Assembly (NCBI RefSeq): GCF_963675165.1
Contig: NC_087392.1
Location: forward strand, 2,185,001 to 2,249,000
DNA length: 64,000 nucleotides
Direction of reading: 5' to 3'
Origin: Halichondria panicea
Taxonomy: Eukaryota; Porifera; Demospongiae; Suberitida; Halichondriidae
In this document: one piece after another, positions 1-64,000 of the stretch
How positions within the stretch are numbered: the first letter of the stretch is position 1
Layout of the letters: each line of letters starts with the position of its first letter
Notes under the pieces: model-generated
Told to the model about the DNA's origin: nothing
Database searches by the model: none
The model's input: the letters and a program-made list of their open reading frames with translations, nothing else
Program-made: the position numbers and the translations under genes

Positions 1-32
1 CTATGAACACTACGTGACTGACACACACTTAC

Positions 33-360
33 CAATACAACATTTCACATTATGTGACAAGTACACCACAGTCTCCATATGTCCTCCCCTACACGCCCAG
101 TGAAATGCAGCCATGCCCAAAAGTCCATCACCTTTATCAATATCAGCTCCACCACTAACGAGTGCTCTAGTGATCTCCAGGTTGCCAATCAGGCATGCTT
201 CATGTACTGGAGGGCGTCTAGCCTTCTTAAGCACATCACACCACTCCTCACTCCAGTAGAGTTGGTGATTAGGGTTGGCCCCCTGCTCCAACAGTGACCT
301 CACTTCGCTAGCGTCATCATGTCTAACAGCCTCCCACAGATCCACGGCCAGCTGCTGCAT
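33..360 (-). CDS. Ankyrin-repeat protein, one exon (partial gene)
   Basis: The reading frame carries ankyrin-repeat consensus pieces: residues like EVRSLLEQGANPN, then PPVHEACLIGNLEITRALV with GGADID, then AFHWACRGGHMETVVYL, that is roughly three 33-residue helix-turn-helix repeats. Ankyrin repeats bind partner proteins; the specific role cannot be told. The exon ends at a good splice donor (GTAAGTG read on the minus strand at about 32) and the gene continues off the left edge. The first ATG at 358-360 could be the start, but the same place reads as a weak splice acceptor (ATGCAG), so this could equally be an internal exon. A Ser/Asp/acidic linker between repeats 1 and 2 carries Trp residues that are unusual for a canonical repeat. 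Confidence 0.75.
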
Positions 361-1330
361 GTACAATAGTTGGGAGCATCACACAAGCATAAGTTACAAT
401 AATTATTTTGTACCATGCATGATACCATACAAGTGCATTTAAGTTGTGACCTTTAACCTGTTATGACACCGCATGTTGTACAACGCTCACTCATTATGAC
501 TAGGACTACATGCAGTGGACTACACTATTTCTGATATATGTCAGAGTGTGTACATAAGGTAGCATGCTGGGAGAGATGAAGAGTGGTGACAGAATCAACA
601 CATTTCCTATGGCCAGAAGTTACAATAATTTGGTATAAAAATAATAATTTACTACTGCATATAATTATAGGCCAGGCATTTTGAACTATAGACTATAGTG
701 TTGATTGAGACACACATGCCCATGCGCATGCATGCAGGGATTGCTTCTTACTCAGCTACTAACCCTCTGCATGTGTTTAAGTAAGACACGCACTTATTGC
801 TAATAGGGTCACCAACATAATTATAATAATAATTATTGTTGCTAGCACAAGACAATCATCTCTAGCTCAGTCAATATCTGGTACATGTACATTATCTTAT
901 TAGTGACCACATGCAAATGTGCATGTGTTGCACAAATACTTACCTGGTTCTTGCGAATCCAAGGCACTAACCTGATGTGTATTGTGTGTGTGTGTGTAAG
1001 TTTGTACAATGATCGAAAACCATTTATATATACTCTAAAGCACTTCTTGTGGTATGCTCAGTTATAAGTCCACTGGCTAGAGTAGAGTAACACAACATGC
1101 AGAGCTTCTATTGATGAGCTCCATGCAATTTCTGAGGACATGATTCCAGCTAGCTCTGACTGGAATAATCCTCCCTCCATGCAATCACAAGGTGGCACTC
1201 CAGCTAGTCTATACATGTTCACTCACCCTGAGTCTTGTCCTGCAGTAGCCATATGAAGCTTGGACACACACGTACATGTACACGTACTTAATTAATCCGG
1301 AGCTTTCTCTGTCTCAGTTCTGCCCCTTTT
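361..1330. other. Non-coding stretch, no gene seen
   Basis: AT-rich sequence with scattered short motifs (ATAATTAT, TGCATGCA). I see no coding frame with recognisable similarity, no RNA gene and no clear repeat border. Confidence 0.5.
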
Positions 1331-1760
1331 CAGTACAGAGGAGGTCTGACATCACTTGAACTTTCACTAATTATGACCTTTTAATGACATTCCAGGCCAA
1401 ATTGCTTTTCGTTTTTGCTGACTCAGCAGTAGAACATGGCTGAATCTAGGCGGATCTAGCTAGTATGTGCTGATAGGATTAGGTCCAGTAACCATCAGAC
1501 ACCAAACACAACTAGCTGTCAACAGATTCAGCGACAAAAACCGTGCAGAAATATTGTCTCATAAATCAGTCGCCCTCTATAACATAGACTCGTGATTAGG
1601 CCGCCCAACTTTTAGAGGGCGGCTAAAATAGAGACTAGCAGAAGTACAGTAGACGCTACTGCTAAGTCAGCAAAAACGAAAAGCAATTTGGCCTGGAATG
1701 TCATTAAAAGGTCATAATTAGTGAAAGTTCAAGTGATGTCCGACCTCCTCTGTTTTCAGT
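1331..1760. mobile_element. MITE-like element with ~100 bp terminal inverted repeats
   Basis: Positions 1331-1432 and 1657-1760 are reverse complements of each other over about 100 bases with only a few mismatches. The shared core includes GGCCAAATTGCTTTTCGTTT and AGTGAAAGTTCAAGTGATGT. The roughly 225 bp interior has no coding potential and holds a smaller imperfect palindrome (CGCCCTCTA...TAGAGGGCGG, about 1572-1624). Size, long inverted arms and lack of a gene fit a non-autonomous DNA transposon. I could not fix a target-site duplication. Confidence 0.8.
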
Positions 1761-1795
1761 AAACGCTAAATGCCACACCCTCTCTCTGCCACAAT

Positions 1796-1965
1796 ATTGT
1801 TTTTAACAACAATCATCGTCGATCATTACCCACTCTTAGATGGATTTTGCATGCAGTAAAATTCATCCATGAATATCAATGTGTGTATAAAAGTAGCTTT
1901 ATGTTATGTAGCTTTGGCATCTCCACCGAGGTATCAGCACCTGCGGTGCTTTCATTGTAAAAGCA
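1796..1965 (+). repeat. 3'-end fragment of the dispersed CCTCGGTG repeat family
   Basis: Matches only the last ~170 bp of the family found complete at 4724, 9364, 18649 and elsewhere: ACAACAATCAT...CATTACCCACTCTT, then TTATGTTATGTAGCTTTG and the terminal CACCGAGG...GGTGCTTTCATT. Confidence 0.7.
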
Positions 1966-2175
1966 ATTGCAACTGAACATAAAAATCCTTTATAATAATT
2001 AATGCACACTAGTCTAGTCAGGATTGTACAAAGAAGAATCCGTCACTAACACTTGTAGTTGTGTAAACTATTAGCCATGAATAAAATTAAATGTGGGCTG
2101 GAGGTACAAACCACAGCAGACCATGTGTGTGTTTGCTGATATCATTTTTAACTAATTAACCACTACACGTACCTT

Positions 2176-2505
2176 TACAAAGTGCACCTTTTTGCTTATG
2201 ATACCAAATGCTCCAAGGTTATCGATAGTGTGGAGGATGTCAACAAGCTTCAGTCAGACATCAATGACATCACTAGTTGGAGCAAAAGCTGGTCGCTCCC
2301 TTTCAACGAAATGAAAAGCATAGTAATTCAATTCTGCTCCTCCCCTCCACCCCAAACCTCATACACTCTAGCCGGACTAAACGTAACTCAACGTAACTCA
2401 CTCAATGTCCAACAAAGATCTAGGTCTCATTTTCCAATCGAATCTCAAATGGGTGTCCCACTATAACCAAATTTCTGCTAAAGCTTACAAGCTTACATAC
2501 GGTAT
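2176..2505 (+). pseudogene. Non-LTR retrotransposon reverse transcriptase fragment (CR1/L2/Jockey-like)
   Basis: The frame starting near 2182 reads LFAYDTKC, then VEDVNKLQSDIND, W-SKSW, FNEMKS and, after a +/-1 frameshift near 2405, SNKDLGLIFQSNLKWVSHYN and AKAYK. This is the order around the catalytic FADD motif and the following palm/thumb of LINE reverse transcriptases (FADDTK..., WS..W.L.FN..K, DLGV....L.W..HI). The usual second Asp environment is altered (FAYD instead of FADD), and both ends are missing, so it is dead. It abuts the duplicated PITRM1 block at about 2505. Confidence 0.75.
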
Positions 2506-2517
2506 GTGAAAAAGAGC

Positions 2518-2750
2518 TCGAGGGCATTGGTGGGATGGTAGTGAGAGGAGTGGAACTGCCTCAGGGACTCCCACTGCACGCGTGCACTTTGGCCAGAGAA
2601 CACAAGATTATCATGATTCAGCTAGCTTACTACATGTGAGGTTGAGGATGTCGTTGGGCCAGCCTCTGCTGATGTGGGAGCAGGTGTGACCTGGGAGGAT
2701 CTTGTTCTGGAGAGCTTGCACAAACACACTTTCCGGGGAATTCGAAGCCT
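2518..2750 (-). pseudogene. PITRM1 exon fragments (duplicate of exons 6-7)
   Basis: Near-identical in order to 16741-16948 of the live PITRM1 gene: the start of exon 7 (sequence for [18 protein letters not shown], cut at about 2510), the short intron, and exon 6 ([19 protein letters not shown]). Differences include an inserted AATTC near 2739 and SHVSGG changed to SHISRG. No upstream or downstream partner exons in phase are attached, so this is a fragment left by a segmental duplication, not a gene. Confidence 0.85.
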
Positions 2751-3258
2751 GTAGAGAGAGAGAGGGAGGGGGGGAGGGGGAGGGGGGGTAATGGACAGCT
2801 GTGAATAATTTTTGCAGGCCAACTAGTATGAGGGGAGGACAAGCGCATGATCTGGCACAAGCAATACGCACCAGCACACAAATATGGCTACTGAATACTG
2901 CCACTTGAGCATTCATGCATGCAGGATAGAAACCGAGCTATAGGCCTGCTACACACCCAATAAAGGCACAATGGCTATTGTACACTCTGACCACCATACT
3001 CGGTATTACAACCCTTTCATTGCCTGCCTAACACAAAGGACAGACAACAATAAAATTGTGTGTATATAGTAGGGGAAAATATACGCTGACTATTATATAC
3101 TCATGCATGGGAGTGGGATAGGTAGCAATAACCCTTGCCTAGCACAAAGGACAGACAATATGAAAGTTGTATAGGAGAAAATATACACTGACTACTATAC
3201 CCACGGGACTGGGATACGTAGCAATGAGGTAACCCGAGGTAATAGCCACAAGACAGCC

Positions 3259-3268
3259 TATATAAAAG
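3259..3268 (+). promoter_or_regulatory. TATA box of M35 peptidase copy 1
   Basis: TATATAAAAG lies 54-63 bases upstream of the ATG at 3322. Variants of the same sequence (CCTATAAAAG) sit at the same place before the copies at 5824 and 17327, so the promoter was duplicated with the gene. The copy at 7151 instead has GATAAAAGC upstream. Confidence 0.6.
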
Positions 3269-3321
3269 CAATATCAAAATCATCAAAATCATCAAAATTA
3301 TTGGAATCAAAGAAGACAAAA

Positions 3322-4428
3322 ATGAAGTTTGCTGTCTCTCTCCTGCTGTCACTCTGTGTAAGTGGGGCTCTGTCCGCTGGTCCCTTCACTGCCACCATCA
3401 CCAACAAGCCAGTCTTCAAGCTGGGAGATGAGGTCATTGTAGAGGTGACCCTCACTAACAACCATCCAGTAGATTACTTCATCCTCAAAAGATTCACACC
3501 ACTCGAGGGACTAAGGGCTAACATCTTCACCGTGACAACAAACAAAGGCTCTGTACTACCATACGATGGACTAATGTTCAGAAGGGGACCTACACAGAAA
3601 GATGAATATAATAAAATCCGTGCAAATTCTTCCATCTCATTGACTGCAACTCTATCCAATGCCTACGGCTTCTACGAGGCTGGCACCTATCTTGTCAAGC
3701 TGAGCACAACTCTTACATTTGCTAGCTCTCTGGATGTGGGCCCAGTAACACAGCTGCTTGTATCCAACACCAATCGTCTCATGCTAACTGTCGGTGACAA
3801 GCAGCCACATCTAACAATCGGGGAGACCAATCGTAGGAAAGATGTGAAACAGAAAGTAGTCGATTTTTCAGTATTTAATACAAAGGCAATGAAAAACCCA
3901 AAATTTGGAGGTACTTGGACCGATGTAATGAAGAAAGATGCTACAAACGTGTACACCAAGGCCTTCCAGGTAATGTTGAATGCCACCGATTTGGCAGTGT
4001 TCAATACAAATAGATATACTACTTGGTTTGGTACGATTAATTACTCAGGTTATGTTAAATCTGTGCTTCAAGATTGTACAAACGATATGCAAGTGTACTC
4101 TTTCACTCTTTACAATGGCTTGAGTGTCCAAAGCGCATGTGGTCCTTACGACTATGCATACAGATTTGACGGAACACTCTATATTGTACTTTGTAAGGTC
4201 TACTATACATCAGGTTTTGAGGACAAATATGAGACAATCGTACACGAAATGACACATGCATCAGCCAGGACCGAAGACTATATGAATATGGTAGGACGGG
4301 TTGCAAGAAATTGGCCATCGATAATCCAGCAAAGGCTGTTAACAATGCTGACAACTATGCATACTTTACTGACAATCTGTGAACACAGTGATAATTATAA
4401 AAATCCCTTGATTGTCAATTATAATTAG
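3322..4428 (+). CDS. M35-type (aspzincin) secreted metallopeptidase, copy 1, frameshifted at the active site
   Basis: Intronless frame starting [20 protein letters not shown], a clear signal peptide, followed by a beta-rich N-terminal domain ([22 protein letters not shown] ... KRFTPLEG ... FRRGPTQKDEY) and a catalytic domain. The family (peptidyl-Lys / deuterolysin-like metalloendopeptidases) binds zinc with HEXXH plus the Asp of a TxDxxYG motif. HEMTH and TEDY are present, but two extra bases near 4280 (ACTATATGAA versus ACTATGAA in the 7151 copy) shift the frame right after TEDY. The conserved YG and the last ~35 residues are replaced by an unrelated tail ending at 4428. It is therefore probably inactive or a young pseudogene. 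It is flanked by duplicated PITRM1 exons on the other strand. Confidence 0.85.
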   Translation: MKFAVSLLLSLCVSGALSAGPFTATITNKPVFKLGDEVIVEVTLTNNHPVDYFILKRFTPLEGLRANIFTVTTNKGSVLPYDGLMFRRGPTQKDEYNKIRANSSISLTATLSNAYGFYEAGTYLVKLSTTLTFASSLDVGPVTQLLVSNTNRLMLTVGDKQPHLTIGETNRRKDVKQKVVDFSVFNTKAMKNPKFGGTWTDVMKKDATNVYTKAFQVMLNATDLAVFNTNRYTTWFGTINYSGYVKSVLQDCTNDMQVYSFTLYNGLSVQSACGPYDYAYRFDGTLYIVLCKVYYTSGFEDKYETIVHEMTHASARTEDYMNMVGRVARNWPSIIQQRLLTMLTTMHTLLTICEHSDNYKNPLIVNYN

Positions 4429-4522
4429 TAGATGTAGTGTGGGAGTCTACACGAACTGAATTTAGCTATTAACTATATATAGAGTGTATGCTGGGGTGTG
4501 CAGTGTATTAATATACACTTAC

Positions 4523-4619
4523 AAACACTCCTTTCATTTCGTTGAAAATCACACCCTTGAAGATGATAGGTGTGGTTGGGTCTTGCGGGTTCTCATGCTC
4601 CAGTCTCCATCCCTCCTGC
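4523..4619 (-). pseudogene. PITRM1 exon 5 duplicate
   Basis: Copy of 18448-18544: encodes the [17 protein letters not shown]...FNEMKGVF segment and keeps the GTAAG donor and AG acceptor. It sits upstream of M35 copy 1 exactly as in the live gene, so it marks one unit of the tandem duplication. Confidence 0.85.
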
Positions 4620-4723
4620 CTGAGCAGTGGGAGGGGGACAATAACATGGTCAACTGGAAATAAGGCACTTATGTACAGTATTCATGTAACATTAGGATTA
4701 TTACGATTGGCATAGTGTTTGAT

Positions 4724-5287
4724 GGATCGGTGCACCAGCGCAAGCGAGGTATACGGTAGTGTATTTGTCTGTGTGTCAGTGTCTGCCTGTGTAGACTGCT
4801 ACAGCTGCTCAAGGATCAATGAAGTGCAAGAAAGAGTTTCTATAGGCTTCTAGTAATGTTTTTTTTGGATCTTAATTCGTGGATTTTCAAAATAATGCTT
4901 CGTTCCCGAGTTATGTCTAGTTTTACTTACTTGGAATGCCATTGCAGCCTTCAGAAGAGTGCGTAGCAAATGTTGTCCATGGAGTGTTGCTATTCTACAT
5001 AGTAGTTACCTCTGCACTAGAACGCTAGCTACATGGTAGCTGCAAAAGTGAGAAAAGAGCTGCAAGGCTCTACTGGTGCAGCCATTAGTCTTAGACTTTG
5101 TATATACTTGTACTTTTGGCATCCTTTTTACTAATAATCATTATTGATCATATCCCGCTCTGTGACTTTCCCTGCATGCAGCAAAATTAATACATATGAT
5201 ATCATGCATGTGTGTTAATAGCTAGTATACTTTATGTTATGTAACTTTGACATCCACCGAGGCATCAGCACCCGCGGTGCTTTCATT
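4724..5287 (+). repeat. Dispersed ~560 bp repeat (CCTCGGTG family), copy A
   Basis: Starts ATCGGTGC...GCAAGCGAGGTATACGG, runs through TAGACTGCTACAGCTGCTCA, TATAGGCTTCTAGTAA, TTCGTTCCCGAGTTATG and CCATTGCAGCC, and ends CACCGAGGCATCAGCACCCG plus GGTGCTTTCATTT. The first bases (CCTCGGTG in other copies) and the last (CACCGAGG) are inverted with respect to each other, so it has short imperfect terminal inverted repeats. No coding capacity. It is shared with the copies at 9364 and 18649 because it lies in the duplicated PITRM1 intron. Confidence 0.85.
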
Positions 5288-5304
5288 TTATAAGTTACCT
5301 GGAG

Positions 5305-5325
5305 TGATCCTATATTAGTCATAAT
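5305..5325. other. Junction between duplicated PITRM1/M35 units
   Basis: Sequence following repeat copy A (TATATTAGTCATAAT, homologous to about 19211 in the live gene) switches directly to sequence homologous to about 17030 (CTGGCACAAGCAATACGCAC, also at 2855). This is the head-to-tail joint expected of a tandem duplication of a ~2.5 kb block. Confidence 0.65.
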
Positions 5326-5823
5326 CTGGCACAAGCAATACGCACCAGCACACAAATATGGCACACAAATATGGCCACTGAATACTACCACTTGAGCATT
5401 CATACAGGGTAGAAACCGAGCTACAATGGCTATTAAACACTCTTGACTACCATACTCGGTATCCAGGGCTGCATTGAGGGGGGGCGAGGGGGGTAATACG
5501 CCCCCTCTGGGCACAGTTTCCTAGGATCTGACAAATTCATTTGTACTGCTATAATTCTGATGATTTCGCCCCTCCTACATTTTTTATTTTCCCAATTCGC
5601 CCCCCCCTGATCCAAAATCCCGGATGTAGCCCTGGTACCACAACCCTTTCATTGCCTAACACAAAGGGAAAGTTGTGTATGGGGAAATATATGCTGACTA
5701 CACTATACCCATGGGACTGGGATAGGTAGCAAGGAGGTGACCCGAGGTAATAGCCACAAGACAGCCTAGCCTATAAAAGAAATATCAAAATCATCGAATT
5801 ATTGGAAGAAAAGTTTGAATCAA

Positions 5824-6222
5824 ATGAAGTTTGCTGTCTCTCTCCTGCTGTCACTCTGTGTAAGTGGGGCCCTGTACGCTGGTCCCTTCACTGCCACCAT
5901 CACCAACAAGCCAGTCTTCAAGCTGGGAGAGGAAGTCATCGTAGAGGTGACCCTCACTAACAACAGAAATACTGTTTCTTCAGAAACCATAATTAAGTTT
6001 ACGGAGCATTTCTGTAGTATTTACACTAGTGAACAAACCACAAACATGATTGTTACAAAAAAAGAAATACCATATAGCGCGAAATTTTTGCTGTTTTCGT
6101 GGGTTAGCAATCCTACACGAAAATTGTTAGAATTATCAACTATAACGTGCAAAATTAAAGGCCGGTGTAAATGGAGCTACATGACATATAACCACAAGTA
6201 CGAAGCCAAATTTGGAGTCTAG
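5824..6222 (+). pseudogene. Truncated M35 peptidase relic 1 (signal peptide + start of N-domain, foreign 3' half)
   Basis: Begins with the same ATG, signal peptide and [22 protein letters not shown] as the full copies but after about residue 46 switches to unrelated sequence (RNTVSSETIIKF..., then FSWVSNPTRK..., ending KYEAKFGV). The open frame is 132 residues with no peptidase motif. A TATA-like CCTATAAAAG stands upstream. It could make a small secreted protein, but two further copies of the same unit follow with destroyed starts, so decay is more likely. Confidence 0.7.
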
Positions 6223-6648
6223 TGTAGATAAAAGCAATATTAAAAATCATCGAATCAAAGAAGACAAACGAAGTTTGCTAGCTGTCTCTCTCCTGCTGTC
6301 ACTCTGTGTGAGTGGCCCTGTCCGCTGGTTCCTTCACTGCCACCATCACCAACAAGCCAGTTTTCAAGCTGGGAGAGGAAGTCATCGTAGAGGTTACCCT
6401 CAATACTGTTTCTTCAGAAACCATAATTAAGTTTACGGAGCATTTCTGTAGTATTTACACTAGTGAACAAACCACAAACATGATTGTTACAAAAAAAAGA
6501 AATACCGTATAGCGCGACATTTTTGCTGTTTTCGTGGGTTAGCAATCCTACACGAAAATTGTTAGAATTATCAACTATAACGTGCAAAATTAAAGGCCGG
6601 TGTAAATGGAGCTACATGACACATAACCACAAGTACGAAGCCAAATTT
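6216..6648 (+). pseudogene. Truncated M35 relic 2, start codon lost
   Basis: Tandem copy of the preceding unit (period about 433 bp from GGAGTCTAG at 6216 to 6649). The start region reads AAACGAAGTTTGCTAGCTGTC where intact copies have AAATGAAGTTTGCTGTC: ATG is ACG and four bases are inserted, breaking the signal peptide frame. A short deletion removes the codons after VEVTL. Confidence 0.8.
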
Positions 6649-7098
6649 GGAGTCTAGCGTAGATAAAAGCAATATTAAAAATCATCGAATCAAAGAAGAT
6701 AAACGAAGTTTGCTAGCTGTCTCTCTCCTGCTGTCACTCTGTGTGAGTGGCCCTGTCCGCTGGTTCCTTCACTGCCACCATCACCAACAGGCCAGTCTTC
6801 AAGCTGGGAGAGGAAGTCATCGTAGAGGTGACCCTCACTAACAACAGTACTACTGTTTCTTCAGAAACCATAATTAAGTTTACGGAGCATTTCTGTAGTA
6901 TTTACACTAGTGAACAAACCACAAACATGATTGTTACAAAAAAAGAAATGCCGTGTAGCGCGAAATTTTTGCTGTTTTCGTGGGTTAGCAATCCTACACG
7001 AAGAATTATCAACTATAACGTGCGAAAATTAAAGGCCGGTGTATATAAATGGAGCTATATGACACATAACCACTAGTACATAATTTGAAGCCAAATTT
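6649..7098 (+). pseudogene. Truncated M35 relic 3, start codon lost
   Basis: Third tandem unit, about 450 bp, carrying the same ATG-to-ACG change and GCTA insertion as relic 2, so relics 2 and 3 share an ancestor after that mutation. The 3' half (TVSSETIIKF..., WSYMTHNH) is the same foreign sequence. The unit ends where the intact M35 gene at 7151 begins, again with GGAGTCTGG plus GATAAAAGCAATATT. Confidence 0.8.
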
Positions 7099-7150
7099 GG
7101 AGTCTGGTGTAGATAAAAGCAATATTACGAATCATTTGAATCAAAGACAA

Positions 7151-8209
7151 ATGAAGTTTGCTGTCTCTCTCCTGCTGTCCCTCTGTGTGAGTGGGGCCCT
7201 GTCCGCTGGTCCCTTCACTGCCACTATCACCAACAAGCCAGTCTTCAAGCTGGGAGAGGAAGTCATCGTAGAGGTGACCCTCACCAACAACCATCCAGTA
7301 GACTACTTTATCCTCAAAAGATTCACACCACTCGAGGGACTCAGGGCTAACATCTTCACCGTGACAACAAACAAAGGCTCTGTACTACCATACGATGGAC
7401 TAATGTTCAGAAGGGGACCTACACAGAAAGATGAATATATTAAAATCCGTGCAAATTCTTTCATCTCATCAACTGCAACTCTATCCATTGCCTACGGTTT
7501 CTATGAGGCTGGAACCTATCTTGTCAAGCTGAGCACAACTCTTACATTTGCTAGCTCTCTGGATGTGGGCCCAGTAACACAGCTGCTTGCATCCAACACC
7601 AATCGTCTCATGCTAACTGTCGGTGACAAGCAGCCATATCTAACAATCGGGGAGACCCATCGTAGGAAAGATGTGCAACAGAAAATAGTCGATGATTCAG
7701 TATTTAATACAAAGGAAATGAAAAACCCAAAATTTGGGGGTACTTGGACCGATGTAATGAAGAAAGATGCTACAAACGTGTACACCAAGGCCTTCCAGGT
7801 AATGCTGAAAGCCACCGATTTGGCAGTGTTCAATACAAATAGATATACTACTTGGTTCGGTAAGATTAATTACTCGGGTGATGTTAAATCTGTGCTTCAG
7901 GATTGTACAAACGATATGCAAGTGCAGTCTTTCACTCTTTACAATGGCTTGAGTGTCCGAAGCGCATGTGGTCGTTACGACTATGCATACACATATCATG
8001 GAGCAATCCGCATTGTACTTTGTAGCGTCTACTATACATCAGATTTTCAGGACAAATATGAGACAATCGTACACGAAATTACACATGCATCAGCCAGGAC
8101 AGAAGACTATGAATATGGTAGGACGAATTGCAAGTATTTGGCCATCGATGATCCAGCAAGAGCTGTTAACAATGCTGATAACTATGGATACTTTACTGGC
8201 AATCTGTGA
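7151..8209 (+). CDS. M35-type (aspzincin) secreted metallopeptidase, intact copy
   Basis: Single-exon, 352 residues. Signal peptide at residues 1-22 (hydrophobic [14 protein letters not shown]); N-terminal beta-sandwich-like domain about 23-160 with [19 protein letters not shown] and EAGTYLVKL; catalytic domain about 175-352 with HEITH at 308-312 and TEDYEYG at 317-323, giving His308, His312 and Asp319 as zinc ligands and Glu309 as catalytic base. This HEXXH + TxDxxYG layout is the aspzincin (M35, peptidyl-Lys metallopeptidase) signature. The family is best known from fungi and bacteria such as Aeromonas, so an intronless copy in an intron-rich animal genome suggests past horizontal transfer (inference). 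It probably acts outside the cell; substrate preference is unproven. I chose the ATG that opens the signal peptide. Confidence 0.9.
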   Translation: MKFAVSLLLSLCVSGALSAGPFTATITNKPVFKLGEEVIVEVTLTNNHPVDYFILKRFTPLEGLRANIFTVTTNKGSVLPYDGLMFRRGPTQKDEYIKIRANSFISSTATLSIAYGFYEAGTYLVKLSTTLTFASSLDVGPVTQLLASNTNRLMLTVGDKQPYLTIGETHRRKDVQQKIVDDSVFNTKEMKNPKFGGTWTDVMKKDATNVYTKAFQVMLKATDLAVFNTNRYTTWFGKINYSGDVKSVLQDCTNDMQVQSFTLYNGLSVRSACGRYDYAYTYHGAIRIVLCSVYYTSDFQDKYETIVHEITHASARTEDYEYGRTNCKYLAIDDPARAVNNADNYGYFTGNL

Positions 8210-8399
8210 ACACAGTGATATAAAAATCCCTCGATTGTCAATTATATTTAGTAGATGTAGTGTGGGAGTCTACACAAACTGAATTTAGCTATTAATTTAT
8301 AGAGTGTATGCTGGGGTGTGCAGCGTATTTTTTTTTTATTATTATAATAATAGGAACAAGTACATGTAATATAATAATGAATATGGCAAAATGAGTTAA

Positions 8400-9115
8400 G
8401 TTATAGAGTTCAGCATGGCCTGAAGTTGGTCTCGGCGGCCACAACGTCTACAAGGGGTATAGATCTTGCTGTATGCACTGCATGTACGCTGATCTTAGAA
8501 GGCTGAAAGAGATGGTGCATCTGAGCCAGCGTATAGTACTGCTGTAGGATTGGTCCCACTTCTGTGCGAGCATTGTGGCAAGTCTTTTGTAGAATACTGT
8601 AGCACCTTTACTCCACTGGCTGACAATACAATTGGAGTGAAGGAAGCATGCTCGACCTCCCTGATTCTCTGCTCGTAAGCTCTTTTCTTTTCAATTTCTA
8701 TAGCATTGTGTTAGGGTTGTATTCCTGTTAGAAGGTGCATATGGGTTGATTACCCTGACATCAACGAAGGTTTTTTCATATCTCCCGCCCCAAAACCCGT
8801 TAGCAGCGACATCTAGTCTTGTTCCCTCAGTGGTGATGGCCGAGCGCATCATCATTCTTTTGCCTGTTACTTCCTGCAGAGTAGGCTCCACAGTGACTTC
8901 GTTACATACCTCTGTCAACAGTGTGGCAGTGAGGTCTCTTTTTCATTATGGCGGATTGACGGGAATCCACCACGGGGGCAAGAGAGGACATGTTCCACGG
9001 TGAAGTTGGAACCACATACACAGGTCATGGGAGTGCGAGTGGGGGGCCAGCCATAGCGGAGAGCCAGTGCATCCACAAAAGCACCTTTGTGCAAGCAGAA
9101 TCCATGCTTGGCAAT
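8400..9115 (-). pseudogene. Retrotransposon polyprotein C-terminal fragment
   Basis: Minus-strand frames read KGAFVDALALRYGW, a zinc-knuckle-like CVCGSNFTVEHVLSC, RGGFPSIRHNEKRDLTA, EVCNEVTVEPTLQEV, TFVDVRVINPYAPSN, KKRAYEQRIREVEHASFTPI and, after a frameshift, VFYKRLATMLAQKWDQSYSS and IRWLRCTISFSLLRSA. This is the familiar C-terminal region of reverse-transcriptase polyproteins abundant in sponge and cnidarian genomes. At least one frameshift (about 8570) and missing RT core show it is dead. It is inserted between M35 (7151) and the PITRM1 exon 5 copy, a place where the live gene has nothing, so it arrived after the duplication. Confidence 0.7.
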
Positions 9116-9159
9116 TTATATTTGTTATATTTGTATTTTATAGTATTACATACACTTAC

Positions 9160-9256
9160 AAACACTCATTTCATTTCGTTGAAAACCATACCCTTGAAGA
9201 TAATAGGTGTGGTTGGGTCTTGCGGGTTCTCATGCTCCAGTCTCCACCCCTCCTGC
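9160..9256 (-). pseudogene. PITRM1 exon 5 duplicate (second)
   Basis: Another copy of 18448-18544 with its GTAAG donor. The last codons differ (NEMSVCK-like instead of NEMKGVF because AGGAGTG became TGAGTG). Confidence 0.85.
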
Positions 9257-9363
9257 CTGAGCAGTGGGAGGAGGACAATAACATGGTCAACTGGAAATAA
9301 GGCACTTATGTAGAGTATTCATGTAACATTAGGATTATTACAATTGGCATAGCGTTTGTATAT

Positions 9364-9925
9364 GCATCGGTGCGCATGCGCAAGTGAGGTATCCGGTAGT
9401 GTGTTTGTCTGTGTGTGTGTGTCTAGTCTGTGTAGACTGCTACAGCTGCTCAAGGATCAATGAAAGAGTTTTTATAGGCTTCTAGTAACGTTTTTTTTTT
9501 GGATCTTAATTCGTTGATTTACAAAGTAATGCTTCGTTCTCAAGTTATGCCTAGTTTTGCTTACTTGGAATGCCATTACAGCCTTTTCAGAAGAGTGCGT
9601 AGCAAATGTTGTCCATGGAGTGTTGCTACTCTACTTAGTAGTTAGCTCTGCACTAGAACGCTAGCTATTGGTAGCTGCAAGATTGAAAAGACAGCTGCAA
9701 GGCTCTACTGGTGCAGCCATTAGTCTTAGACTTTGTACTTTTGGCATCCTTTTTACTAATAATCCTGGCTGATCGTATCGCGCTCTTTGAGTTTCACTGC
9801 ATGCAGCAACGAAATTAATGCAAATAAAAAATGACATCATGCCTATGTGCGTTAATAGCTAGTACTTTATGTTATGTAGCTTTGACATCCACCGAGGCAT
9901 CAGCACCCACAGTGCTTTCATTTTA
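9364..9925 (+). repeat. Dispersed ~560 bp repeat (CCTCGGTG family), copy B
   Basis: Same sequence and position relative to the PITRM1 exon copies as copy A at 4724 and copy C at 18649. Starts GCATCGGTGCGCATGCGC, ends CACCGAGGCATCAGCACCCA plus GTGCTTTCATTTT. Confidence 0.85.
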
Positions 9926-10017
9926 TAAGTTACAGCCTAGAGTGATCCTATATTAGTCGTAATCAAATGTATAGGCCATAATAGATATCTGAACATTGTT
10001 ACTATAGTCACTAGCTG

Positions 10018-11365
10018 TACCTGAAATCATTCTCTCTGAGTCTGGGGTAGAAGACACAGTCCAGGTACACAGAGAGGAGGTTGTTGAAGTCTTTGCTATT
10101 CTGAGACAGTCCAGGTACACAGAGAGGAGGTTGTTGAAGTCTTTGCTATTCTGAGAGTACATTGTCCAGTCACTGGCTGCCAAAGAGAGTGAGCAGTGAG
10201 TGTGTTATAACTGTATGGGGGGTGCCTCTCACCAGTGAAGGCATTCATGAAGCTGGTCAGAGATTGCGTGAGCATCTTGAGAAGAGATCTCGAATCGGGA
10301 ATTGTCTCGACCCACACAGGGTGGTGTGCTCCAGGTAGTCTCATGAATCAGCCGCCGTTCTTTTGGAACCACCGTCTGAGCACTCTTGTCATGAAGTCAT
10401 TTCAAAATGGAATGTTGATTGCTCACAAAACCAATGGAATGTAATTAAATCGTGATCTTACGCCCACACATATTTCCTAATTGTTATACAAATCGCCAAG
10501 CGAAGGCATCTCTCTCTACTTGTGTTTTGCTGTGGTGCTAAATCTGTGCCCAAGGACCCCTGCTTGCCTTGCTTATGCTTCGTAGCAGCTTCTATGTATG
10601 AAGTGTTTACCATGCGTAATGCATGCGTAATGATTATCCAAATGCGTTGAGCAAAGTGCAGTTCTTTGCTGCCTCCAAGTTCATCACCTGACTGGACTTC
10701 TGCAATTTTATTGGTCAAGACGGAATTCCGTCTTGGCACATACAACGATGACAAGAGTGCTCAGACGGTGGTTCCAAAAGAACGGCGGCTGATTCATGAG
10801 ACTATGCTCCAGGATGTAAGCCACCCCAGTACTGTCCACAGGCGTAGTCCGGAAACCAACACTGCAGTCGACAACAAGTGGTTCCCAAAATCTCCACACA
10901 TAAATTAATTATTAGCTTACACGAAGGTGTTGTTGGCGTCTTTCCGTGCAATGTGGTGTTTGGTATTGGTTGTCACGAAACTGTGCAGCCGTAGCATCAA
11001 ACTCAGGAAGAGGGAACACACCTTCTACGGTGTAACCATGGAGACGATCCCCTACCATCAGTTTTCTGTGGGGGTTTAAAAATACCTTACGTCATACTAC
11101 CGACAATATTTTCTATTTAGCCATGATTGAGCCAGCGTTTCAGTAGTTCGTATCTAAGGGACTGGATCGATTCAAGGTCTTGGCCCTAGCCTTTGAACCA
11201 GACAATCTTGATAGTTGTACAATATAGATCTATACGTAATAAAATAGAAGTGAGGGACTTTTCACAGCTAACAGCAGTTTTGTGCCCACTATTATTAGAG
11301 CACTGGATACTATAAGATGATAGAATCACTTACTTCCACTGGTATCCACTCTGCAGGGCAGCCAT
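10018..11365 (-). pseudogene. PITRM1 exons 4-3-2-1 duplicate, broken
   Basis: Ordered copies of live PITRM1 exons: exon 4 (10020-10180, containing a 55 bp tandem duplication, the block ending GTCTTTGCTATTCTGAG at 10101 and again at 10156), exon 3 split in two (about 10231-10334 and 10805-10865) by a 470 bp insertion, exon 2 (about 10919-11071, HGYTVEGV...[10 protein letters not shown] region) and the 3' part of exon 1 (about 11333-11365, ending in the GTAAGT donor). In exon 3 the zinc motif is also damaged (AHILEH reads AYILEH). No start region and a broken frame, so it is a pseudogene fragment of the duplicated 5' half. Confidence 0.85.
10335..10804. mobile_element. ~470 bp TIR element inside the PITRM1 exon 3 copy, 8 bp TSD
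   Basis: The flanking exon sequence TGCTCCAG is present twice, at 10327-10334 and 10805-10812, and only once in the live exon (about 19549), giving a clean 8 bp target-site duplication. The ends are inverted repeats of about 55 bp starting TAGTCTCATGAATCAGCC (left 10336, right 10804 on the minus strand). No coding capacity. An 8 bp duplication fits hAT-like or similar cut-and-paste elements; the TIR sequence itself I do not recognise. Confidence 0.9.
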
Positions 11366-11369
11366 GACA

Positions 11370-12212
11370 AGACAATAGTATACAATAGTATAGTATACGT
11401 ATGCTCTACCAAAGAAGAGACCGGTCTAGCTCCTCCTGTAAGTTAGTACAGATGAAAAGTATACTATTGTAGTACATGCTCCTCAAAATCATACCTTAGC
11501 TAGATCTAGCATAAACTCAAAATCAATGCCTAACACATTTGAAAATTTTGTATATCTCAGAACCTACTACACTTACACTTCCTTGGAGCTACAGTTTATG
11601 TTGAAGAAGTAGATACTTGCACAGATCTTAAAATGCACACATTATTCTAGCAGTCATTTTGGAATGATGATGTTCACAGGTGGTGGTCCAATGGAAGCAC
11701 CAATAGTTGAACTTTCAGCAGTACCTGCACTCAAATAGCACATTTAGTTTCCAACCACATTTAGTTTTGAAGATATTCACAAAAACATAAAAAATCTAAA
11801 GTTGATCTACTCTCTTTGTTGCACCGTGTTTTTTCAAAGCGCAACTCTACCTTTTATTTCTAATTTTGGCGGTAGTCACCTCCCATACACAATCACAACA
11901 CTGGGGGAATATGTATGCTACAACTACCATGCACTGAAAGCGTCTAACCACTGGGAACATTAATAAGTACCAAGCTGTTACACCACTTTAGCCTCGTGTA
12001 CACACACCAATCACTCTACCCTGCTGCGCATTGCGCGCACGAGATAATTGCTGTGTGTATAAATGAAATAAGTTATTATAGTACACTCAACTCTTGTAGC
12101 TTTCTCAATGGATCTGTCTATTAGGGTCATTCCTAGAAATACTATAAACTCCCAATAGTTTTTACCAACATTGACTTCACACTTAGAGAACCACATAATT
12201 TTATGGCACTGG
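11370..12212. other. Intergenic/3' flank of PITRM1, no gene seen
   Basis: AT-rich, with an imperfect tandem of ACAATAGTAT units at 11379-11400. No coding similarity. It should hold the PITRM1 3' UTR; an AATAAA-type signal cannot be assigned with confidence. Confidence 0.4.
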
Positions 12213-15200
12213 CTATAAATCAAATACTTTAGTAGTCCAGTCATCCGATAGTTTGTTATTCTTGGGTCCTATAACGGCACAGCTGAGGGTGGGGTAGTCG
12301 ATCAGATACCTGGGGGAGGGGGGTCATTCGGGTCAACAATATAATTATAGCACTGTGACTCACTTTTGAGCGACAGACTGTAGTTCGTCTCGACCCACAG
12401 TGAACAGCTGATCTCTGTATGCCTGTCTCATCTCGTCAGTGACCCCTGTTAGGAATGCTCCCCTCCCCTTGGCACCTGGTGATACAGGAGAGTCAATCTA
12501 CCGAGGGGGGAGGGGGGGTAAGAAACTATAGCAGCTAGGTTAGGTTTTTCAACGTACACTGTACCTTAGAGAATACTGTTAACAGAGCTTCAGTGATGTC
12601 TTGGTCGGTGAACTCTCCCCTTGCCCCCCAAACAGCTGCCTTGTGGAACGTCTCCAGCGTAGACAGGCAGTGAGGGTCCCTGAGCAAATAGAAAGATTAA
12701 CTAACAAATTTGCTGCCTTTACAATAGGTATGTGTAGTGTTTTACTTTATGTATACATAAAGTAAAACACTACAATGTATACATACATTGTACCTGTAAG
12801 ACATAAAGGAGAAGACTCCACCCTGATGTACAGCACCGCTGCCATACGCTCCACCCTTCTCTCTGTACGAGAACAGATATTAGAGGATTAACACATCACT
12901 GAGAGAGTTCACCTTATTTCCCTGTGCAGGAACTTGGAACTGAGGAGCTTTGCCAGTACGGTCAGTCTGTGGATGTTATACAATAGAGTCAGCTATATAG
13001 TCTAATACAAGCTGTAAGGTGGACAACCTTGGAGAGTCTGGGTGTGTGTACGGCACCGCAGGAACAGCTGCTCCAACGTAGTGAACAGGGAAGGGCAACT
13101 GATAATACATCTTAGTCGATACTCTCTCGAAATCACTCTCCTACAGTACATAGAGTAACTATAGTTAGTTACTTAGGGACATATAAAAGGTCACCTCGGA
13201 GGGGCCTGGGTTGTCAGTTCTTGATCCAGGTAGTGTGTCCACCCACCCATTCATAGCCGTCATCACGTTGTCATAATTACCAGAATTGGTATTAAGCGCA
13301 CACCTACAGTGCAACCACAGTCACCCCCCTCTCCACATACACTCAGTTAGAGGACGCCCTCACCTGAGACTCCCACTGTCGAGTAGCTCGGCTGCAATGA
13401 GGGCCATGTTATGCAACACATCAGTGAGGTCGTCTTTACTGGCCAGATCTTTCAGAAACTCCACCTGAGCAGGAGGACATTGAATGGTTGACAGTTTAGG
13501 AGATACAAAAACAACGTATAATTATACTATGCATAAATTATACTATTGACTCTCTTAGCAAAAAAGAGGAACACATACACAGGTCATAATAATTATAGGA
13601 ACGTGGTCAGTAAACACTTACGACGTACAGTGTGTATTTTGCCCCACTCACCTGAGTCATCCCAGAGAAGAGCTCGCCGAGCTGACAGCTTGGGAAGAGA
13701 CCACTAGCAGCTGCTGTCATGGCGTAACTGTGTCCAGAGGAGGCCACATTACTAGCCAGACTAGAGGCAGACATCTTGACCAGTGTGCTCAGTCGCTCCA
13801 CGTCAGATAGATTGGGTCTAGGGGACGGGAGGGGGGGTAGAATCTGAATTTTCGTAGCTAATCCTATTCACTTAGGCTCTTCTCTGAGATTGCATCAATA
13901 AGATCCTACCAGCTCATACGTAGCTATGGTAACGACTACACATACCCCCTCACTTTGTGAACACATCCTCCCATAGTGAGAGCATGTGTGGTAGGTGTCT
14001 GTTGAGGCAGTGGGAGGAGAACACCACACCCTGATGGTAACAGAGGGGGGTGGTGTGATGAGCCGAGACATGAGGGAACATGGACAGCCCTCCCGAGTAC
14101 AGATCACACTGGAGAGTGAAGTCACGGTAGTCAAGGTCGCCAGCACCCATACTGGAGGAAGAAAACGTTGACATGAAGATAATAGAAACACATGTAATGT
14201 GTAATAATCACACATGTAATAATCACAAAATTTGGATGCTCAATGTACACTACATGACATGACATAATAGTGAATTATTGGACAACATGATTCTGCAGTA
14301 AGGCTACTGATCATGACGTACGTGGTCAAGTATAATTTATTTCTAACACAAAGAGAAACATCTCCTTACTTTGTGACGACGCTGGCAAAAAGAGGTACGT
14401 AGATCTTGAGGTGGTCAGGCACCATACTGAGGTTAGAGGTGGCTCGGAAGTAAGTGAGTCCGTTGGTGGGCTGTTCCGTGTACTGCACGGGGATTCCCCC
14501 TGAGTGCAGGTGGTCCAACTCTGTGGGGGGTATCACTTTGTCCACATCTGCATGTGTGTACAAGAGAGAAGTGTGTAACTACTTGATATATTCCTGGACA
14601 CGGATTGCTCTGATACAGTAGAGACACAGCAAAACCACATGTATGCGAATATTTTTAGCCTAGTACATGTACGTCTTACATCCAGTATAAACTGGGTGAC
14701 CCGATAGGACCTATAATTATACTGTATATTTGTCATACACATACATGCACACACACCTGAAATGACAACAGTTGGCAGACAGTCGGCACTTTCGTTGCTG
14801 TTCTGCTCCTCTAGTAGCTCCACCCCCTTCCTGTACACCTCCTCTCGGTCAGCCTTGGAGAGGGCGGTCACCATAGAAACCAACTTCTGCCGTTCCTCTG
14901 CCGCCAGCTGCTCCTCATACTCAGCCTGCGTAGGGAAGTGCAAAGGTTATTACAGTTGAACCATGTGTACTAACGTACTTGTGGGGACATGATCAATGTG
15001 AGGCGATGGTTGTTGTTGAGATAGTGTTGTTTGATCTTCTCCTGCAAGTAGCCCTCTGTCTTCAAGTTCTCCTGTAGAGGGCAGCAGACAGTGAGGGTTA
15101 TTGTTAAATAGTGGGTTGTTAATTAGTGGGGATACCTTAAACCTCTCAACGTGTTCATTGATCCTGGTCATACTTATTGGATCACCTCCGTGTATCCATG

Positions 15201-18200
15201 GTGACATCACAGACTGTAGCAACAACACATACTCCATGAGAATATACATATGCACACCTCAGTCCTGGCCCTCCACCCACATCCACACACACACACACAC
15301 ACTCACAGTGATGAGTCCAAGACCAAAGCTACTGCTCTGGTGTTTGACACTCAGCTCTACCTGATGTAGCACTGACCTCACTCTGTCCTCATGGAAACCC
15401 TCTCTGTACAAACCAAGGTAACAGAGTCCACCATTATTAGTGGGTGTGCTTACGTGGCTACTGTCTCGAGGGTCTTCATCACAATTTCCTCCACTCGATC
15501 AGCGTCCTCTCTCCGTATCCCTTGGAGACCAACAGAGAACACAGTGTCCAGAGTACTGTTGTCATAGCTGTACAGTATTAATATTGATAAGAATCAACCA
15601 TACATGTACATGCTACAAATTGGTATTTTCAATCTTTCTAATCTCAATTCAACACACAAATAAAGATGGTTATTTTTGTCTAGAGATTTACCTAGACCCT
15701 TGAGGCTTCCTATATAATTACGCCTAATTAGAAGCCATTCCTTAGTCTCGCGAGCAGATGTTGGGGGGGGGGAGGGAACGTTTGGTCACTATTGCAGTGA
15801 TTCCGATGAAGTCACGTGCAAGTATTCGTTAATTAACCAAAGTCACATGTAAAAAGTCACATGTAAACAAATTTCATTCGCAGTTAGCTAGCTCTTGCTT
15901 GGGTCTGAGCTCTTTGTAACCAAGTTCCTTCGCAGCCAGGTATGGTGTAACACTAAATTATTTTATAGAGTCAATATTATCCTTTTTTTCACGTTCATTT
16001 TATGCTATAATTGGCAAATTATGGGGTGTTACCGCCCACTAAACACGTAGTCAAATCTGATTACTACCAACATATTCGGCTAGAGTTGCTGCAATAGTGA
16101 CCAGACGGACGGTCCCTCTAGGAAAAGTCGTGCTCATGCGACTAGCCATTCCTATAAGCCCATGCAAGAAGAGCAGTACTAAGACAACCACACACTTACC
16201 CTGTACTTGGGGAGTAGTCAGAGCCGATGTTGGTGTCCAGTAGAGCCTGATAGAAAGGGGAGGTGGGTCCATCCACAAGCAGCTGGCCCAGGATGGACAG
16301 AACTAATGACTCGTAGGGATCTGTGTTCCTATGGTAATACAGTGAGGAGTGTGTGTGTGTGTGTGTGTGTAGGAGGAGGGGGGCTTACGAAGCTTGTAAA
16401 AATGACACTGCTACAGTGGTTTGCTTCTCCGGATCGGTTGCCATGGGATCAGGAGCACAAGATATCTGATTAGTCCTCTGGGAAAGTAATCATTATCTAA
16501 TTTATAATAGGCAGACAGAAAGGGTAAAATGCACACAGAAACACATATTTTACAAGTACATGTACACATCTAAGTCAAATGTAGATAGCGTAAACAGATA
16601 CTTTATCTCACAGGTTGTGTCCATCTCTGCTCGAGGGGCACCTCCACACTCTGTGATCCCAGCTCAAAGCCAGTCAAGGCCTTCTCGTTAATAAACTGGA
16701 GATGATCTCCCAGGGGCATGTCTCCATATGTGAAGAAGCGGGCATTGGTGGGATGGTAGTGAGAGGAGTGGAACTGCCTCAGGGACTCCCACTGCACGCG
16801 TACACTTTGGCCAGAGATTATTATGATTCAGCTAACTCACTGTGAGGTCAAGGATGTCGTTGGGCCAGCCTCCGCTGACGTGGGAGTAGGTGTGGCCTGG
16901 GAGGATCTTGTTCTGAAGGGCTTGCACAAACACACTTTCCGGGGAAGCCTGTAGAGAGAGAGAAAGGGAGGGGGGAGGTAATTGTACCGCTGTGAATAAT
17001 CATTCCAGGCCTACTAGTGTGAGGGAGGACCTGGCAAAAACAATACGCACCAGCACACAAATACGGAAACTAAATACTACCACTTGAGAATTCATGCCGG
17101 GTAGAAACCGAGCTACAATGGCTATTGTACACTCTAACCACCATACTCGGTATCACAACTCTTTTATTGCCTAACACAAAGGGAAAGTTGTGTAGGGGGA
17201 AATATATACTATACCCTGGGATAGGTAGCAACGCGGTGACCCGAGGTAATAGCCACAAGACAGCCTATAAAAGCAGTATCAAAATCATCGAATTATTGGA
17301 AGAAAAGTTTGAATCAAAGAAGACAAATGAAATTTGCTGTTTCTCTCCTGCTGTCACTCTGTGTGAGTGGGGCCCTGTCCGCTGGTCCCTTCACTGCCAC
17401 CATCACCAACAAGCCAGTTTTCAAGCTGGGAGAGAAGGCCATATTGTAGAGGTAACTCTCATTAACAACCATCCAGTAGACTACTTTATCCTCAAAAGAT
17501 TCACACCACTCGAGGGACTAAGGGCTAACATCTTCACCGTGGCAACAAACAAAGGCTCTGTACTATCTCATTGACTGCAACTCTATCCAATGCCTATACG
17601 GCTTCTACGAGGCTGGCACCTATCTTGTCAAGCTGAGCACAACTCTTACATTTGCTAGCTCTCTGGATGTGGCCCCAGTAACACAGCTGCTTGCATCCAA
17701 GACCAATCATCTCATGCTAACTGTCAGTGACAAGCAGCCACATCTAACAATCGGGGAGACCCATCGTAGGAAAGATGTGCAACAGAAAATAGTCGATTTT
17801 TCAGTATTCAATACAAAGGCAATGAAAAACCCAAAATTTGGGGTAATTGGACCGAAAGATGCTACAAACGTGTACACCAAGGCCTTCCAGGTAATGCTGA
17901 AAGCCATCGATTTGGCAGTGTTCAACACAAATAGATATACTACTTGGTTCGGTAAGATTAATTACTCGGGTGATGTTAAATCTGTGCTTCAGGATTGTAC
18001 AAACGATATGCAAGTGTACTCTTTCACTCTTTACAATGGCTTGAGTATCCAAAGCGAATGCGAGCGTAACGACGATGCATACACAACTCATGGAGCAATC
18101 TACATTGTACTTTGTAGCGTCTACTATACATCAGATTTTGAGGACAAATATGAGACAATCGTACACGAAATGACACATGCATCAGCCAGGACCGAAGACT

Positions 18201-20145
18201 ATCAATATGGTAGGATGAATTGCAGGTATTTGGCCATCGATGATCCAGCAAGAGCTGTTAACAATGCTGACAACTATGGATACTTTACTGACAATCTGTG
18301 AACACATGCAGTGAATCAATTATAAAAATCCCTCAATTGTCAATTATAATTAGTAGATGTAGTGTGGGAGTCTACACGAACTGAATTTAGCTATTAATTA
18401 TAGAGTGTGTGCTGGGGTGTGCAGTACGTGTATTAATATATACTTACAAACACTCCTTTCATTTCGTTGAAAACCACACCCTTGAAGATGATAGGTGTGG
18501 TTGGGTCTTGCGGGTTCTCATGCTCCAGTCTCCACCCCTCCTGCCTGAGCAGTGGGAGGGGGACAATAACATGGTCAACTGGAAATAAGGCACTTATGTA
18601 CAGTATTCATGTAACATTAGGATTATTACGATTGGCATAGCGTTTGTATATGCATCGGTGTGCATGCGCAAGCGAGGTATACAGTAATGTGTTGGTCTGT
18701 GTGTGTGTGTCTAGTCTGTGTAGACTGCTACAGCTGCTCAAGGAAGAATGAAGTGCAAGAAAGAGTTTTTATAGGCTTCTAGTAACGTTTTTTCTTCTTA
18801 ATTCGTGGATTTACAAAGTAATGCTTCGTTCTCAAGTTATGCCTAGTTTTGCTTACTTAGAATGCCATTACAGCCTTTTCAAAAGAATGTGTAGCAAATG
18901 TTGTCCATGGAGTGGACAACTACTCTACTAGTAGTTAGCTCTGCACTAATAATAGCAATTGGTAGCTAGCTGCAAGAGAGCTGCAAGGCTCTACTGATGC
19001 AGCCATTAGTCTTAGAAATTGTATATACTTGTACTTTTGACATCCTTTTTACTTGGTTGATCGTATCCCGCTCTTTGAGTTTCCCTGCATGCAGCAAAAT
19101 TAATGCAAATAAAATATGCCATCATGTGTGTTAATAGCTAGTACTTTATGTTATGTAGCTTTGACATCCACCGAGGCATCAGCACCTGCGGTGCTTTCAT
19201 TTTATGCGTTATATTAGTCATAATTAAATGTACAGGCCATAAGAGATATCAGAACATTGTTACTAATTTACTAGCTGCACCTGAAATCATTCTCTCTGAG
19301 TCTGGGGTAGAAGACACAGTCCAGGTACACAGAGAGGAGGTTGTTGAAGTCTTTGCTATTCTGAGAGCTAAACGGGTACATTGTCCAGTCACTGGCTGCC
19401 AAAGAGAGTGAGCAGTGAGAGCGTGTTATAACTATATGGGGGGTGCCTCTCACCAGTGAAGGCATTCATGAAACTGGTCAAAGATCGCGTGAGCATCTTG
19501 AAGAAGGGATCTCGAATCGGGAATTGTCTTGACCCACACAGGGTAGTGTGCTCCAGGATATGAGCCACCCCAGTACTGTCCATGGGCGTGGTCCGGAAAC
19601 CAACACTGTAGTTGACAATAAGCGGTTCACAAAATCTCCACACATATATTATTAGCTTACCCGAAAGTGTTATTGGTGTCTTTCCGTGCAATGTGGAGGT
19701 GTTTGGCTTTGGTTTTGTCATGAGTTAACTGTGCAGCCGTAGCATCAAACTCAGGAAGAGGGGATACACCTTCTACGGTGTAACCATGGAGATGATCCCC
19801 TACCGTCAGTTTTTCTGTGAGGGTTTAATACCTTACGTCATATTACCAACAATATTCCTATTTAGCCATGATTTAGCCAACGTTTCAGTAGTTCGTACCA
19901 ATACTCTCTAAGGGACTGGATCGATTCAAGGTCTTGGCTGACTTGTGAAGCTCCCTAGCACTTGTACCGGATCTTGATAGTCAATATACATAAAATAGAA
20001 GTTAGGGACTTTTCACAACTACCAGCAGTTTTGTGCCTACTGTTATTAGAGCACTGGATACTAAAATGATACCGATCACTTACTTCCACCTGTATCCACT
20101 TTGCAGGGCAGCCAAGGAGCCTTTGTATCCTCTCAACTGCAACAT
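12213..20145 (-). CDS. PITRM1: Presequence protease, mitochondrial (PITRM1/PreP), ~25 exons
   Basis: M16C zinc metalloprotease that degrades cleaved targeting peptides in the mitochondrial matrix. Exons in order: 20084-20145 (short N-terminus [17 protein letters not shown], basic, fits a targeting peptide), 19661-19814, ~19452-19608 with the inverted zinc motif HILEH in [17 protein letters not shown], ~19282-19410, 18448-18544 ([17 protein letters not shown]), 16841-16948, 16612-16791 ([14 protein letters not shown]), 16389-16477, ~16200-16328, ~15452-15566, ~15310-15410, ~15138-15222, ~14980-15072, ~14759-14933, ~14370-14550 ([17 protein letters not shown]), ~13948-14153, ~13650-13815, ~13365-13468, ~13195-13303, ~13030-13142, ~12916-12969, ~12795-12862 ([11 protein letters not shown]), ~12567-12678, ~12362-12497, 12213-12311 with TAG stop. 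Order and content follow human PITRM1 throughout. The first-to-second exon phase does not join cleanly as I read it, so a small extra exon or another start is possible. A relic M35 gene lies antisense in the 16948-18448 intron. Confidence 0.92.
16345..16370 (+). repeat. (TG)n microsatellite in PITRM1 intron
   Basis: Uninterrupted GTGTGT run of about 20 bases next to exon 8. Confidence 0.9.
17327..18301 (+). pseudogene. M35-type metallopeptidase copy 4, nested antisense in a PITRM1 intron, broken N-domain
   Basis: Starts with the same ATG and signal peptide, but the reading frame is broken near 17440 (GGGAGAGAAGGCCATATTGTAG, a small insertion relative to GGGAGAGGAAGTCATCGTAG). A further deletion of about 75 bp near 17565 removes the FRRGPTQKDEY region and another of 12 bp removes WTDV near 17845. 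From 17669 onward the catalytic half is open and complete, with HEMTH followed by TEDYQYG and the normal C-terminus ending DNL and TGA at 18301. So the active-site part is still intact while secretion and N-domain are lost. It lies wholly inside the PITRM1 intron between exons 5 and 6, on the opposite strand. Confidence 0.85.
18649..19205 (+). repeat. Dispersed ~560 bp repeat (CCTCGGTG family), copy C in PITRM1 intron
   Basis: Same family as copies A and B; starts GCATCGGTGTGCATGCGCAA, ends CACCGAGGCATCAGCACCTG plus CGGTGCTTTCATTT. Lies in the intron between PITRM1 exons 4 and 5; being at the same place in all three units, it predates the duplication. Confidence 0.85.
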
Positions 20146-20380
20146 CTCTGCAGTATTTTGTCCACGTGGGTGACTCTTGTGACTACGCCCCCCTTGTGGG
20201 TGGCTTAGGTGGCTTAGACACGCCCCTTTTCCCGGTGAGGGGCGTGGTAACATCTCTGCTGCGTGTGCATTTATTATTTGAAACCCATCACTTGCCAAGC
20301 TCAAGATCACTAGCACTTGCACTGCACTGCACTGTGTCGAAGAGATCAGCTTTCTGACGACTGACGTTACCTTGTATGCT
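20146..20380. promoter_or_regulatory. Shared head-to-head promoter region PITRM1 / CEP57
   Basis: The two start codons face away from each other across about 235 bp. The interval is GC-richer than its surroundings and holds inverted C/G-rich motifs (GACTACGCCCCCC, GACACGCCCC, GAGGGGCGTGG) that resemble GC-box type sites, and no TATA box is obvious. This fits a bidirectional housekeeping promoter; function is inferred from layout only. Confidence 0.5.
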
Positions 20381-22459
20381 ATGGATGAAGGAGACACTAC
20401 GTCCAACATATCCAGCCTGGCAGGTGTCCCTCCCTACCTGAACAACCAGTACTCACCCCTCACGGAGGTGTTTCAGGCACATACAACCACCCTCCCCTCA
20501 AAACACACTCCAGAGAGCAATAGCGATGGTAACTAGGTCATCCTCAAGTAATTATATATTCACCACCACCCCTCTGTAGCTGTGATAAGGTCACTGAAGG
20601 CTCTCCAAGAGAAAATAAGGAGCTTAGAAGTTGAGAGGGTGGCCGCTGGAGACAGGTTCAAAGTTCTCTCTCAAGGCACAAATACAACTCCCTTGCCCAC
20701 CACCAGAACTCCTACAAGTACCGTAGGCATGGTAACGGACAGGGGGCCGAGTGTAGGGGCTTCCCCTCTCCTCACTAACACCACCCCTCACTCTGGTGAG
20801 TATGGACATTATAAGATGCTGCTAGTCATGGTTCTTTACAGGGCTTAAGTTTCGTTTGGATTCTTTGGACGAGAGATTGTCACAGCAGGCTCAAGAATTG
20901 GACGCTATGCAGATGAAGCTGAGATTGTCAAACACCCACACACCCCCACACACACTTCACACACCATCATCACCAAGGCCAGCTCACATGATGGTAGGTC
21001 ATGGTGCTACTGAACGGCCATTCTCTGACTGTTATGAGTATACCACACAGAGTGACTGCCAATGTTTAGCTTCTGAGCAGAAACTAAGGTCCCTAGAACA
21101 AGGAGTCCATCGTTTGAAAGAGGCACAGAACAAAACAAAGGTATCAAATTGGTTTCATGTCCTTGAAGTAGCCACGATACTGATTGCTGTGTTTTTGGCT
21201 GTAGGAAAGAGTGGAGGAACTGGAGACGTGTGTCAAGAGCAGTCCAAGGAGAGGGTGTGTGTCACATGACTTGGTTGGTGGCGGCAATCCACCTCAAGCA
21301 AAAAAGAGGACGAAACCCAAGCCAAAGAAAGGAAAAGTGAATGCAATATAGCTACGTGTCTCTGCACATTCGTTGTGCTTACTTAAGAATACAGTATCTA
21401 GTTATTCTGTTTTGTTTTTCACCCTCAGACTGTCACCTGTCAACGAGTTCAGAGTGCACCCACATGCAGTGATAATGGACTGGCCGTGGAGTGTCTCCCT
21501 CGGCCCACCCCTGGGGTACACTACAGACTGAACATGGGACACCTGCCCTTCATTCTGGGATCAGTGAGTCTTCACCCAGCTCTGTGTGGACTATAAATAT
21601 AGAGCTACAAAAACACCCCCTACATATTTAACTTACAATTTGACCCCCTAAGTATAATTATGTTCCCATATAAATTATAACCCCTCCCCTCCTCCAGAGC
21701 ACAGCCCCCTCCCACTCGGTGTGTGCCAACTACCAGCAAGTGCTGTCACTGATGAAGTCCCACAACCACCTGCTATGTGGAGCAGCCTCCCTCAGAGGCA
21801 AGAGGGGGACAGGCCAAGGCCGAAGGAAGAGCAAAGGAATCTCAGTGACAGAGCTGGAGGCTCTGTTGGAGGGGCTAGAGGAAGAGTATGGAGCACTTAC
21901 ATTGTAAGAACAGTATCTGTGGCTGTGCATGGCCATTTGTGTGTGCGTGCTGTTGTAAGGTCATGGGGGGTGGGGAGAACTCTCCCTCAGCAAAGCATTC
22001 ATTCCACTATACAAAGCTTGTCAGTAATTGAACTTCAGTACCTGAGATGTGATCTCAGAAAATGCAATTCTGTTAATAATAAGGTGTTAGGCTGGCTTAT
22101 ACATACATGTACGTATTTGTACATCTATTCTACAACACACATGTACACCCAATTTCTCTTTGCATACACACAGTGAACACCAAGCGCTGACTCGGCATCT
22201 GCAAGACGACACGATAACCCAGAAGCCGAGAATGAGAGCCAGTCTGGAACTGCAACTCACACATTCGGAGGAGCAACTCCAGTCAAAGTCAGAGCAGATA
22301 AGAATTGTCTCTAAGCAACTGTCGGCTGGTGCGTGTGTCAAAAGTGAGGAGACCGTTGCTCTGCGAGAGGAGGCAACTTCTCAGACACAGCTGTGTTTCT
22401 TAAAGAAGATGAAAGCATTACAGAGCACTTTACAAAGAGACGATTTAAACTGGAAATAG
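20381..22459 (+). CDS. CEP57: Centrosomal protein CEP57-like
   Basis: Seven exons in phase: 20381-20528, 20580-20795, 20842-21140, 21205-21336, 21429-21563, 21698-21903, 22174-22459, giving 473 residues. The N-terminal part reads VIRSLKALQEKIRSLEVER, matching the CEP57 family centrosome-localisation coiled coil (human ALKNLQ.KIR.LELER). After low-complexity His/Thr/Pro and basic linkers (KKRTKPKPKKGK) the C-terminal microtubule-binding region follows: HYRLNMGHLPFILGS, PSHSVCANYQQVLSLMKSHN, LEALLEGLEEEYGALTFEHQ and a final coiled coil. CEP57 proteins stabilise microtubules at the centrosome and support centriole/spindle organisation. The middle coiled coil is shorter than in vertebrates. Convergent with GALC; an AATAAA at 22561 may be its polyadenylation signal. 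CEP57 and CEP57L1 cannot be told apart here. Confidence 0.88.
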
Positions 22460-22684
22460 ATTGTTTACCTTGTACTTGTAATTATTTTTATTATAATGCT
22501 GATGACCACAACATTACAAGCTGTTTTTACATGTCATTTGTATAAAATTATAAAAAGACAAATAAAATAAACAACATACAATACAATTGTAATCATGTAG
22601 TTCGAGGGTACATTATTAAACTATCTACATAGCTAGGCAGTCAGCTAACAGCTGGAATAATGTACGACTGCGGCACCTTTGAAC

Positions 22685-23801
22685 TCAACCTGTAGGGGTG
22701 TATCAATTCATGAAATATGATGAACGATAACCAATATAATATCACCTGTTGCAGTCATGCTGAAGTCATCAAAGACGCCTGGATAGAAACCACCCATCCC
22801 GAACCCGACAAACCCTTTGCCCGTCTTCACAGTCTGAGAAGTGACCATCTTTTCGTCAATGGAGGCCTCTACCATCACACCCTGCAGGTGGAAACAATGG
22901 GATGGTCATCAGGAGGTGTGGTGATACGATCCTCACCTTGACAGTCAGTCCCAGAGTGTACCAGGTGTTCTCTTTCACCTCATACTTGCCAAAGGCAATA
23001 GAGTCTGCACCAACTAGAGCAGAGCAGAGTGAGCAGCTGCCATTCTAAATGAGGGGGGGCGACTCACTGAGATTAGACGTCATGTTCCAGTACCCAGCCG
23101 CGTCAATCCAGAAGTAGATTCCCTGAGCTAGGAGGATGCCACACCCACCTCGGTCAACACGTGCGGCCACAAAAGCTCGCTTGGATCCATTCTCTAGGAA
23201 AACTGACACCTGGACCGTCACATCTTGCCTGAGGGGATAGATGTAACCACTGACTTCTAAGCCTGATACTACTGTAACCCTTAATGCTACTAATTGACCT
23301 CAAGGGTAGACTAGTGTACAAATTAGATTACTACATGGTCCAGGGGGGGGGGGGGGGGGCCCATGGTTGATGTTTTCTCTAAAATAAAGTTTGCATCGAG
23401 TGAGGTGAAAATGGTTGTAAACGTTATATGAGATACAAACTGAGATTGTTGCTGGCTCACCAAGTGCTGTTTCCCAGTATGGTGATTGGGTTGTTAGAAT
23501 CAGAGCACCAAGTTATTGGCCTTGACGTCACCACCTACAGGGTGATGACATCATACTGAATCACTATTACATCACCCCCTCACTTGTCTCATGGCTTTTG
23601 CGTGAGAGCTCCTTGTGTCCACAATCTCAAACACACCAGACTGGTCAGCAAAGTACTTTGCCTCAGAGTCCACATCGTAACCTGAAGAGGACAAAATACC
23701 ACCACTGAGTCCCTTGCAACAAACACCACCACCCATACAATCAACTCCAATATCTCCCAGAGTTGAAGTCTAAAGCATGCACCACATATACAGACATACG
23801 C

Positions 23802-23854
<53 letters not shown>

Positions 23855-26800
23855 GCACAGGACCATCTTATAGCTGCTGGCAATCAAACAGCTCTCATAA
23901 TCACTACACACAAATTTGTACGCGGACAGAAGCACGCACGCACGACCATACTTTAGCGAGCTTTTCCTAACCACTGCACATCCAGTTTTGTTACACTACT
24001 ACATGTACACCACTCACTATTGAAGTCATCTTTGTAGCTGTCAGGGAAGGGCTTGGACCCAGGGATGTTGGGGAAAGCCCCCTTCTGTTGTCCCTTGAGA
24101 GTGGAGAGAGTGATGACCGTGTCCACTGCTAGATCCAGCGTGAACGACCCCTTGGTTACCTGACATGGAAAAACATGGAAACGCCATAAAACTATTTTAC
24201 ATAACTGTGCGATATAGATGTGCAGTAAAGTGATTCTTGACGTTTACTGAAGGTATATACATCTGACATCATTTGTTATAGGAAGGGTAAAGGTCAGTTG
24301 TCTACGACCACGGTGATGACAACTGATGCATCTACCTTCCAAACCCACCACCAACCCCAACCACACACATACTTGTACGTACCTCAACTGATGGCATCTT
24401 CTGGAAGTACTCAGACTCATCTCCTTTCTCAAACTTAAGTGTGGACTTCCACTGACTCAGCATAGTAGCCTTGGCCTGTGTATGAGAAGCATAATTGTTA
24501 TGTATGCACTGAGTACACATAATAGGTTGTACAGCTTGGAGCATAACTACAGTCAATACTTACCAAGCTCCCACCCAGTACAAAGGTTGCAGACTGAGTT
24601 TTGACTTCATACTGGGGCAGATCAGGGCGAATACACTTGGAGTGATCGTGAGACTACAAGAAAAAACCAATCTAGCTAGCACATACGCACTCGGTGTGAT
24701 TACCATGGTTTCAATGACAATAGTGAAGTCTTCGGTGTCCGGGTCCATAAGAGTGACGTAGCTGCCTCCACTGTCTAGGTGGCCAGCACCATGGTTGTGT
24801 TGGAGGTAATGGTAGCCAGGTTTCGTGAATTGAGTGGTGTGAGCTGGAGTGAGAGGGTAAAGACACATTCAACAACAAATTAATTAATACGGAAAGAAGA
24901 AATGCATCGAATTAGTAACCTATAACTATTATAATACCATTACAGTGGCTATTAAACTCTACACGTATAATAAAACAAGATGCTCTTAGACACTAGTTGA
25001 TGAGATCTACGTGGGAAGTACATGGGAAAAGTTCCTCAGACGAGGTATACTATGGGACTTAGTATATCTACAATTTACATAGTATACCTAGTATTCTGTT
25101 GTCAAGTAATTGTATTGTAGTCAAGCCTCGAGGGCAAGGTTTGCAAATGCGCACTAGTAATAATGAGTTAGACACTGTTTTGTCGGTGTCTATGTGATTT
25201 AGAAGCCCTCAGCCACTTGTAGTACCCTCACTACGCTCGGATACTAAATCAGTGCCTTTGGGCTTCTACATGTAATCTCATGACATCTCCAAAACAGTGT
25301 CTAACTATTATATAGAGCATTCACTCCGTGCATTGAGCTTAATCGCACAGCGGCAACAGATTATAACGTATAACCATAATTGGTAACAATTGTAAATCTA
25401 GAAAGCAACGATTAGATCATTAGAAAAACAGTGTTGTACGTACATATGTAGTAAAGTGTTTTTTGTGGCCTTTGAAGATTGCCAACAAGTTTCAACTATC
25501 AGTAGCCTATTTATTATTTTTCAACCACTGTCTCATTAGCAGTTAAAGCAGTCCATGAAAGTGTCTATTCGCTCAAACCGCTCATTTTCGTGTCCACACA
25601 CACACACACCTATCACTCTACCCCTGATGCTGCGCGCTGTGCACGGACGGATGCTAAAAGTACCTGACATCCAGATTGTGCCTGTGACATCATAGTTACC
25701 GGACCAAGGCTCGGCAGCTGTCATGAGACCATCGCTGTAGTAGGGAAGGCCCGAGTAGTAGCTGGCAATCAGGTTCCATGATATGGTACTGGGGAGGGGG
25801 GGTGGGCAGTGTTAGTTAACACACCGGTATAAGAGTAGATATACCTACCCGGTCATGTTCCCATTCACATAGTTCTGATTTAGAATCTGAAAAACAAAAG
25901 TATGACTTATAAAGGGATAAGTAGTTGAGTTCCACACATATTATGTTCACCCCTCTATCACACTCACCCTTGCCCAACATCCCGCCCCCGTATCGTCATT
26001 GAAGGTGCTGTAGTCCTCCGAGGCCCACAGCTGCTTACCACTGGCCACCGCATCAGCATTACTGTTTGTACCAGGATAATGGGCACTGAAGGGGATAATC
26101 GAACCCACTGATGAATTCCTAGAACAAAACATATCTCACTCACTCACTCACCCCAGAATACTGACAGCTGCCTTTAAGTCTGGATCACTTTGTACATTAG
26201 CAGAAATGTCTTTAAAGTTTCCGTCAGCGGCCACTATCTGAACGCTGGAGAGCCCCATATCATCCAGGGTTTTACGCAAGGTCTGCCAAGAACAACAGCT
26301 TTGCTGCATGCATAGCCACTCACTCATTCAACACATACCTTGATGTACGTACTGTTATACTGTCTCTCATTCCACACCTGCAAAAGTGAAAGCAATGCTA
26401 AGCAAACAGACAATCAAAAAAACAGACAAACAAACTAACAGACTACTATACCCGTGGCCGCCCACGCGCGCCTCGGGTAATCACATGTATTATGCTCAGC
26501 CATGGTTCATCAGAGACCAGCGTGCAGAGAGAGAGTGGCAGGAAAAAAACAACTCATACTCTGTGTACAAAGCTAAATGATGAGTACTGATGATGTCATT
26601 GGGTGGTATCAAAAATTTGGAAGGTAACTGGTTTCCCAAAAAAATATGCTATTGCAAATGCATGCCTAGTAATGGTGCAGTTTTGGAGTATAAAACATGT
26701 GCCAAGAATACGCGCAGCGCATGACCTAGCTTTGAACATGTGCCCGAGGAACTCGCTTGCACATGTATACCTGAGGTTAAACAAGAGGCCACTCATGGGA

Positions 26801-27899
26801 AAGCCTGAAATACGTACTAAAATGTTCGAGGCACTTATATTTGGTTAATAGTGACGTACTCCCACATAATCAATGTCCAGCTTGTACTCGGACTTTGCCC
26901 CGAGGATCCAGTAGCCAACATATGTTGATGTGAGGACAGGAAATGTGTAGGGACTGCCGGTACCATTGCCTACCTGTGGATGGGGGGGGGGGTACCAAAC
27001 ATTATGCACAGTGGGTTAGTTCACACAAAGGGTAAAAAATTGGATTTGAAAATGGCAATTGACTCTTGACAAAATCTCAAGGCACTACACACAGATGCAC
27101 TCACCCAGGAGGGGAAGGCCCAGGAGAGAGCACTCAACTTGATGTTTGGGTTTCTCTGTGCATGCAAACAATCACGAGTAATGGGGGGAGGTGAGACATG
27201 AACAGAGAGAGAGGTTGGATCTCACCTTCTTTGCCTCTGTCATCAGCCACCACTCATAGCCTCTGTTGAAGTTCATGTCATCAGCAGTGTGCATGTGAGA
27301 AGACTCAGTGCCGTCTGAGGGACATCAGAATAAGAACGAAACCATTGCAAATGTGTAGTTGGGGTTTTGGTTAAGCTCTACACTAGACTCTTAAAGTTAT
27401 TCGTGTTTTTAACCTTCATAACTTTGTCATACTTACAAAATTTTAATATACCATTGGATTCTTTAAAAAGTCCTGGTTAAAAAGCGCTTCTATCTATCGT
27501 ATTACTATTATAATAATATTTTGCGGGTGAAAAACCTTTGTGAATTCAGCAAAAAATTTGACCCTTTGCGATCTGCGTTCTGGCAAGGATCGTGTGTATT
27601 TACTAGAGGTTTTGCGGATTTTATTGATCAATGCGAATTGATCATGAAACCCTCGCAAAATTCGCAAATGTTTGATGCTCGCAAAACATTCTAGTAATAC
27701 GGTATAATTATGTTTTAGAGCTGATAGCGTTAACCAGCTGAAAATTAGCATTTTCCAACTGGCATACTGATCATAAGCTTAAATGAAGCCATTATTGGCC
27801 ATAATTATAACTTCCGGGGCCAAACCTACCTGTGCTCTGTGCATCTCCACCAATCTCCACCTTGAGTATCTGCAGAGATGCTCCAAAGTTGGGCTGTGT

Positions 27900-27941
<42 letters not shown>

Positions 27942-28288
27942 GTTGGAGAGGATGTCACACTACTCACCTTGAAAAGAAGGTCGAGGATCTCGTCCCTCTG
28001 CTTCTCAGGGTAGCTCACTAGGAGACGAGACGTGGCCTGTGTAAATATTTAATGTATCCAAAATGAAGAGTTATCAGCTATAGATCTATAAGCTGCCAGT
28101 GCGTGCTATTAGGCCCATGTTGCATGTTCTTAGCTACACACTTTATCACACGATCTCACCCCTCCTCCACTGAGTCCACCGATACCATCGAACCTCCTCC
28201 CCAGTCCTACACTGTCGTCAAGACTGTAGGAGCCAGCTGCAGCTTGCAGGCTAGCAATCACCAACAAAGCAACGGTCCACATCTCCAT
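22685..28288 (-). CDS. GALC: Galactocerebrosidase (GALC), ~20 exons
   Basis: Lysosomal GH59 beta-galactosidase that removes galactose from galactosylceramide. Exon 1 (28160-28288) starts [20 protein letters not shown], a signal peptide, then the conserved LDDS.GLGR.FDGIG. Further exons: ~27970-28035 ([15 protein letters not shown]), ~27830-27900 ([16 protein letters not shown]), ~27225-27320 ([15 protein letters not shown]), ~27110-27160, ~26855-26975 (LDIDYVG), ~26335-26380 ([12 protein letters not shown]; the Glu of WNE is the family acid/base), ~26150-26285, ~25970-26120 ([19 protein letters not shown]; Glu of SED is the family nucleophile), ~25860-25890, ~25665-25790 ([12 protein letters not shown]), ~24703-24840, ~24564-24650, ~24380-24475, ~24020-24160, ~23585-23683, ~23462-23545, ~23070-23230, ~22937-23020 and ~22746-22880, with a last few codons and TGA at 22685-22689. 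Both catalytic Glu and the C-terminal lectin-like domain are present. It looks intact; intron of about 860 bp at 24840-25665 holds a hairpin element. Confidence 0.92.
23343..23360 (+). repeat. Poly-G tract in GALC intron
   Basis: About 17 consecutive G in a GALC intron; read length is uncertain by nature of the run. Confidence 0.8.
23807..23856 (+). repeat. (AC)n microsatellite in GALC intron
   Basis: About 40 bases of ACACAC ending in GCACGCAC, lying between GALC exons. Confidence 0.9.
25158..25312. repeat. ~150 bp palindromic (foldback) element in GALC intron
   Basis: The left arm GTTAGACACTGTTTTG with GTGTC...GATTTAGAAGCCCT pairs with the right arm GGGCTTCTACATGTAATCTC...CAAAACAGTGTCTAAC read on the other strand. 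Together they form an imperfect hairpin about 45 bp per arm around a loop with CCCTCACTACGCTCGG. Typical of a short foldback/MITE; no target duplication could be fixed. Confidence 0.75.
27500..27706. repeat. ~200 bp inverted-repeat element in GALC intron (GCGAAAATTCTAG family)
   Basis: The ends ATAATATTTTGCGGGTGAAA and GCTCGCAAAACATTCTAGTAAT are inverted relative to each other, and internal parts (TTGCGGATTTTATTGATC / GATCATGAAACCCTCGCAAA) also pair. A relative lies at 31073-31245, sharing GTGAAAAACCTTTG, AAATTTGACCCTTTGCGATC and GGATCGTGTGTATTTACTAG. Non-coding, MITE-like. Confidence 0.75.
27900..27940 (+). repeat. (TG)n microsatellite in GALC intron
   Basis: GTGTGT run of about 40 bases directly beside the exon ending at about 27900. 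Confidence 0.9.
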
Positions 28289-28568
28289 TCAGTACTGGGA
28301 AAATATTATATAGGTACTTTATATCCTTATGAGTAGGTCAGTCACATCAGAGATATATACTCTACTTCTGTATCTCTGGTCACATGTGCAGGTAGACCAC
28401 GCCCACCGACTTGGAACAGGAACCAATTAACATTGTTACACTTGTATATAATTATGTATGTATCTTTGGTCACTTTTCCATTGTGCAAGCAAAACTGTAT
28501 ACATGTTACAATAATTATGTGATTAGCATGCGAACATAAAACAAAATTAAAATGATAAGAGTGTCTGA

Positions 28569-29676
28569 TTATTGACTGTTGCTTTTCATTTGAGCTCTTC
28601 TTGACTGCTGCACTCTCTGAGTCAACCACTCGATACCTTCAGTCACACCCTCTCTGCAGGGGGATATATACATAAACACGCCAATGTAGGGTGTACACAA
28701 GACACCCACTCACCCTTTGAGTGCAGACACCCTCTGTATCTTACAGTCCCTATCCCCTATGGACTCCACTCCGGTGTTGAAGGCACTCTCCACTTCAGTC
28801 AGGGGGAGGGCATCCTAGAGGGGTGGGAGTAGCAACGACATACGAGGTGTTACATACACACCTGTCTGTCTTGCTTGTTAGCCAGTATGAGCAGTGGTGC
28901 CCCCTCGAGGTCAGGGTGCAGAATAACCTTCCCTGTGGTACATGGTGGGCAGGATAAAGTGATACGACATCTATCAATGTAGCACTCTTACTGAAGGTCT
29001 GCGATGACATGGCCAGGTTCTCAGGGTCAGAAGAATCCACGACGTAGATGACCCCCTGACACTCGGCATAGTACTAGACACAAAGTAAAGATTAGTACAA
29101 TACCTCCTAGATCTTTGCTCTAATCACACCAACCGACAGGTCTGTCTACAAAAGAGCTACAAAATACTTCGTAAAGTAGGTATGCCTAAGTTCAAATTAT
29201 GAAGCTGAGCATGATGCTATAGCCTAGTGGACAGTTTTGAGGGTTTGTCACTACATGTACCTTATCCCAAAGGCTCTGAAGGTCCTCTTGTCCACCGAGG
29301 TCCCAGAATATCAGTCTAGTGGAGCCTTGCTCAATCCTCGCAACTACGTATTAATTTAATACATAATATTAATTAAACACTCCCACAAGTCATCATAGTT
29401 ACCGTTTAGTCCGACAGTGCTCGTTATCTTGTTGAGAGGCATTCCATCATAGTTGTTGATAAACAAACTCTTTGTTTGCTCCAGGAAAGTCTGTGTTTAA
29501 GTTTGCGCACAAACAGTAAATGATCATGTGATGGTAGTTAAATATATCTATCTAGTTTATAGCCTGTGACTTCAAGGACTAACCGTTTTCCCAGCATTAT
29601 CTAATCCAAGTATGAGAACATAATATTCATCTTTTCTAAAGAAGTACTTCCAGAGACCTCTGAGCAAAGTGAACAT
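28569..29676 (-). CDS. ARFRP1: ARF-related protein 1 (ARFRP1), small GTPase
   Basis: Seven exons in perfect phase: 29584-29676, 29403-29490, 29261-29343, 28992-29073, 28862-28932, 28714-28814, 28569-28653, giving 200 residues against 201 in human. Motifs: P-loop GLDNAGKT (about 24-31), switch I T.TVGLN, switch II WDLGGQE, NKQD guanine specificity box, and SAL near the end. The N-terminus MFTLLRGLWKYFFRKDEY and the phrases SLWDKYYAEC and EGIEWL single out ARFRP1 rather than ARF/ARL proteins; there is no Gly2, as usual for ARFRP1, which is N-acetylated instead of myristoylated. It acts at the trans-Golgi network to recruit ARL1 and golgins. The start is the only ATG giving this conserved N-terminus. 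Ends about 280 bp upstream of the GALC start on the same strand. Confidence 0.95.
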
Positions 29677-31060
29677 GGTGATTTTGTCGAGGATTTTGTT
29701 TCTTAGTAAATTTTTAATCCGCGGCTTGACCCCGAGTGATGTATGTACATCCTTATCCTCGATCCTAGGCCGCTCTTTTTCACCACGAGGCTAACCTCTA
29801 GTCTAACCTCAAGAGAAAAAGAAAAGACACCAATCGAATCCAAATGGATCTGGAGTCTTCTCACCACAAAGCCAATCGAAAAACTGGTAAGTGAATTTGT
29901 TATGTACATATTTTGCATACAATAGAAACTTTTGCGCTAGCCATATAATTATTGTGTGTATGCTGCACTGATAATAATAAAAAATTATACCGTTTGGTGC
30001 ATTTGCAGTCTGCATAATATAATTATTGTTGTGGTGCAGATGTCTTCATGATTCAACCCGAATGACAGCAAAAATCAGATGTTAAAGATCACAAAACATT
30101 CGCTGCATGGAGCTATGATGACTTAGTGTGCACTGTGACAGTGTTGAAATGTAGGTACGTGATCGTGAGGGAACAGCATTAATTTTATCTTTATAATAAT
30201 ACGCAGTAAAAACCTACACTTTTAAAATTGTTATGAAGCCATAGGTTGCTTTTTTGTTAGTTGAAAAATTATGTTGAAGTCTTGGTGTCGCATAGACTAA
30301 GAGGGTCGCATCTAATTGGAGATAGCTCTCTACTTGTCTACTCTATAGAGGTCTACTTGCCTCGATTTCAGGCTGCTAAAAACGGGATAGAAACAGGGTT
30401 AGGGGTAGCCTTCTGCACAGGTCTTGTATTGAGAAAGTTCCGCCTGGGATCGAAGCTAGGCTAGGGTGTGACTACATTTAACCTCCATTTAGGACACGAC
30501 ATTAAATGACATTTGTCAAAACAGCTGTCGCTAGTTCAGAAAATTGCCTATAGCTCGGTGGTATTGCATATTTGGAGGGTTGCCTTAAATCGAGGTCACG
30601 AGGTCACGGTGTATACTTTTGCAACATTATCTGTATATATTCCTGGTGTCATTTATAAAACTACATGTGCAGCGTAATATATCCTTTTTGTTCTAGGCCT
30701 CACCCTTAACCTCTAATCCAGTCACCCAACCCAGAGGTTGTAAGAAGTAGGTAGTGTCTTATGTCTGTGGGTTTCACAATAGTACACACTACACTCTCTG
30801 TGGGGTAAGGACTTGTCTAGACTAGGCCTTGTTCAATTATGCTCAAAATGTTGCCTATTAGTCTAGTCTCATAGCGGGTAATTTTTGAGGGCCTCGCAGA
30901 TTAGCCATTTTTGTAGCCCACAAAAATTACCCATTTAATGTGCAAGTGCTAGAAGCTTAGGACTACATGTTCTTGCATAGCAACATTGTAGTGTGGTTTT
31001 GTGGTAATGCAGTGCTAATTTAGTATTTTGCAAGGTCTATGCAAACAGCTGTAGTAGTAC
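29677..31060. other. Intergenic, no gene recognised
   Basis: No frame with recognisable similarity. It holds a short hairpin at about 30876-30932 (GGGTAATTTTTG...CAAAAATTACCC), whose motif also occurs at 36084 and 40990, and a stretch 30555-30610 (TTTGGAGGGTTGCCTTAAAT) that recurs at 43075 and 50060, so both belong to small dispersed repeat families. Confidence 0.5.
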
Positions 31061-31072
31061 TACTACCATACA

Positions 31073-31245
31073 TGTATTACTAGAATATTTTGCTGGTGAA
31101 AAACCTTTGCGAATGAGCCAAATCAGCAGAAAATTTGACCCTTTGCGATCTAACTATTGCATTCTCGCATGGATCGTGTGTATTTACTAGTAATAATTTA
31201 TGTTTTGTGTTATAATTTTATTGATGCAAATTGATCATACTTTCT
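31073..31245 (+). repeat. Partial relative of the 27500 inverted-repeat element
   Basis: Shares TATTACTAGAATATTTTGC, GTGAAAAACCTTTGCGAA, TTGACCCTTTGCGATC and GGATCGTGTGTATTTACTAG with 27500-27610; the right arm is missing. Confidence 0.7.
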
Positions 31246-31532
31246 ACCAAAAATTTCCTAATAGGTTGCCTATTAGGCTGGCATAATGCTCAATGCTCCA
31301 CCCACCTATTAGTCCAAGCATAATTGGGCAAGGCCTAGTCTAGACTATAATATTATGTACTTTCATCTACAGGCATCCAGGCTCTCTGACACGGAGGACC
31401 AAGCAAAAATTAACTGGCAGCACTGAGAGAGAGGGGCTCTTCTCATCGATCTGTTTTACATGCAGTGGCTGAGCTGTACAAAAGGTACAAGTATAATATT
31501 GCCCTCAGTATAATATTGAGGGCAGTATAAAT

Positions 31533-31990
31533 GCCTCGGGTGCGCATGCGTAGCAGGGTATATGGTAGTGTATTTGTGTGTGTTGAGCGTTACAGCTGCT
31601 CCATGATAAATGAAATTCAAGTAGGAGTTTTTATAGGCTTCTAGTTATTAGTTCAAACTCCGTGATATAACTTAGACTGAGTGGTTAGCACTGCACTAGA
31701 ACACTTAGCTGTTGATGGCTGCAATAGTAAGAGCTGCAAAGCCACACTGTTTATTCATTGCAATTAGGACTTAAAATTTTCGACATTCTTTTAGCAACAA
31801 TCATTTCCCATTCTTTTCACCATTCTCTGCATGCATGTGTAATGTTAGCCTCCTTCACAAGGCCTGAAATCGAGGCTAGTGTAATGTAAGTTGTAACTGT
31901 ACATGCGTGTATTTAATAATAGTACTGTAGCTTCATTGCCATAAAACTTTGGCGCCTCCACCGAGGCATCAGCACCCGCAGTGCTTTTGT
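31533..31990 (+). repeat. CCTCGGTG-family repeat, copy D (deleted internally)
   Basis: Starts GCCTCGGGTGCGCATGCG, ends CACCGAGGCATCAGCACCCG plus CAGTGCTTTTG; shorter than the others (about 455 bp) and more diverged. Confidence 0.8.
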
Positions 31991-32078
31991 AATTACATAA
32001 TATCTATGATTATAATTATTGCTTACGGTAGTTGTCTTCATCAATAGACAAAGTTGGTCAGTCGATTATTGGTCATAT

Positions 32079-32600
32079 GCCTCGGTGCGCATGCGTATAC
32101 GGTAGTGTGTTTGTGTGTGTGTGTGTGTAGACTGCTACAACTGCTCAAAGATCATGAAGTACAAGTAATAGTTTCTATAGGCTTTTAGCCATGTTTTCTT
32201 GGATTTGCAAAATAATGCTTGGTTGTCGAGTTATGCCTAACTTGGAATGCCATTGCTGCGTAGAAAAACTTGTCCATGGAGTGTTGTTACTCTACTTGTA
32301 GTTAGCTCTACACTAGAACGCTAGCTATTGGTAGCTACATGAGTGAGAAGAGAGCTACAAGGCTCTGCTGATGCAGCCATTACTTTTAGACTTGGACTTT
32401 TGTCATTTTTAACAACAACCATGGTCAATCATTCATTACCCACTCTTTTTTCTGTGATTCCTGCAGCAAAATTAAATAATGCAAAAGTGTTCACCATGAT
32501 TAATGTGTGTATAAAAGCTATTGCTAATAGCGAGTAGCTTTATGTTATGTAGCTTTGACACCTCCACCGAGGCATCAGCACCGCGAGTGCTTTCATTATT
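32079..32600 (+). repeat. CCTCGGTG-family repeat, copy E
   Basis: Starts GCCTCGGTGCGCATGCGTAT, ends CACCGAGGCATCAGCACCGC plus GAGTGCTTTCATT. Lies 90 bp after copy D in the same orientation. Confidence 0.85.
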
Positions 32601-32639
32601 ATAACAGTGGCCGTTTTTTATTTTGCACTTAAGTTACTG

Positions 32640-32875
32640 AGGCGTATATACTCGCAGTAGCTGCTGTTGGGGCATGCCCTCTGGTTTGTTGTCCATACCC
32701 TCACTCGTGCTTTGGTCGCCATGTGTCTGCATCATATCAGGGCGGGGCTTAGGCTGGGGTGGAGTTTAGAGACATGTCTTGTCTAGATATGTCTGCCTCA
32801 AAGCCAGAATCAGTCTCAGTCTCTAGTTTGTTGTGTTGTTGGAGTTTTGCTTGTTTTGAAGACTGAAGTATTTAT
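32640..32875 (-). CDS. Possible terminal exon of an unidentified gene
   Basis: After an acceptor-like ACTTCAG at about 32868 the minus strand reads KQAKLQQHNKLETETDSG, FEADISRQDMSLNSTPA and a stop near 32759; another frame stays open to about 32640 (MMQTHGDQSTSEGMDNK, then PEGMPQQQLLRV). The composition (Ser/Thr/Asp-rich, no stop for 40 codons) resembles a disordered protein tail, but I recognise no family and see no convincing upstream exon. Confidence 0.25.
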
Positions 32876-33689
32876 CAACAATTAATTAATTAACGAGTTT
32901 CACGTGAACCATGTACGTTGTAAAAAATCTGTCTCATCACTAATGGAGAATCGTGCATGTGCAAAATAATTATTCTACTTGGTAGTTTTGTAGTTTTGTA
33001 TTCTTTTGCATTCCCTGACATGGCACTAAGCTTAAGCGGCCAGACTGTACAGTCCTATAGGCGGTAAGCTTCTGATGACGAGGTCAAGGATGGTTTACAA
33101 CATGGATCAATGTCTGCATGCTTCATAAATCATTAAGTCTGCTGAGGAAGATAATCCATGTGTTTGTACTTGTCACCACTTGTAGCAACTAACCCTAACC
33201 CTTTGATAATCTCTGGGTGCTCGATGGCCGGTTAGTGGCGGAGGGTTGTGTTGGTGTAGTCAAAGCCTATTCAGAGGCCGTGAGCGATACCGTGCAGTAT
33301 GTAAGATGCGTGGTATTGGTCAGACAATGCGTTGTATACTTGCTTTGGGTGTTTGAGACATGTACAGCTAGTAATCTGGGAAAGTCAGTTATGCATGTTT
33401 ATTTTACTTTCTTGCCGTTCTGAAATAAAAATACATGGAGGAATGAATGACCCCTATTAAGTAAGTGTTTGGAATTTAAGTAAGTGTTTACACATGTTGT
33501 TAGTGTATAGTTATCAATGTCCATGATTAGATTATAGACATGCTAAGCATAGTAAGAAAGCATAGCATACTGAGAAACGCTGGTTAGTAGCTAACTGCTT
33601 TTGTTTGGGCACGGTACACTTGCGAGGAAATTGAAGCATAAGATCAATAAGCATGTAAGAAACGCAAGTAGTATGAGAGCATAACATAA

Positions 33690-34028
33690 TGAGAAAACGA
33701 GCTGGGCTGCATTTTGTAGAGACTTGGATTGATCATCCTCGAACACTGCTGTCCCACAATTTGCCTTCATCTTCTGTGAAAATGTTGGCGTGTTTTACTT
33801 GAATGCCTATTCCTTGTGAGTGTAATTTGTGAAAAAGCGAATCCAAAGTGGCTTGTAGTGGCTTGAATTGACCGTCTTTCTTGTCCAAAAGTTGGAGCAG
33901 TTAGGATTTATTTCTCTCGTGTATCTAAGGATACCACACAACAGTTGGTAGACTGTGGCAGGTGGATAGCTTTCACCATTGAGCTTTTTTGCTTCTACTG
34001 CCAATCTTGCCAGGTGAGTATTGAGCAA
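33690..34028 (-). pseudogene. DUF3504 / Crypton-like tyrosine recombinase-derived fragment
   Basis: Reads LARLAVEAKKLNGESYPPAT, VYQLLCGILRYTREIN and, after a one-base frameshift near 33890, FLDKKDGQFKPLQATLDSLF, HKLHSQGIGIQVKHANIFTE and DEGKLWDSSVF. This is the pattern of the Crypton-derived domain found in KCTD1/ZMYM/QRICH1-like proteins (YPP.TLY.L..GL.R.LRE ... NFLD..D..F..L...LD...). The catalytic recombinase residues are not in this piece. Fragment with frameshift, no intact gene. Confidence 0.6.
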
Positions 34029-34029
34029 G

Positions 34030-35000
34030 GTATGAGGCTTTCTTTACTTCCCTGCTGCATCCGTAGAGAGTTTGACGGAGGAGATTCAGTGTTCTTGTTG
34101 CTCAGCGTGATACATTGTAACAATGTGAGCTCCACTTTAGGTCTGGGAAGGTCAGAGGCTGTGAGCAGACCTTCTGGAACAGCTTGCAGTGGACAGTGAG
34201 TATTTCTTTATTGCTTCCATCAGAGCCCATTGTGTTGCTTTGCTAGTATTAACTGGAGTGTATCCCTTCGTCTTCTGAAGCGAACTTGAATCTTTTAGAA
34301 GGCAGCTTGAGCTGCATATATGGCCCGCCTGCCCTCAAGCAACTCACTACAATTATTTCCCCCTCCCCCTGTCCTCAAGTTCATGCGCAGCATCGAAAGT
34401 TTTCCTGGCTGCAGAGACTAGTGGGAGGGTCTGGTTGGCTGCATGGGGAGGGTCTGCTCTATTTTTGCGGCTTAATAAGGCTCGATACGTAGGACAACCG
34501 GTCCACTCGCACATTCCAAGGCAGTAGGGGTCGTAATAGCAAGCTTGACTCATTGACGGTTCAGCTACTAGTTCAAATGACTAACCTGGCAACGCAGTAA
34601 ATAAATCAGTTGTTGATTGGTTGCCTATAGTAATTATAACTTATTAACAACCTCAGCGTGCGTGCGTGCATCATCAGTTTAACATATACACATATATTAA
34701 GTTCGATGTGCATGACCTTGTACTCTATCAAGTATTGCATGTGTCTGAGTTTTAATGCTTTCAAACTGAATTCCTCACATATTTGACAAGCTTTATGCAA
34801 TCTATAAAAGCCATGAGCTTACATAATAGATTCTTTTAAGCACATTAATTTGGTAAACCAAATATGCGAACATATTAACTTACACATTCTGAATCATGAA
34901 TGCTAACTGATTAAATCTTCGTCGATAGTGTCATTGATAACATCAAAAGTGACTATCATTAATTTTAAGGGTGCAATAGCATTATAATTACTAAACTACA
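34030..35000. other. Intergenic, nothing recognised
   Basis: No supported coding frame, RNA gene or repeat border seen. Confidence 0.4.
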
Positions 35001-35039
35001 TCAGGTGACTACGTATATGAAATAGAAATTACTGTAACT

Positions 35040-35445
35040 GAGAATAATGGTAAACCTCCACAAAGACATTTTTAGCACCAGACATGAAGGCAAAGAACAG
35101 CTGGTTTTTGTTTTCCCTATAGCAGTTGTCAAGCTGCAGGTACATGGTAGGTGGAAGTGTGCCTGATTTGCCTCTTTTTGCAGGATCATTAGCAATACTG
35201 TGCAAGTAAGATTGACATCATGTGGCCATAGGTGGAGATCAACAAAAGTGTATGAACGTCTTTCATGTATGAGTGCCCCTGTCAAGTGGGTTCGCAGCAC
35301 CCACATATTACATGCCGACTTGTTTAGCCGCACAAGATGCTGAAGGTTTGTCTTGTTTTGATCCATGCCATCAATATGTGGACGTAACCTGTAATAGTGA
35401 CACCATAAATTGACTGACCAGATGTGGAAGGTTTGTCTTGTTTTG
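35040..35445 (-). pseudogene. DUF7869-like transposon-associated protein fragment with frameshifts
   Basis: Minus-strand frames read DQNKTNLQHLVRLNKSA, LRTHLTGALIHERRSYTFVD, WPHDVNLTCTVLLMILQKEA and, in another frame, YLQLDNCYRENKNQLFFAFM. The HLTGAL.H...Y.F.D...WPHD.NLT..VLL..L and QLDNC.RENKN signatures belong to a conserved integrase/RNase H-like region (recalled as DUF7869) frequent in cnidarian and sponge genomes. At least one frameshift near 35150 makes it a relic. Confidence 0.55.
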
Positions 35446-35510
35446 ATCCATGCCATCAATATGTGGACGTAACCTGTAATAGTGATACCATAAATTGACC
35501 AACTGCAGTA
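35340..35510. repeat. ~83 bp tandem duplication
   Basis: GAAGGTTTGTCTTGTTTTGA and the following ATCCATGCCATCAATATGTG...ACCATAAATTGAC occur at about 35342 and again at about 35425 with few differences. Confidence 0.9.
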
Positions 35511-35644
35511 ACAATTTTGGTAAGAATTCACACATAAATGTCTAACTGTGCAGCATGCTTACATGCCGTAAAATTTTTGGATTAAGATTCGCAATTTTGA
35601 AGACTATACAAGTCCAGCTCCACCCTCATTTGGGCCCTCAGTTC

Positions 35645-35762
35645 CTCCCTTAGTTAATTAAAGTCTGCAGAATATCTTTGCTAATGTGTACTCACCCTTC
35701 ATATTGTTGATGTAGATTGCTGGGTGTAACAGTGCCAGTCCAATGGGGGCCCCTCTTGTTTA
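35645..35762 (-). pseudogene. Fragment of the large lipid transfer protein gene (exon 5 piece)
   Basis: CTGCAGAATATCTTTGCTAATGTGTACTC, CTTCATATTGTTGATGT and CAGTCCAATGGGGGCCCCTC correspond in order to 61408-61502 inside exon 5 of the vitellogenin-like gene (CTGCAGAATATCTTC, CTTCATATCGTTGATGT, GTCCAATGGGCCCTC). There are deletions and the frame is not kept. Confidence 0.7.
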
Positions 35763-37450
35763 TATTTAAGACCCTTTACCTGCTTACAATAACAAAGGGT
35801 GAATTCTAATTTCAAATATCGATTCAATAAATAATAAGAGTACTTGCGAGTCATGGATGATAACACAGTCACTGGGGCTTATTGGAGAACTGGATCATCC
35901 CAATTGTCAACATACAGGAATAGTATAAAAGTCATAATTATATATAACACGCTTCATCCACTGCGGCTTATAGCCTCTCTTTCCAGTGTCACAGCGACTT
36001 ACTGGTGATCCAACGGAGGGAAGAAGTCCAACTGACCCTCACGAATCTAACAAGCGAGACAACAATTAGACCACTCACTACCGTATAGCGGGTAATTTTC
36101 GTGGGGTAGGTGTTGGATTCTTCTTGCAACCATGCAAAAGAGTATTATAGCTAGACAGGCTAGACCATTTCTATTGTTTCAAGTTCAGGGATTGACTACC
36201 AATATTACTTCGTAATTAAATTCACAATAAGTACATGCATGCATGGTATCAGCAAACTACTCCAGTACTGCCAATATACATTGGATGTTTTGTGTTGCAC
36301 AAACTGTTGATACTGGGGGACGATGCATTACTATCCTTTAATTAAGTTCTAATATTTGTTTACAATTTCTTTTTTTCAAACCTTGTCGTCCTCGCCATGC
36401 ATGGTGATGGAGCATTGTGTGCCTGCATGAGCAGTTTGTGTAATCCTTGTCTTTCAGTAGTGTCCGTCATGGATTCCTATAATCCCTCTCTCTTTTCTCC
36501 ATTACGTCAAATGCATTCTCCTTCGTTCCCTCCACTTGAAACAGCGACGGACAATCACTAACATAGACATTAGCTAGGATCTTGTGAGAAAGATGTTGAT
36601 CAAAGTTTGGGGAAACAACGTAATTCCATGAAGAGCTTGACGATTCAATTGACGTTAATCTCCTTTTTCGATTCTGAGTAAGGCGATAAGTAAGGCAATG
36701 ATAGAGGAGCTTATATCGCTTGTTGTAAATCAATAAAACATCGTGTTTTGGGACCGTAGAATTTGTATATACATAGTTCCCACTTTTAAAAATTCGTCCC
36801 AGCTGATCCATCGAACATCAAGGGTGAAACCTTACAATACACTCTTTTTATTGTTAGTTTCCTCCAGTTTTCCAACAAGAAACATTGCGCTAAAAGCAGT
36901 TTCTAGTCAATTCAGTACAGTATCTATAGTCTTTTTTCATAAGTTTGTCGTTTTTTCCCGATTCCCATTGTTATTAACTGCAAAGGGGCCGGGGTAATTT
37001 CGACCAACAAGCACTGTGAACCATAATTGGTGCCATTCTTATAATTATATATATACACGCTGTAAAAATAATTGCCAGGTTAACAACAAATATTTGTGCC
37101 AGTAGCGAAAATGGAATAACATAATAAATATTTGTTATTAATTTAACCATAGCATTCATTTTGACATAATAATTATAGTGCACTTCATTGCCTGTTGCCA
37201 AGACAATGTCTGGATGGACCCCCGCTGTTTTCTCATCCTTGCCTTAACGGCAATGCCATGCTTGCCTTCACTTCTCTTGCTTTTTTTATCCTTGATGTTT
37301 GACTCTGATCTCGGGGAGAAAAAGTCAAGTAGGGTACTGTTTTCTCTGATTTTGGGAGGTCTGCATGCATAATTATATATCTGTAGACTGGAGTTACCTG
37401 CACAAACAACACCGATCCATAAAACTCACTTACAGTATTGGCTGTCCCCA
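35763..37450. other. Long stretch without recognised genes
   Basis: One 114-codon open frame on the minus strand (36467-36811) shows no recognisable motif and may be chance. A short GCGGGTAATTTTCGTGGG motif at 36088 belongs to a small hairpin repeat family also seen at 30876 and 40990. Confidence 0.4.
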
Positions 37451-37457
37451 TGCGTCT

Positions 37458-37526
37458 ATCTATATCTATTTAATCGACTCAATTCACTCGCTGCTGTCAG
37501 GTATGACTGAGTTTTTTTCTTTTGAC
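37458..37526 (+). repeat. Direct repeat, left copy
   Basis: About 68 bp starting ATCTATATCTATTTAATCGA, containing CACTCGCTGCTGTCAGGT, ending TTTTTTTCTTTTGAC; almost identical at 38835-38902. Confidence 0.9.
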
Positions 37527-37872
37527 AAGAACAAACACCAGACACAGGAGTGCACCGCTCTATCTTCCCACCTTTCGTCCTTCTTATAATGAATGCCATG
37601 TCTTTCAATCTGTTTCCTTGAACGCTCAAATCTATCAGCACATGATGAGCAGGGCAACTGTCTGTCAGATTGAAAACACGCTGTTGCTTTTTTGGCACTT
37701 GAACATTTGCTTCAAATGCAACAACTCGTCATTGGAATACACATAATCAGAATGGTTGTAAGTTTCCATCAGATCACATATCTTGCGCTTGGTGAGAGCT
37801 GACTCGCCTTGTTCACGACAAACACTCTTTGCAGATTTTGCATACAGTGATCAGAATCTCTCAGTCTGAATT

Positions 37873-38313
37873 TCATGGGAATGTGACTAAGCTTACACTT
37901 TTTTCTGATTTTCTTTCTCGATAGATACTCACCACCTTCTTGAGCCTAGCCTCGGGAGTGCAACTGTCGTAGTTTGTGTACACACTGGCAAACCTGGTGT
38001 ACAACACCTTGGCCAGCTCTGTAAACTTTCCCCTGAACATCGGAGCGAGAGTAACTTTTCTGCTGTCCATGTACACGTCATTCGGATTGGTCCTCTTCAA
38101 AACACCACTGTCAACGAAAACGTAAGTGATCAGCACGCACAAATTATCAATTGTCATTTTCTCCAGACTTCGCATGTAATCTAAAACCGCTTTTTTTAGT
38201 TTTTTCGAACTTGTCCAAATTATCTCCTGGCATGTACAAAGTAGCGCAAGAGTTTCACACCTCCTGGCCACTGCGAAACACACAAGACAAAGTGATGGGA
38301 AGCGTAACAACAC
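37873..38313 (-). CDS. Unidentified protein-coding fragment between direct repeats
   Basis: A 146-codon open frame with protein-like composition: KKLKKAVLDYMRSLEKM, FRGKFTELAKVLYTRFASVY and EARLKKVVSIYRERK. A neighbouring frame (38255-38491, minus) reads VQLNGSGKVIEDVTLSAHC, so the two may be parts of one decayed gene. I do not recognise the family; repeated genomic parasites in sponges often carry such genes. It lies between two copies of a 68 bp direct repeat. Confidence 0.35.
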   Translation of the reverse strand: MLLRFPSLCLVCFAVARRCETLALLCTCQEIIWTSSKKLKKAVLDYMRSLEKMTIDNLCVLITYVFVDSGVLKRTNPNDVYMDSRKVTLAPMFRGKFTELAKVLYTRFASVYTNYDSCTPEARLKKVVSIYRERKSEKSVSLVTFP

Positions 38314-38834
38314 TAATATCCATAGACATCTTACACACCAAATTGCTCTGCTTTGTCAGTCTGGTCCTGTTGAAATGCAAAATATCTAAATGCACAAACG
38401 ACTGACAGTGAGCACTCAGAGTGACGTCCTCGATCACTTTGCCAGAACCGTTCAGCTGTACTGTGCGAATTTGCATTTGCACCCACAGCAACTGTACAGC
38501 CAGTCTTTGCTTTTCCCCTTACATACTTTATTGAGATTTCAGCAGATGGCAGTGAGAAGACAGAAAATATGCTTGCTCATGCTATCCTCACGCTTGCACA
38601 TAAACTGAAACAGTCCTATGAGATGACACGGAACACACTCGCCTTTGAAGAATATGATAAACGAAACCTACAGACAAAACACATGAAAATTGTTAATCAT
38701 TCATTGAAAATTATTAATCAATTAATTTTATTAAATTCAATAAAACTAAGTACTTTAGAATATATAACATCTGTTGTGCATATAAACAACATGCAGGGAA
38801 TATAATTATATTATGAATACTAGTTCGAAATGTC

Positions 38835-38902
38835 ATCTATATCTATTTAATCGACTCAATTCACTCGCTGCTGTCAGGTGTGACTGAGTTTTTTTCTTTT
38901 GA
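38835..38902 (+). repeat. Direct repeat, right copy
   Basis: Right partner of 37458-37526, same orientation, about 1.38 kb apart, one or two mismatches. Confidence 0.9.
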
Positions 38903-39194
38903 CTAGATTGAATACAAACTCTTGTATAAACATTGCCTTGCTCTGGTACATCTGGTGCCCTTACAATTGTGGAGTGTAAACAGTTATGAACGACCTCCGA
39001 TGGTGTAAAGGTAATGTATAGTATTTATTGTAGACAAATGAACCGTATTAGTAGAGCTGTAGTTAAAGATGTTAGTTTCATATATACCTTCTGTTCAATA
39101 AACAAATAATATTCGACTGTGCTTAGAGATTGAAAACGACCAATGCGTGGAGAGTTCCTTACAGGTGTTTCCTGGGCACACATGTCAGGCATCT

Positions 39195-39424
39195 CAGTCA
39201 TCTGAAACGACAATGGCCTGGTCAGAAAGTGAGTGAGCTTCCATCTTGAATTTTGCTAAATTCTGATAGTCTCTATGTTCTTTGAACAATTGCTGCGCAC
39301 AGAGTCGGCAGAATAACTTCCCACACCTGCCGTGCTGGTGTGGTTCTTGTGCTACACAGAGACAGATTATGCAACGAAGATCTTCCGATGGTGTAGTCAG
39401 CCATTGGCATTCTTGTTTGTCCAT
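39195..39424 (-). CDS. RING-finger fragment (TRAF-like type)
   Basis: From the ATG at 39422-39424 the frame reads MDKQECQWLTTPSEDLRC, then IICLCVAQEPHQHGRCGKLF and CRLCAQQLFKEHR. The CxxC...QHGRCGKLFCRLC pattern is a RING finger of the kind found at the N-terminus of TRAF-like proteins; the usual CGH is CGK with the His moved two residues upstream. RING proteins are E3 ubiquitin ligases. The second half of the RING (expected CP.C) is not found in the frame, so it is an exon or a truncated relic. Confidence 0.5.
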
Positions 39425-39499
39425 TTCGTGTCTTGTATATACAGCTATGTATATATGGTATATGATATGCTTAAGATTAATTATACAACTCATGTGAAG

Positions 39500-41100
39500 A
39501 GACCTACATCAGTAATACACACACACAAACACAGTGCACTGACAAATTCAGACCAAAAACAGTTACTCAACAACTCTAGTCATTTATCACACGCTGAAAT
39601 TTAGATTTTACTTGCTATTGATGTGAAGAACTGGTGAAGTAACATGATTAATCATGCAAATGTAACCTTGTGATAATCTCTACCTCGCACACCCATATGC
39701 TTGATCAAAAGGAACCATATCGTGTGCCAGGGCGTCCCAGTCCCTTATTTCGTCCTCTTGGAGTGCTTCTGGAGCATTAGCTCTGTTTCCTTTCCCTCAG
39801 TTGTTTTCAGATTGCTTTAAGCTTTTTGTTTGAGGAAGTGAACTGGACGTCTTGAATAATGCTGTAGCTTTTGTGGTGGTATTTGGTGAGGTGTGAAGCG
39901 GCTTTATAGTATCTGGCTCGTATGCTGCACCATTATTTTTTTCGCACTTTGCAGTAGTATAGTGTCCCAGTAGTAGTTCAATTCGACTGGTGGGATATCT
40001 TCGATTGGCCTTGTTTCACCTATATACCGACTTAGATCACTCTTAGATCACTCGTACCATTTTGTATTTTTTGTCTTTCTTTCGGTATTTAGAGTCGTCA
40101 GTCGTGTAGGTTCAGTTGCTAGGGTAGTTAGAAGTGGTAGGTAATATCTCTTTGTCAAAGAAGTCGTGTAGGGATCTGTTCATGCGAGTATTAAATAAAT
40201 GGCTACTATAGCATCACCTGAAGCTACGAAACAAAAACAGTATCTTTCAACAATCATTGGGTGGGTTCTCTCCCCTATATCAAATCATAAATGAAAGTAA
40301 ACAAAGTGCACCTTATACTTATACTCCATACTATTTTTTTTGTTACTGTATCCACTAGCTGGTCTGCACTATATAGCTGGAGGAAAGTGTTCACAAAAAT
40401 TAAAAATTACAGTAACTAACTATATGACCTTCCTTGTACTCCATGCTATTTTTTTATTTATTATATCCACTATAGCTGTCTGCACCATATAGCTGATGTT
40501 AATTGGGAGTGTGCACTTATGCTAAAAACATCGATGATTTTTTTTTATAGCAACAGCAAAAGCAAAAAATAGCAATATATTAATACTAATCTGCACCCCG
40601 AGAACCTGAACAATCCACAAACATAAACAATTATACACAACATAGTTCTTAAATTCAAAAAAAAAATTTTAAGTGGGACCCCTAGCCAGTAGCACAGGCA
40701 TGAGCGGAATTCACGATTTTGGAGGTGAAGTCCAAGAAGTGAGGGAGAGGGGGTTATGTTTAGCCAATCGTGACCTTGTGGTGGCTAACCGGCTCTTGAG
40801 CACAGATTTAAATTCAGGAAGCAGGAGTCTAAACATTACACTTTTTGAAGAACGTGATGTAGCCACATTTGTCAGAATTAAGGACCAGTCGGTTTCCTTT
40901 TATCCAGGTACAGACAGATAGAATGTCCTGCTGCAAGGAGACTAAACAAAAATTTTTACTCCCAAAAACCACCGTTTTCAAGTTGAACGAGCCCACGAAA
41001 ATTACTCGCTATACGGTAACCGACAAATATAGGACATGCGTGGACAAGTGGTACAGAGAAATGTGCAATCCTTACACTTTTCCCTTTTTTCTGATCTCAT
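39500..41100. other. Region without recognised genes
   Basis: AT-rich. A short open frame 40673-40921 (+) contains VVANRLLSTDL, whose DNA (GCTAACCGGCTCTTGAGCAC) recurs at 42322, so part of it is repetitive. A hairpin motif CCCACGAAAATTACTCGCTA lies at about 40991. Confidence 0.4.
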
Positions 41101-42007
41101 TTAACCCTTTCCCGGCTTTAGCCGTCATATGACGGCAGCGGTAGTGATAATTTTCAAAAAATTGTTGTGGGCACTGTGTTGGAGCTATGCACACACTGTA
41201 GGTACCAGCACATGCGCATTGGGCTGCTCTTTCACATGGTATCTTTAATATCTTGCCTCGAGGTACGCTTTGTGCAGTACTGTCGAAAGAAAAGTGACCG
41301 TTTGATAATGGCTACAAGATCTTGGTAGTACAACCTCAGCGAGGTTCTAGGGCAGCTAGACAGTGAGAATAACGATGATTATGGCCTTGTTGAGTAAGAG
41401 GACAGTGACTGGGATCATACCAAGAGAGGAAACTACTTTTCAGAGGTCAAGCTATAAACATAGAGCCTGAAGAGCCGGAGGAAGAAGCTCCTGAGCATGA
41501 ACCAAAGTCCTGGACCTTGTAAGTAACTATGGAGTATCATATGTAGTCTGGATAGCTTCAGTATGGTATGCTTAGTCTAGTTAGTACACAAGTGGACATC
41601 ATGAGCCACCATTGAACTTGTAAACTTGTGTGTAGGTGAAGAAAACATTTCCCGGGAAAAGAGCGTCTGCCGATACGACCTCGCAGAGAAGTTTCTGCTG
41701 ATCCTGATTGAACCATGTCACCGTGAGAACATTGAGAACACTTACTTACTGTTTTTAGTTACTTCATGCCTTCATACAATATTCTTTATGTTCATAATTG
41801 TGAAATGTGTGAAAAATCGTTAATTAGTGGGGGGTGGTCAGTTGCTAGGTAATGATGATGATGTCATGGTACCCCCAGGATCTGGGCTACCTGTAGGAAA
41901 TAGTTGCAAGTGATTTCAATGCATTGTTCATGAGATATTTATTTTTAAAGAAAAATATGTATTTATTCTGTATTTTGTTTTTTTAATTAAAGCCGGGAAA
42001 GGGTTAA
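41101..42007 (+). mobile_element. Non-autonomous piggyBac-like element (TTAA target, 907 bp)
   Basis: Bounded by TTAA at 41101-41104 and 42004-42007 with 20 bp inverted ends TTAACCCTTTCCCGGCTTTA. Target site TTAA and a CCC start are hallmarks of piggyBac transposons. Immediately inside the left end is a 16 bp perfect palindrome GCCGTCATATGACGGC. Inside, short frames read LGQLDSENNDDYG and EEPEEEAPEHEP, like the acidic N-terminal part of piggyBac transposases, but the catalytic DDD domain is missing, so it must be moved by another copy. Confidence 0.85.
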
Positions 42008-42376
42008 TATGCCTCGGTTTTATTTATTTACTTTTTTTATTTTTTGGAGTTTGCAAGATATTTAAATTAGTGTGGAAAGTACAAGTAGGTATTGGGTGAC
42101 GTACAGACAAGTAGTAATGAAACACTAGATTGTTAGTAAGTAGGCGGTTAGCCTAGTATTCCCATCCAGCACAGTGGGAGACCTGTGCGAGGACGTCGGC
42201 CGGGCATGAAGCGGAGTCTGGAACCAGCCCTGGAGTTTCTTTTGAGGGGCTCAGAGCAGCAGACTGAGCAGCGTTAAAAACGATGTCTCGGATGGCGTCC
42301 CCACATCCCACGAGGGCTGAGGCTAACCGGCTCTTAAGCACAGATTTATCGATGGCAGCAGAGAGGGCTTCTCGTA

Positions 42377-42990
42377 TGCCTCGGTGCACGAGCGAGGTAT
42401 ACGGTAGTTTTTTTGTGTGTGTGTGTAGACTGCTAGGATCAATGAACTGTAATTTCTTGGATTTTAATTCGTGGATTTGCAAAATAATGCTTCGTTCTCG
42501 AGTTATGCCTAGTTTTGCTTACTTGGAATGCCATTGCAGCCTTTTCAGAAGAGTGCGTAGCAAAATGCGTATCAAAACGAATGTTGTTAGTAGTAAATCT
42601 GCGGTTTGCATTCATACAAGAATCTGAACCAATTAGTACTACACACGAATCCGTACCAGTGTGTGCGACAGAAAGTTGATTCCCGTACATATATTTAGCT
42701 CTGCACTAGAACGCTAGCTATATTGGTAGCTGCAAGAGTGAGAAGAGAGCTACAAAGCTCTGCTGATGGCAGCCATTCATTTTTAGACTTGAACTTTTGG
42801 TTTAACAACAATCATGGTCGATCATTACCCACTTGTTGAGTTTCTTTCTGATTCTGATTCTTATGCAGCAAAATTTACAAGATCGTTCATCTTATAATTA
42901 TAATGTGTTATGTGTTAGCTTTACATGTGTGTTATGTAGCTTTGACACCTCCACTGAGGAGGCATCAGCACCCGCAGTGCTTTCATTTAA
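42377..42990 (+). repeat. CCTCGGTG-family repeat, copy F (with insertion)
   Basis: Starts GCCTCGGTGCACGAGCGAGG, ends CACTGAGGAGGCATCAGCAC plus CCGCAGTGCTTTCATT. Contains extra sequence at about 42565-42690 relative to the others. Confidence 0.85.
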
Positions 42991-43580
42991 TATATATAAT
43001 AAACAGAACACATTTTTTCATTTTCCTTTGTGTGCAATTTTATAATATGGCACATATCATTTCAACTGTCGCGCATTTGGAGGGTCGCATCTCAATAGAG
43101 GGAATTGCGCATGCGTGCAAGAATGGCTGTTTCGGAATATGATACTATCTGTGGCTACCACCACTACAAACTATTTGAACAGCAGTAACAGGCCGGTGCT
43201 ACAAGTACAAAAAGTCATCATGATCCATATGCAGTTTGGCACTGATCAAAATAATAAAACGTTATCGGAAGCAAGATATACTGATCATTCATGTGGGAGC
43301 AATAGTGACAGGACCAAAAAATTCGCTGATGATGAGGGCTAGACATTCCTTATAAATACTTATTTATCGATGAGAAACGACTTGTACGAAAGGCGAAGAA
43401 GCTATATAGATGTATTGACTGATATCGAAAAACTACGATAAAATTATATCACTATTTTACCTAGTCAATGAGAAGGACATATAACTGATAAATGGGGGTT
43501 ATATCAGAACAGTCACTGATATATAGGGGACAATTCTCCAGCACAGACTCAGACTCAATTCGCTAGCAAAAGAATCCAGA
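42991..43580. other. Region without recognised genes
   Basis: Includes a copy of the small TTTGGAGGGTCGCATCTCAA repeat at about 43074. No supported coding frame. Confidence 0.4.
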
Positions 43581-43874
43581 CTATTTTGTCGATTTTTTTG
43601 TGTCGAACTCGTCAAAAGAAGACTGACGATCATCGGAGCTGGAGTCTCTAGAAACATCATCAAATAAAATTATATCATCTGCTGGTGGGGGTTGATTCGA
43701 CCTCTCGCCAAAAACTTCAAGAAGCTGAGCATCAATCCCTTCCATCATAGTGTCACTTCGAATCAAGCCGTCTTCCCATGTTCCAAACACGTTGCTGATC
43801 CCTGTGACAAGTAATGATTTCATTATGGCAGCCTTGATTTTGCTCCAGGCCCAGTCTCGTCTTTCCATGCACAA
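43581..43874 (-). CDS. Unidentified 90-residue open frame
   Basis: Frame with coding-like composition (WSKIKAAIMKSLLVTGISN, DGLIRSDTMMEGIDAQLLEV, acidic Ser-rich tail DSSSDDRQSSFDEF). Not recognised. It ends at the border of the segment that is paralogous to the flanks of the 51.6-57 kb element. Confidence 0.3.
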   Translation of the reverse strand: MCMERRDWAWSKIKAAIMKSLLVTGISNVFGTWEDGLIRSDTMMEGIDAQLLEVFGERSNQPPPADDIILFDDVSRDSSSDDRQSSFDEFDTKKSTK

Positions 43875-43875
43875 A

Positions 43876-44650
43876 AAGTGAAATAGACTTAATTATGTAC
43901 AACTTACCACTTTCCCTACAATTTCTAATTGTAGAAATAGCTATAATACATTAGCTAGCATAATTATAGTTCAAGATTCTCAATGTCATCGGATTTTCAC
44001 AGTAAATCCAGTTTCAGTATGCACCCACTGACCGTAATCGACGTTGGATTGTTTACAAAGCACTTCACCCTTGCTTACTCGATACTTGTGTGGTTTAAAA
44101 TTATTGTATATACATAATTATTTGAAGACACAATGAAGTACACTTGAAGAGGGACTTTATGTTAAGTGCGTTTCTGAATAAGTTCAGGCTGCGCTTCTTG
44201 ATACCATGGTCTTTAATCAATAAATATTTTGTTTTTCCGTTTGCAAATATAAAGAGTCGAGTGACTCTTGGTTTAGCTTGTTATAGGTATTAGCCCGTTT
44301 TCTCTTTGCATTCTTCTAGACGTTCTTTGAGGTGATGTGTTTATCATTAGATTGCGTGGATTTTGTACACATAAATTTACTATTATTCTCTTCTCAAGGC
44401 CCTATCAATGACCCCCCATCGATGAAGAAGTTATACATGTGCATGTACATGTATATGCTGAGTGCCACCTATTGCATTTTCAAAATGCTGTTAGACGGTG
44501 TGTTATGTTGAAAGCGCTCAGCAGTTGCTCCTAAATTGTTAGTACTGTATTGGCTATAAAGTCATTTGGCATTTGAGCAATTTTTACTCTTAATTCAATT
44601 CTATGCATGCATGTCCTTCTCGTTTTCCAATAGCATGCATATTAGCGTAA
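43876..44650. repeat. Paralogous segment, uninterrupted ('empty-site') copy
   Basis: AAAAGTGAAATAGACTTAA...CCACTTTC, TTTCTAATTGTAGAAATA, then TTAGCTAGCATAATTATAGT and CACAGTAAATCCAGTTTCAG continue here without a break for several hundred bases. The first part is matched at 51572-51638 and the rest at 56962-57540, that is on either side of the 5.3 kb element. Identity is high but imperfect. Confidence 0.8.
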
Positions 44651-44890
44651 TGGTGGAGGGTATGGAAAGCCATTGTGGACAAAATTAGATATGGATTTCC
44701 ATACTTAAAATCGCACGTCGACTATACATACATTGAAACCCATGTGTGTTGATCATGGATTTCGATACTCGAAATGGCGTGTCGATTGTAATTCGAACCC
44801 ATGGTCGTACATGTCTGTTGATCACTATGATCGATCACAGCAATCGAATCGAATGGTGAAATCAATCACGGCGATCGATCGGAAATCATT
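44644..44890. repeat. Inverted partner of 48480-48700
   Basis: GGAAAGCCATTGTGGACAAA and ATTAGATATGGATTTCCATA here appear reverse-complemented at about 48615-48668, and GATCGATCACAGCAATC also reappears inverted near 48495. Confidence 0.75.
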
Positions 44891-44969
44891 AAGTGAAGCC
44901 GTTATTATACAGCGCGAGCGCTGTCAATAATAATGTTATTCATGATTTAAATATAGACCACACTAATAA

Positions 44970-46115
44970 CAGGAGCCCATAAAGAGAAGGAGCGGCTGAC
45001 TACGGGGATCACATCTCGTAAGTGGTTATGACCGCATTTCCATATATGCAGGGTCACTTAACCCTTTAACCGCCACGGGCCACGATCGTGGCCCGCAATA
45101 GTGACTTTTTTGCGAAATTCTAATTCTGCGATACTTAGGAAGTAGCTCGAACTACGCACATCCCTGTATAGAGGAAGAGCTGTAGAATCACGTGCAATTT
45201 AGTCTAGAAATTTCCAAGCCACGTTGCTATGTTAAAATTTCATTAGCATCTTACCGCACGAAGTTTATAGCTATGGCTAGGTTGTTTACTTGTGCCGATG
45301 TGCTTGAACAGCTTGAGGACAGCAATGGCGATGTCTCCTCTGGTGATAACAGTGCCTATGAAGGAGAGGGGATAGTAGGATACCTCCCAAAGGCTACCAG
45401 CTTTATGTCAGACGCTGATGAACTGTCTGGGACTGAGGACATGCATGACATGGACCTAGACGCTAGGGCCAGGACGGTGAAAGACCAGGAGAGGGCTCAC
45501 TGTGTGACTCTGGCAAGTAGTATAGTATAGCTAGAATATCAGTAGTGTAAGTATAGTATAGCTAAAATAGAATTAGCAGTAATGAACAGTCTTTATGTGA
45601 GCTTGTAAATTTTATAGATCGTTCACCGATATAGTAATACATGTACGTATTGTGGTTAGCACTGATACATTCATATGATGTGAAAATCAAGCTTAGTCAA
45701 GCCTTTATAGGCTGATCCATAAAAAAAATTTTTTGGATTTTATCTCACTGCTGGCCGAGCATTTAAAATGATAAAAACGGTTGAGCGTAATAACCGTGGT
45801 TGTTATGGCAACACATGTTGTACCATTTTATTCTTTGTTGTATGGGCATTCTATTGGTGTATGGTTGCTAGGCATTTTATTGCTCTGGAAACCCGATAGA
45901 GAATTTACAGACATTTCACTTCACTGTTAATTAAGAATCCGACGGTTAAAGGGTTAAGTGGTTGAATCCCTACACGTGTTATACGCAATGCAGGGATGCG
46001 GTTTGCAAGCACTTAGTCGCTTCCATACAACGAAGTGCGGTTTCACCAGCAATTACGAGATGTGATCCCTGAGTGTACGTTGAAGTTAGCCGCTCCTTTT
46101 CTTTATAGGCTCCTG
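44970..46115. mobile_element. CAGGAGCC-ended TIR element carrying a nested piggyBac-like insertion
   Basis: Left end CAGGAGCCCATAAAGAGAAG (44970) and right end, read on the minus strand, CAGGAGCCTATAAAGAAAAG (46115) are inverted repeats that continue for about 35 bp, then share GGGATCACATCTCGTAA. The 7 bp CTAATAA flanks both sides (44963-44969 and 46116-46122) as a target duplication. Without the piggyBac-like insertion at 45058-45957 the element would be about 250 bp, a typical MITE size. Confidence 0.85.
45058..45957 (+). mobile_element. Non-autonomous piggyBac-like element, nested (900 bp)
   Basis: TTAA at both ends (45058-45061, 45954-45957) and inverted ends TTAACCCTTTAACCG. Directly inside the left end lies a 20 bp perfect palindrome CGGGCCACGATCGTGGCCCG (45076-45095). 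An open frame at 45192-45530 reads CADVLEQLEDSNGDVSSGD and SDADELSGTEDMHDMDLD, resembling the acidic N-terminus of a piggyBac transposase; the catalytic domain is absent. Confidence 0.85.
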
Positions 46116-46442
46116 CTAATAACAACTCAAGAATGAAGAATGCCACACATTAGAGTTCAATAGCATAGCGTTCATATACCACCGGTAGCATTGAAGTTGG
46201 GTCACAGCATAATTATAATTATCGACATTATCTACAATAACTGAGTTAAGGACATCTTCAAATCTTCATAATCCATCGTTAGCAGACCTACAGGCAATAC
46301 TAGTAACTGCAAGTGTGAACAGCGATGGCATCTGATTCGTTAAAGTCAATCCGAATAGACTTTGGAAGAGTTGCACCAGTGCAATAGAGTAGGAATACCT
46401 CGAGTTCTGAAAGAAATGACCGGTGCAATTAAGTAAACATAA

Positions 46443-47470
46443 TTATACATGCTCTAATACACTCACTCTGATCTGATAATATATTCCTATTATTTTAGGA
46501 ATAACACTCACTTTCAACATTTGTCCTATTCCATGGTCATTACTAGCATTTGTATTTACAATGTATTCAAATTTGTGAACAGAGCCATGTTTTGCACCAC
46601 TTACAAACAGAGAGTTACCTCTGATCTTTATGTGGCGTTTTTCGCACTGGTCTTTATTGATTAGCTCCCACCTCTTTTTCAAAAGAATAGACTCCACTTT
46701 CCTCTGGTCCCTAGTAAGTGATAGAGATTCCAGGATGTTGGCTGAGATTTCGCCTGTTAAACAGAATCGAGTAAGTTCAATCATGATGGGCCTGTTTTTT
46801 GATTTATTGTACTTCCTGAGTCGTATCATCTACTTCCTGAAGCAGCTCTGAGATAGCTTGGGTGTCTTTCCTGACACGATCAATTCTTGAAGTTCCTTTA
46901 GATGGACCCAATTTTCTAGAGTGCACTGCAATATGGTAAGCTGCTATTGACAGGATTTTATGACTCTTCGATACCATACACTATGAGCTTAAACTTTCTA
47001 TCTTTATCCTCTCGTTTTTTGTCAAAAGTGTCCCGGTGGGGTACTATTTTCCTTGTCAGCTACAGTTGCACCCGTGGCGCCAAGGTCTAGTATTGGAGCA
47101 GGTCCTAGAGGAGAATAATTTTTATTAAAAAACTTAAAAAGCTTGTGTTCCAGTTTAGTAATTTCTTTTTTTAGGGTTTTGACTTCTTCTTTCAGGCTGA
47201 GGGTACTGCAATAGTGACAGAGATACTCATCTGGAGAGTCTTGGGCATGTTTGAAAGCTGTTACAGATAGCCCTGCGCATCCACACTTGACATACACCAT
47301 CGCAGAAACTAGATTCTTCATTGCTGTCGTCTACATGTTTCTCACAGACACCGCAAGATTCACTTGCAGGGCTAGCGTCCTTCACAGGGCCTTTCTGCAT
47401 GTCTGGTTGCCTGCTTGCTTTGGCTTTAGCTTTAGCTCCTTGCTGTTGCTGTTGCTTCTTGGGAGGCATA
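46443..47470 (-). pseudogene. ORF1 of a truncated CR1/L2-like LINE (PHD-type zinc finger, coiled coil)
   Basis: Starts MPPKKQQQQQGAKAKAKA (ATG near 47469). Then follows a PHD-like finger CGVCEKHVDDSNEESSFC and, after a frameshift near 47290, CAGLSVTAFKHAQDSPDEYL and CHYC; a coiled coil SLKEEVKTLKKEITKLEHKL; and, further down, RLRKYNKSKNRPIMIEL and LLKKRWELINKDQCEKRHIK plus IRGNSLFVSG. This C-terminal domain and the PHD ORF1 are typical of CR1/L2-type retrotransposons of marine invertebrates, where ORF1 is an RNA-binding chaperone. ORF2 (endonuclease/reverse transcriptase) is absent. Confidence 0.7.
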
Positions 47471-47892
47471 GTCAGAGGATCGAGGCCTCAGTAGCCTGTA
47501 TAGAAAGCTTGATAGAGGTGAAGTTACAGAGAGAGCTGTAGGCTTTAGCTTTAGCTCCTTGCTGTTGTTGTTGCTTCTTGGGAGGTGCATAGTCAGAGGA
47601 TCGAGGCCTCAGTAGCCTGTATAGAAAGCTTGATAGAGGTGAAGTTACAGAGAGAGCTGTAGGCTTTAGCTCCTTGCTGTTGTTGTTGCTTCTTGGGAGG
47701 TGCATAGTCAGAGGATCGAGGCCTCAGTAGCCTGTATAGAAAGCTTGATAGAGGTGAAGTTACAGAGAGAGCTGTAGGCTTTAGCTCCTTGCTGTTGTTG
47801 TTGCTTCTTGGGAGGTGCATAGTCAGAGGATCGAGGCCTCAGTAGCCTGTATAGAAAGCTTGATAGAGGTGAAGTTACAGAGAGAGCTGTAG
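47425..47892 (-). repeat. Four tandem ~115-121 bp 5' monomers of the LINE
   Basis: The block with GTCAGAGGATCGAGGCCTCA recurs at 47471, 47592, 47707 and 47822 (periods 121, 115, 115). Each monomer includes the ORF1 start codon region (CCTCCCAAGAAGCAACAACA read on the minus strand) plus the 5' UTR, and the array ends abruptly at about 47892. Tandem 5' monomers carrying promoters are known from mouse L1; here the unit also repeats the beginning of the coding sequence. Confidence 0.85.
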
Positions 47893-48129
47893 CGGCCAAC
47901 AGAATAGTTGATGCAGAACCATTGATGGTGACTTTAATTCGTTAAACCTTCTGTAAAGAGCTACCAAATCACCCCATGGATCATCGAAATCGATAGAAAG
48001 TTTTACCTTCTGAAGACGCCGAAAATGGTAATTAATAGACAGATGGATGCTACATCACCATCAAAGCCAGAGAAGTTGAATATTGTTGAAATTTGTTTCG
48101 CTGAAACACTTTAAGTGAGAAGTGTAGTT

Positions 48130-48290
48130 ATTAGATTATCCAGCTCGTTTGAGTGACTTGACTGGTGCCAGACGAACCTGGGCTTTGAGTGACTGGTACT
48201 GGTGCTGGGCTAGCTTGGGTGACTGATTGGGTCGGAATATCAACTATGATGACATCATCACCCTCTTCTTCTTGCCTTCTAAATTACATA
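48130..48290 (-). CDS. Possible exon, Thr/Pro/Ser-rich, unidentified
   Basis: After an acceptor-like AATTTAG at about 48276 the frame reads EEEGDDVIIVDIPTQSVTQA and SPAPVPVTQSPGSSGTSQVT, then a stop. Low-complexity tail, no recognised family. Might belong with the minus-strand frames at 48941-49252 (KKKKRVSYTKEETDLIQTYF, SANT-like look) and 49760-50000 (AKKPRVGRPRKHQQQP, AT-hook). Confidence 0.25.
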
Positions 48291-48479
48291 GAATGACAGG
48301 TCAGCATTTATAAAATCATAACCATGGTACTGGGTTACATAATTATGATAATTATGCCTCGGTGCGCATGCAATTTATTTGTATTTTTTGTATCAACATT
48401 ATTTGAGAACTGTAAATCGTACGTAAGTCTAATCAGGCTTTTGATACATCACATAAGTATTGAACCACTGGTTAATTGC

Positions 48480-48700
48480 TGTGATCAATTCCACTCATTG
48501 ATTGCTGTGATCGATCGCTGTCAATTCCTGCCATAGATTCACGATTCCCATAATGGATCATAGTGATCATGTGTGTGTATGTAATGTATGTACAATTGAC
48601 ATGTACATACACACCATTCGAGTATGGAAATCCATATCTAATTTTGTCCACAATGGCTTTCCATAGGAGGGATCTTCTCGTTAGGGTCTAATTTGTTCTT
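48480..48700. repeat. Inverted partner of 44644-44890
   Basis: TATGGAAATCCATATCTAAT and TTTGTCCACAATGGCTTTCC are the reverse complement of 44662-44705. The two copies bracket about 3.6 kb that holds the LINE and the nested piggyBac-like element. Confidence 0.7.
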
Positions 48701-48940
48701 CTCTTAGCATTTTAACATGTAGTTTTGCCATGAATGGTGTGAGAGACTTGAAAGGCTTGTTTAAGCAGACGTCTAGAGGCTGGAGCACAGATGTGCACAG
48801 GCAAATATGTGGGCCTGAAACTTGTCAAGGCAATGCGGGGATGCACCTTAAAAACTAATACATTTGTTTATTCGTGGCAGGAAGATCAGATGCAAACAGT
48901 GAGCAGAGATAATCACATTTTCGTCGTTATCCAGACATAC

Positions 48941-49252
48941 CTACGGCATCCATATCTCATCGATATATCTCAACATCACCATCCATGCTTTATCTTGGGT
49001 TGCAACAACAAAACCTGTCAGAACAACATATTGTTTCGTCTTCCCCTTGAAAATTATCATTAGTTTGTGTGCCGTCGATCTAGTTTTTATCTCCTCTGAG
49101 AAGTATGTTTGGATGAGGTCTGTCTCTTCCTTGGTGTACGACACCCTCTTCTTCTTCTTAGGAATTAGGAGCGGCGAGTCCTCCCATGTTCGTTTCCTAG
49201 TAGTAGCCTTCTCGACGAGGTGTCGGAGGAGATAGAGGTAAGAATCCACCAT
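48941..49252 (-). CDS. Unidentified basic open frame (103 codons)
   Basis: Reads EKATTRKRTWEDSPLLIPKK then KKRVSYTKEETDLIQTYFSE. The RVSYTKEET..I..YF phrase resembles SANT/Myb-type helices seen in transposon-associated proteins of invertebrates. No clear domain end or partner exon; possibly part of a decayed mobile element. Confidence 0.3.
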   Translation of the reverse strand: MVDSYLYLLRHLVEKATTRKRTWEDSPLLIPKKKKRVSYTKEETDLIQTYFSEEIKTRSTAHKLMIIFKGKTKQYVVLTGFVVATQDKAWMVMLRYIDEIWMP

Positions 49253-49762
49253 GAGCAGTGCAGGTGAATACTACCGTCAAGTGACGTATCTCTGACCTAT
49301 AATAATTATATAAGTATGTACCAGTTATCCTTATTTTGATACTTTTTGCCCATTTCATCTAAATGGTTTTCACCAGACAAGCGTTTCGTCCATATTACCA
49401 AAGCACCTATATATACATACAATTATCGGTCCTTTCTCGCAGTTCCTTTATAACACCATATGCCGCTATTTGTTCCTTTAGGTTTTTGGGGAGCTTTTGT
49501 GCCAGAGTGGTTTTTGACGGAGCACAAGGGAATGCCGTCTGTATACAGGGAAGATCGAAATTGGAATTTTTATTAACATGATATACAGGAGTGACTGAAA
49601 TCTTTTTCTACCTATCACTGAATATTGCATCGGTGCACTCCAAACTTTCCATAATCTGCTATCTTGATTTTTTGAGCATAGGAGTATCCTATGAATGAGC
49701 TTGGAAGGAGGTTCATCACCTACACAATTTGATAGTCTACAGTTATTATAGCTACACAGTTA

Positions 49763-50090
49763 ATTGTATGTACCAGCAAAAAGCTTCACCCTGAGTGACA
49801 CAGTCATTGACACTGACCTGTTGCTCGATAAAAAGTGGATGGTTGCTGGTTTGCAACTGCAGCTGCATGGTTGCTGCTGGTGCTTTCTTGGTCTACCTAC
49901 TCTCGGCTTCTTAGCTGGAAGGTCAGGTCTGATACAGGGTCTGGAGGCAGCCTCCTCTGCAGTTTCAACAGCGAAAAATATGTGATCTCTACCTCCATTT
50001 GTATGCAACGGATGCCTGATAGAGGCGAAAATATTACGTTTGGACGGAAGTGTCACATATTTGGAGGGTTGCTTTAAATCGAATAAGTTC
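49763..50090 (-). CDS. AT-hook-containing open frame, fragment
   Basis: Contains KKPRVGRPRKHQQQP, a GRP-core AT-hook that binds the minor groove of AT-rich DNA, after a PxL/Ala-rich stretch. No second hook or catalytic domain. A small TTTGGAGGGTTGCTTTAAAT repeat lies at 50060. Confidence 0.35.
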
Positions 50091-50169
50091 GGCCAAGAAC
50101 CCAAATGGCACCGGACCAAGTCCACTGGATCACCGGACCGGGTCCACGGATTTTTTCCTGGTCTGACCA

Positions 50170-51290
50170 TGAAACAAATTCTGCAAACATTCTGGATTGT
50201 TCAAAAGTCTGATTGATCAAGCGACTTTTGCGAATTATGCTATACAAACTGGGAAGATTTATGGTTACGCTTTATTAGAGTACACATATTGAAATTCACT
50301 AAGTGTTGAAAGCACGACCTTTGTGGTGAAGACGGGTGACCACCAGGTTCCTGTTTTATCTTCTGCTTTCCATTCCACTTGCCCCCATGCACCCACGGTG
50401 ATCGAGTAACATTCATTAGTGTAAAATTTGTGCAGACTCGGGGAGAGATGCAAATGCAACTCTTGAAGAGCTTCAGTGTCTTCTGCTTTCGTCTTCAGAC
50501 TTATAATGTTGATTTGGCTCTTCCTCATGCATACAGTAGAGGTGGTCAACTGCTGGTGGAAGCAACTCCACCAGCCCTCTTATTATTGTAGTCAAGTTTT
50601 CTTGTTTTCCTTTGATACAGCAGTAATTGTATTTTTTATTTTTTTTGCAAATGATTTTACATTACAATTAATACAAAATTACATAATAATTAATGATAAT
50701 CATGAGATGCTATGCAGATATAATCAAAGGCATATAATCACAGAGAAACTCAAAAGAGTGGGAAACGATCGACTATGATTGTTACTAAAAATGATGCCAA
50801 AAGTCCAAAGTCTAACATTAATGGCTGCTAGCTGTGCTGGTTGCATCTGTGCGGTGCTTTCATTAAACAGGCAATCTTTTGTCTGTGTATAGCAGCCTTT
50901 TTTGCGGCATGTATGCAATTATATCTGCATAGCATCTCATGATAATTATCATGTGTAAAGGAGGAAGTTTTCCCGTCGTACTCTAATTTCTATTATACAT
51001 TGCTTTGTAGTACACTTCGGAAAACAAAAAACTGATATACTGTGTTTAGTGATGGATTTGAATACCGTAACAACCTCAAAATGTCTTTTGCAACCAAGGT
51101 TGCTTTTCGCTCTGTCTCGAGCATACGCGAAGATTGAACTTCTATGAATGTTATGACGTTTTCATTGTTATTTGACCTTTGGGTTGTGGACGCATCCAAA
51201 TGCGGTAAAAACTTCATGAATTTCATTTCATGGTTAGTTTCGATGCTGGGAATGGCTTCTAAACCGACGTTTTGGAGAAGATCATTAATA
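50170..51290. other. Region without recognised complete genes
   Basis: Open minus-strand frames 50265-50549 and 50993-51319 have protein-like composition (VGLEAIPSIETNHEMKFMKF, RMLETERKATLVAKDILRLL) but no recognised motif. A ~30 bp inverted repeat, GAGATGCTATGCAGATATA at 50704 and its complement near 50922, brackets about 200 bp. Confidence 0.4.
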
Positions 51291-51294
51291 AGGC

Positions 51295-51640
51295 TCCCTG
51301 TATAGCAGAATATGACCAATCACTAACTAGAAAGCATCTGGCTAATTGTCTGAGTAATTGCTGTTTCACAACTGCAATGGCCAAGCAGAGCACGCCACAG
51401 TCCGACGAATTGCGCTATTTGTCTACATCTACCATTTTTATGGTCAATGTTGAAGACTGGCAAAATGCTAGCCTTGCAATTGTGTCCACTGTAGAGGAGG
51501 GTAGACTTTGATACATGGTGTCATACACGAATACGACATTACTCTGGCACCCTAGGTTTGACACCAGCACCCAAAAGTGAAATAGACTTAACTTACCACT
51601 TTCTCTCCAATTTCTAATTGTAGAAATACCGGTAGCTATA
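51295..51640 (-). pseudogene. Ulp1-like cysteine protease fragment with micro-inversion
   Basis: The minus strand reads FWVLVSNLGCQSNVVFVYDT, MYQSLPSSTVD, then in the next frame NSSDCGVLCLAIAV, which is the His/Asp...DCG core of Ulp1/SENP-type (C48) proteases of transposon-associated proteins. The C-terminal motif that should follow, PCIAEYDQSLTRKHLANCLS, is instead found on the plus strand at about 51298-51358, directly adjoining. So one short segment appears inverted. A frameshift and the inversion make it a relic. Confidence 0.55.
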
Positions 51641-51660
51641 TATATAAGCACATCATTTTA

Positions 51661-51900
51661 CGTTTACATCTATGGAACGCCAAATAGGTCAAAAATACAT
51701 CCCACTTCAAGGGGGTGTCTCACACATCTATCGGTTACTTTGCACACATCGATCTTTACCCACTTGTACACTTTTGACATCTATCGACTACTTGACATCT
51801 ATCGACTACTTGACATCTATCGACTACTTGACATTTATCGACTTGACATCTACTGCTACGTATACTTACATCTATCAACTACTTGACATCTATGCAATAT
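51661..51900 (+). repeat. Left inverted arm with subterminal tandem repeats
   Basis: About 115 bp unique arm followed by at least five imperfect copies of ACTTGACATCTATCGACT at 51775-51895 and the variant CTGCTACGTATACTTACATC. Repeated subterminal motifs are typical transposase binding arrays. Confidence 0.85.
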
Positions 51901-52094
51901 GATACTACTTGACACTAGTTGGAATCCGCCCAACTATACTTGACACTATCCATGTACATGATCTAGTTGGGCGTGGCCCCACCCATTGTAGCCCCACCCC
52001 ACAGGGCATGGTCCAATTTTAGGTCAGAGTACATGTACCTACATACCTGTGAGAAGTATAGTATAGTGCAGTGTAGTAGTAATCTAGTCTAGTC

Positions 52095-53665
52095 ATGGCT
52101 CTTCATGTTAGCTCTGATGAAATGATCGAGTTTCTAACAATATTGGAAGATGGTATAAGGACTATTCAAGTGGAAGATGAACAAGGAACTTCCAATGTGC
52201 ACAGTCTACTTCATCAGTGTGAAGACATTCTCGAAGTTGTTGTTTATGCCTCTGACTTGTTTCCAGCTGGGTGTGGAGATGCCATTGTTGATGCAGTAAC
52301 AGAAGTGTATAAGTATATTGAAGTAAATTGCCTAAGAGATAGTCACAGAAGAGAGAGACCTTGTGTGAACGTGTCTGAGACTCAGTTGGAGCACCTTTTT
52401 TCGTTTGATTTTAGAGTTAGAGATATTGCACACATGCTTCATGTATCTGAGAGCACTGTCAAGCGAAGAATAATACAGTTTGGATTTGAAAACAAATTAC
52501 AGCGCACAGACATCTCCGAATCTGACTTGGATATTATTACTGCTGATTTTGTTCACCACTTTCCAAACAGTGGACAAAATACTTATGATGGTTATCTAAG
52601 AGGGAAAGGGATAAGAATACAACGATATCGAGTAAGAGAGAGCCTTTCTCGTATTGATGAAACAGGAGTACAAAAACGTCTGAGACGAGCCTTACACCAC
52701 AGGAGATATAGTGTACCTATGCCTAATAGCTTGTGGCACATAGATGGGCACCACAAATTAATACGCTGGAGAATAGTAGTGCATGGAGGCATTGATGGTT
52801 TTTCTCGATTACCAATCTATTTAAAAGCGTCTACTAACAACAAATCTGAGACTGTACTACAGTGTTTTTTGCACGCTGTTTCTTGTTATGGTTTACCTTC
52901 ACGTGTGCGGTGTGATAAAGGAGGCGAAAACGTTAAAGTCTCAGAATACATGCTTTCAAATCCTGAACGAGGTCCTGGTAGAGGTAGCTGTATTGTAGGG
53001 AAAAGTGTCCACAACCAACGGATCGAAAGTTTGTGGAGAGACGTATTTGTTGGTTGTCTGTGTATGTTTTACCGGTTGTTCTATGCTCTCGAAGACAACA
53101 GTTTATTAGATCCTACAGATGAAGTGGATATATTTGCATTACACTTCGTGTTTCTTCCACGTATTCAACAACAACTAAATGTTTTCCGCGAGAGCTATAG
53201 CCATCACAGATTGCGAACTGAAGGCAATAGGACGCCATACCAGCTTTGGATAGAGGGAATGACCTCACTAACAACAGATGGAGCAGCATTACAAGGAGTA
53301 TTGGATGATTCATCAATTGTAAGTATTAGTGATGTGTTTACCTTCATTAGTTTACGAAGTCTGTGCATGTAGTACGTACAAAATGTATTTGAAACTGGTG
53401 GGTCAGAGTATAAGCATTGTGTTTAATTATTTCCTAACTATTATTACAGGGAGATTATGGAATAGATTGGAACGGCCTCTCTTGTATCGAGTCCCAAGAT
53501 GGGGTTGCAGTCCCAAGCACTAATTTCCCACTGTCTGATGCACAGTTTAGTATGCTTAAAGAAGAGGTGAACCCACTTGCTGTTTGTGATGACTATGGCA
53601 TATCGTTGTTTGGTCGCACCAAAGACTTAGTAGCTAGATGTCTGTCTATTTAGAATGATGTAACA
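52095..53665 (+). CDS. Integrase-fold DDE transposase-like protein (element-encoded)
   Basis: Two exons, 52095-53318 and 53450-53665, split by a GTAAGT...TTACAG intron in phase 0; 479 residues. Residues about 94-132 form a helix-turn-helix ([20 protein letters not shown]). Residues about 205-400 form an integrase core: WHIDGHHKL with Asp217, [21 protein letters not shown] with Asp274, and [13 protein letters not shown] with Glu311, a D,D(36)E triad close to the D,D(35)E of retroviral and IS3 integrases. [11 protein letters not shown] lies near residue 385. All key residues are present and there is no frameshift, so it may be active. The protein would cut and join the inverted ends that surround it. 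ATG at 52095 follows a TATAGT-rich leader; no better upstream start. Confidence 0.85.
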
Positions 53666-53828
53666 TAATGATATTGAAAGATCATGATAAAGTATGAAAG
53701 TGATACAGGGTGAATAGAACACAAAAAGAGTATATGTTCGAAAGAATCATGATAAAGTATGAAAGTGATACAGGGTTAATAGGTTTTGTCAAACACAAAA
53801 AGAGTATATGTTCATTTTATTGCAGTGC

Positions 53829-56347
53829 TTATAGGCAACCAAATCCTCCATGGTTTTTCATACCATATGCCATTTTCTTTTTAAACTCCTCTGGATTGTT
53901 ATAATACTTGGAGGGCAGGGTTAGCTCCAACGCACAAGTGGACGACGTGGGAAACACATTGGTATCGTTAAATCTCAGACCCAAAGAGTTATCAAATCCC
54001 ATCGGTGGAACAGACTCTGAACCAGTAGTAAAAGAAAGAATGGTCTTAAGACTGACAGAATCCTCCGAGTCACCTACAGTATTAGCCTAATGAAATTATA
54101 GTTCATAGATCTACCTTCAACACATTCACAATCGTACAGAAAATCTACATGTAAGTAGCCTCTTCTTTAGCAAGATCATTTGAGCCCTTAGGTGAAAAGT
54201 GGGTGATTTTGAACATGGCCTTCATGGTCTCTGCAATAATTACAACAAAACTAATTATGGTTACCAGTTACACACGACACTTACCAGCAGTCAGAACTTG
54301 TGTGTTATTGTGCACAAATAGAGGCCTCATTAGTTCAGGGTACTTCACAAGTGCTTCTCCCACACCGTTCACTTGCAATCCCTCCTTGAGCTGGTTAATC
54401 TCTGCTAAAGACTCGAGAAGAGTGTAGTAGAGTTTTAATGTCTTCACTATCTCAACTTTGTCTGCTTGCGTCGAGGTAACAAGTGGCTTGCTGTACCCGG
54501 CATTCACAATGGTACAGTGTTGAATTATACACATAATTATATAGATAATATTATATACCTTCTGAATAAGGATCCGGACGTTAGTATTTGGTACTTCTTC
54601 ATCAGGTATGTCAATATCACAGATTTTAACACCACACAAGTATGCGTAGAGACTACTTCCAAAAAAGGAGAAACCACTACCACCCTGAGTGATTCCCATG
54701 GTCATCAATTTTCCTACGAGAAGAAACGTCTCACCCTGTATAAAAAAGTGTATGTCAGCGACTACGCATACACACTTTTACATCAAAATACCTGCAAAGC
54801 CAATAAATCATGCCGCACAACCTTACTGTTCTCATGGCCCTCAAACATGGACTGAGCTATCTCTTTCCAACAGGCACCAAAACTCCCTGGATGGGCCTCC
54901 ACCATCTTCTGCTTCCTCACTTACAAAGTGAACCTTAATTAGAACATAATGTAGAGTGTTTATACACCATTAATCCTTATTCTAACCGTCAATGTCTTGA
55001 TGCTTGTAAATGCAGGCCGCCTTGCAGCTCTGAGTGCATCTACTAACACATGAGTGCGTCGTATTGGGATCTGATGATATTCCTTGAACCGATACTCAGA
55101 CAGAAGCTTCAGCAAGCAAGAAAGAGCTGACCATCACACTGCACACAGTACAGGTATAAAAAGTGTTATAGTGAAATTTAAAGCTTACGATTTATGTTGA
55201 GTATCAGGTTGCTTGCTCTCTGTCAAAGCCTGTTTAAGTAAGGCATCCTCGATCTCCTATAACATTAAATCAATATTGTAACACTAACTTCACTAAAAGG
55301 ATACTAACCTCCCTAGAATCGGAATCTGAGTCAATCAAAATGGAGTCCTTTGTTGGTTTGACATCTTCATCAGATGAGAAGCTGCTAGAAAACCTAAAAA
55401 TGATGCTAGTGAAATGAAAAGTGTTGAACTGACCTTTTATAGCGGCATCTTTCAACATGATTTCTCAGCTTGCTCACTTTCATTGCTTCACAGCAAAACA
55501 TGCACTTCTCCTCAATCTGTCCATTAAACATCAAAAACAATAATAATTTTGCACTTAACACTTTCCTACCTCATCTGCCTCCCACTGCAGGTCTTCGACA
55601 GTTGTCAGATCCAAATTCTTCTGTATCGGCCGGAGGTAGAGCCTTCCACTCCCAATAACGGTTTTCAGCGTTTTAACAGATTGTGTTAGTTTCCCTTCTA
55701 CAAGTGCTAGGTCTTTTGAGTTGGGTAAACACCTGAGCATTTCAAAACCACCGCAATCACTTAGCTTGGGAAAGGTTCGAACAATAATACTCCGAAATTC
55801 TTCCATGGAACATGTGTTGATGTTAGAAACTGTTACAGAATTTTCTCCAAGTCCAGCTCCTACCAACAAAATCTTTGAAGAAGCAGTGGCAGGCGCTTTC
55901 CACTGGCAAGTATCACTTAGACAAAAGAGTTTTAAAGTCCATGGCTGAGTGCGTCCTTTTTTTACTTTGGAAGTAGATAGAGAAGTAGATGGTCTAGAGT
56001 ACGGAGAAAAAATTTTTCTTTGCTCGAGCCTTGCTTCACTACTGAAACTTTGTCTCACAGATCTCAGCGTATCGATAGCACGACCACAAGCAGATGAGCT
56101 TGAGCCTACATCACCCACACCCACACCTGCAATGTACACAAATCAATTATCAGGAGGTGGGCGGGAAACTAATTTGTAAGTTGGAGTGGCCTAAACGAAG
56201 TACAGCTTGCTTACCTACACCTGATGAGTGTCTTGCAGGTTGTTGACTACGAGCATCTCTCTGTTGGCTAGGAGCTTGATTAGCAAGGATGGTGTTCAAA
56301 ATAGTTATTCCTTCCTCCAGTTTCTTGACTTGCTCTTCAATCGACAT
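53829..56347 (-). CDS. HECT-type E3 ubiquitin ligase-like protein (element-encoded), probably frameshifted
   Basis: Multi-exon: 56215-56347 (MSIEEQVKKLEEGITILNT, coiled coil), 55570-56126, 55434-55516 with a C2HC finger (CMFCCEAMKVSKLRNHVERC), 55309-55393 (acidic Ser-rich), 55189-55256, ~55000-55130, ~54790-54945, ~54570-54735, ~54290-54500, ~54107-54236, 53829-54086. HECT signatures in order: FVSEEAEDGGGPSREFW (start of N-lobe), TQGGSGFSFFGSSLYAYLCG, DIDIPDEEVPN, AGYSKPL, YYTLLESLAEINQLKEGL, KYPELMRPLFV, then the C-lobe TTGSESVPPMGFDNSLGLRF and FPTSSTCALELTLP, with the likely catalytic Cys codon at 53934-53936, and a C-terminus KMAYGMKNHGGFG. It resembles the G2E3-like HECT proteins of invertebrates. 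Two places fail: the exon 5/6 phase does not join, and an in-frame TAG follows EEATYM near 54146, where a one-base shift restores a family-like sequence. So this copy may be inactive. Confidence 0.75.
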
Positions 56348-56494
56348 TTTGTCTTTTATTCCACGTGGGGCCAAGCAAGCGTATCACGTGACTTAAGGGG
56401 GTTCACCTGAAGTTAGGCCACACCCAACTAAGGACACTATCTCAAATATGTACTCTTGATCTTGCTCGTATATAAATGCACCTAGACCTAGACG

Positions 56495-56850
56495 CGATGT
56501 AGGTGGTGAGTGGTGGACGTGTGATGGTAGATATCAAGTAGTGGATAGATGTCACCTAGCTGGTAGATGTAAGTATACGTAGCAGAAGATGTCAAGTAGT
56601 CGATAGATGTCAAGTAGCTGATGATGTCAAGTAGTTGATGGATGTCAACTAGCTGATAGATGTAAGTATACGTAGCAGTAGATGTCAAGTAGTCGATAGA
56701 TGTCAAGTAGTCGATAAATGTCAAGTAGTCAATAGATGTCAAAAGTGTACAAGTGGGTAAAGATCGATGTGTGCAAAGCAACCAATAGATGTGTGAGACA
56801 CCCCCTTGAAGTGGGATGTATTTTTGACCTATTTGGCGTTCCATATACAT
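56495..56850 (-). repeat. Right inverted arm with subterminal tandem repeats
   Basis: Reverse complement of the left arm, longer, with about ten imperfect TAGATGTCAAGTAGTCGA-type units between 56520 and 56740 and two further copies of TAAGTATACGTAGCAG. Confidence 0.85.
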
Positions 56851-56961
56851 CATCTCGATATATGTTGGTAAACTTGTTGTAACGTAGTGTGTGTTGGGCC
56901 ATACTGCCACATTATTGAGAGGTCACTGTTTACTGCTCTGAGTCTGGCAGACATAGCATAG

Positions 56962-57540
56962 GGTAGCTAGCATAATTATAGTTCAAACTCACTTAAGATT
57001 CACAGTAAATCCAGTTTCAGCATGCACCCAACTGATCGTAATCGACGTTGGATTGTTTACAAAGCATTTTACCCTTGCTTCCTCGATACTTTTGTGGTTT
57101 GAAATTATTGTATATACATATTTGAAGACACAATGAAGTAGAGTAATTTGAAATCTTTGTTTTTCCGTTTGCAAATATAAAGAGTCGAGTGATCTTTGTA
57201 TTCTTCTAGACGTTCTTTGAGGTGATGTTCATCCTCAAAAAACACACTGGATCGTGTGGATTTTTGCACATTAATTTACTATTATTCTCTTCTCAAGGCC
57301 CCCCCATCAATGACCCCCCATCGATGAAAAAGTTATGCATGGTAAGTGAACATGTGCATGTATATGCTGAGTGCCCCGTATTACATTTTCAAAATGCTGT
57401 TAGACTGTGTACAGTGTGCTATGTTGGAAGTGCTCAGCAGTTGCCCCTGAATTGTTAGTACTGTATCGGTCATTTGGCATTTGAGCAATTATATTCATCA
57501 TGCATTTGTTTTCCAATAGCATGCGTATTAGCGTATAGCA
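56962..57540. repeat. Right flank of the element, paralog of 43955-44650
   Basis: GTAGCTAGCATAATTATAGT, CAGTAAATCCAGTTTCAG, GTAATCGACGTTGGATTGTT, CTTCTAGACGTTCTTTGAGG and AATGACCCCCCATCGATGAA follow in the same order as at 43955-44425. Confidence 0.85.
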
Positions 57541-58221
57541 TTCGTTATTAGATTGATTGGTGGTGAAGTATTAAATCGTGGTGTTATTGTTGTTGTAAGT
57601 AGTCTATAGCTGTGATCGTATAACTATACGGTTCAAAACTATATAGTTATTGTAGCCTACAAGGGCTCTTCATCATTAATTGTTTGGAGGAAGAGCAAAG
57701 ATATAGGAGTTGACTGACTGGTGCCACTTAATTAGAGTTCCTATTGTTTGCATGGTAATCCACTCACTCTCTCTCTCTCTCTCTCTCAGGTGAACTAAAG
57801 AGGTGTCTACAAGAGAGCCAGCTGCTTAAACGAGGGGACAGGAGATCAATTATCTGAGCCATAATTATGAACAATTAATGCGATTATGGAATGGGCCTCA
57901 AACTTGGATTGGACCTGTTTTACCATGCATGACGACCATGCAGTACTCCCACACTCTGATTGGTCATTTATGACAATTGAATAGAATTTGCTCGGAACTT
58001 TTGAAGCAACGAAGCCATCAACTATTAGAGTGTGGCGCATGTTGACTCTATATACTGCTGTACTTTAGTACCACAACGTATGACTTTTGATAAAATTCAT
58101 CAGCATTGTATGAGAACCAGTATTATAAAATTATTGGGCAGCGGTATTGGGTAATAGAATGCAAACTAAATCATTTACAGTCGAGTGTGTTCATCCACGA
58201 ATCATTTACAGTTGAGTGTGT
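57541..58221. other. Intergenic, nothing recognised
   Basis: Contains a (CT)n run at 57766-57788 and a short direct repeat of ATCATTTACAGTYGAGTGTG at 58170-58225. It should include the 3' UTR of the lipid transfer gene. Confidence 0.4.
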
Positions 58222-61200
58222 TCATCCACGAATACCGGGACTTCCAGGTAGTCCAATGGATCCAATGAAGTGGGGTTTGCTAGGACACACTGGGGTGGAG
58301 TCACATGAGCTCCAGATCTTGCGACGACTGAAACTGGAGAGGTTCCAACGCTTTGAAAGTTTGCTCCATCGCTTCTTAGAACCCCAGTAAAACTTGGGCT
58401 ACAAGGACAAATAAAGTATAGTGCATGGTTTGTAGAACAAAGAATAATGTTCAGTATATTGCATGGTTTGTATAGCTAACAGAACATTACATACAGTAAA
58501 TTCCAATAGTCACTACATACTGGAAAGATCTTGACTTTTCTTAGCTGGTAGTAAGCATAGATCTCAGCATAGTTGTTGGGCCAGCCGTGGTATATGTTGA
58601 CACAGGCTTTGACCTTCTTGGTGGCATATCGGCAGTAGTGTATGCAAATCTCAGGCTCGAGCTGGTACGTGAAGCTGGCTGCAACCTCCACCCCTCCTCT
58701 CACCGCCAGCTAGAAGGACAAACACACAGTAATGCATTATCACATAATTATGGTACCGTATATCTTCTAATTTATCGGACACTTCTAATTACCCCCGACA
58801 CTCTTTTGGGAAATTTTCCGGACACTCCAGTACTTCAATATTACATTTGTTCTAAATATCCGGACAATACCTTGAAAAGTTGAGTTATACCATTCATAGT
58901 AAGACTTAGAGTGATGCAGTTAGATAGCTTTGAGTAGCTAGTTTTAGATAGCATTGAGTAGCTAGTTTTAGATGATAGCTAGTGCAACTATTCAGTCATA
59001 CCCTGTTCTATTAAACTTAGCTAGCTTGCATGCAGCTGCTTGCTTGTTCTAATTATTTCGGACACTTCGCATGCTCTATAAAAATCTGTTCCAATTATAC
59101 CCAGACAATTTCCAAAATAATTATTTTTTGCTGTCTGATAAATTAGAAGATATACGGTATATTAATTGTACACAGCATGGGGAAATGTAATAAATGCACG
59201 GACAACTTGCACACACTCACAATTATTGTGGCACTGGCTCCTCCCTCTGCCCTCAGGGTGAGACTAGGAATGAGACTGGCACATGCCTTCACCGACGTCT
59301 CGCATACCGTCACTTTCACTTTTAGTCCGAGCTTGGCAGTCATGCCAATATAGAAGTCAAGTGTACCAACATAGATGAAAATGCTGTACTTGAATCGGAA
59401 TATCTTGATGGTTGTACTGTACAGATTCTTTGTGAGGGTGTTGCAACCGGAGGGTAGGGTGCCAGCTTCATTAATGAGTGTCTTACCAACAACTTTAGCG
59501 TAGATCTTCTGATAAATGCTGTTCCCTGTTCTTTGACGTAAGAACTCCGCTCTCAAAGCAGTAGCAGTCTTTCCAAAGGCATGTCCCTTAGCAATCACTT
59601 TGGCAAACAATTTATACCCATTTCCATTTGGCTTGATACCAGCAAATCCACCGGCCGCCACTTGTGCATACACTTTACTGAGACCAAACTTTTTCCCCCA
59701 GATGTACGCTTTGTGTTTTGGATGATTTATGACGTCATTTCTCCTTGAGGAATAGCTAGCAACGAGGTTGTAGATAGAGCTAGAAGCATCCCAGTCTGAT
59801 CCTCTACGCACACGAGCGTCATTGACGTCATCTCTTATGTCGTATGTCTCATCTTCATCAACAGGTCTTTCGATATTTTGAAGGACATTATTGTATTCCA
59901 TCGCACGCTTTGTTCCGAGTTTCTGTAGGTAGTCCATCACTAATGAATGCAGTTTAGAGTCCTCGAAGAAGCCAATGGACGCTAGAGCATCGACGTACGT
60001 ATCATGTGAGTCTTTGTCCTTTACTTTATCCAGTCCTTCGATCAACATTTGCACAATCGCTTCAACTTGATCCTGGAAATGAGCTGAGAGGATGACATCT
60101 TTTAATTGTTCCTGTACCCTTTGATCGACTGAGTGGGCCTTGAGAGCGTTTATGGATGCCAGTTGTATATCGAGATCCTTACTCTTCAAATACTTCAACA
60201 CCGTCTGTATCGTCAGTTTACTGTCAGTGTTCCCCAACGCATGTATGTTATGAATGAGGGGGTGTATCTTCTTACTGGAGTCAATGGTAGCCTCCAGACG
60301 TTCCAGTCGATTGCTCAAATCCTTAACTACGGAGGTTTGTATTCCATGCTCTTTATCGCTCGCCAGGGCCCCATAAGCCAGCAATAGAGGATCCACACTG
60401 GTTGGAGAGGAGTCAATCGCATTCCTCACCATCTCAAGAAACTCAGGACGAGGGTTTCGGGTGAAAGCAATGTGCGTGATGATACCATTTTTTTCTTCTT
60501 GGTCGACAGAGTCATGGTATGACTTGAGAAGAGCCTAGAAGGAATAAAACATTGATTATTATAGCCACCTTCCGGTTAAGCACATACTACCACTACTAAT
60601 AAAATATCTAACAAACAGCAGTAGTTAAATCTACATACAAAATTCTAGGATTAAAACGTGCATATAATATGCATTATGCAAAGGGCATTTTGCTTGTATT
60701 CACCATTTGAGAGTCAAGGTGCCCCTCTATAGCAAGAAGTGGGTAAATGTAGCTCCTCATCTTCTTGTCTTCTATCTTGTCTGATCCCAGCAGCTGAGGG
60801 GAAAGTGGATATTAGCATCTTAAGAAGCCAATATCAAATCACTTTAAGCTAGTGTACTGTCTACATTCTGTTTCTGTTTGATTAATCCAATGCAACACAA
60901 GCAATATAGATAACAATATCAACCTTTTCCAAAAAGGTGATAACCTCCCTGATAGCAGGCTTGGCTCCTGGTGGTGGCTGGTACTCCCCCTCCAGTTCAA
61001 CCAGCTGGTGTAGACGATCGGCTGAGCAATGAAGCATTCAATTGTGAACACCCACACATTGATTGATTGAACACCCATGCATAATGAATAGTGTAACACA
61101 TTGTACCCATGCATACACACAATGTACCTAGACTGTTGTGTTCTGAGTCACTGTGCAATGTTTCCAAGGCTTCCCAGACAGATGGAATTTGGCGTCGAAG

Positions 61201-62683
61201 TGCCTCCAAGAGTCGAAGATCAGTTAGAGCTGTAATGAAAATTTAATAACGAGGAAGTTTATTAAGTAATTAAACTAATTAGCTATGTGTTAATTGTATA
61301 AGTACACTGACTGTAATTGATGTTAGCTCGTAGAGTGTCAGTCACAAGCGTCTGTCCGTCATCCTCCTCCCAAGCTTCACGTGTAGTTCTAGCCACTGCT
61401 GCTCTGCAGAATATCTTCACTAATGTGTACTCTCCCTCTCCCTTCATATCGTTGATGTCTGTGCTACTATCGTAGGTCGCTGGCTGTCCAATGGGCCCTC
61501 TTCCGAACACCTGTCGTTTCGCCCTCCCAAGCACCTCTTGCTCGTACTCAGGAAGTTTTGCCAACACACCAGTTGGATTGATTCGTGCAGCAGGTGAGTC
61601 TAAATCTCCCAACCCTGCGGTAAGCACAACAGAGGTTGATCCTTGAGATCGAGTGAGCACTTTGCCATCATAGATGATCTGCTCATTTGCAGTAATCTGG
61701 ACATCTTCTGTAGGTGTATCCCCAGCTAGGACGTGCACATTGGAGCTTTGCACGGTGCGATACGCTGTGATCTCTGTACCTCTTGTAGTATACCTATGGG
61801 GGGGGGGAGATAATATCCACAAATGTCAATGTATACTGTACACTGTCACACACTTGTAAGCTGATTTGTGGAAAGATGTTGTGTCCTCCTCTTCTTGTTC
61901 AGCTGTTCCCTTGAAATTGGTTTGGAAGGCAGCTACAATGCCCTTCTTAAAGTTGACAGCCTCGCTGCTTTCTCCATCGGGGTAGCTGACCTCAACAATC
62001 TTTCCATCGTCTGTTTGGGTGAAGCAGAATTCACCAGCCATCATTTTATCTTCTGGGGAGATAGGAGGGTCGTGAAAAACAGAATCGTTTGGGTCAAGGT
62101 CTAGGATGTCTTCTTCAGTCGGATCAATAACTTCATCAGTACTGAATGCAATAACATGACATAATATTATATTGATATGAATGTTAGACACACTTCAAAT
62201 GCAATATAGAGTAGTTATAGCTATACACAATAATAATTACATATATACCTGTCATCTTTGACCACGTCACCCCCCACTCTTACTCCACTGACTTTAATGC
62301 AGTAATGCAGGGCATTCTGCCTTCCATACACTCCGGCTGTAAGAATGCACACACACACAGTGTGCACGATGAGAGAATGGACCAACTACATGCACTAGCT
62401 GACAGTACCTGATACACATTGAGAGACGACAACAGCTGACACGGTGGCTACTTGCAGCTCATCACCGTCAAAGCTTCGCTGAGTTGAGGAGTAGCGATAC
62501 ACACAGCTCTGACTGGACTGTAGGGAAGGAACAGAAACACTCAAGACAAAATTCATAAGACAAAATTCATAAGACAAATTCCTATACCTCACAAGAGTCT
62601 GTCGGTCGATACTGAGCCTTGCATACCACAAAGATCGAGGCGATGAAGACTATAGCTGCAACGTATCTTGCTTCTTTCTTCAT
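58222..62683 (-). CDS. Large lipid transfer protein with vitellogenin N domain
   Basis: Eleven exons join in phase without a stop: 62588-62683, 62409-62517, 62249-62336, 61854-62141, 61312-61793, 61128-61229, 60924-61021, 60704-60793, 59221-60534, 58521-58709, 58222-58398; 1010 residues. A short basic N-terminus and YVAAIVFIASIFVVCKA form a signal peptide. The next ~250 residues resemble the lipid-binding beta-barrel of vitellogenin/apoB/MTP proteins (NFKKGIVAAFQTNFKGTAEQ). Residues roughly 320-640 are alpha-helical repeats like the vitellogenin helical domain (LTIQTVLKYLKSKDLDIQLA, then INALKAHSVDQRVQEQLKDV). ARVRRGSD near residue 660 is a possible furin-type site. The Cys-rich C-terminal part ends in a Lys/Arg/Trp-rich tail. 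Length is nearer MTP (about 900) than vitellogenin, and no von Willebrand D domain is seen. It likely carries lipid in secretion or to oocytes; the exact subfamily is uncertain. Confidence 0.8.
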
Positions 62684-62751
62684 TCTCCAAATTTCTGTCT
62701 ATCCACTGCGAGTCCGTAATTTTCAGTTAATTCTCCAAGTTATCTTCAGCG

Positions 62752-62759
62752 GTTTTATA
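62752..62759 (-). promoter_or_regulatory. TATA box of the lipid transfer protein gene
   Basis: GGTATAAAACC on the minus strand lies about 70 bp upstream of the start codon, a suitable distance for a short 5' UTR. Confidence 0.6.
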
Positions 62760-63260
62760 CCCGAGGGCTCCAAGGATGGGCCGAGATTATGACTTGGTAC
62801 ACATTTAAAAAGGAAAGAGGGGGAAGGGATTGTGACTACTGTTTGATGGTCACCCACAAATTTGCTAAAGGGTTTCCTCATATACTGTAGTTTCAATATA
62901 AGGGACGACTATAAGTGACAGTGATAATACTATTACGTCTAACTAGCACTCTAGGTCAACCCACACCATTCACCATTGCAATTACGAGTTGCTAGTAACT
63001 GACAGTAGGATCTTATGCAAAGTTTTCCCTACCCTCCCACTTAATGGGTAACTAGACTCTACATTATTTGACTTAGTCCAACAAAAGCCATCTAGGAATG
63101 CAGTTGTATCCACCTGATGTATGCATGCTGTCATCATTACATCATACTAGACAAGTCTTCAGCAAACATCTAGTTAGTGTGTATGCTTCATGAATCATTA
63201 TCTTCTTGTCGAGGTTGTTGACCACACCCACTATTTTCTGAAATGTACACTCTCCTAGAT
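62760..63260. other. Upstream intergenic region, no gene seen
   Basis: No coding similarity; may hold regulatory sequence of the lipid transfer gene. Confidence 0.35.
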
Positions 63261-63265
63261 TTTTA

Positions 63266-63650
63266 TGCCTCGAGGCGTAGCCGCACGAGGGATACGGTAA
63301 AGCTGACTGTGTGTGTGTGTGTGTGTGTTGTGTGTGTCTGTTCCAGCTGTAACTGCTCAACGGTTGCAATGCGACGAAAGCTAACAGCTTCTATAGGCTT
63401 CTAGCCACGTTCTCTTGGATTTTGATTCGTGGATTAGCAAACTAAAGCTTCTTTCTCGAGTTATGGCTAGTTTGACTCACATTGAAGGCTGTTGCAGTCT
63501 CTTCAGAATCTTTCATAGCATCATCTGTCCGCACAAACTTTCTATTCAACATATGAGTTAGCCTTGCTAAAGCGCTAGCTTTTTGTTAGCTACAATACTC
63601 AGAAAATATCTGTTAAAGTGAATATAGGATTATGATACAGCCACTTTTAT
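63266..63650 (+). repeat. Diverged CCTCGGTG-family relative, copy G
   Basis: Starts GCCTCGAGGCGTAGCCGCAC, GAGGGATACGGTAAAGC, then TGTGTG, CTTCTATAGGCTTCTAGCCA, TTCTCGAGTTATGGCTAG and CTTGCTAAAGCGCTAGC. The 3' end (CACCGAGG...) is missing. Clearly a separate subfamily. Confidence 0.7.
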
Positions 63651-63654
63651 ACTT

Positions 63655-64000
63655 ACATGGTCGCACAGGAGGATAGTCAGGGTCAATCAAAGGATTCCAG
63701 ATAACTTTAGTTGCATTCCAATCGCCATTTTATAGAAAAGGGAACTTCTTAAACAAGCTGTTTCGGTCCAACGTATTCCCAGTCTTCTCATTTGAATTGT
63801 TTTCTTCATCAACGCATCCACCACTTACTGGTTTTGTCGAGATTTGGGCTTATTGTACTCAGTCTGTAGAGCCTTAACATGCCTATTGAACGAGGTTTCC
63901 TCTTCTCCGTCATCAGGAACAAGTGGAGGGCATACAACCACAGGCCTTTCCTTTTAGGTGAAACTTTAATAGGGTTTGTTTCACTTCTTCTATTATCCAA
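63655..64000 (-). pseudogene. SAMD3-like / transposon-associated protein fragment
   Basis: Minus-strand frames show PSTCS (Pro/Cys) then, with frameshifts, SFNRHVKALQTEYNKPKSRQ, VVDALMKKTIQMRR and a final stretch toward SGILWNP. The order F.RH...LQ.EY.K......VV..LM..T...RR is what I recall from SAM-domain-containing 3-like proteins of fish and invertebrates. Several frameshifts or splice gaps; runs off the right edge, so completeness is unknown. Confidence 0.4.

Follow-up and report, generated by a model that had tools for sequence, protein, structure and literature searches.

A DNA transposon of the sponge Halichondria panicea that carries a HECT ubiquitin ligase gene beside its transposase

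A locus of the demosponge Halichondria panicea sets a transposase-like gene against a gene for a HECT-type ubiquitin ligase, and this raises the question of whether the ligase is a regular part of a mobile element and, if so, what it does there. The locus lies in a stretch of 64,000 nucleotides, here called the window, within a genome of 131 Mb and 39 contigs. Our analysis revealed that window positions 51671-56845 are a DNA transposon of 5,175 bp with TATGG..CCATA termini, delimited as follows.

51671..56845, plus strand: whole transposon, 5,175 bp, TATGG..CCATA
51665..51670, plus strand: left target-site duplication TACATC
56846..56851, plus strand: right target-site duplication TACATC
51671..51837, plus strand: left terminal inverted repeat, 167 nt, 97% complementary to the right arm
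56679..56845, minus strand: right terminal inverted repeat, 167 nt, 97% complementary to the left arm
51774..51893, plus strand: left subterminal array of an 18-bp repeat
56525..56742, minus strand: right subterminal array of the same 18-bp repeat

Inside the element two genes converge, that of an integrase-fold transposase on the plus strand and that of an 11-exon HECT ligase on the minus strand. The original prediction of long inverted ends around two convergent genes is borne out by the 167-nt arms with their 97% complementarity. The arms and the TACATC duplication correct the extent then proposed, 51639..56961, to 51671-56845. The label "composite" transposon was wrong, because both genes lie within a single pair of ends and a single target duplication. 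The pattern in the window is more than chance. The right flank of the element (56846-56948) is a repeat as well, with matches at 520-531 kb of C15. Elsewhere in the window, similar ORFs at 3301-4428, 7085-8209 and 17669-18301 (plus strand) look like a local gene array, and for the ORF at 7085-8206 the match is to PF14521, a family of lysine-specific metallo-endopeptidases (E 1.8e-24). On the minus strand, a 429-aa ORF at 59143-60432 has a HEAT-repeat match that is weak and does not reach the cut-off (E 0.0023).

The transposase is encoded by two exons.

52095..53318, plus strand: transposase exon 1, with the HTH-like stretch, D217, D274 and E311
53450..53653, plus strand: transposase exon 2, with the stop; 475 aa over both exons

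The gene is present as predicted, its product being 475 aa long in our splice model and not 479, and the D217/D274/E311 triad is complete in the spliced protein. The expected integrase-core match is to Pfam PF24764, "Integrase core domain", with an E-value of 6.6e-83. Weak matches to HTH families lie ahead of this core, and an HHCC-finger family is absent among the seven Pfam matches (E<=1) of the window transposase. The window copy has an open transposase frame and a broken HECT gene; the copy on C5 shows the reverse.

The HECT gene runs on the opposite strand.

53829..56347, minus strand: HECT ligase gene, 11 exons, from comparison with sister copies; broken here by length changes
56215..56347, minus strand: exon 1
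55570..56126, minus strand: exon 2, N-terminal domain, predicted from a model to be a ubiquitin-like beta-grasp
55434..55516, minus strand: exon 3, C-x2-C-x11-H-x3-C finger
55189..55256, minus strand: exon 5, helix resembling a ubiquitin-interacting motif
53829..55126, minus strand: exons 6-11, HECT domain, with DGGGPSREFW in exon 7 and STCALELTLP (catalytic-cysteine motif) in exon 11

We regard the window's HECT copy as broken because several of its exon lengths deviate from those of sister copies, with several frame-disturbing length changes relative to two of them. In the C5 copy, the 11 exons join with GT-AG borders to an open HECT frame of 669 aa. This frame starts at the second of two ATGs, its first donor lies a few bases off that of the other copies, and it has a 30-bp in-frame deletion; it is therefore open yet not identical in build. 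The HECT profile match that had been anticipated was obtained with the C5 protein, the window's own gene being broken: the Pfam HECT E-value is 5.8e-14, and profile positions 13-304 of 306, nearly the full span, are covered. Both predicted motifs, DGGGPSREFW and STCALELTLP, are present on the minus strand in different exons, and the active-site motif aligns with the catalytic Cys of E6AP, the best match among solved structures. Exons 6-11 agree by eye with a 374-aa NCBI protein encoded on C7, and the NCBI label of one copy reads "apoptosis-resistant E3 ubiquitin protein ligase 1-like". At least 15 HECT homologues are present in the protein database, given there outside any gene context. The AlphaFold model of the HECT part has a mean pLDDT of 44.8, and the first 39 rows of its Foldseek search are HECT ligases by title; these rows add little, because the best E-value is just 1.0e-3.

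The model of the N-terminal domain resembles ubiquitin-like domains in structure comparison, and we predict a ubiquitin-like beta-grasp. The C2HC finger named in the original prediction is present as CMFCCEAMKVSKLRNHVERC. Its C-x2-C-x11-H-x3-C spacing is that of the UBZ4/Rad18-type ubiquitin-binding finger, and fingers spaced in this way occur in four families. In a profile search of the PDB the best match has an E-value of 0.029, and the finger is no more than a candidate for UBZ4. The helix of exon 5 resembles a ubiquitin-interacting motif.

The genome contains ten long copies of the window family (family 1), the window copy included, where several copies with common ends had been foreseen. 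Three of them, those in the window, on C5 and at C7:5760389, keep most of the HECT gene; in the C7 copy, exon 2 contains a stop and a donor site is altered. Six of the ten have one common deletion, of element positions 3641-4922, with loss of HECT exons 1-4; since all six have the same deletion, a truncated HECT gene does not keep a copy from spreading. The original prediction had taken inverted ends lacking the HECT gene as a sign of accidental capture; all six deleted copies retain a truncated HECT gene, and exons 1-4 are indeed missing from them. The copy at C12:4328925 has different deletions. Among the nine copies with both ends, the target duplication is an exact 6 bp in six, 7 bp in one, 5/6 in one and offset in one. 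The right inverted repeat of L016 holds a nested insertion that begins with TATGGAACGCCG and ends with CCATA, and which may be a non-autonomous relative.

A second family of seven loci likewise encodes transposase and HECT protein. Two of its copies measure 6,992 and 7,023 bp, with TATGGAGCGCC ends, and exact 6-bp target duplications flank all three copies checked. Between L024 and L026 there are 5 substitutions over 5,860 bp, so the mobility of family 2 is probably recent; L025 has a private 14-bp deletion in HECT. Beyond these two families, a locus on C3 has a HECT frame that is open over 357 aa in a single piece (Pfam HECT E 2e-6), and families L043, L048 and L052 have convergent HECT sequence as well, the partial frames of L048 and L052 falling just below the Pfam cut-off (E 9.3e-5 and 7e-4). 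When 30 transposase loci were grouped at 85% identity, eight clusters resulted: six have a convergent HECT, L049 has a HECT on the same strand, and in L050 a HECT was not found.

Genome-wide, 150 of 156 PF24764 matches were listed and merged into 114 loci. Among the matches listed, 68 of the 114 loci have a HECT within 8 kb. About 1.4 would be expected by chance, a figure from a formula applied to the 103 loci into which the HECT matches entered merge, 65 of these being the nearest HECT of some transposase locus. The loci are copies of fewer families and thus not independent. The arrangement of the 68 pairs, again among the matches listed, is convergent in 60, same-strand downstream in 6 and same-strand upstream in 2, and every HECT within 2.5 kb is convergent (57/57). 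At the other 46 of the 114 listed loci a HECT was not found within 8 kb, some of these loci being fragments and HECT detection being incomplete. Three of the eight non-convergent exceptions, C4:2654326, C4:3499349 and C15:5971502, agree in spacing and in HECT score, and C7:4194422 is a fourth same-strand case with similar spacing; all four may represent a variant of the layout, with the HECT some 2.65 kb downstream of the transposase and on its strand. In three further exceptions the transposase locus is an additional one next to an element that already has its pair, and C14:4670576 stands alone. In the converse direction, the 117 genome matches of the C5 HECT protein correspond to the ten family-1 copies, the seven family-2 loci and 14 other places, 12 of which have PF24764 within 8 kb. 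The remaining two lie at C4:7783907 and at C1:6306 kb; the C1 locus, L018, bears a family-1-like end sequence.

The pairing reappears in a contig associated with a second sponge order. Contig L064, filed with an Iophon symbiont, encodes a transposase and a convergent open HECT frame of 371 aa, which is 44% identical to the HECT frame of L048 over its residues 2-187 and above the Pfam HECT cut-off. Iophon belongs to the order Poecilosclerida and Halichondria to Suberitida, and we infer that the contig is sponge DNA. The C2HC finger was not seen in the L064 frames. L063-L065 are contigs of bacterial symbiont assemblies that resemble sponge DNA and are probable host contamination; in L063, a HECT is absent from the 1,034 bp after the transposase, and the L065 contig ends shortly past its transposase match. 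From another poecilosclerid sample, three more loci gave either a negative result or no information. L068/L069 (G002:C139, filed with a sponge symbiont) is a degraded transposase split by a retroelement-like gag-pol frame, and G002:C133 and G001:C103 are weaker matches in sponge-associated data. With the transposase alignment, no relative was found in the viral contigs scanned.

The original prediction that the element has the HECT gene as its second gene is upheld by the common ends and by the convergent layout, which is found again in further families of the genome and in L064. These comparisons support a second gene and not a one-off capture. An accidental capture in one copy is ruled out by the recurrence at 68 of the 114 listed loci and by L064.

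How closely the two genes have evolved together can be judged from seven families, in which pairwise identities of the transposase core track those of the HECT C-lobe (r = 0.78; exact Mantel test, 1/5,040 permutations); the placement of C3 differs between the transposase and HECT trees. The catalytic Cys of the T-C motif is kept in 7/7 families, the HECT C-lobes being 16-55% identical, and it appears in 10 of the 11 rows of HECT alignment A6, the eleventh stopping before the motif. Within family 2, L026 and L027 differ at 3/1,797 HECT coding and 16/2,831 non-coding sites (p 0.056), and L026 and L028 at 1/1,797 and 14/2,838 (p 0.014); L026 and L024 differ in the opposite direction, at 3/1,266 and 2/3,376. 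The same coding/non-coding test for the transposase gave p values of 0.22 and 0.17. L018, an 85%-similar locus, is full of stops and duplications and was left out of the dN/dS comparison.

On this sequence evidence, we consider the element to be probably an IS3EU/GingerRoot-like cut-and-paste transposon with a HECT E3 as its usual second gene, acting on a host protein that hinders transposition. The transposase would bind the inverted ends and the 18-bp repeats and move the unit. From the opposite strand the HECT protein would be expressed, to act in trans; its ubiquitin-like N-terminal domain and finger may bring it to a target, to which the HECT cysteine would pass ubiquitin. Most likely it would serve to eliminate or modify a host factor of silencing or repair that stands in the way of transposition, and next most likely to regulate the element's own transposase. 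Copies with broken genes would be mobilised in trans.

The second of these purposes deserves to be weighed as a rival. The HECT protein might ubiquitinate its own transposase, setting its amount or helping to dismantle the strand-transfer complex, and would then be a self-regulator, not a counter-defence. The two proteins travel together and co-diverge, although passive linkage would give co-divergence too; moreover, the HECT line stays with PF24764 (12/14 places outside the two main families), unlike the TET/JBP genes of fungal transposons (PMC12730594). We regard self-regulation as rather unlikely, but as the strongest of the competitors. It is considerably less probable that a host ligase gene was captured once by an ancestral element and has since been carried unused. 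Broken HECT genes are common (the window copy, the six with the common deletion and L025), and the family-2 substitution counts give no clear constraint on HECT, which would suit such cargo; however, unused cargo should decay, and the T-C motif persists in C-lobes that are just 16-55% identical, as does the open 371-aa frame of the Iophon-associated contig.

Less probable still is a pseudo-ligase serving as a ubiquitin-binding scaffold. The domain is far from canonical HECT (Pfam E-values of 5.8e-14 for C5, 2e-6 for C3, 9.3e-5 for L048 and 7e-4 for L052), but the T-C motif in 7/7 families and 10/11 rows of A6 argues against a loss of catalysis. That two neighbouring elements, or a host gene beside a transposase by chance, produced the pattern is hardly credible. 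The 46 of 114 listed transposase loci where no HECT was detected within 8 kb, and the four with a same-strand HECT some 2.65 kb downstream, could be read in this way. Against it stand the single end pair and single target duplication around both genes in several copies of two families, as well as the 68 paired loci against about 1.4 expected and the 57/57 convergent close cases among the matches listed; two adjacent elements are contradicted by the target duplications of the whole unit.

The same pairing in other families and in a second sponge order suggests that ligase-bearing transposons of this kind have carried a protein-tagging enzyme for long. In a wider and more tentative version of the counter-defence reading, which is possible though we would not presume it, an ancient lineage of animal DNA transposons would have a ubiquitin ligase as the standing partner of its transposase. 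The ligase family, with its ubiquitin-like domain, finger, ubiquitin-binding-like helix and HECT domain, would reside mainly in transposons and would destroy or remodel host proteins at transposition sites, as a counterpart of the viral factors that bring about the degradation of host restriction proteins. If the ligase serves the element, this would be a DNA transposon equipped with its own means of altering host proteins, and it would provide a natural probe for whatever host factors keep transposons in check in sponges. There is also a lesson for annotation: one copy of the gene has been named as a host ligase (AREL1-like), and transposons may therefore inflate the number of HECT ligase genes counted in sponge genomes.

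With respect to classification, Ginger1 has an HHCC zinc-binding domain ahead of its core, and was rejected because only HTH-like Pfam matches (E<=1) precede the core of the window transposase. IS3EU/GingerRoot elements have TA..TA ends (TAYGG..CCRTA in rust-fungus families), 6-bp duplications and a DDE transposase that lacks the HHCC motif (PMC10045372, PMC12730594). The sponge elements share these features: both the window family and family 2 end in TATGG..CCATA, their duplications are an exact 6 bp in 6/9 and 3/3 copies, and the transposase core matches PF24764 (E 6.6e-83), with the triad and no HHCC. By ends, duplications and transposase features, the window element appears to belong with IS3EU/GingerRoot.

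Animal transposons with two enzymes exist in KolobokP, which reportedly combines a DDD/E transposase with a homing endonuclease. The union of such a transposase with a second enzyme in one element resembles ours; the nature of that enzyme and the superfamily differ. Closer are the rust-fungus IS3EU elements, for which an alpha-kinase and TET/JBP are named as accessory genes and transposase and alpha-kinase are described as oppositely oriented (PMC12730594). They share with the sponge element the superfamily, as defined by ends and duplications, an extra regulatory enzyme and the opposite orientation, and differ from it in the kind of enzyme, which here is a HECT ligase, and in the host kingdom. 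According to the same study, the TET/JBP genes of fungal transposons moved between superfamilies (PMC12730594), whereas the sponge HECT line keeps to one transposase family in the data searched. In the literature searched by titles and abstract openings, with Repbase Reports and most subscription papers outside its scope, a HECT gene in a transposon was not found. Host HECT ligases such as E6AP/UBE3A and AREL1 share the HECT domain and the catalytic cysteine with the sponge protein, which differs from them in being encoded by a transposon and in its front part, a predicted beta-grasp followed by a C2HC finger.
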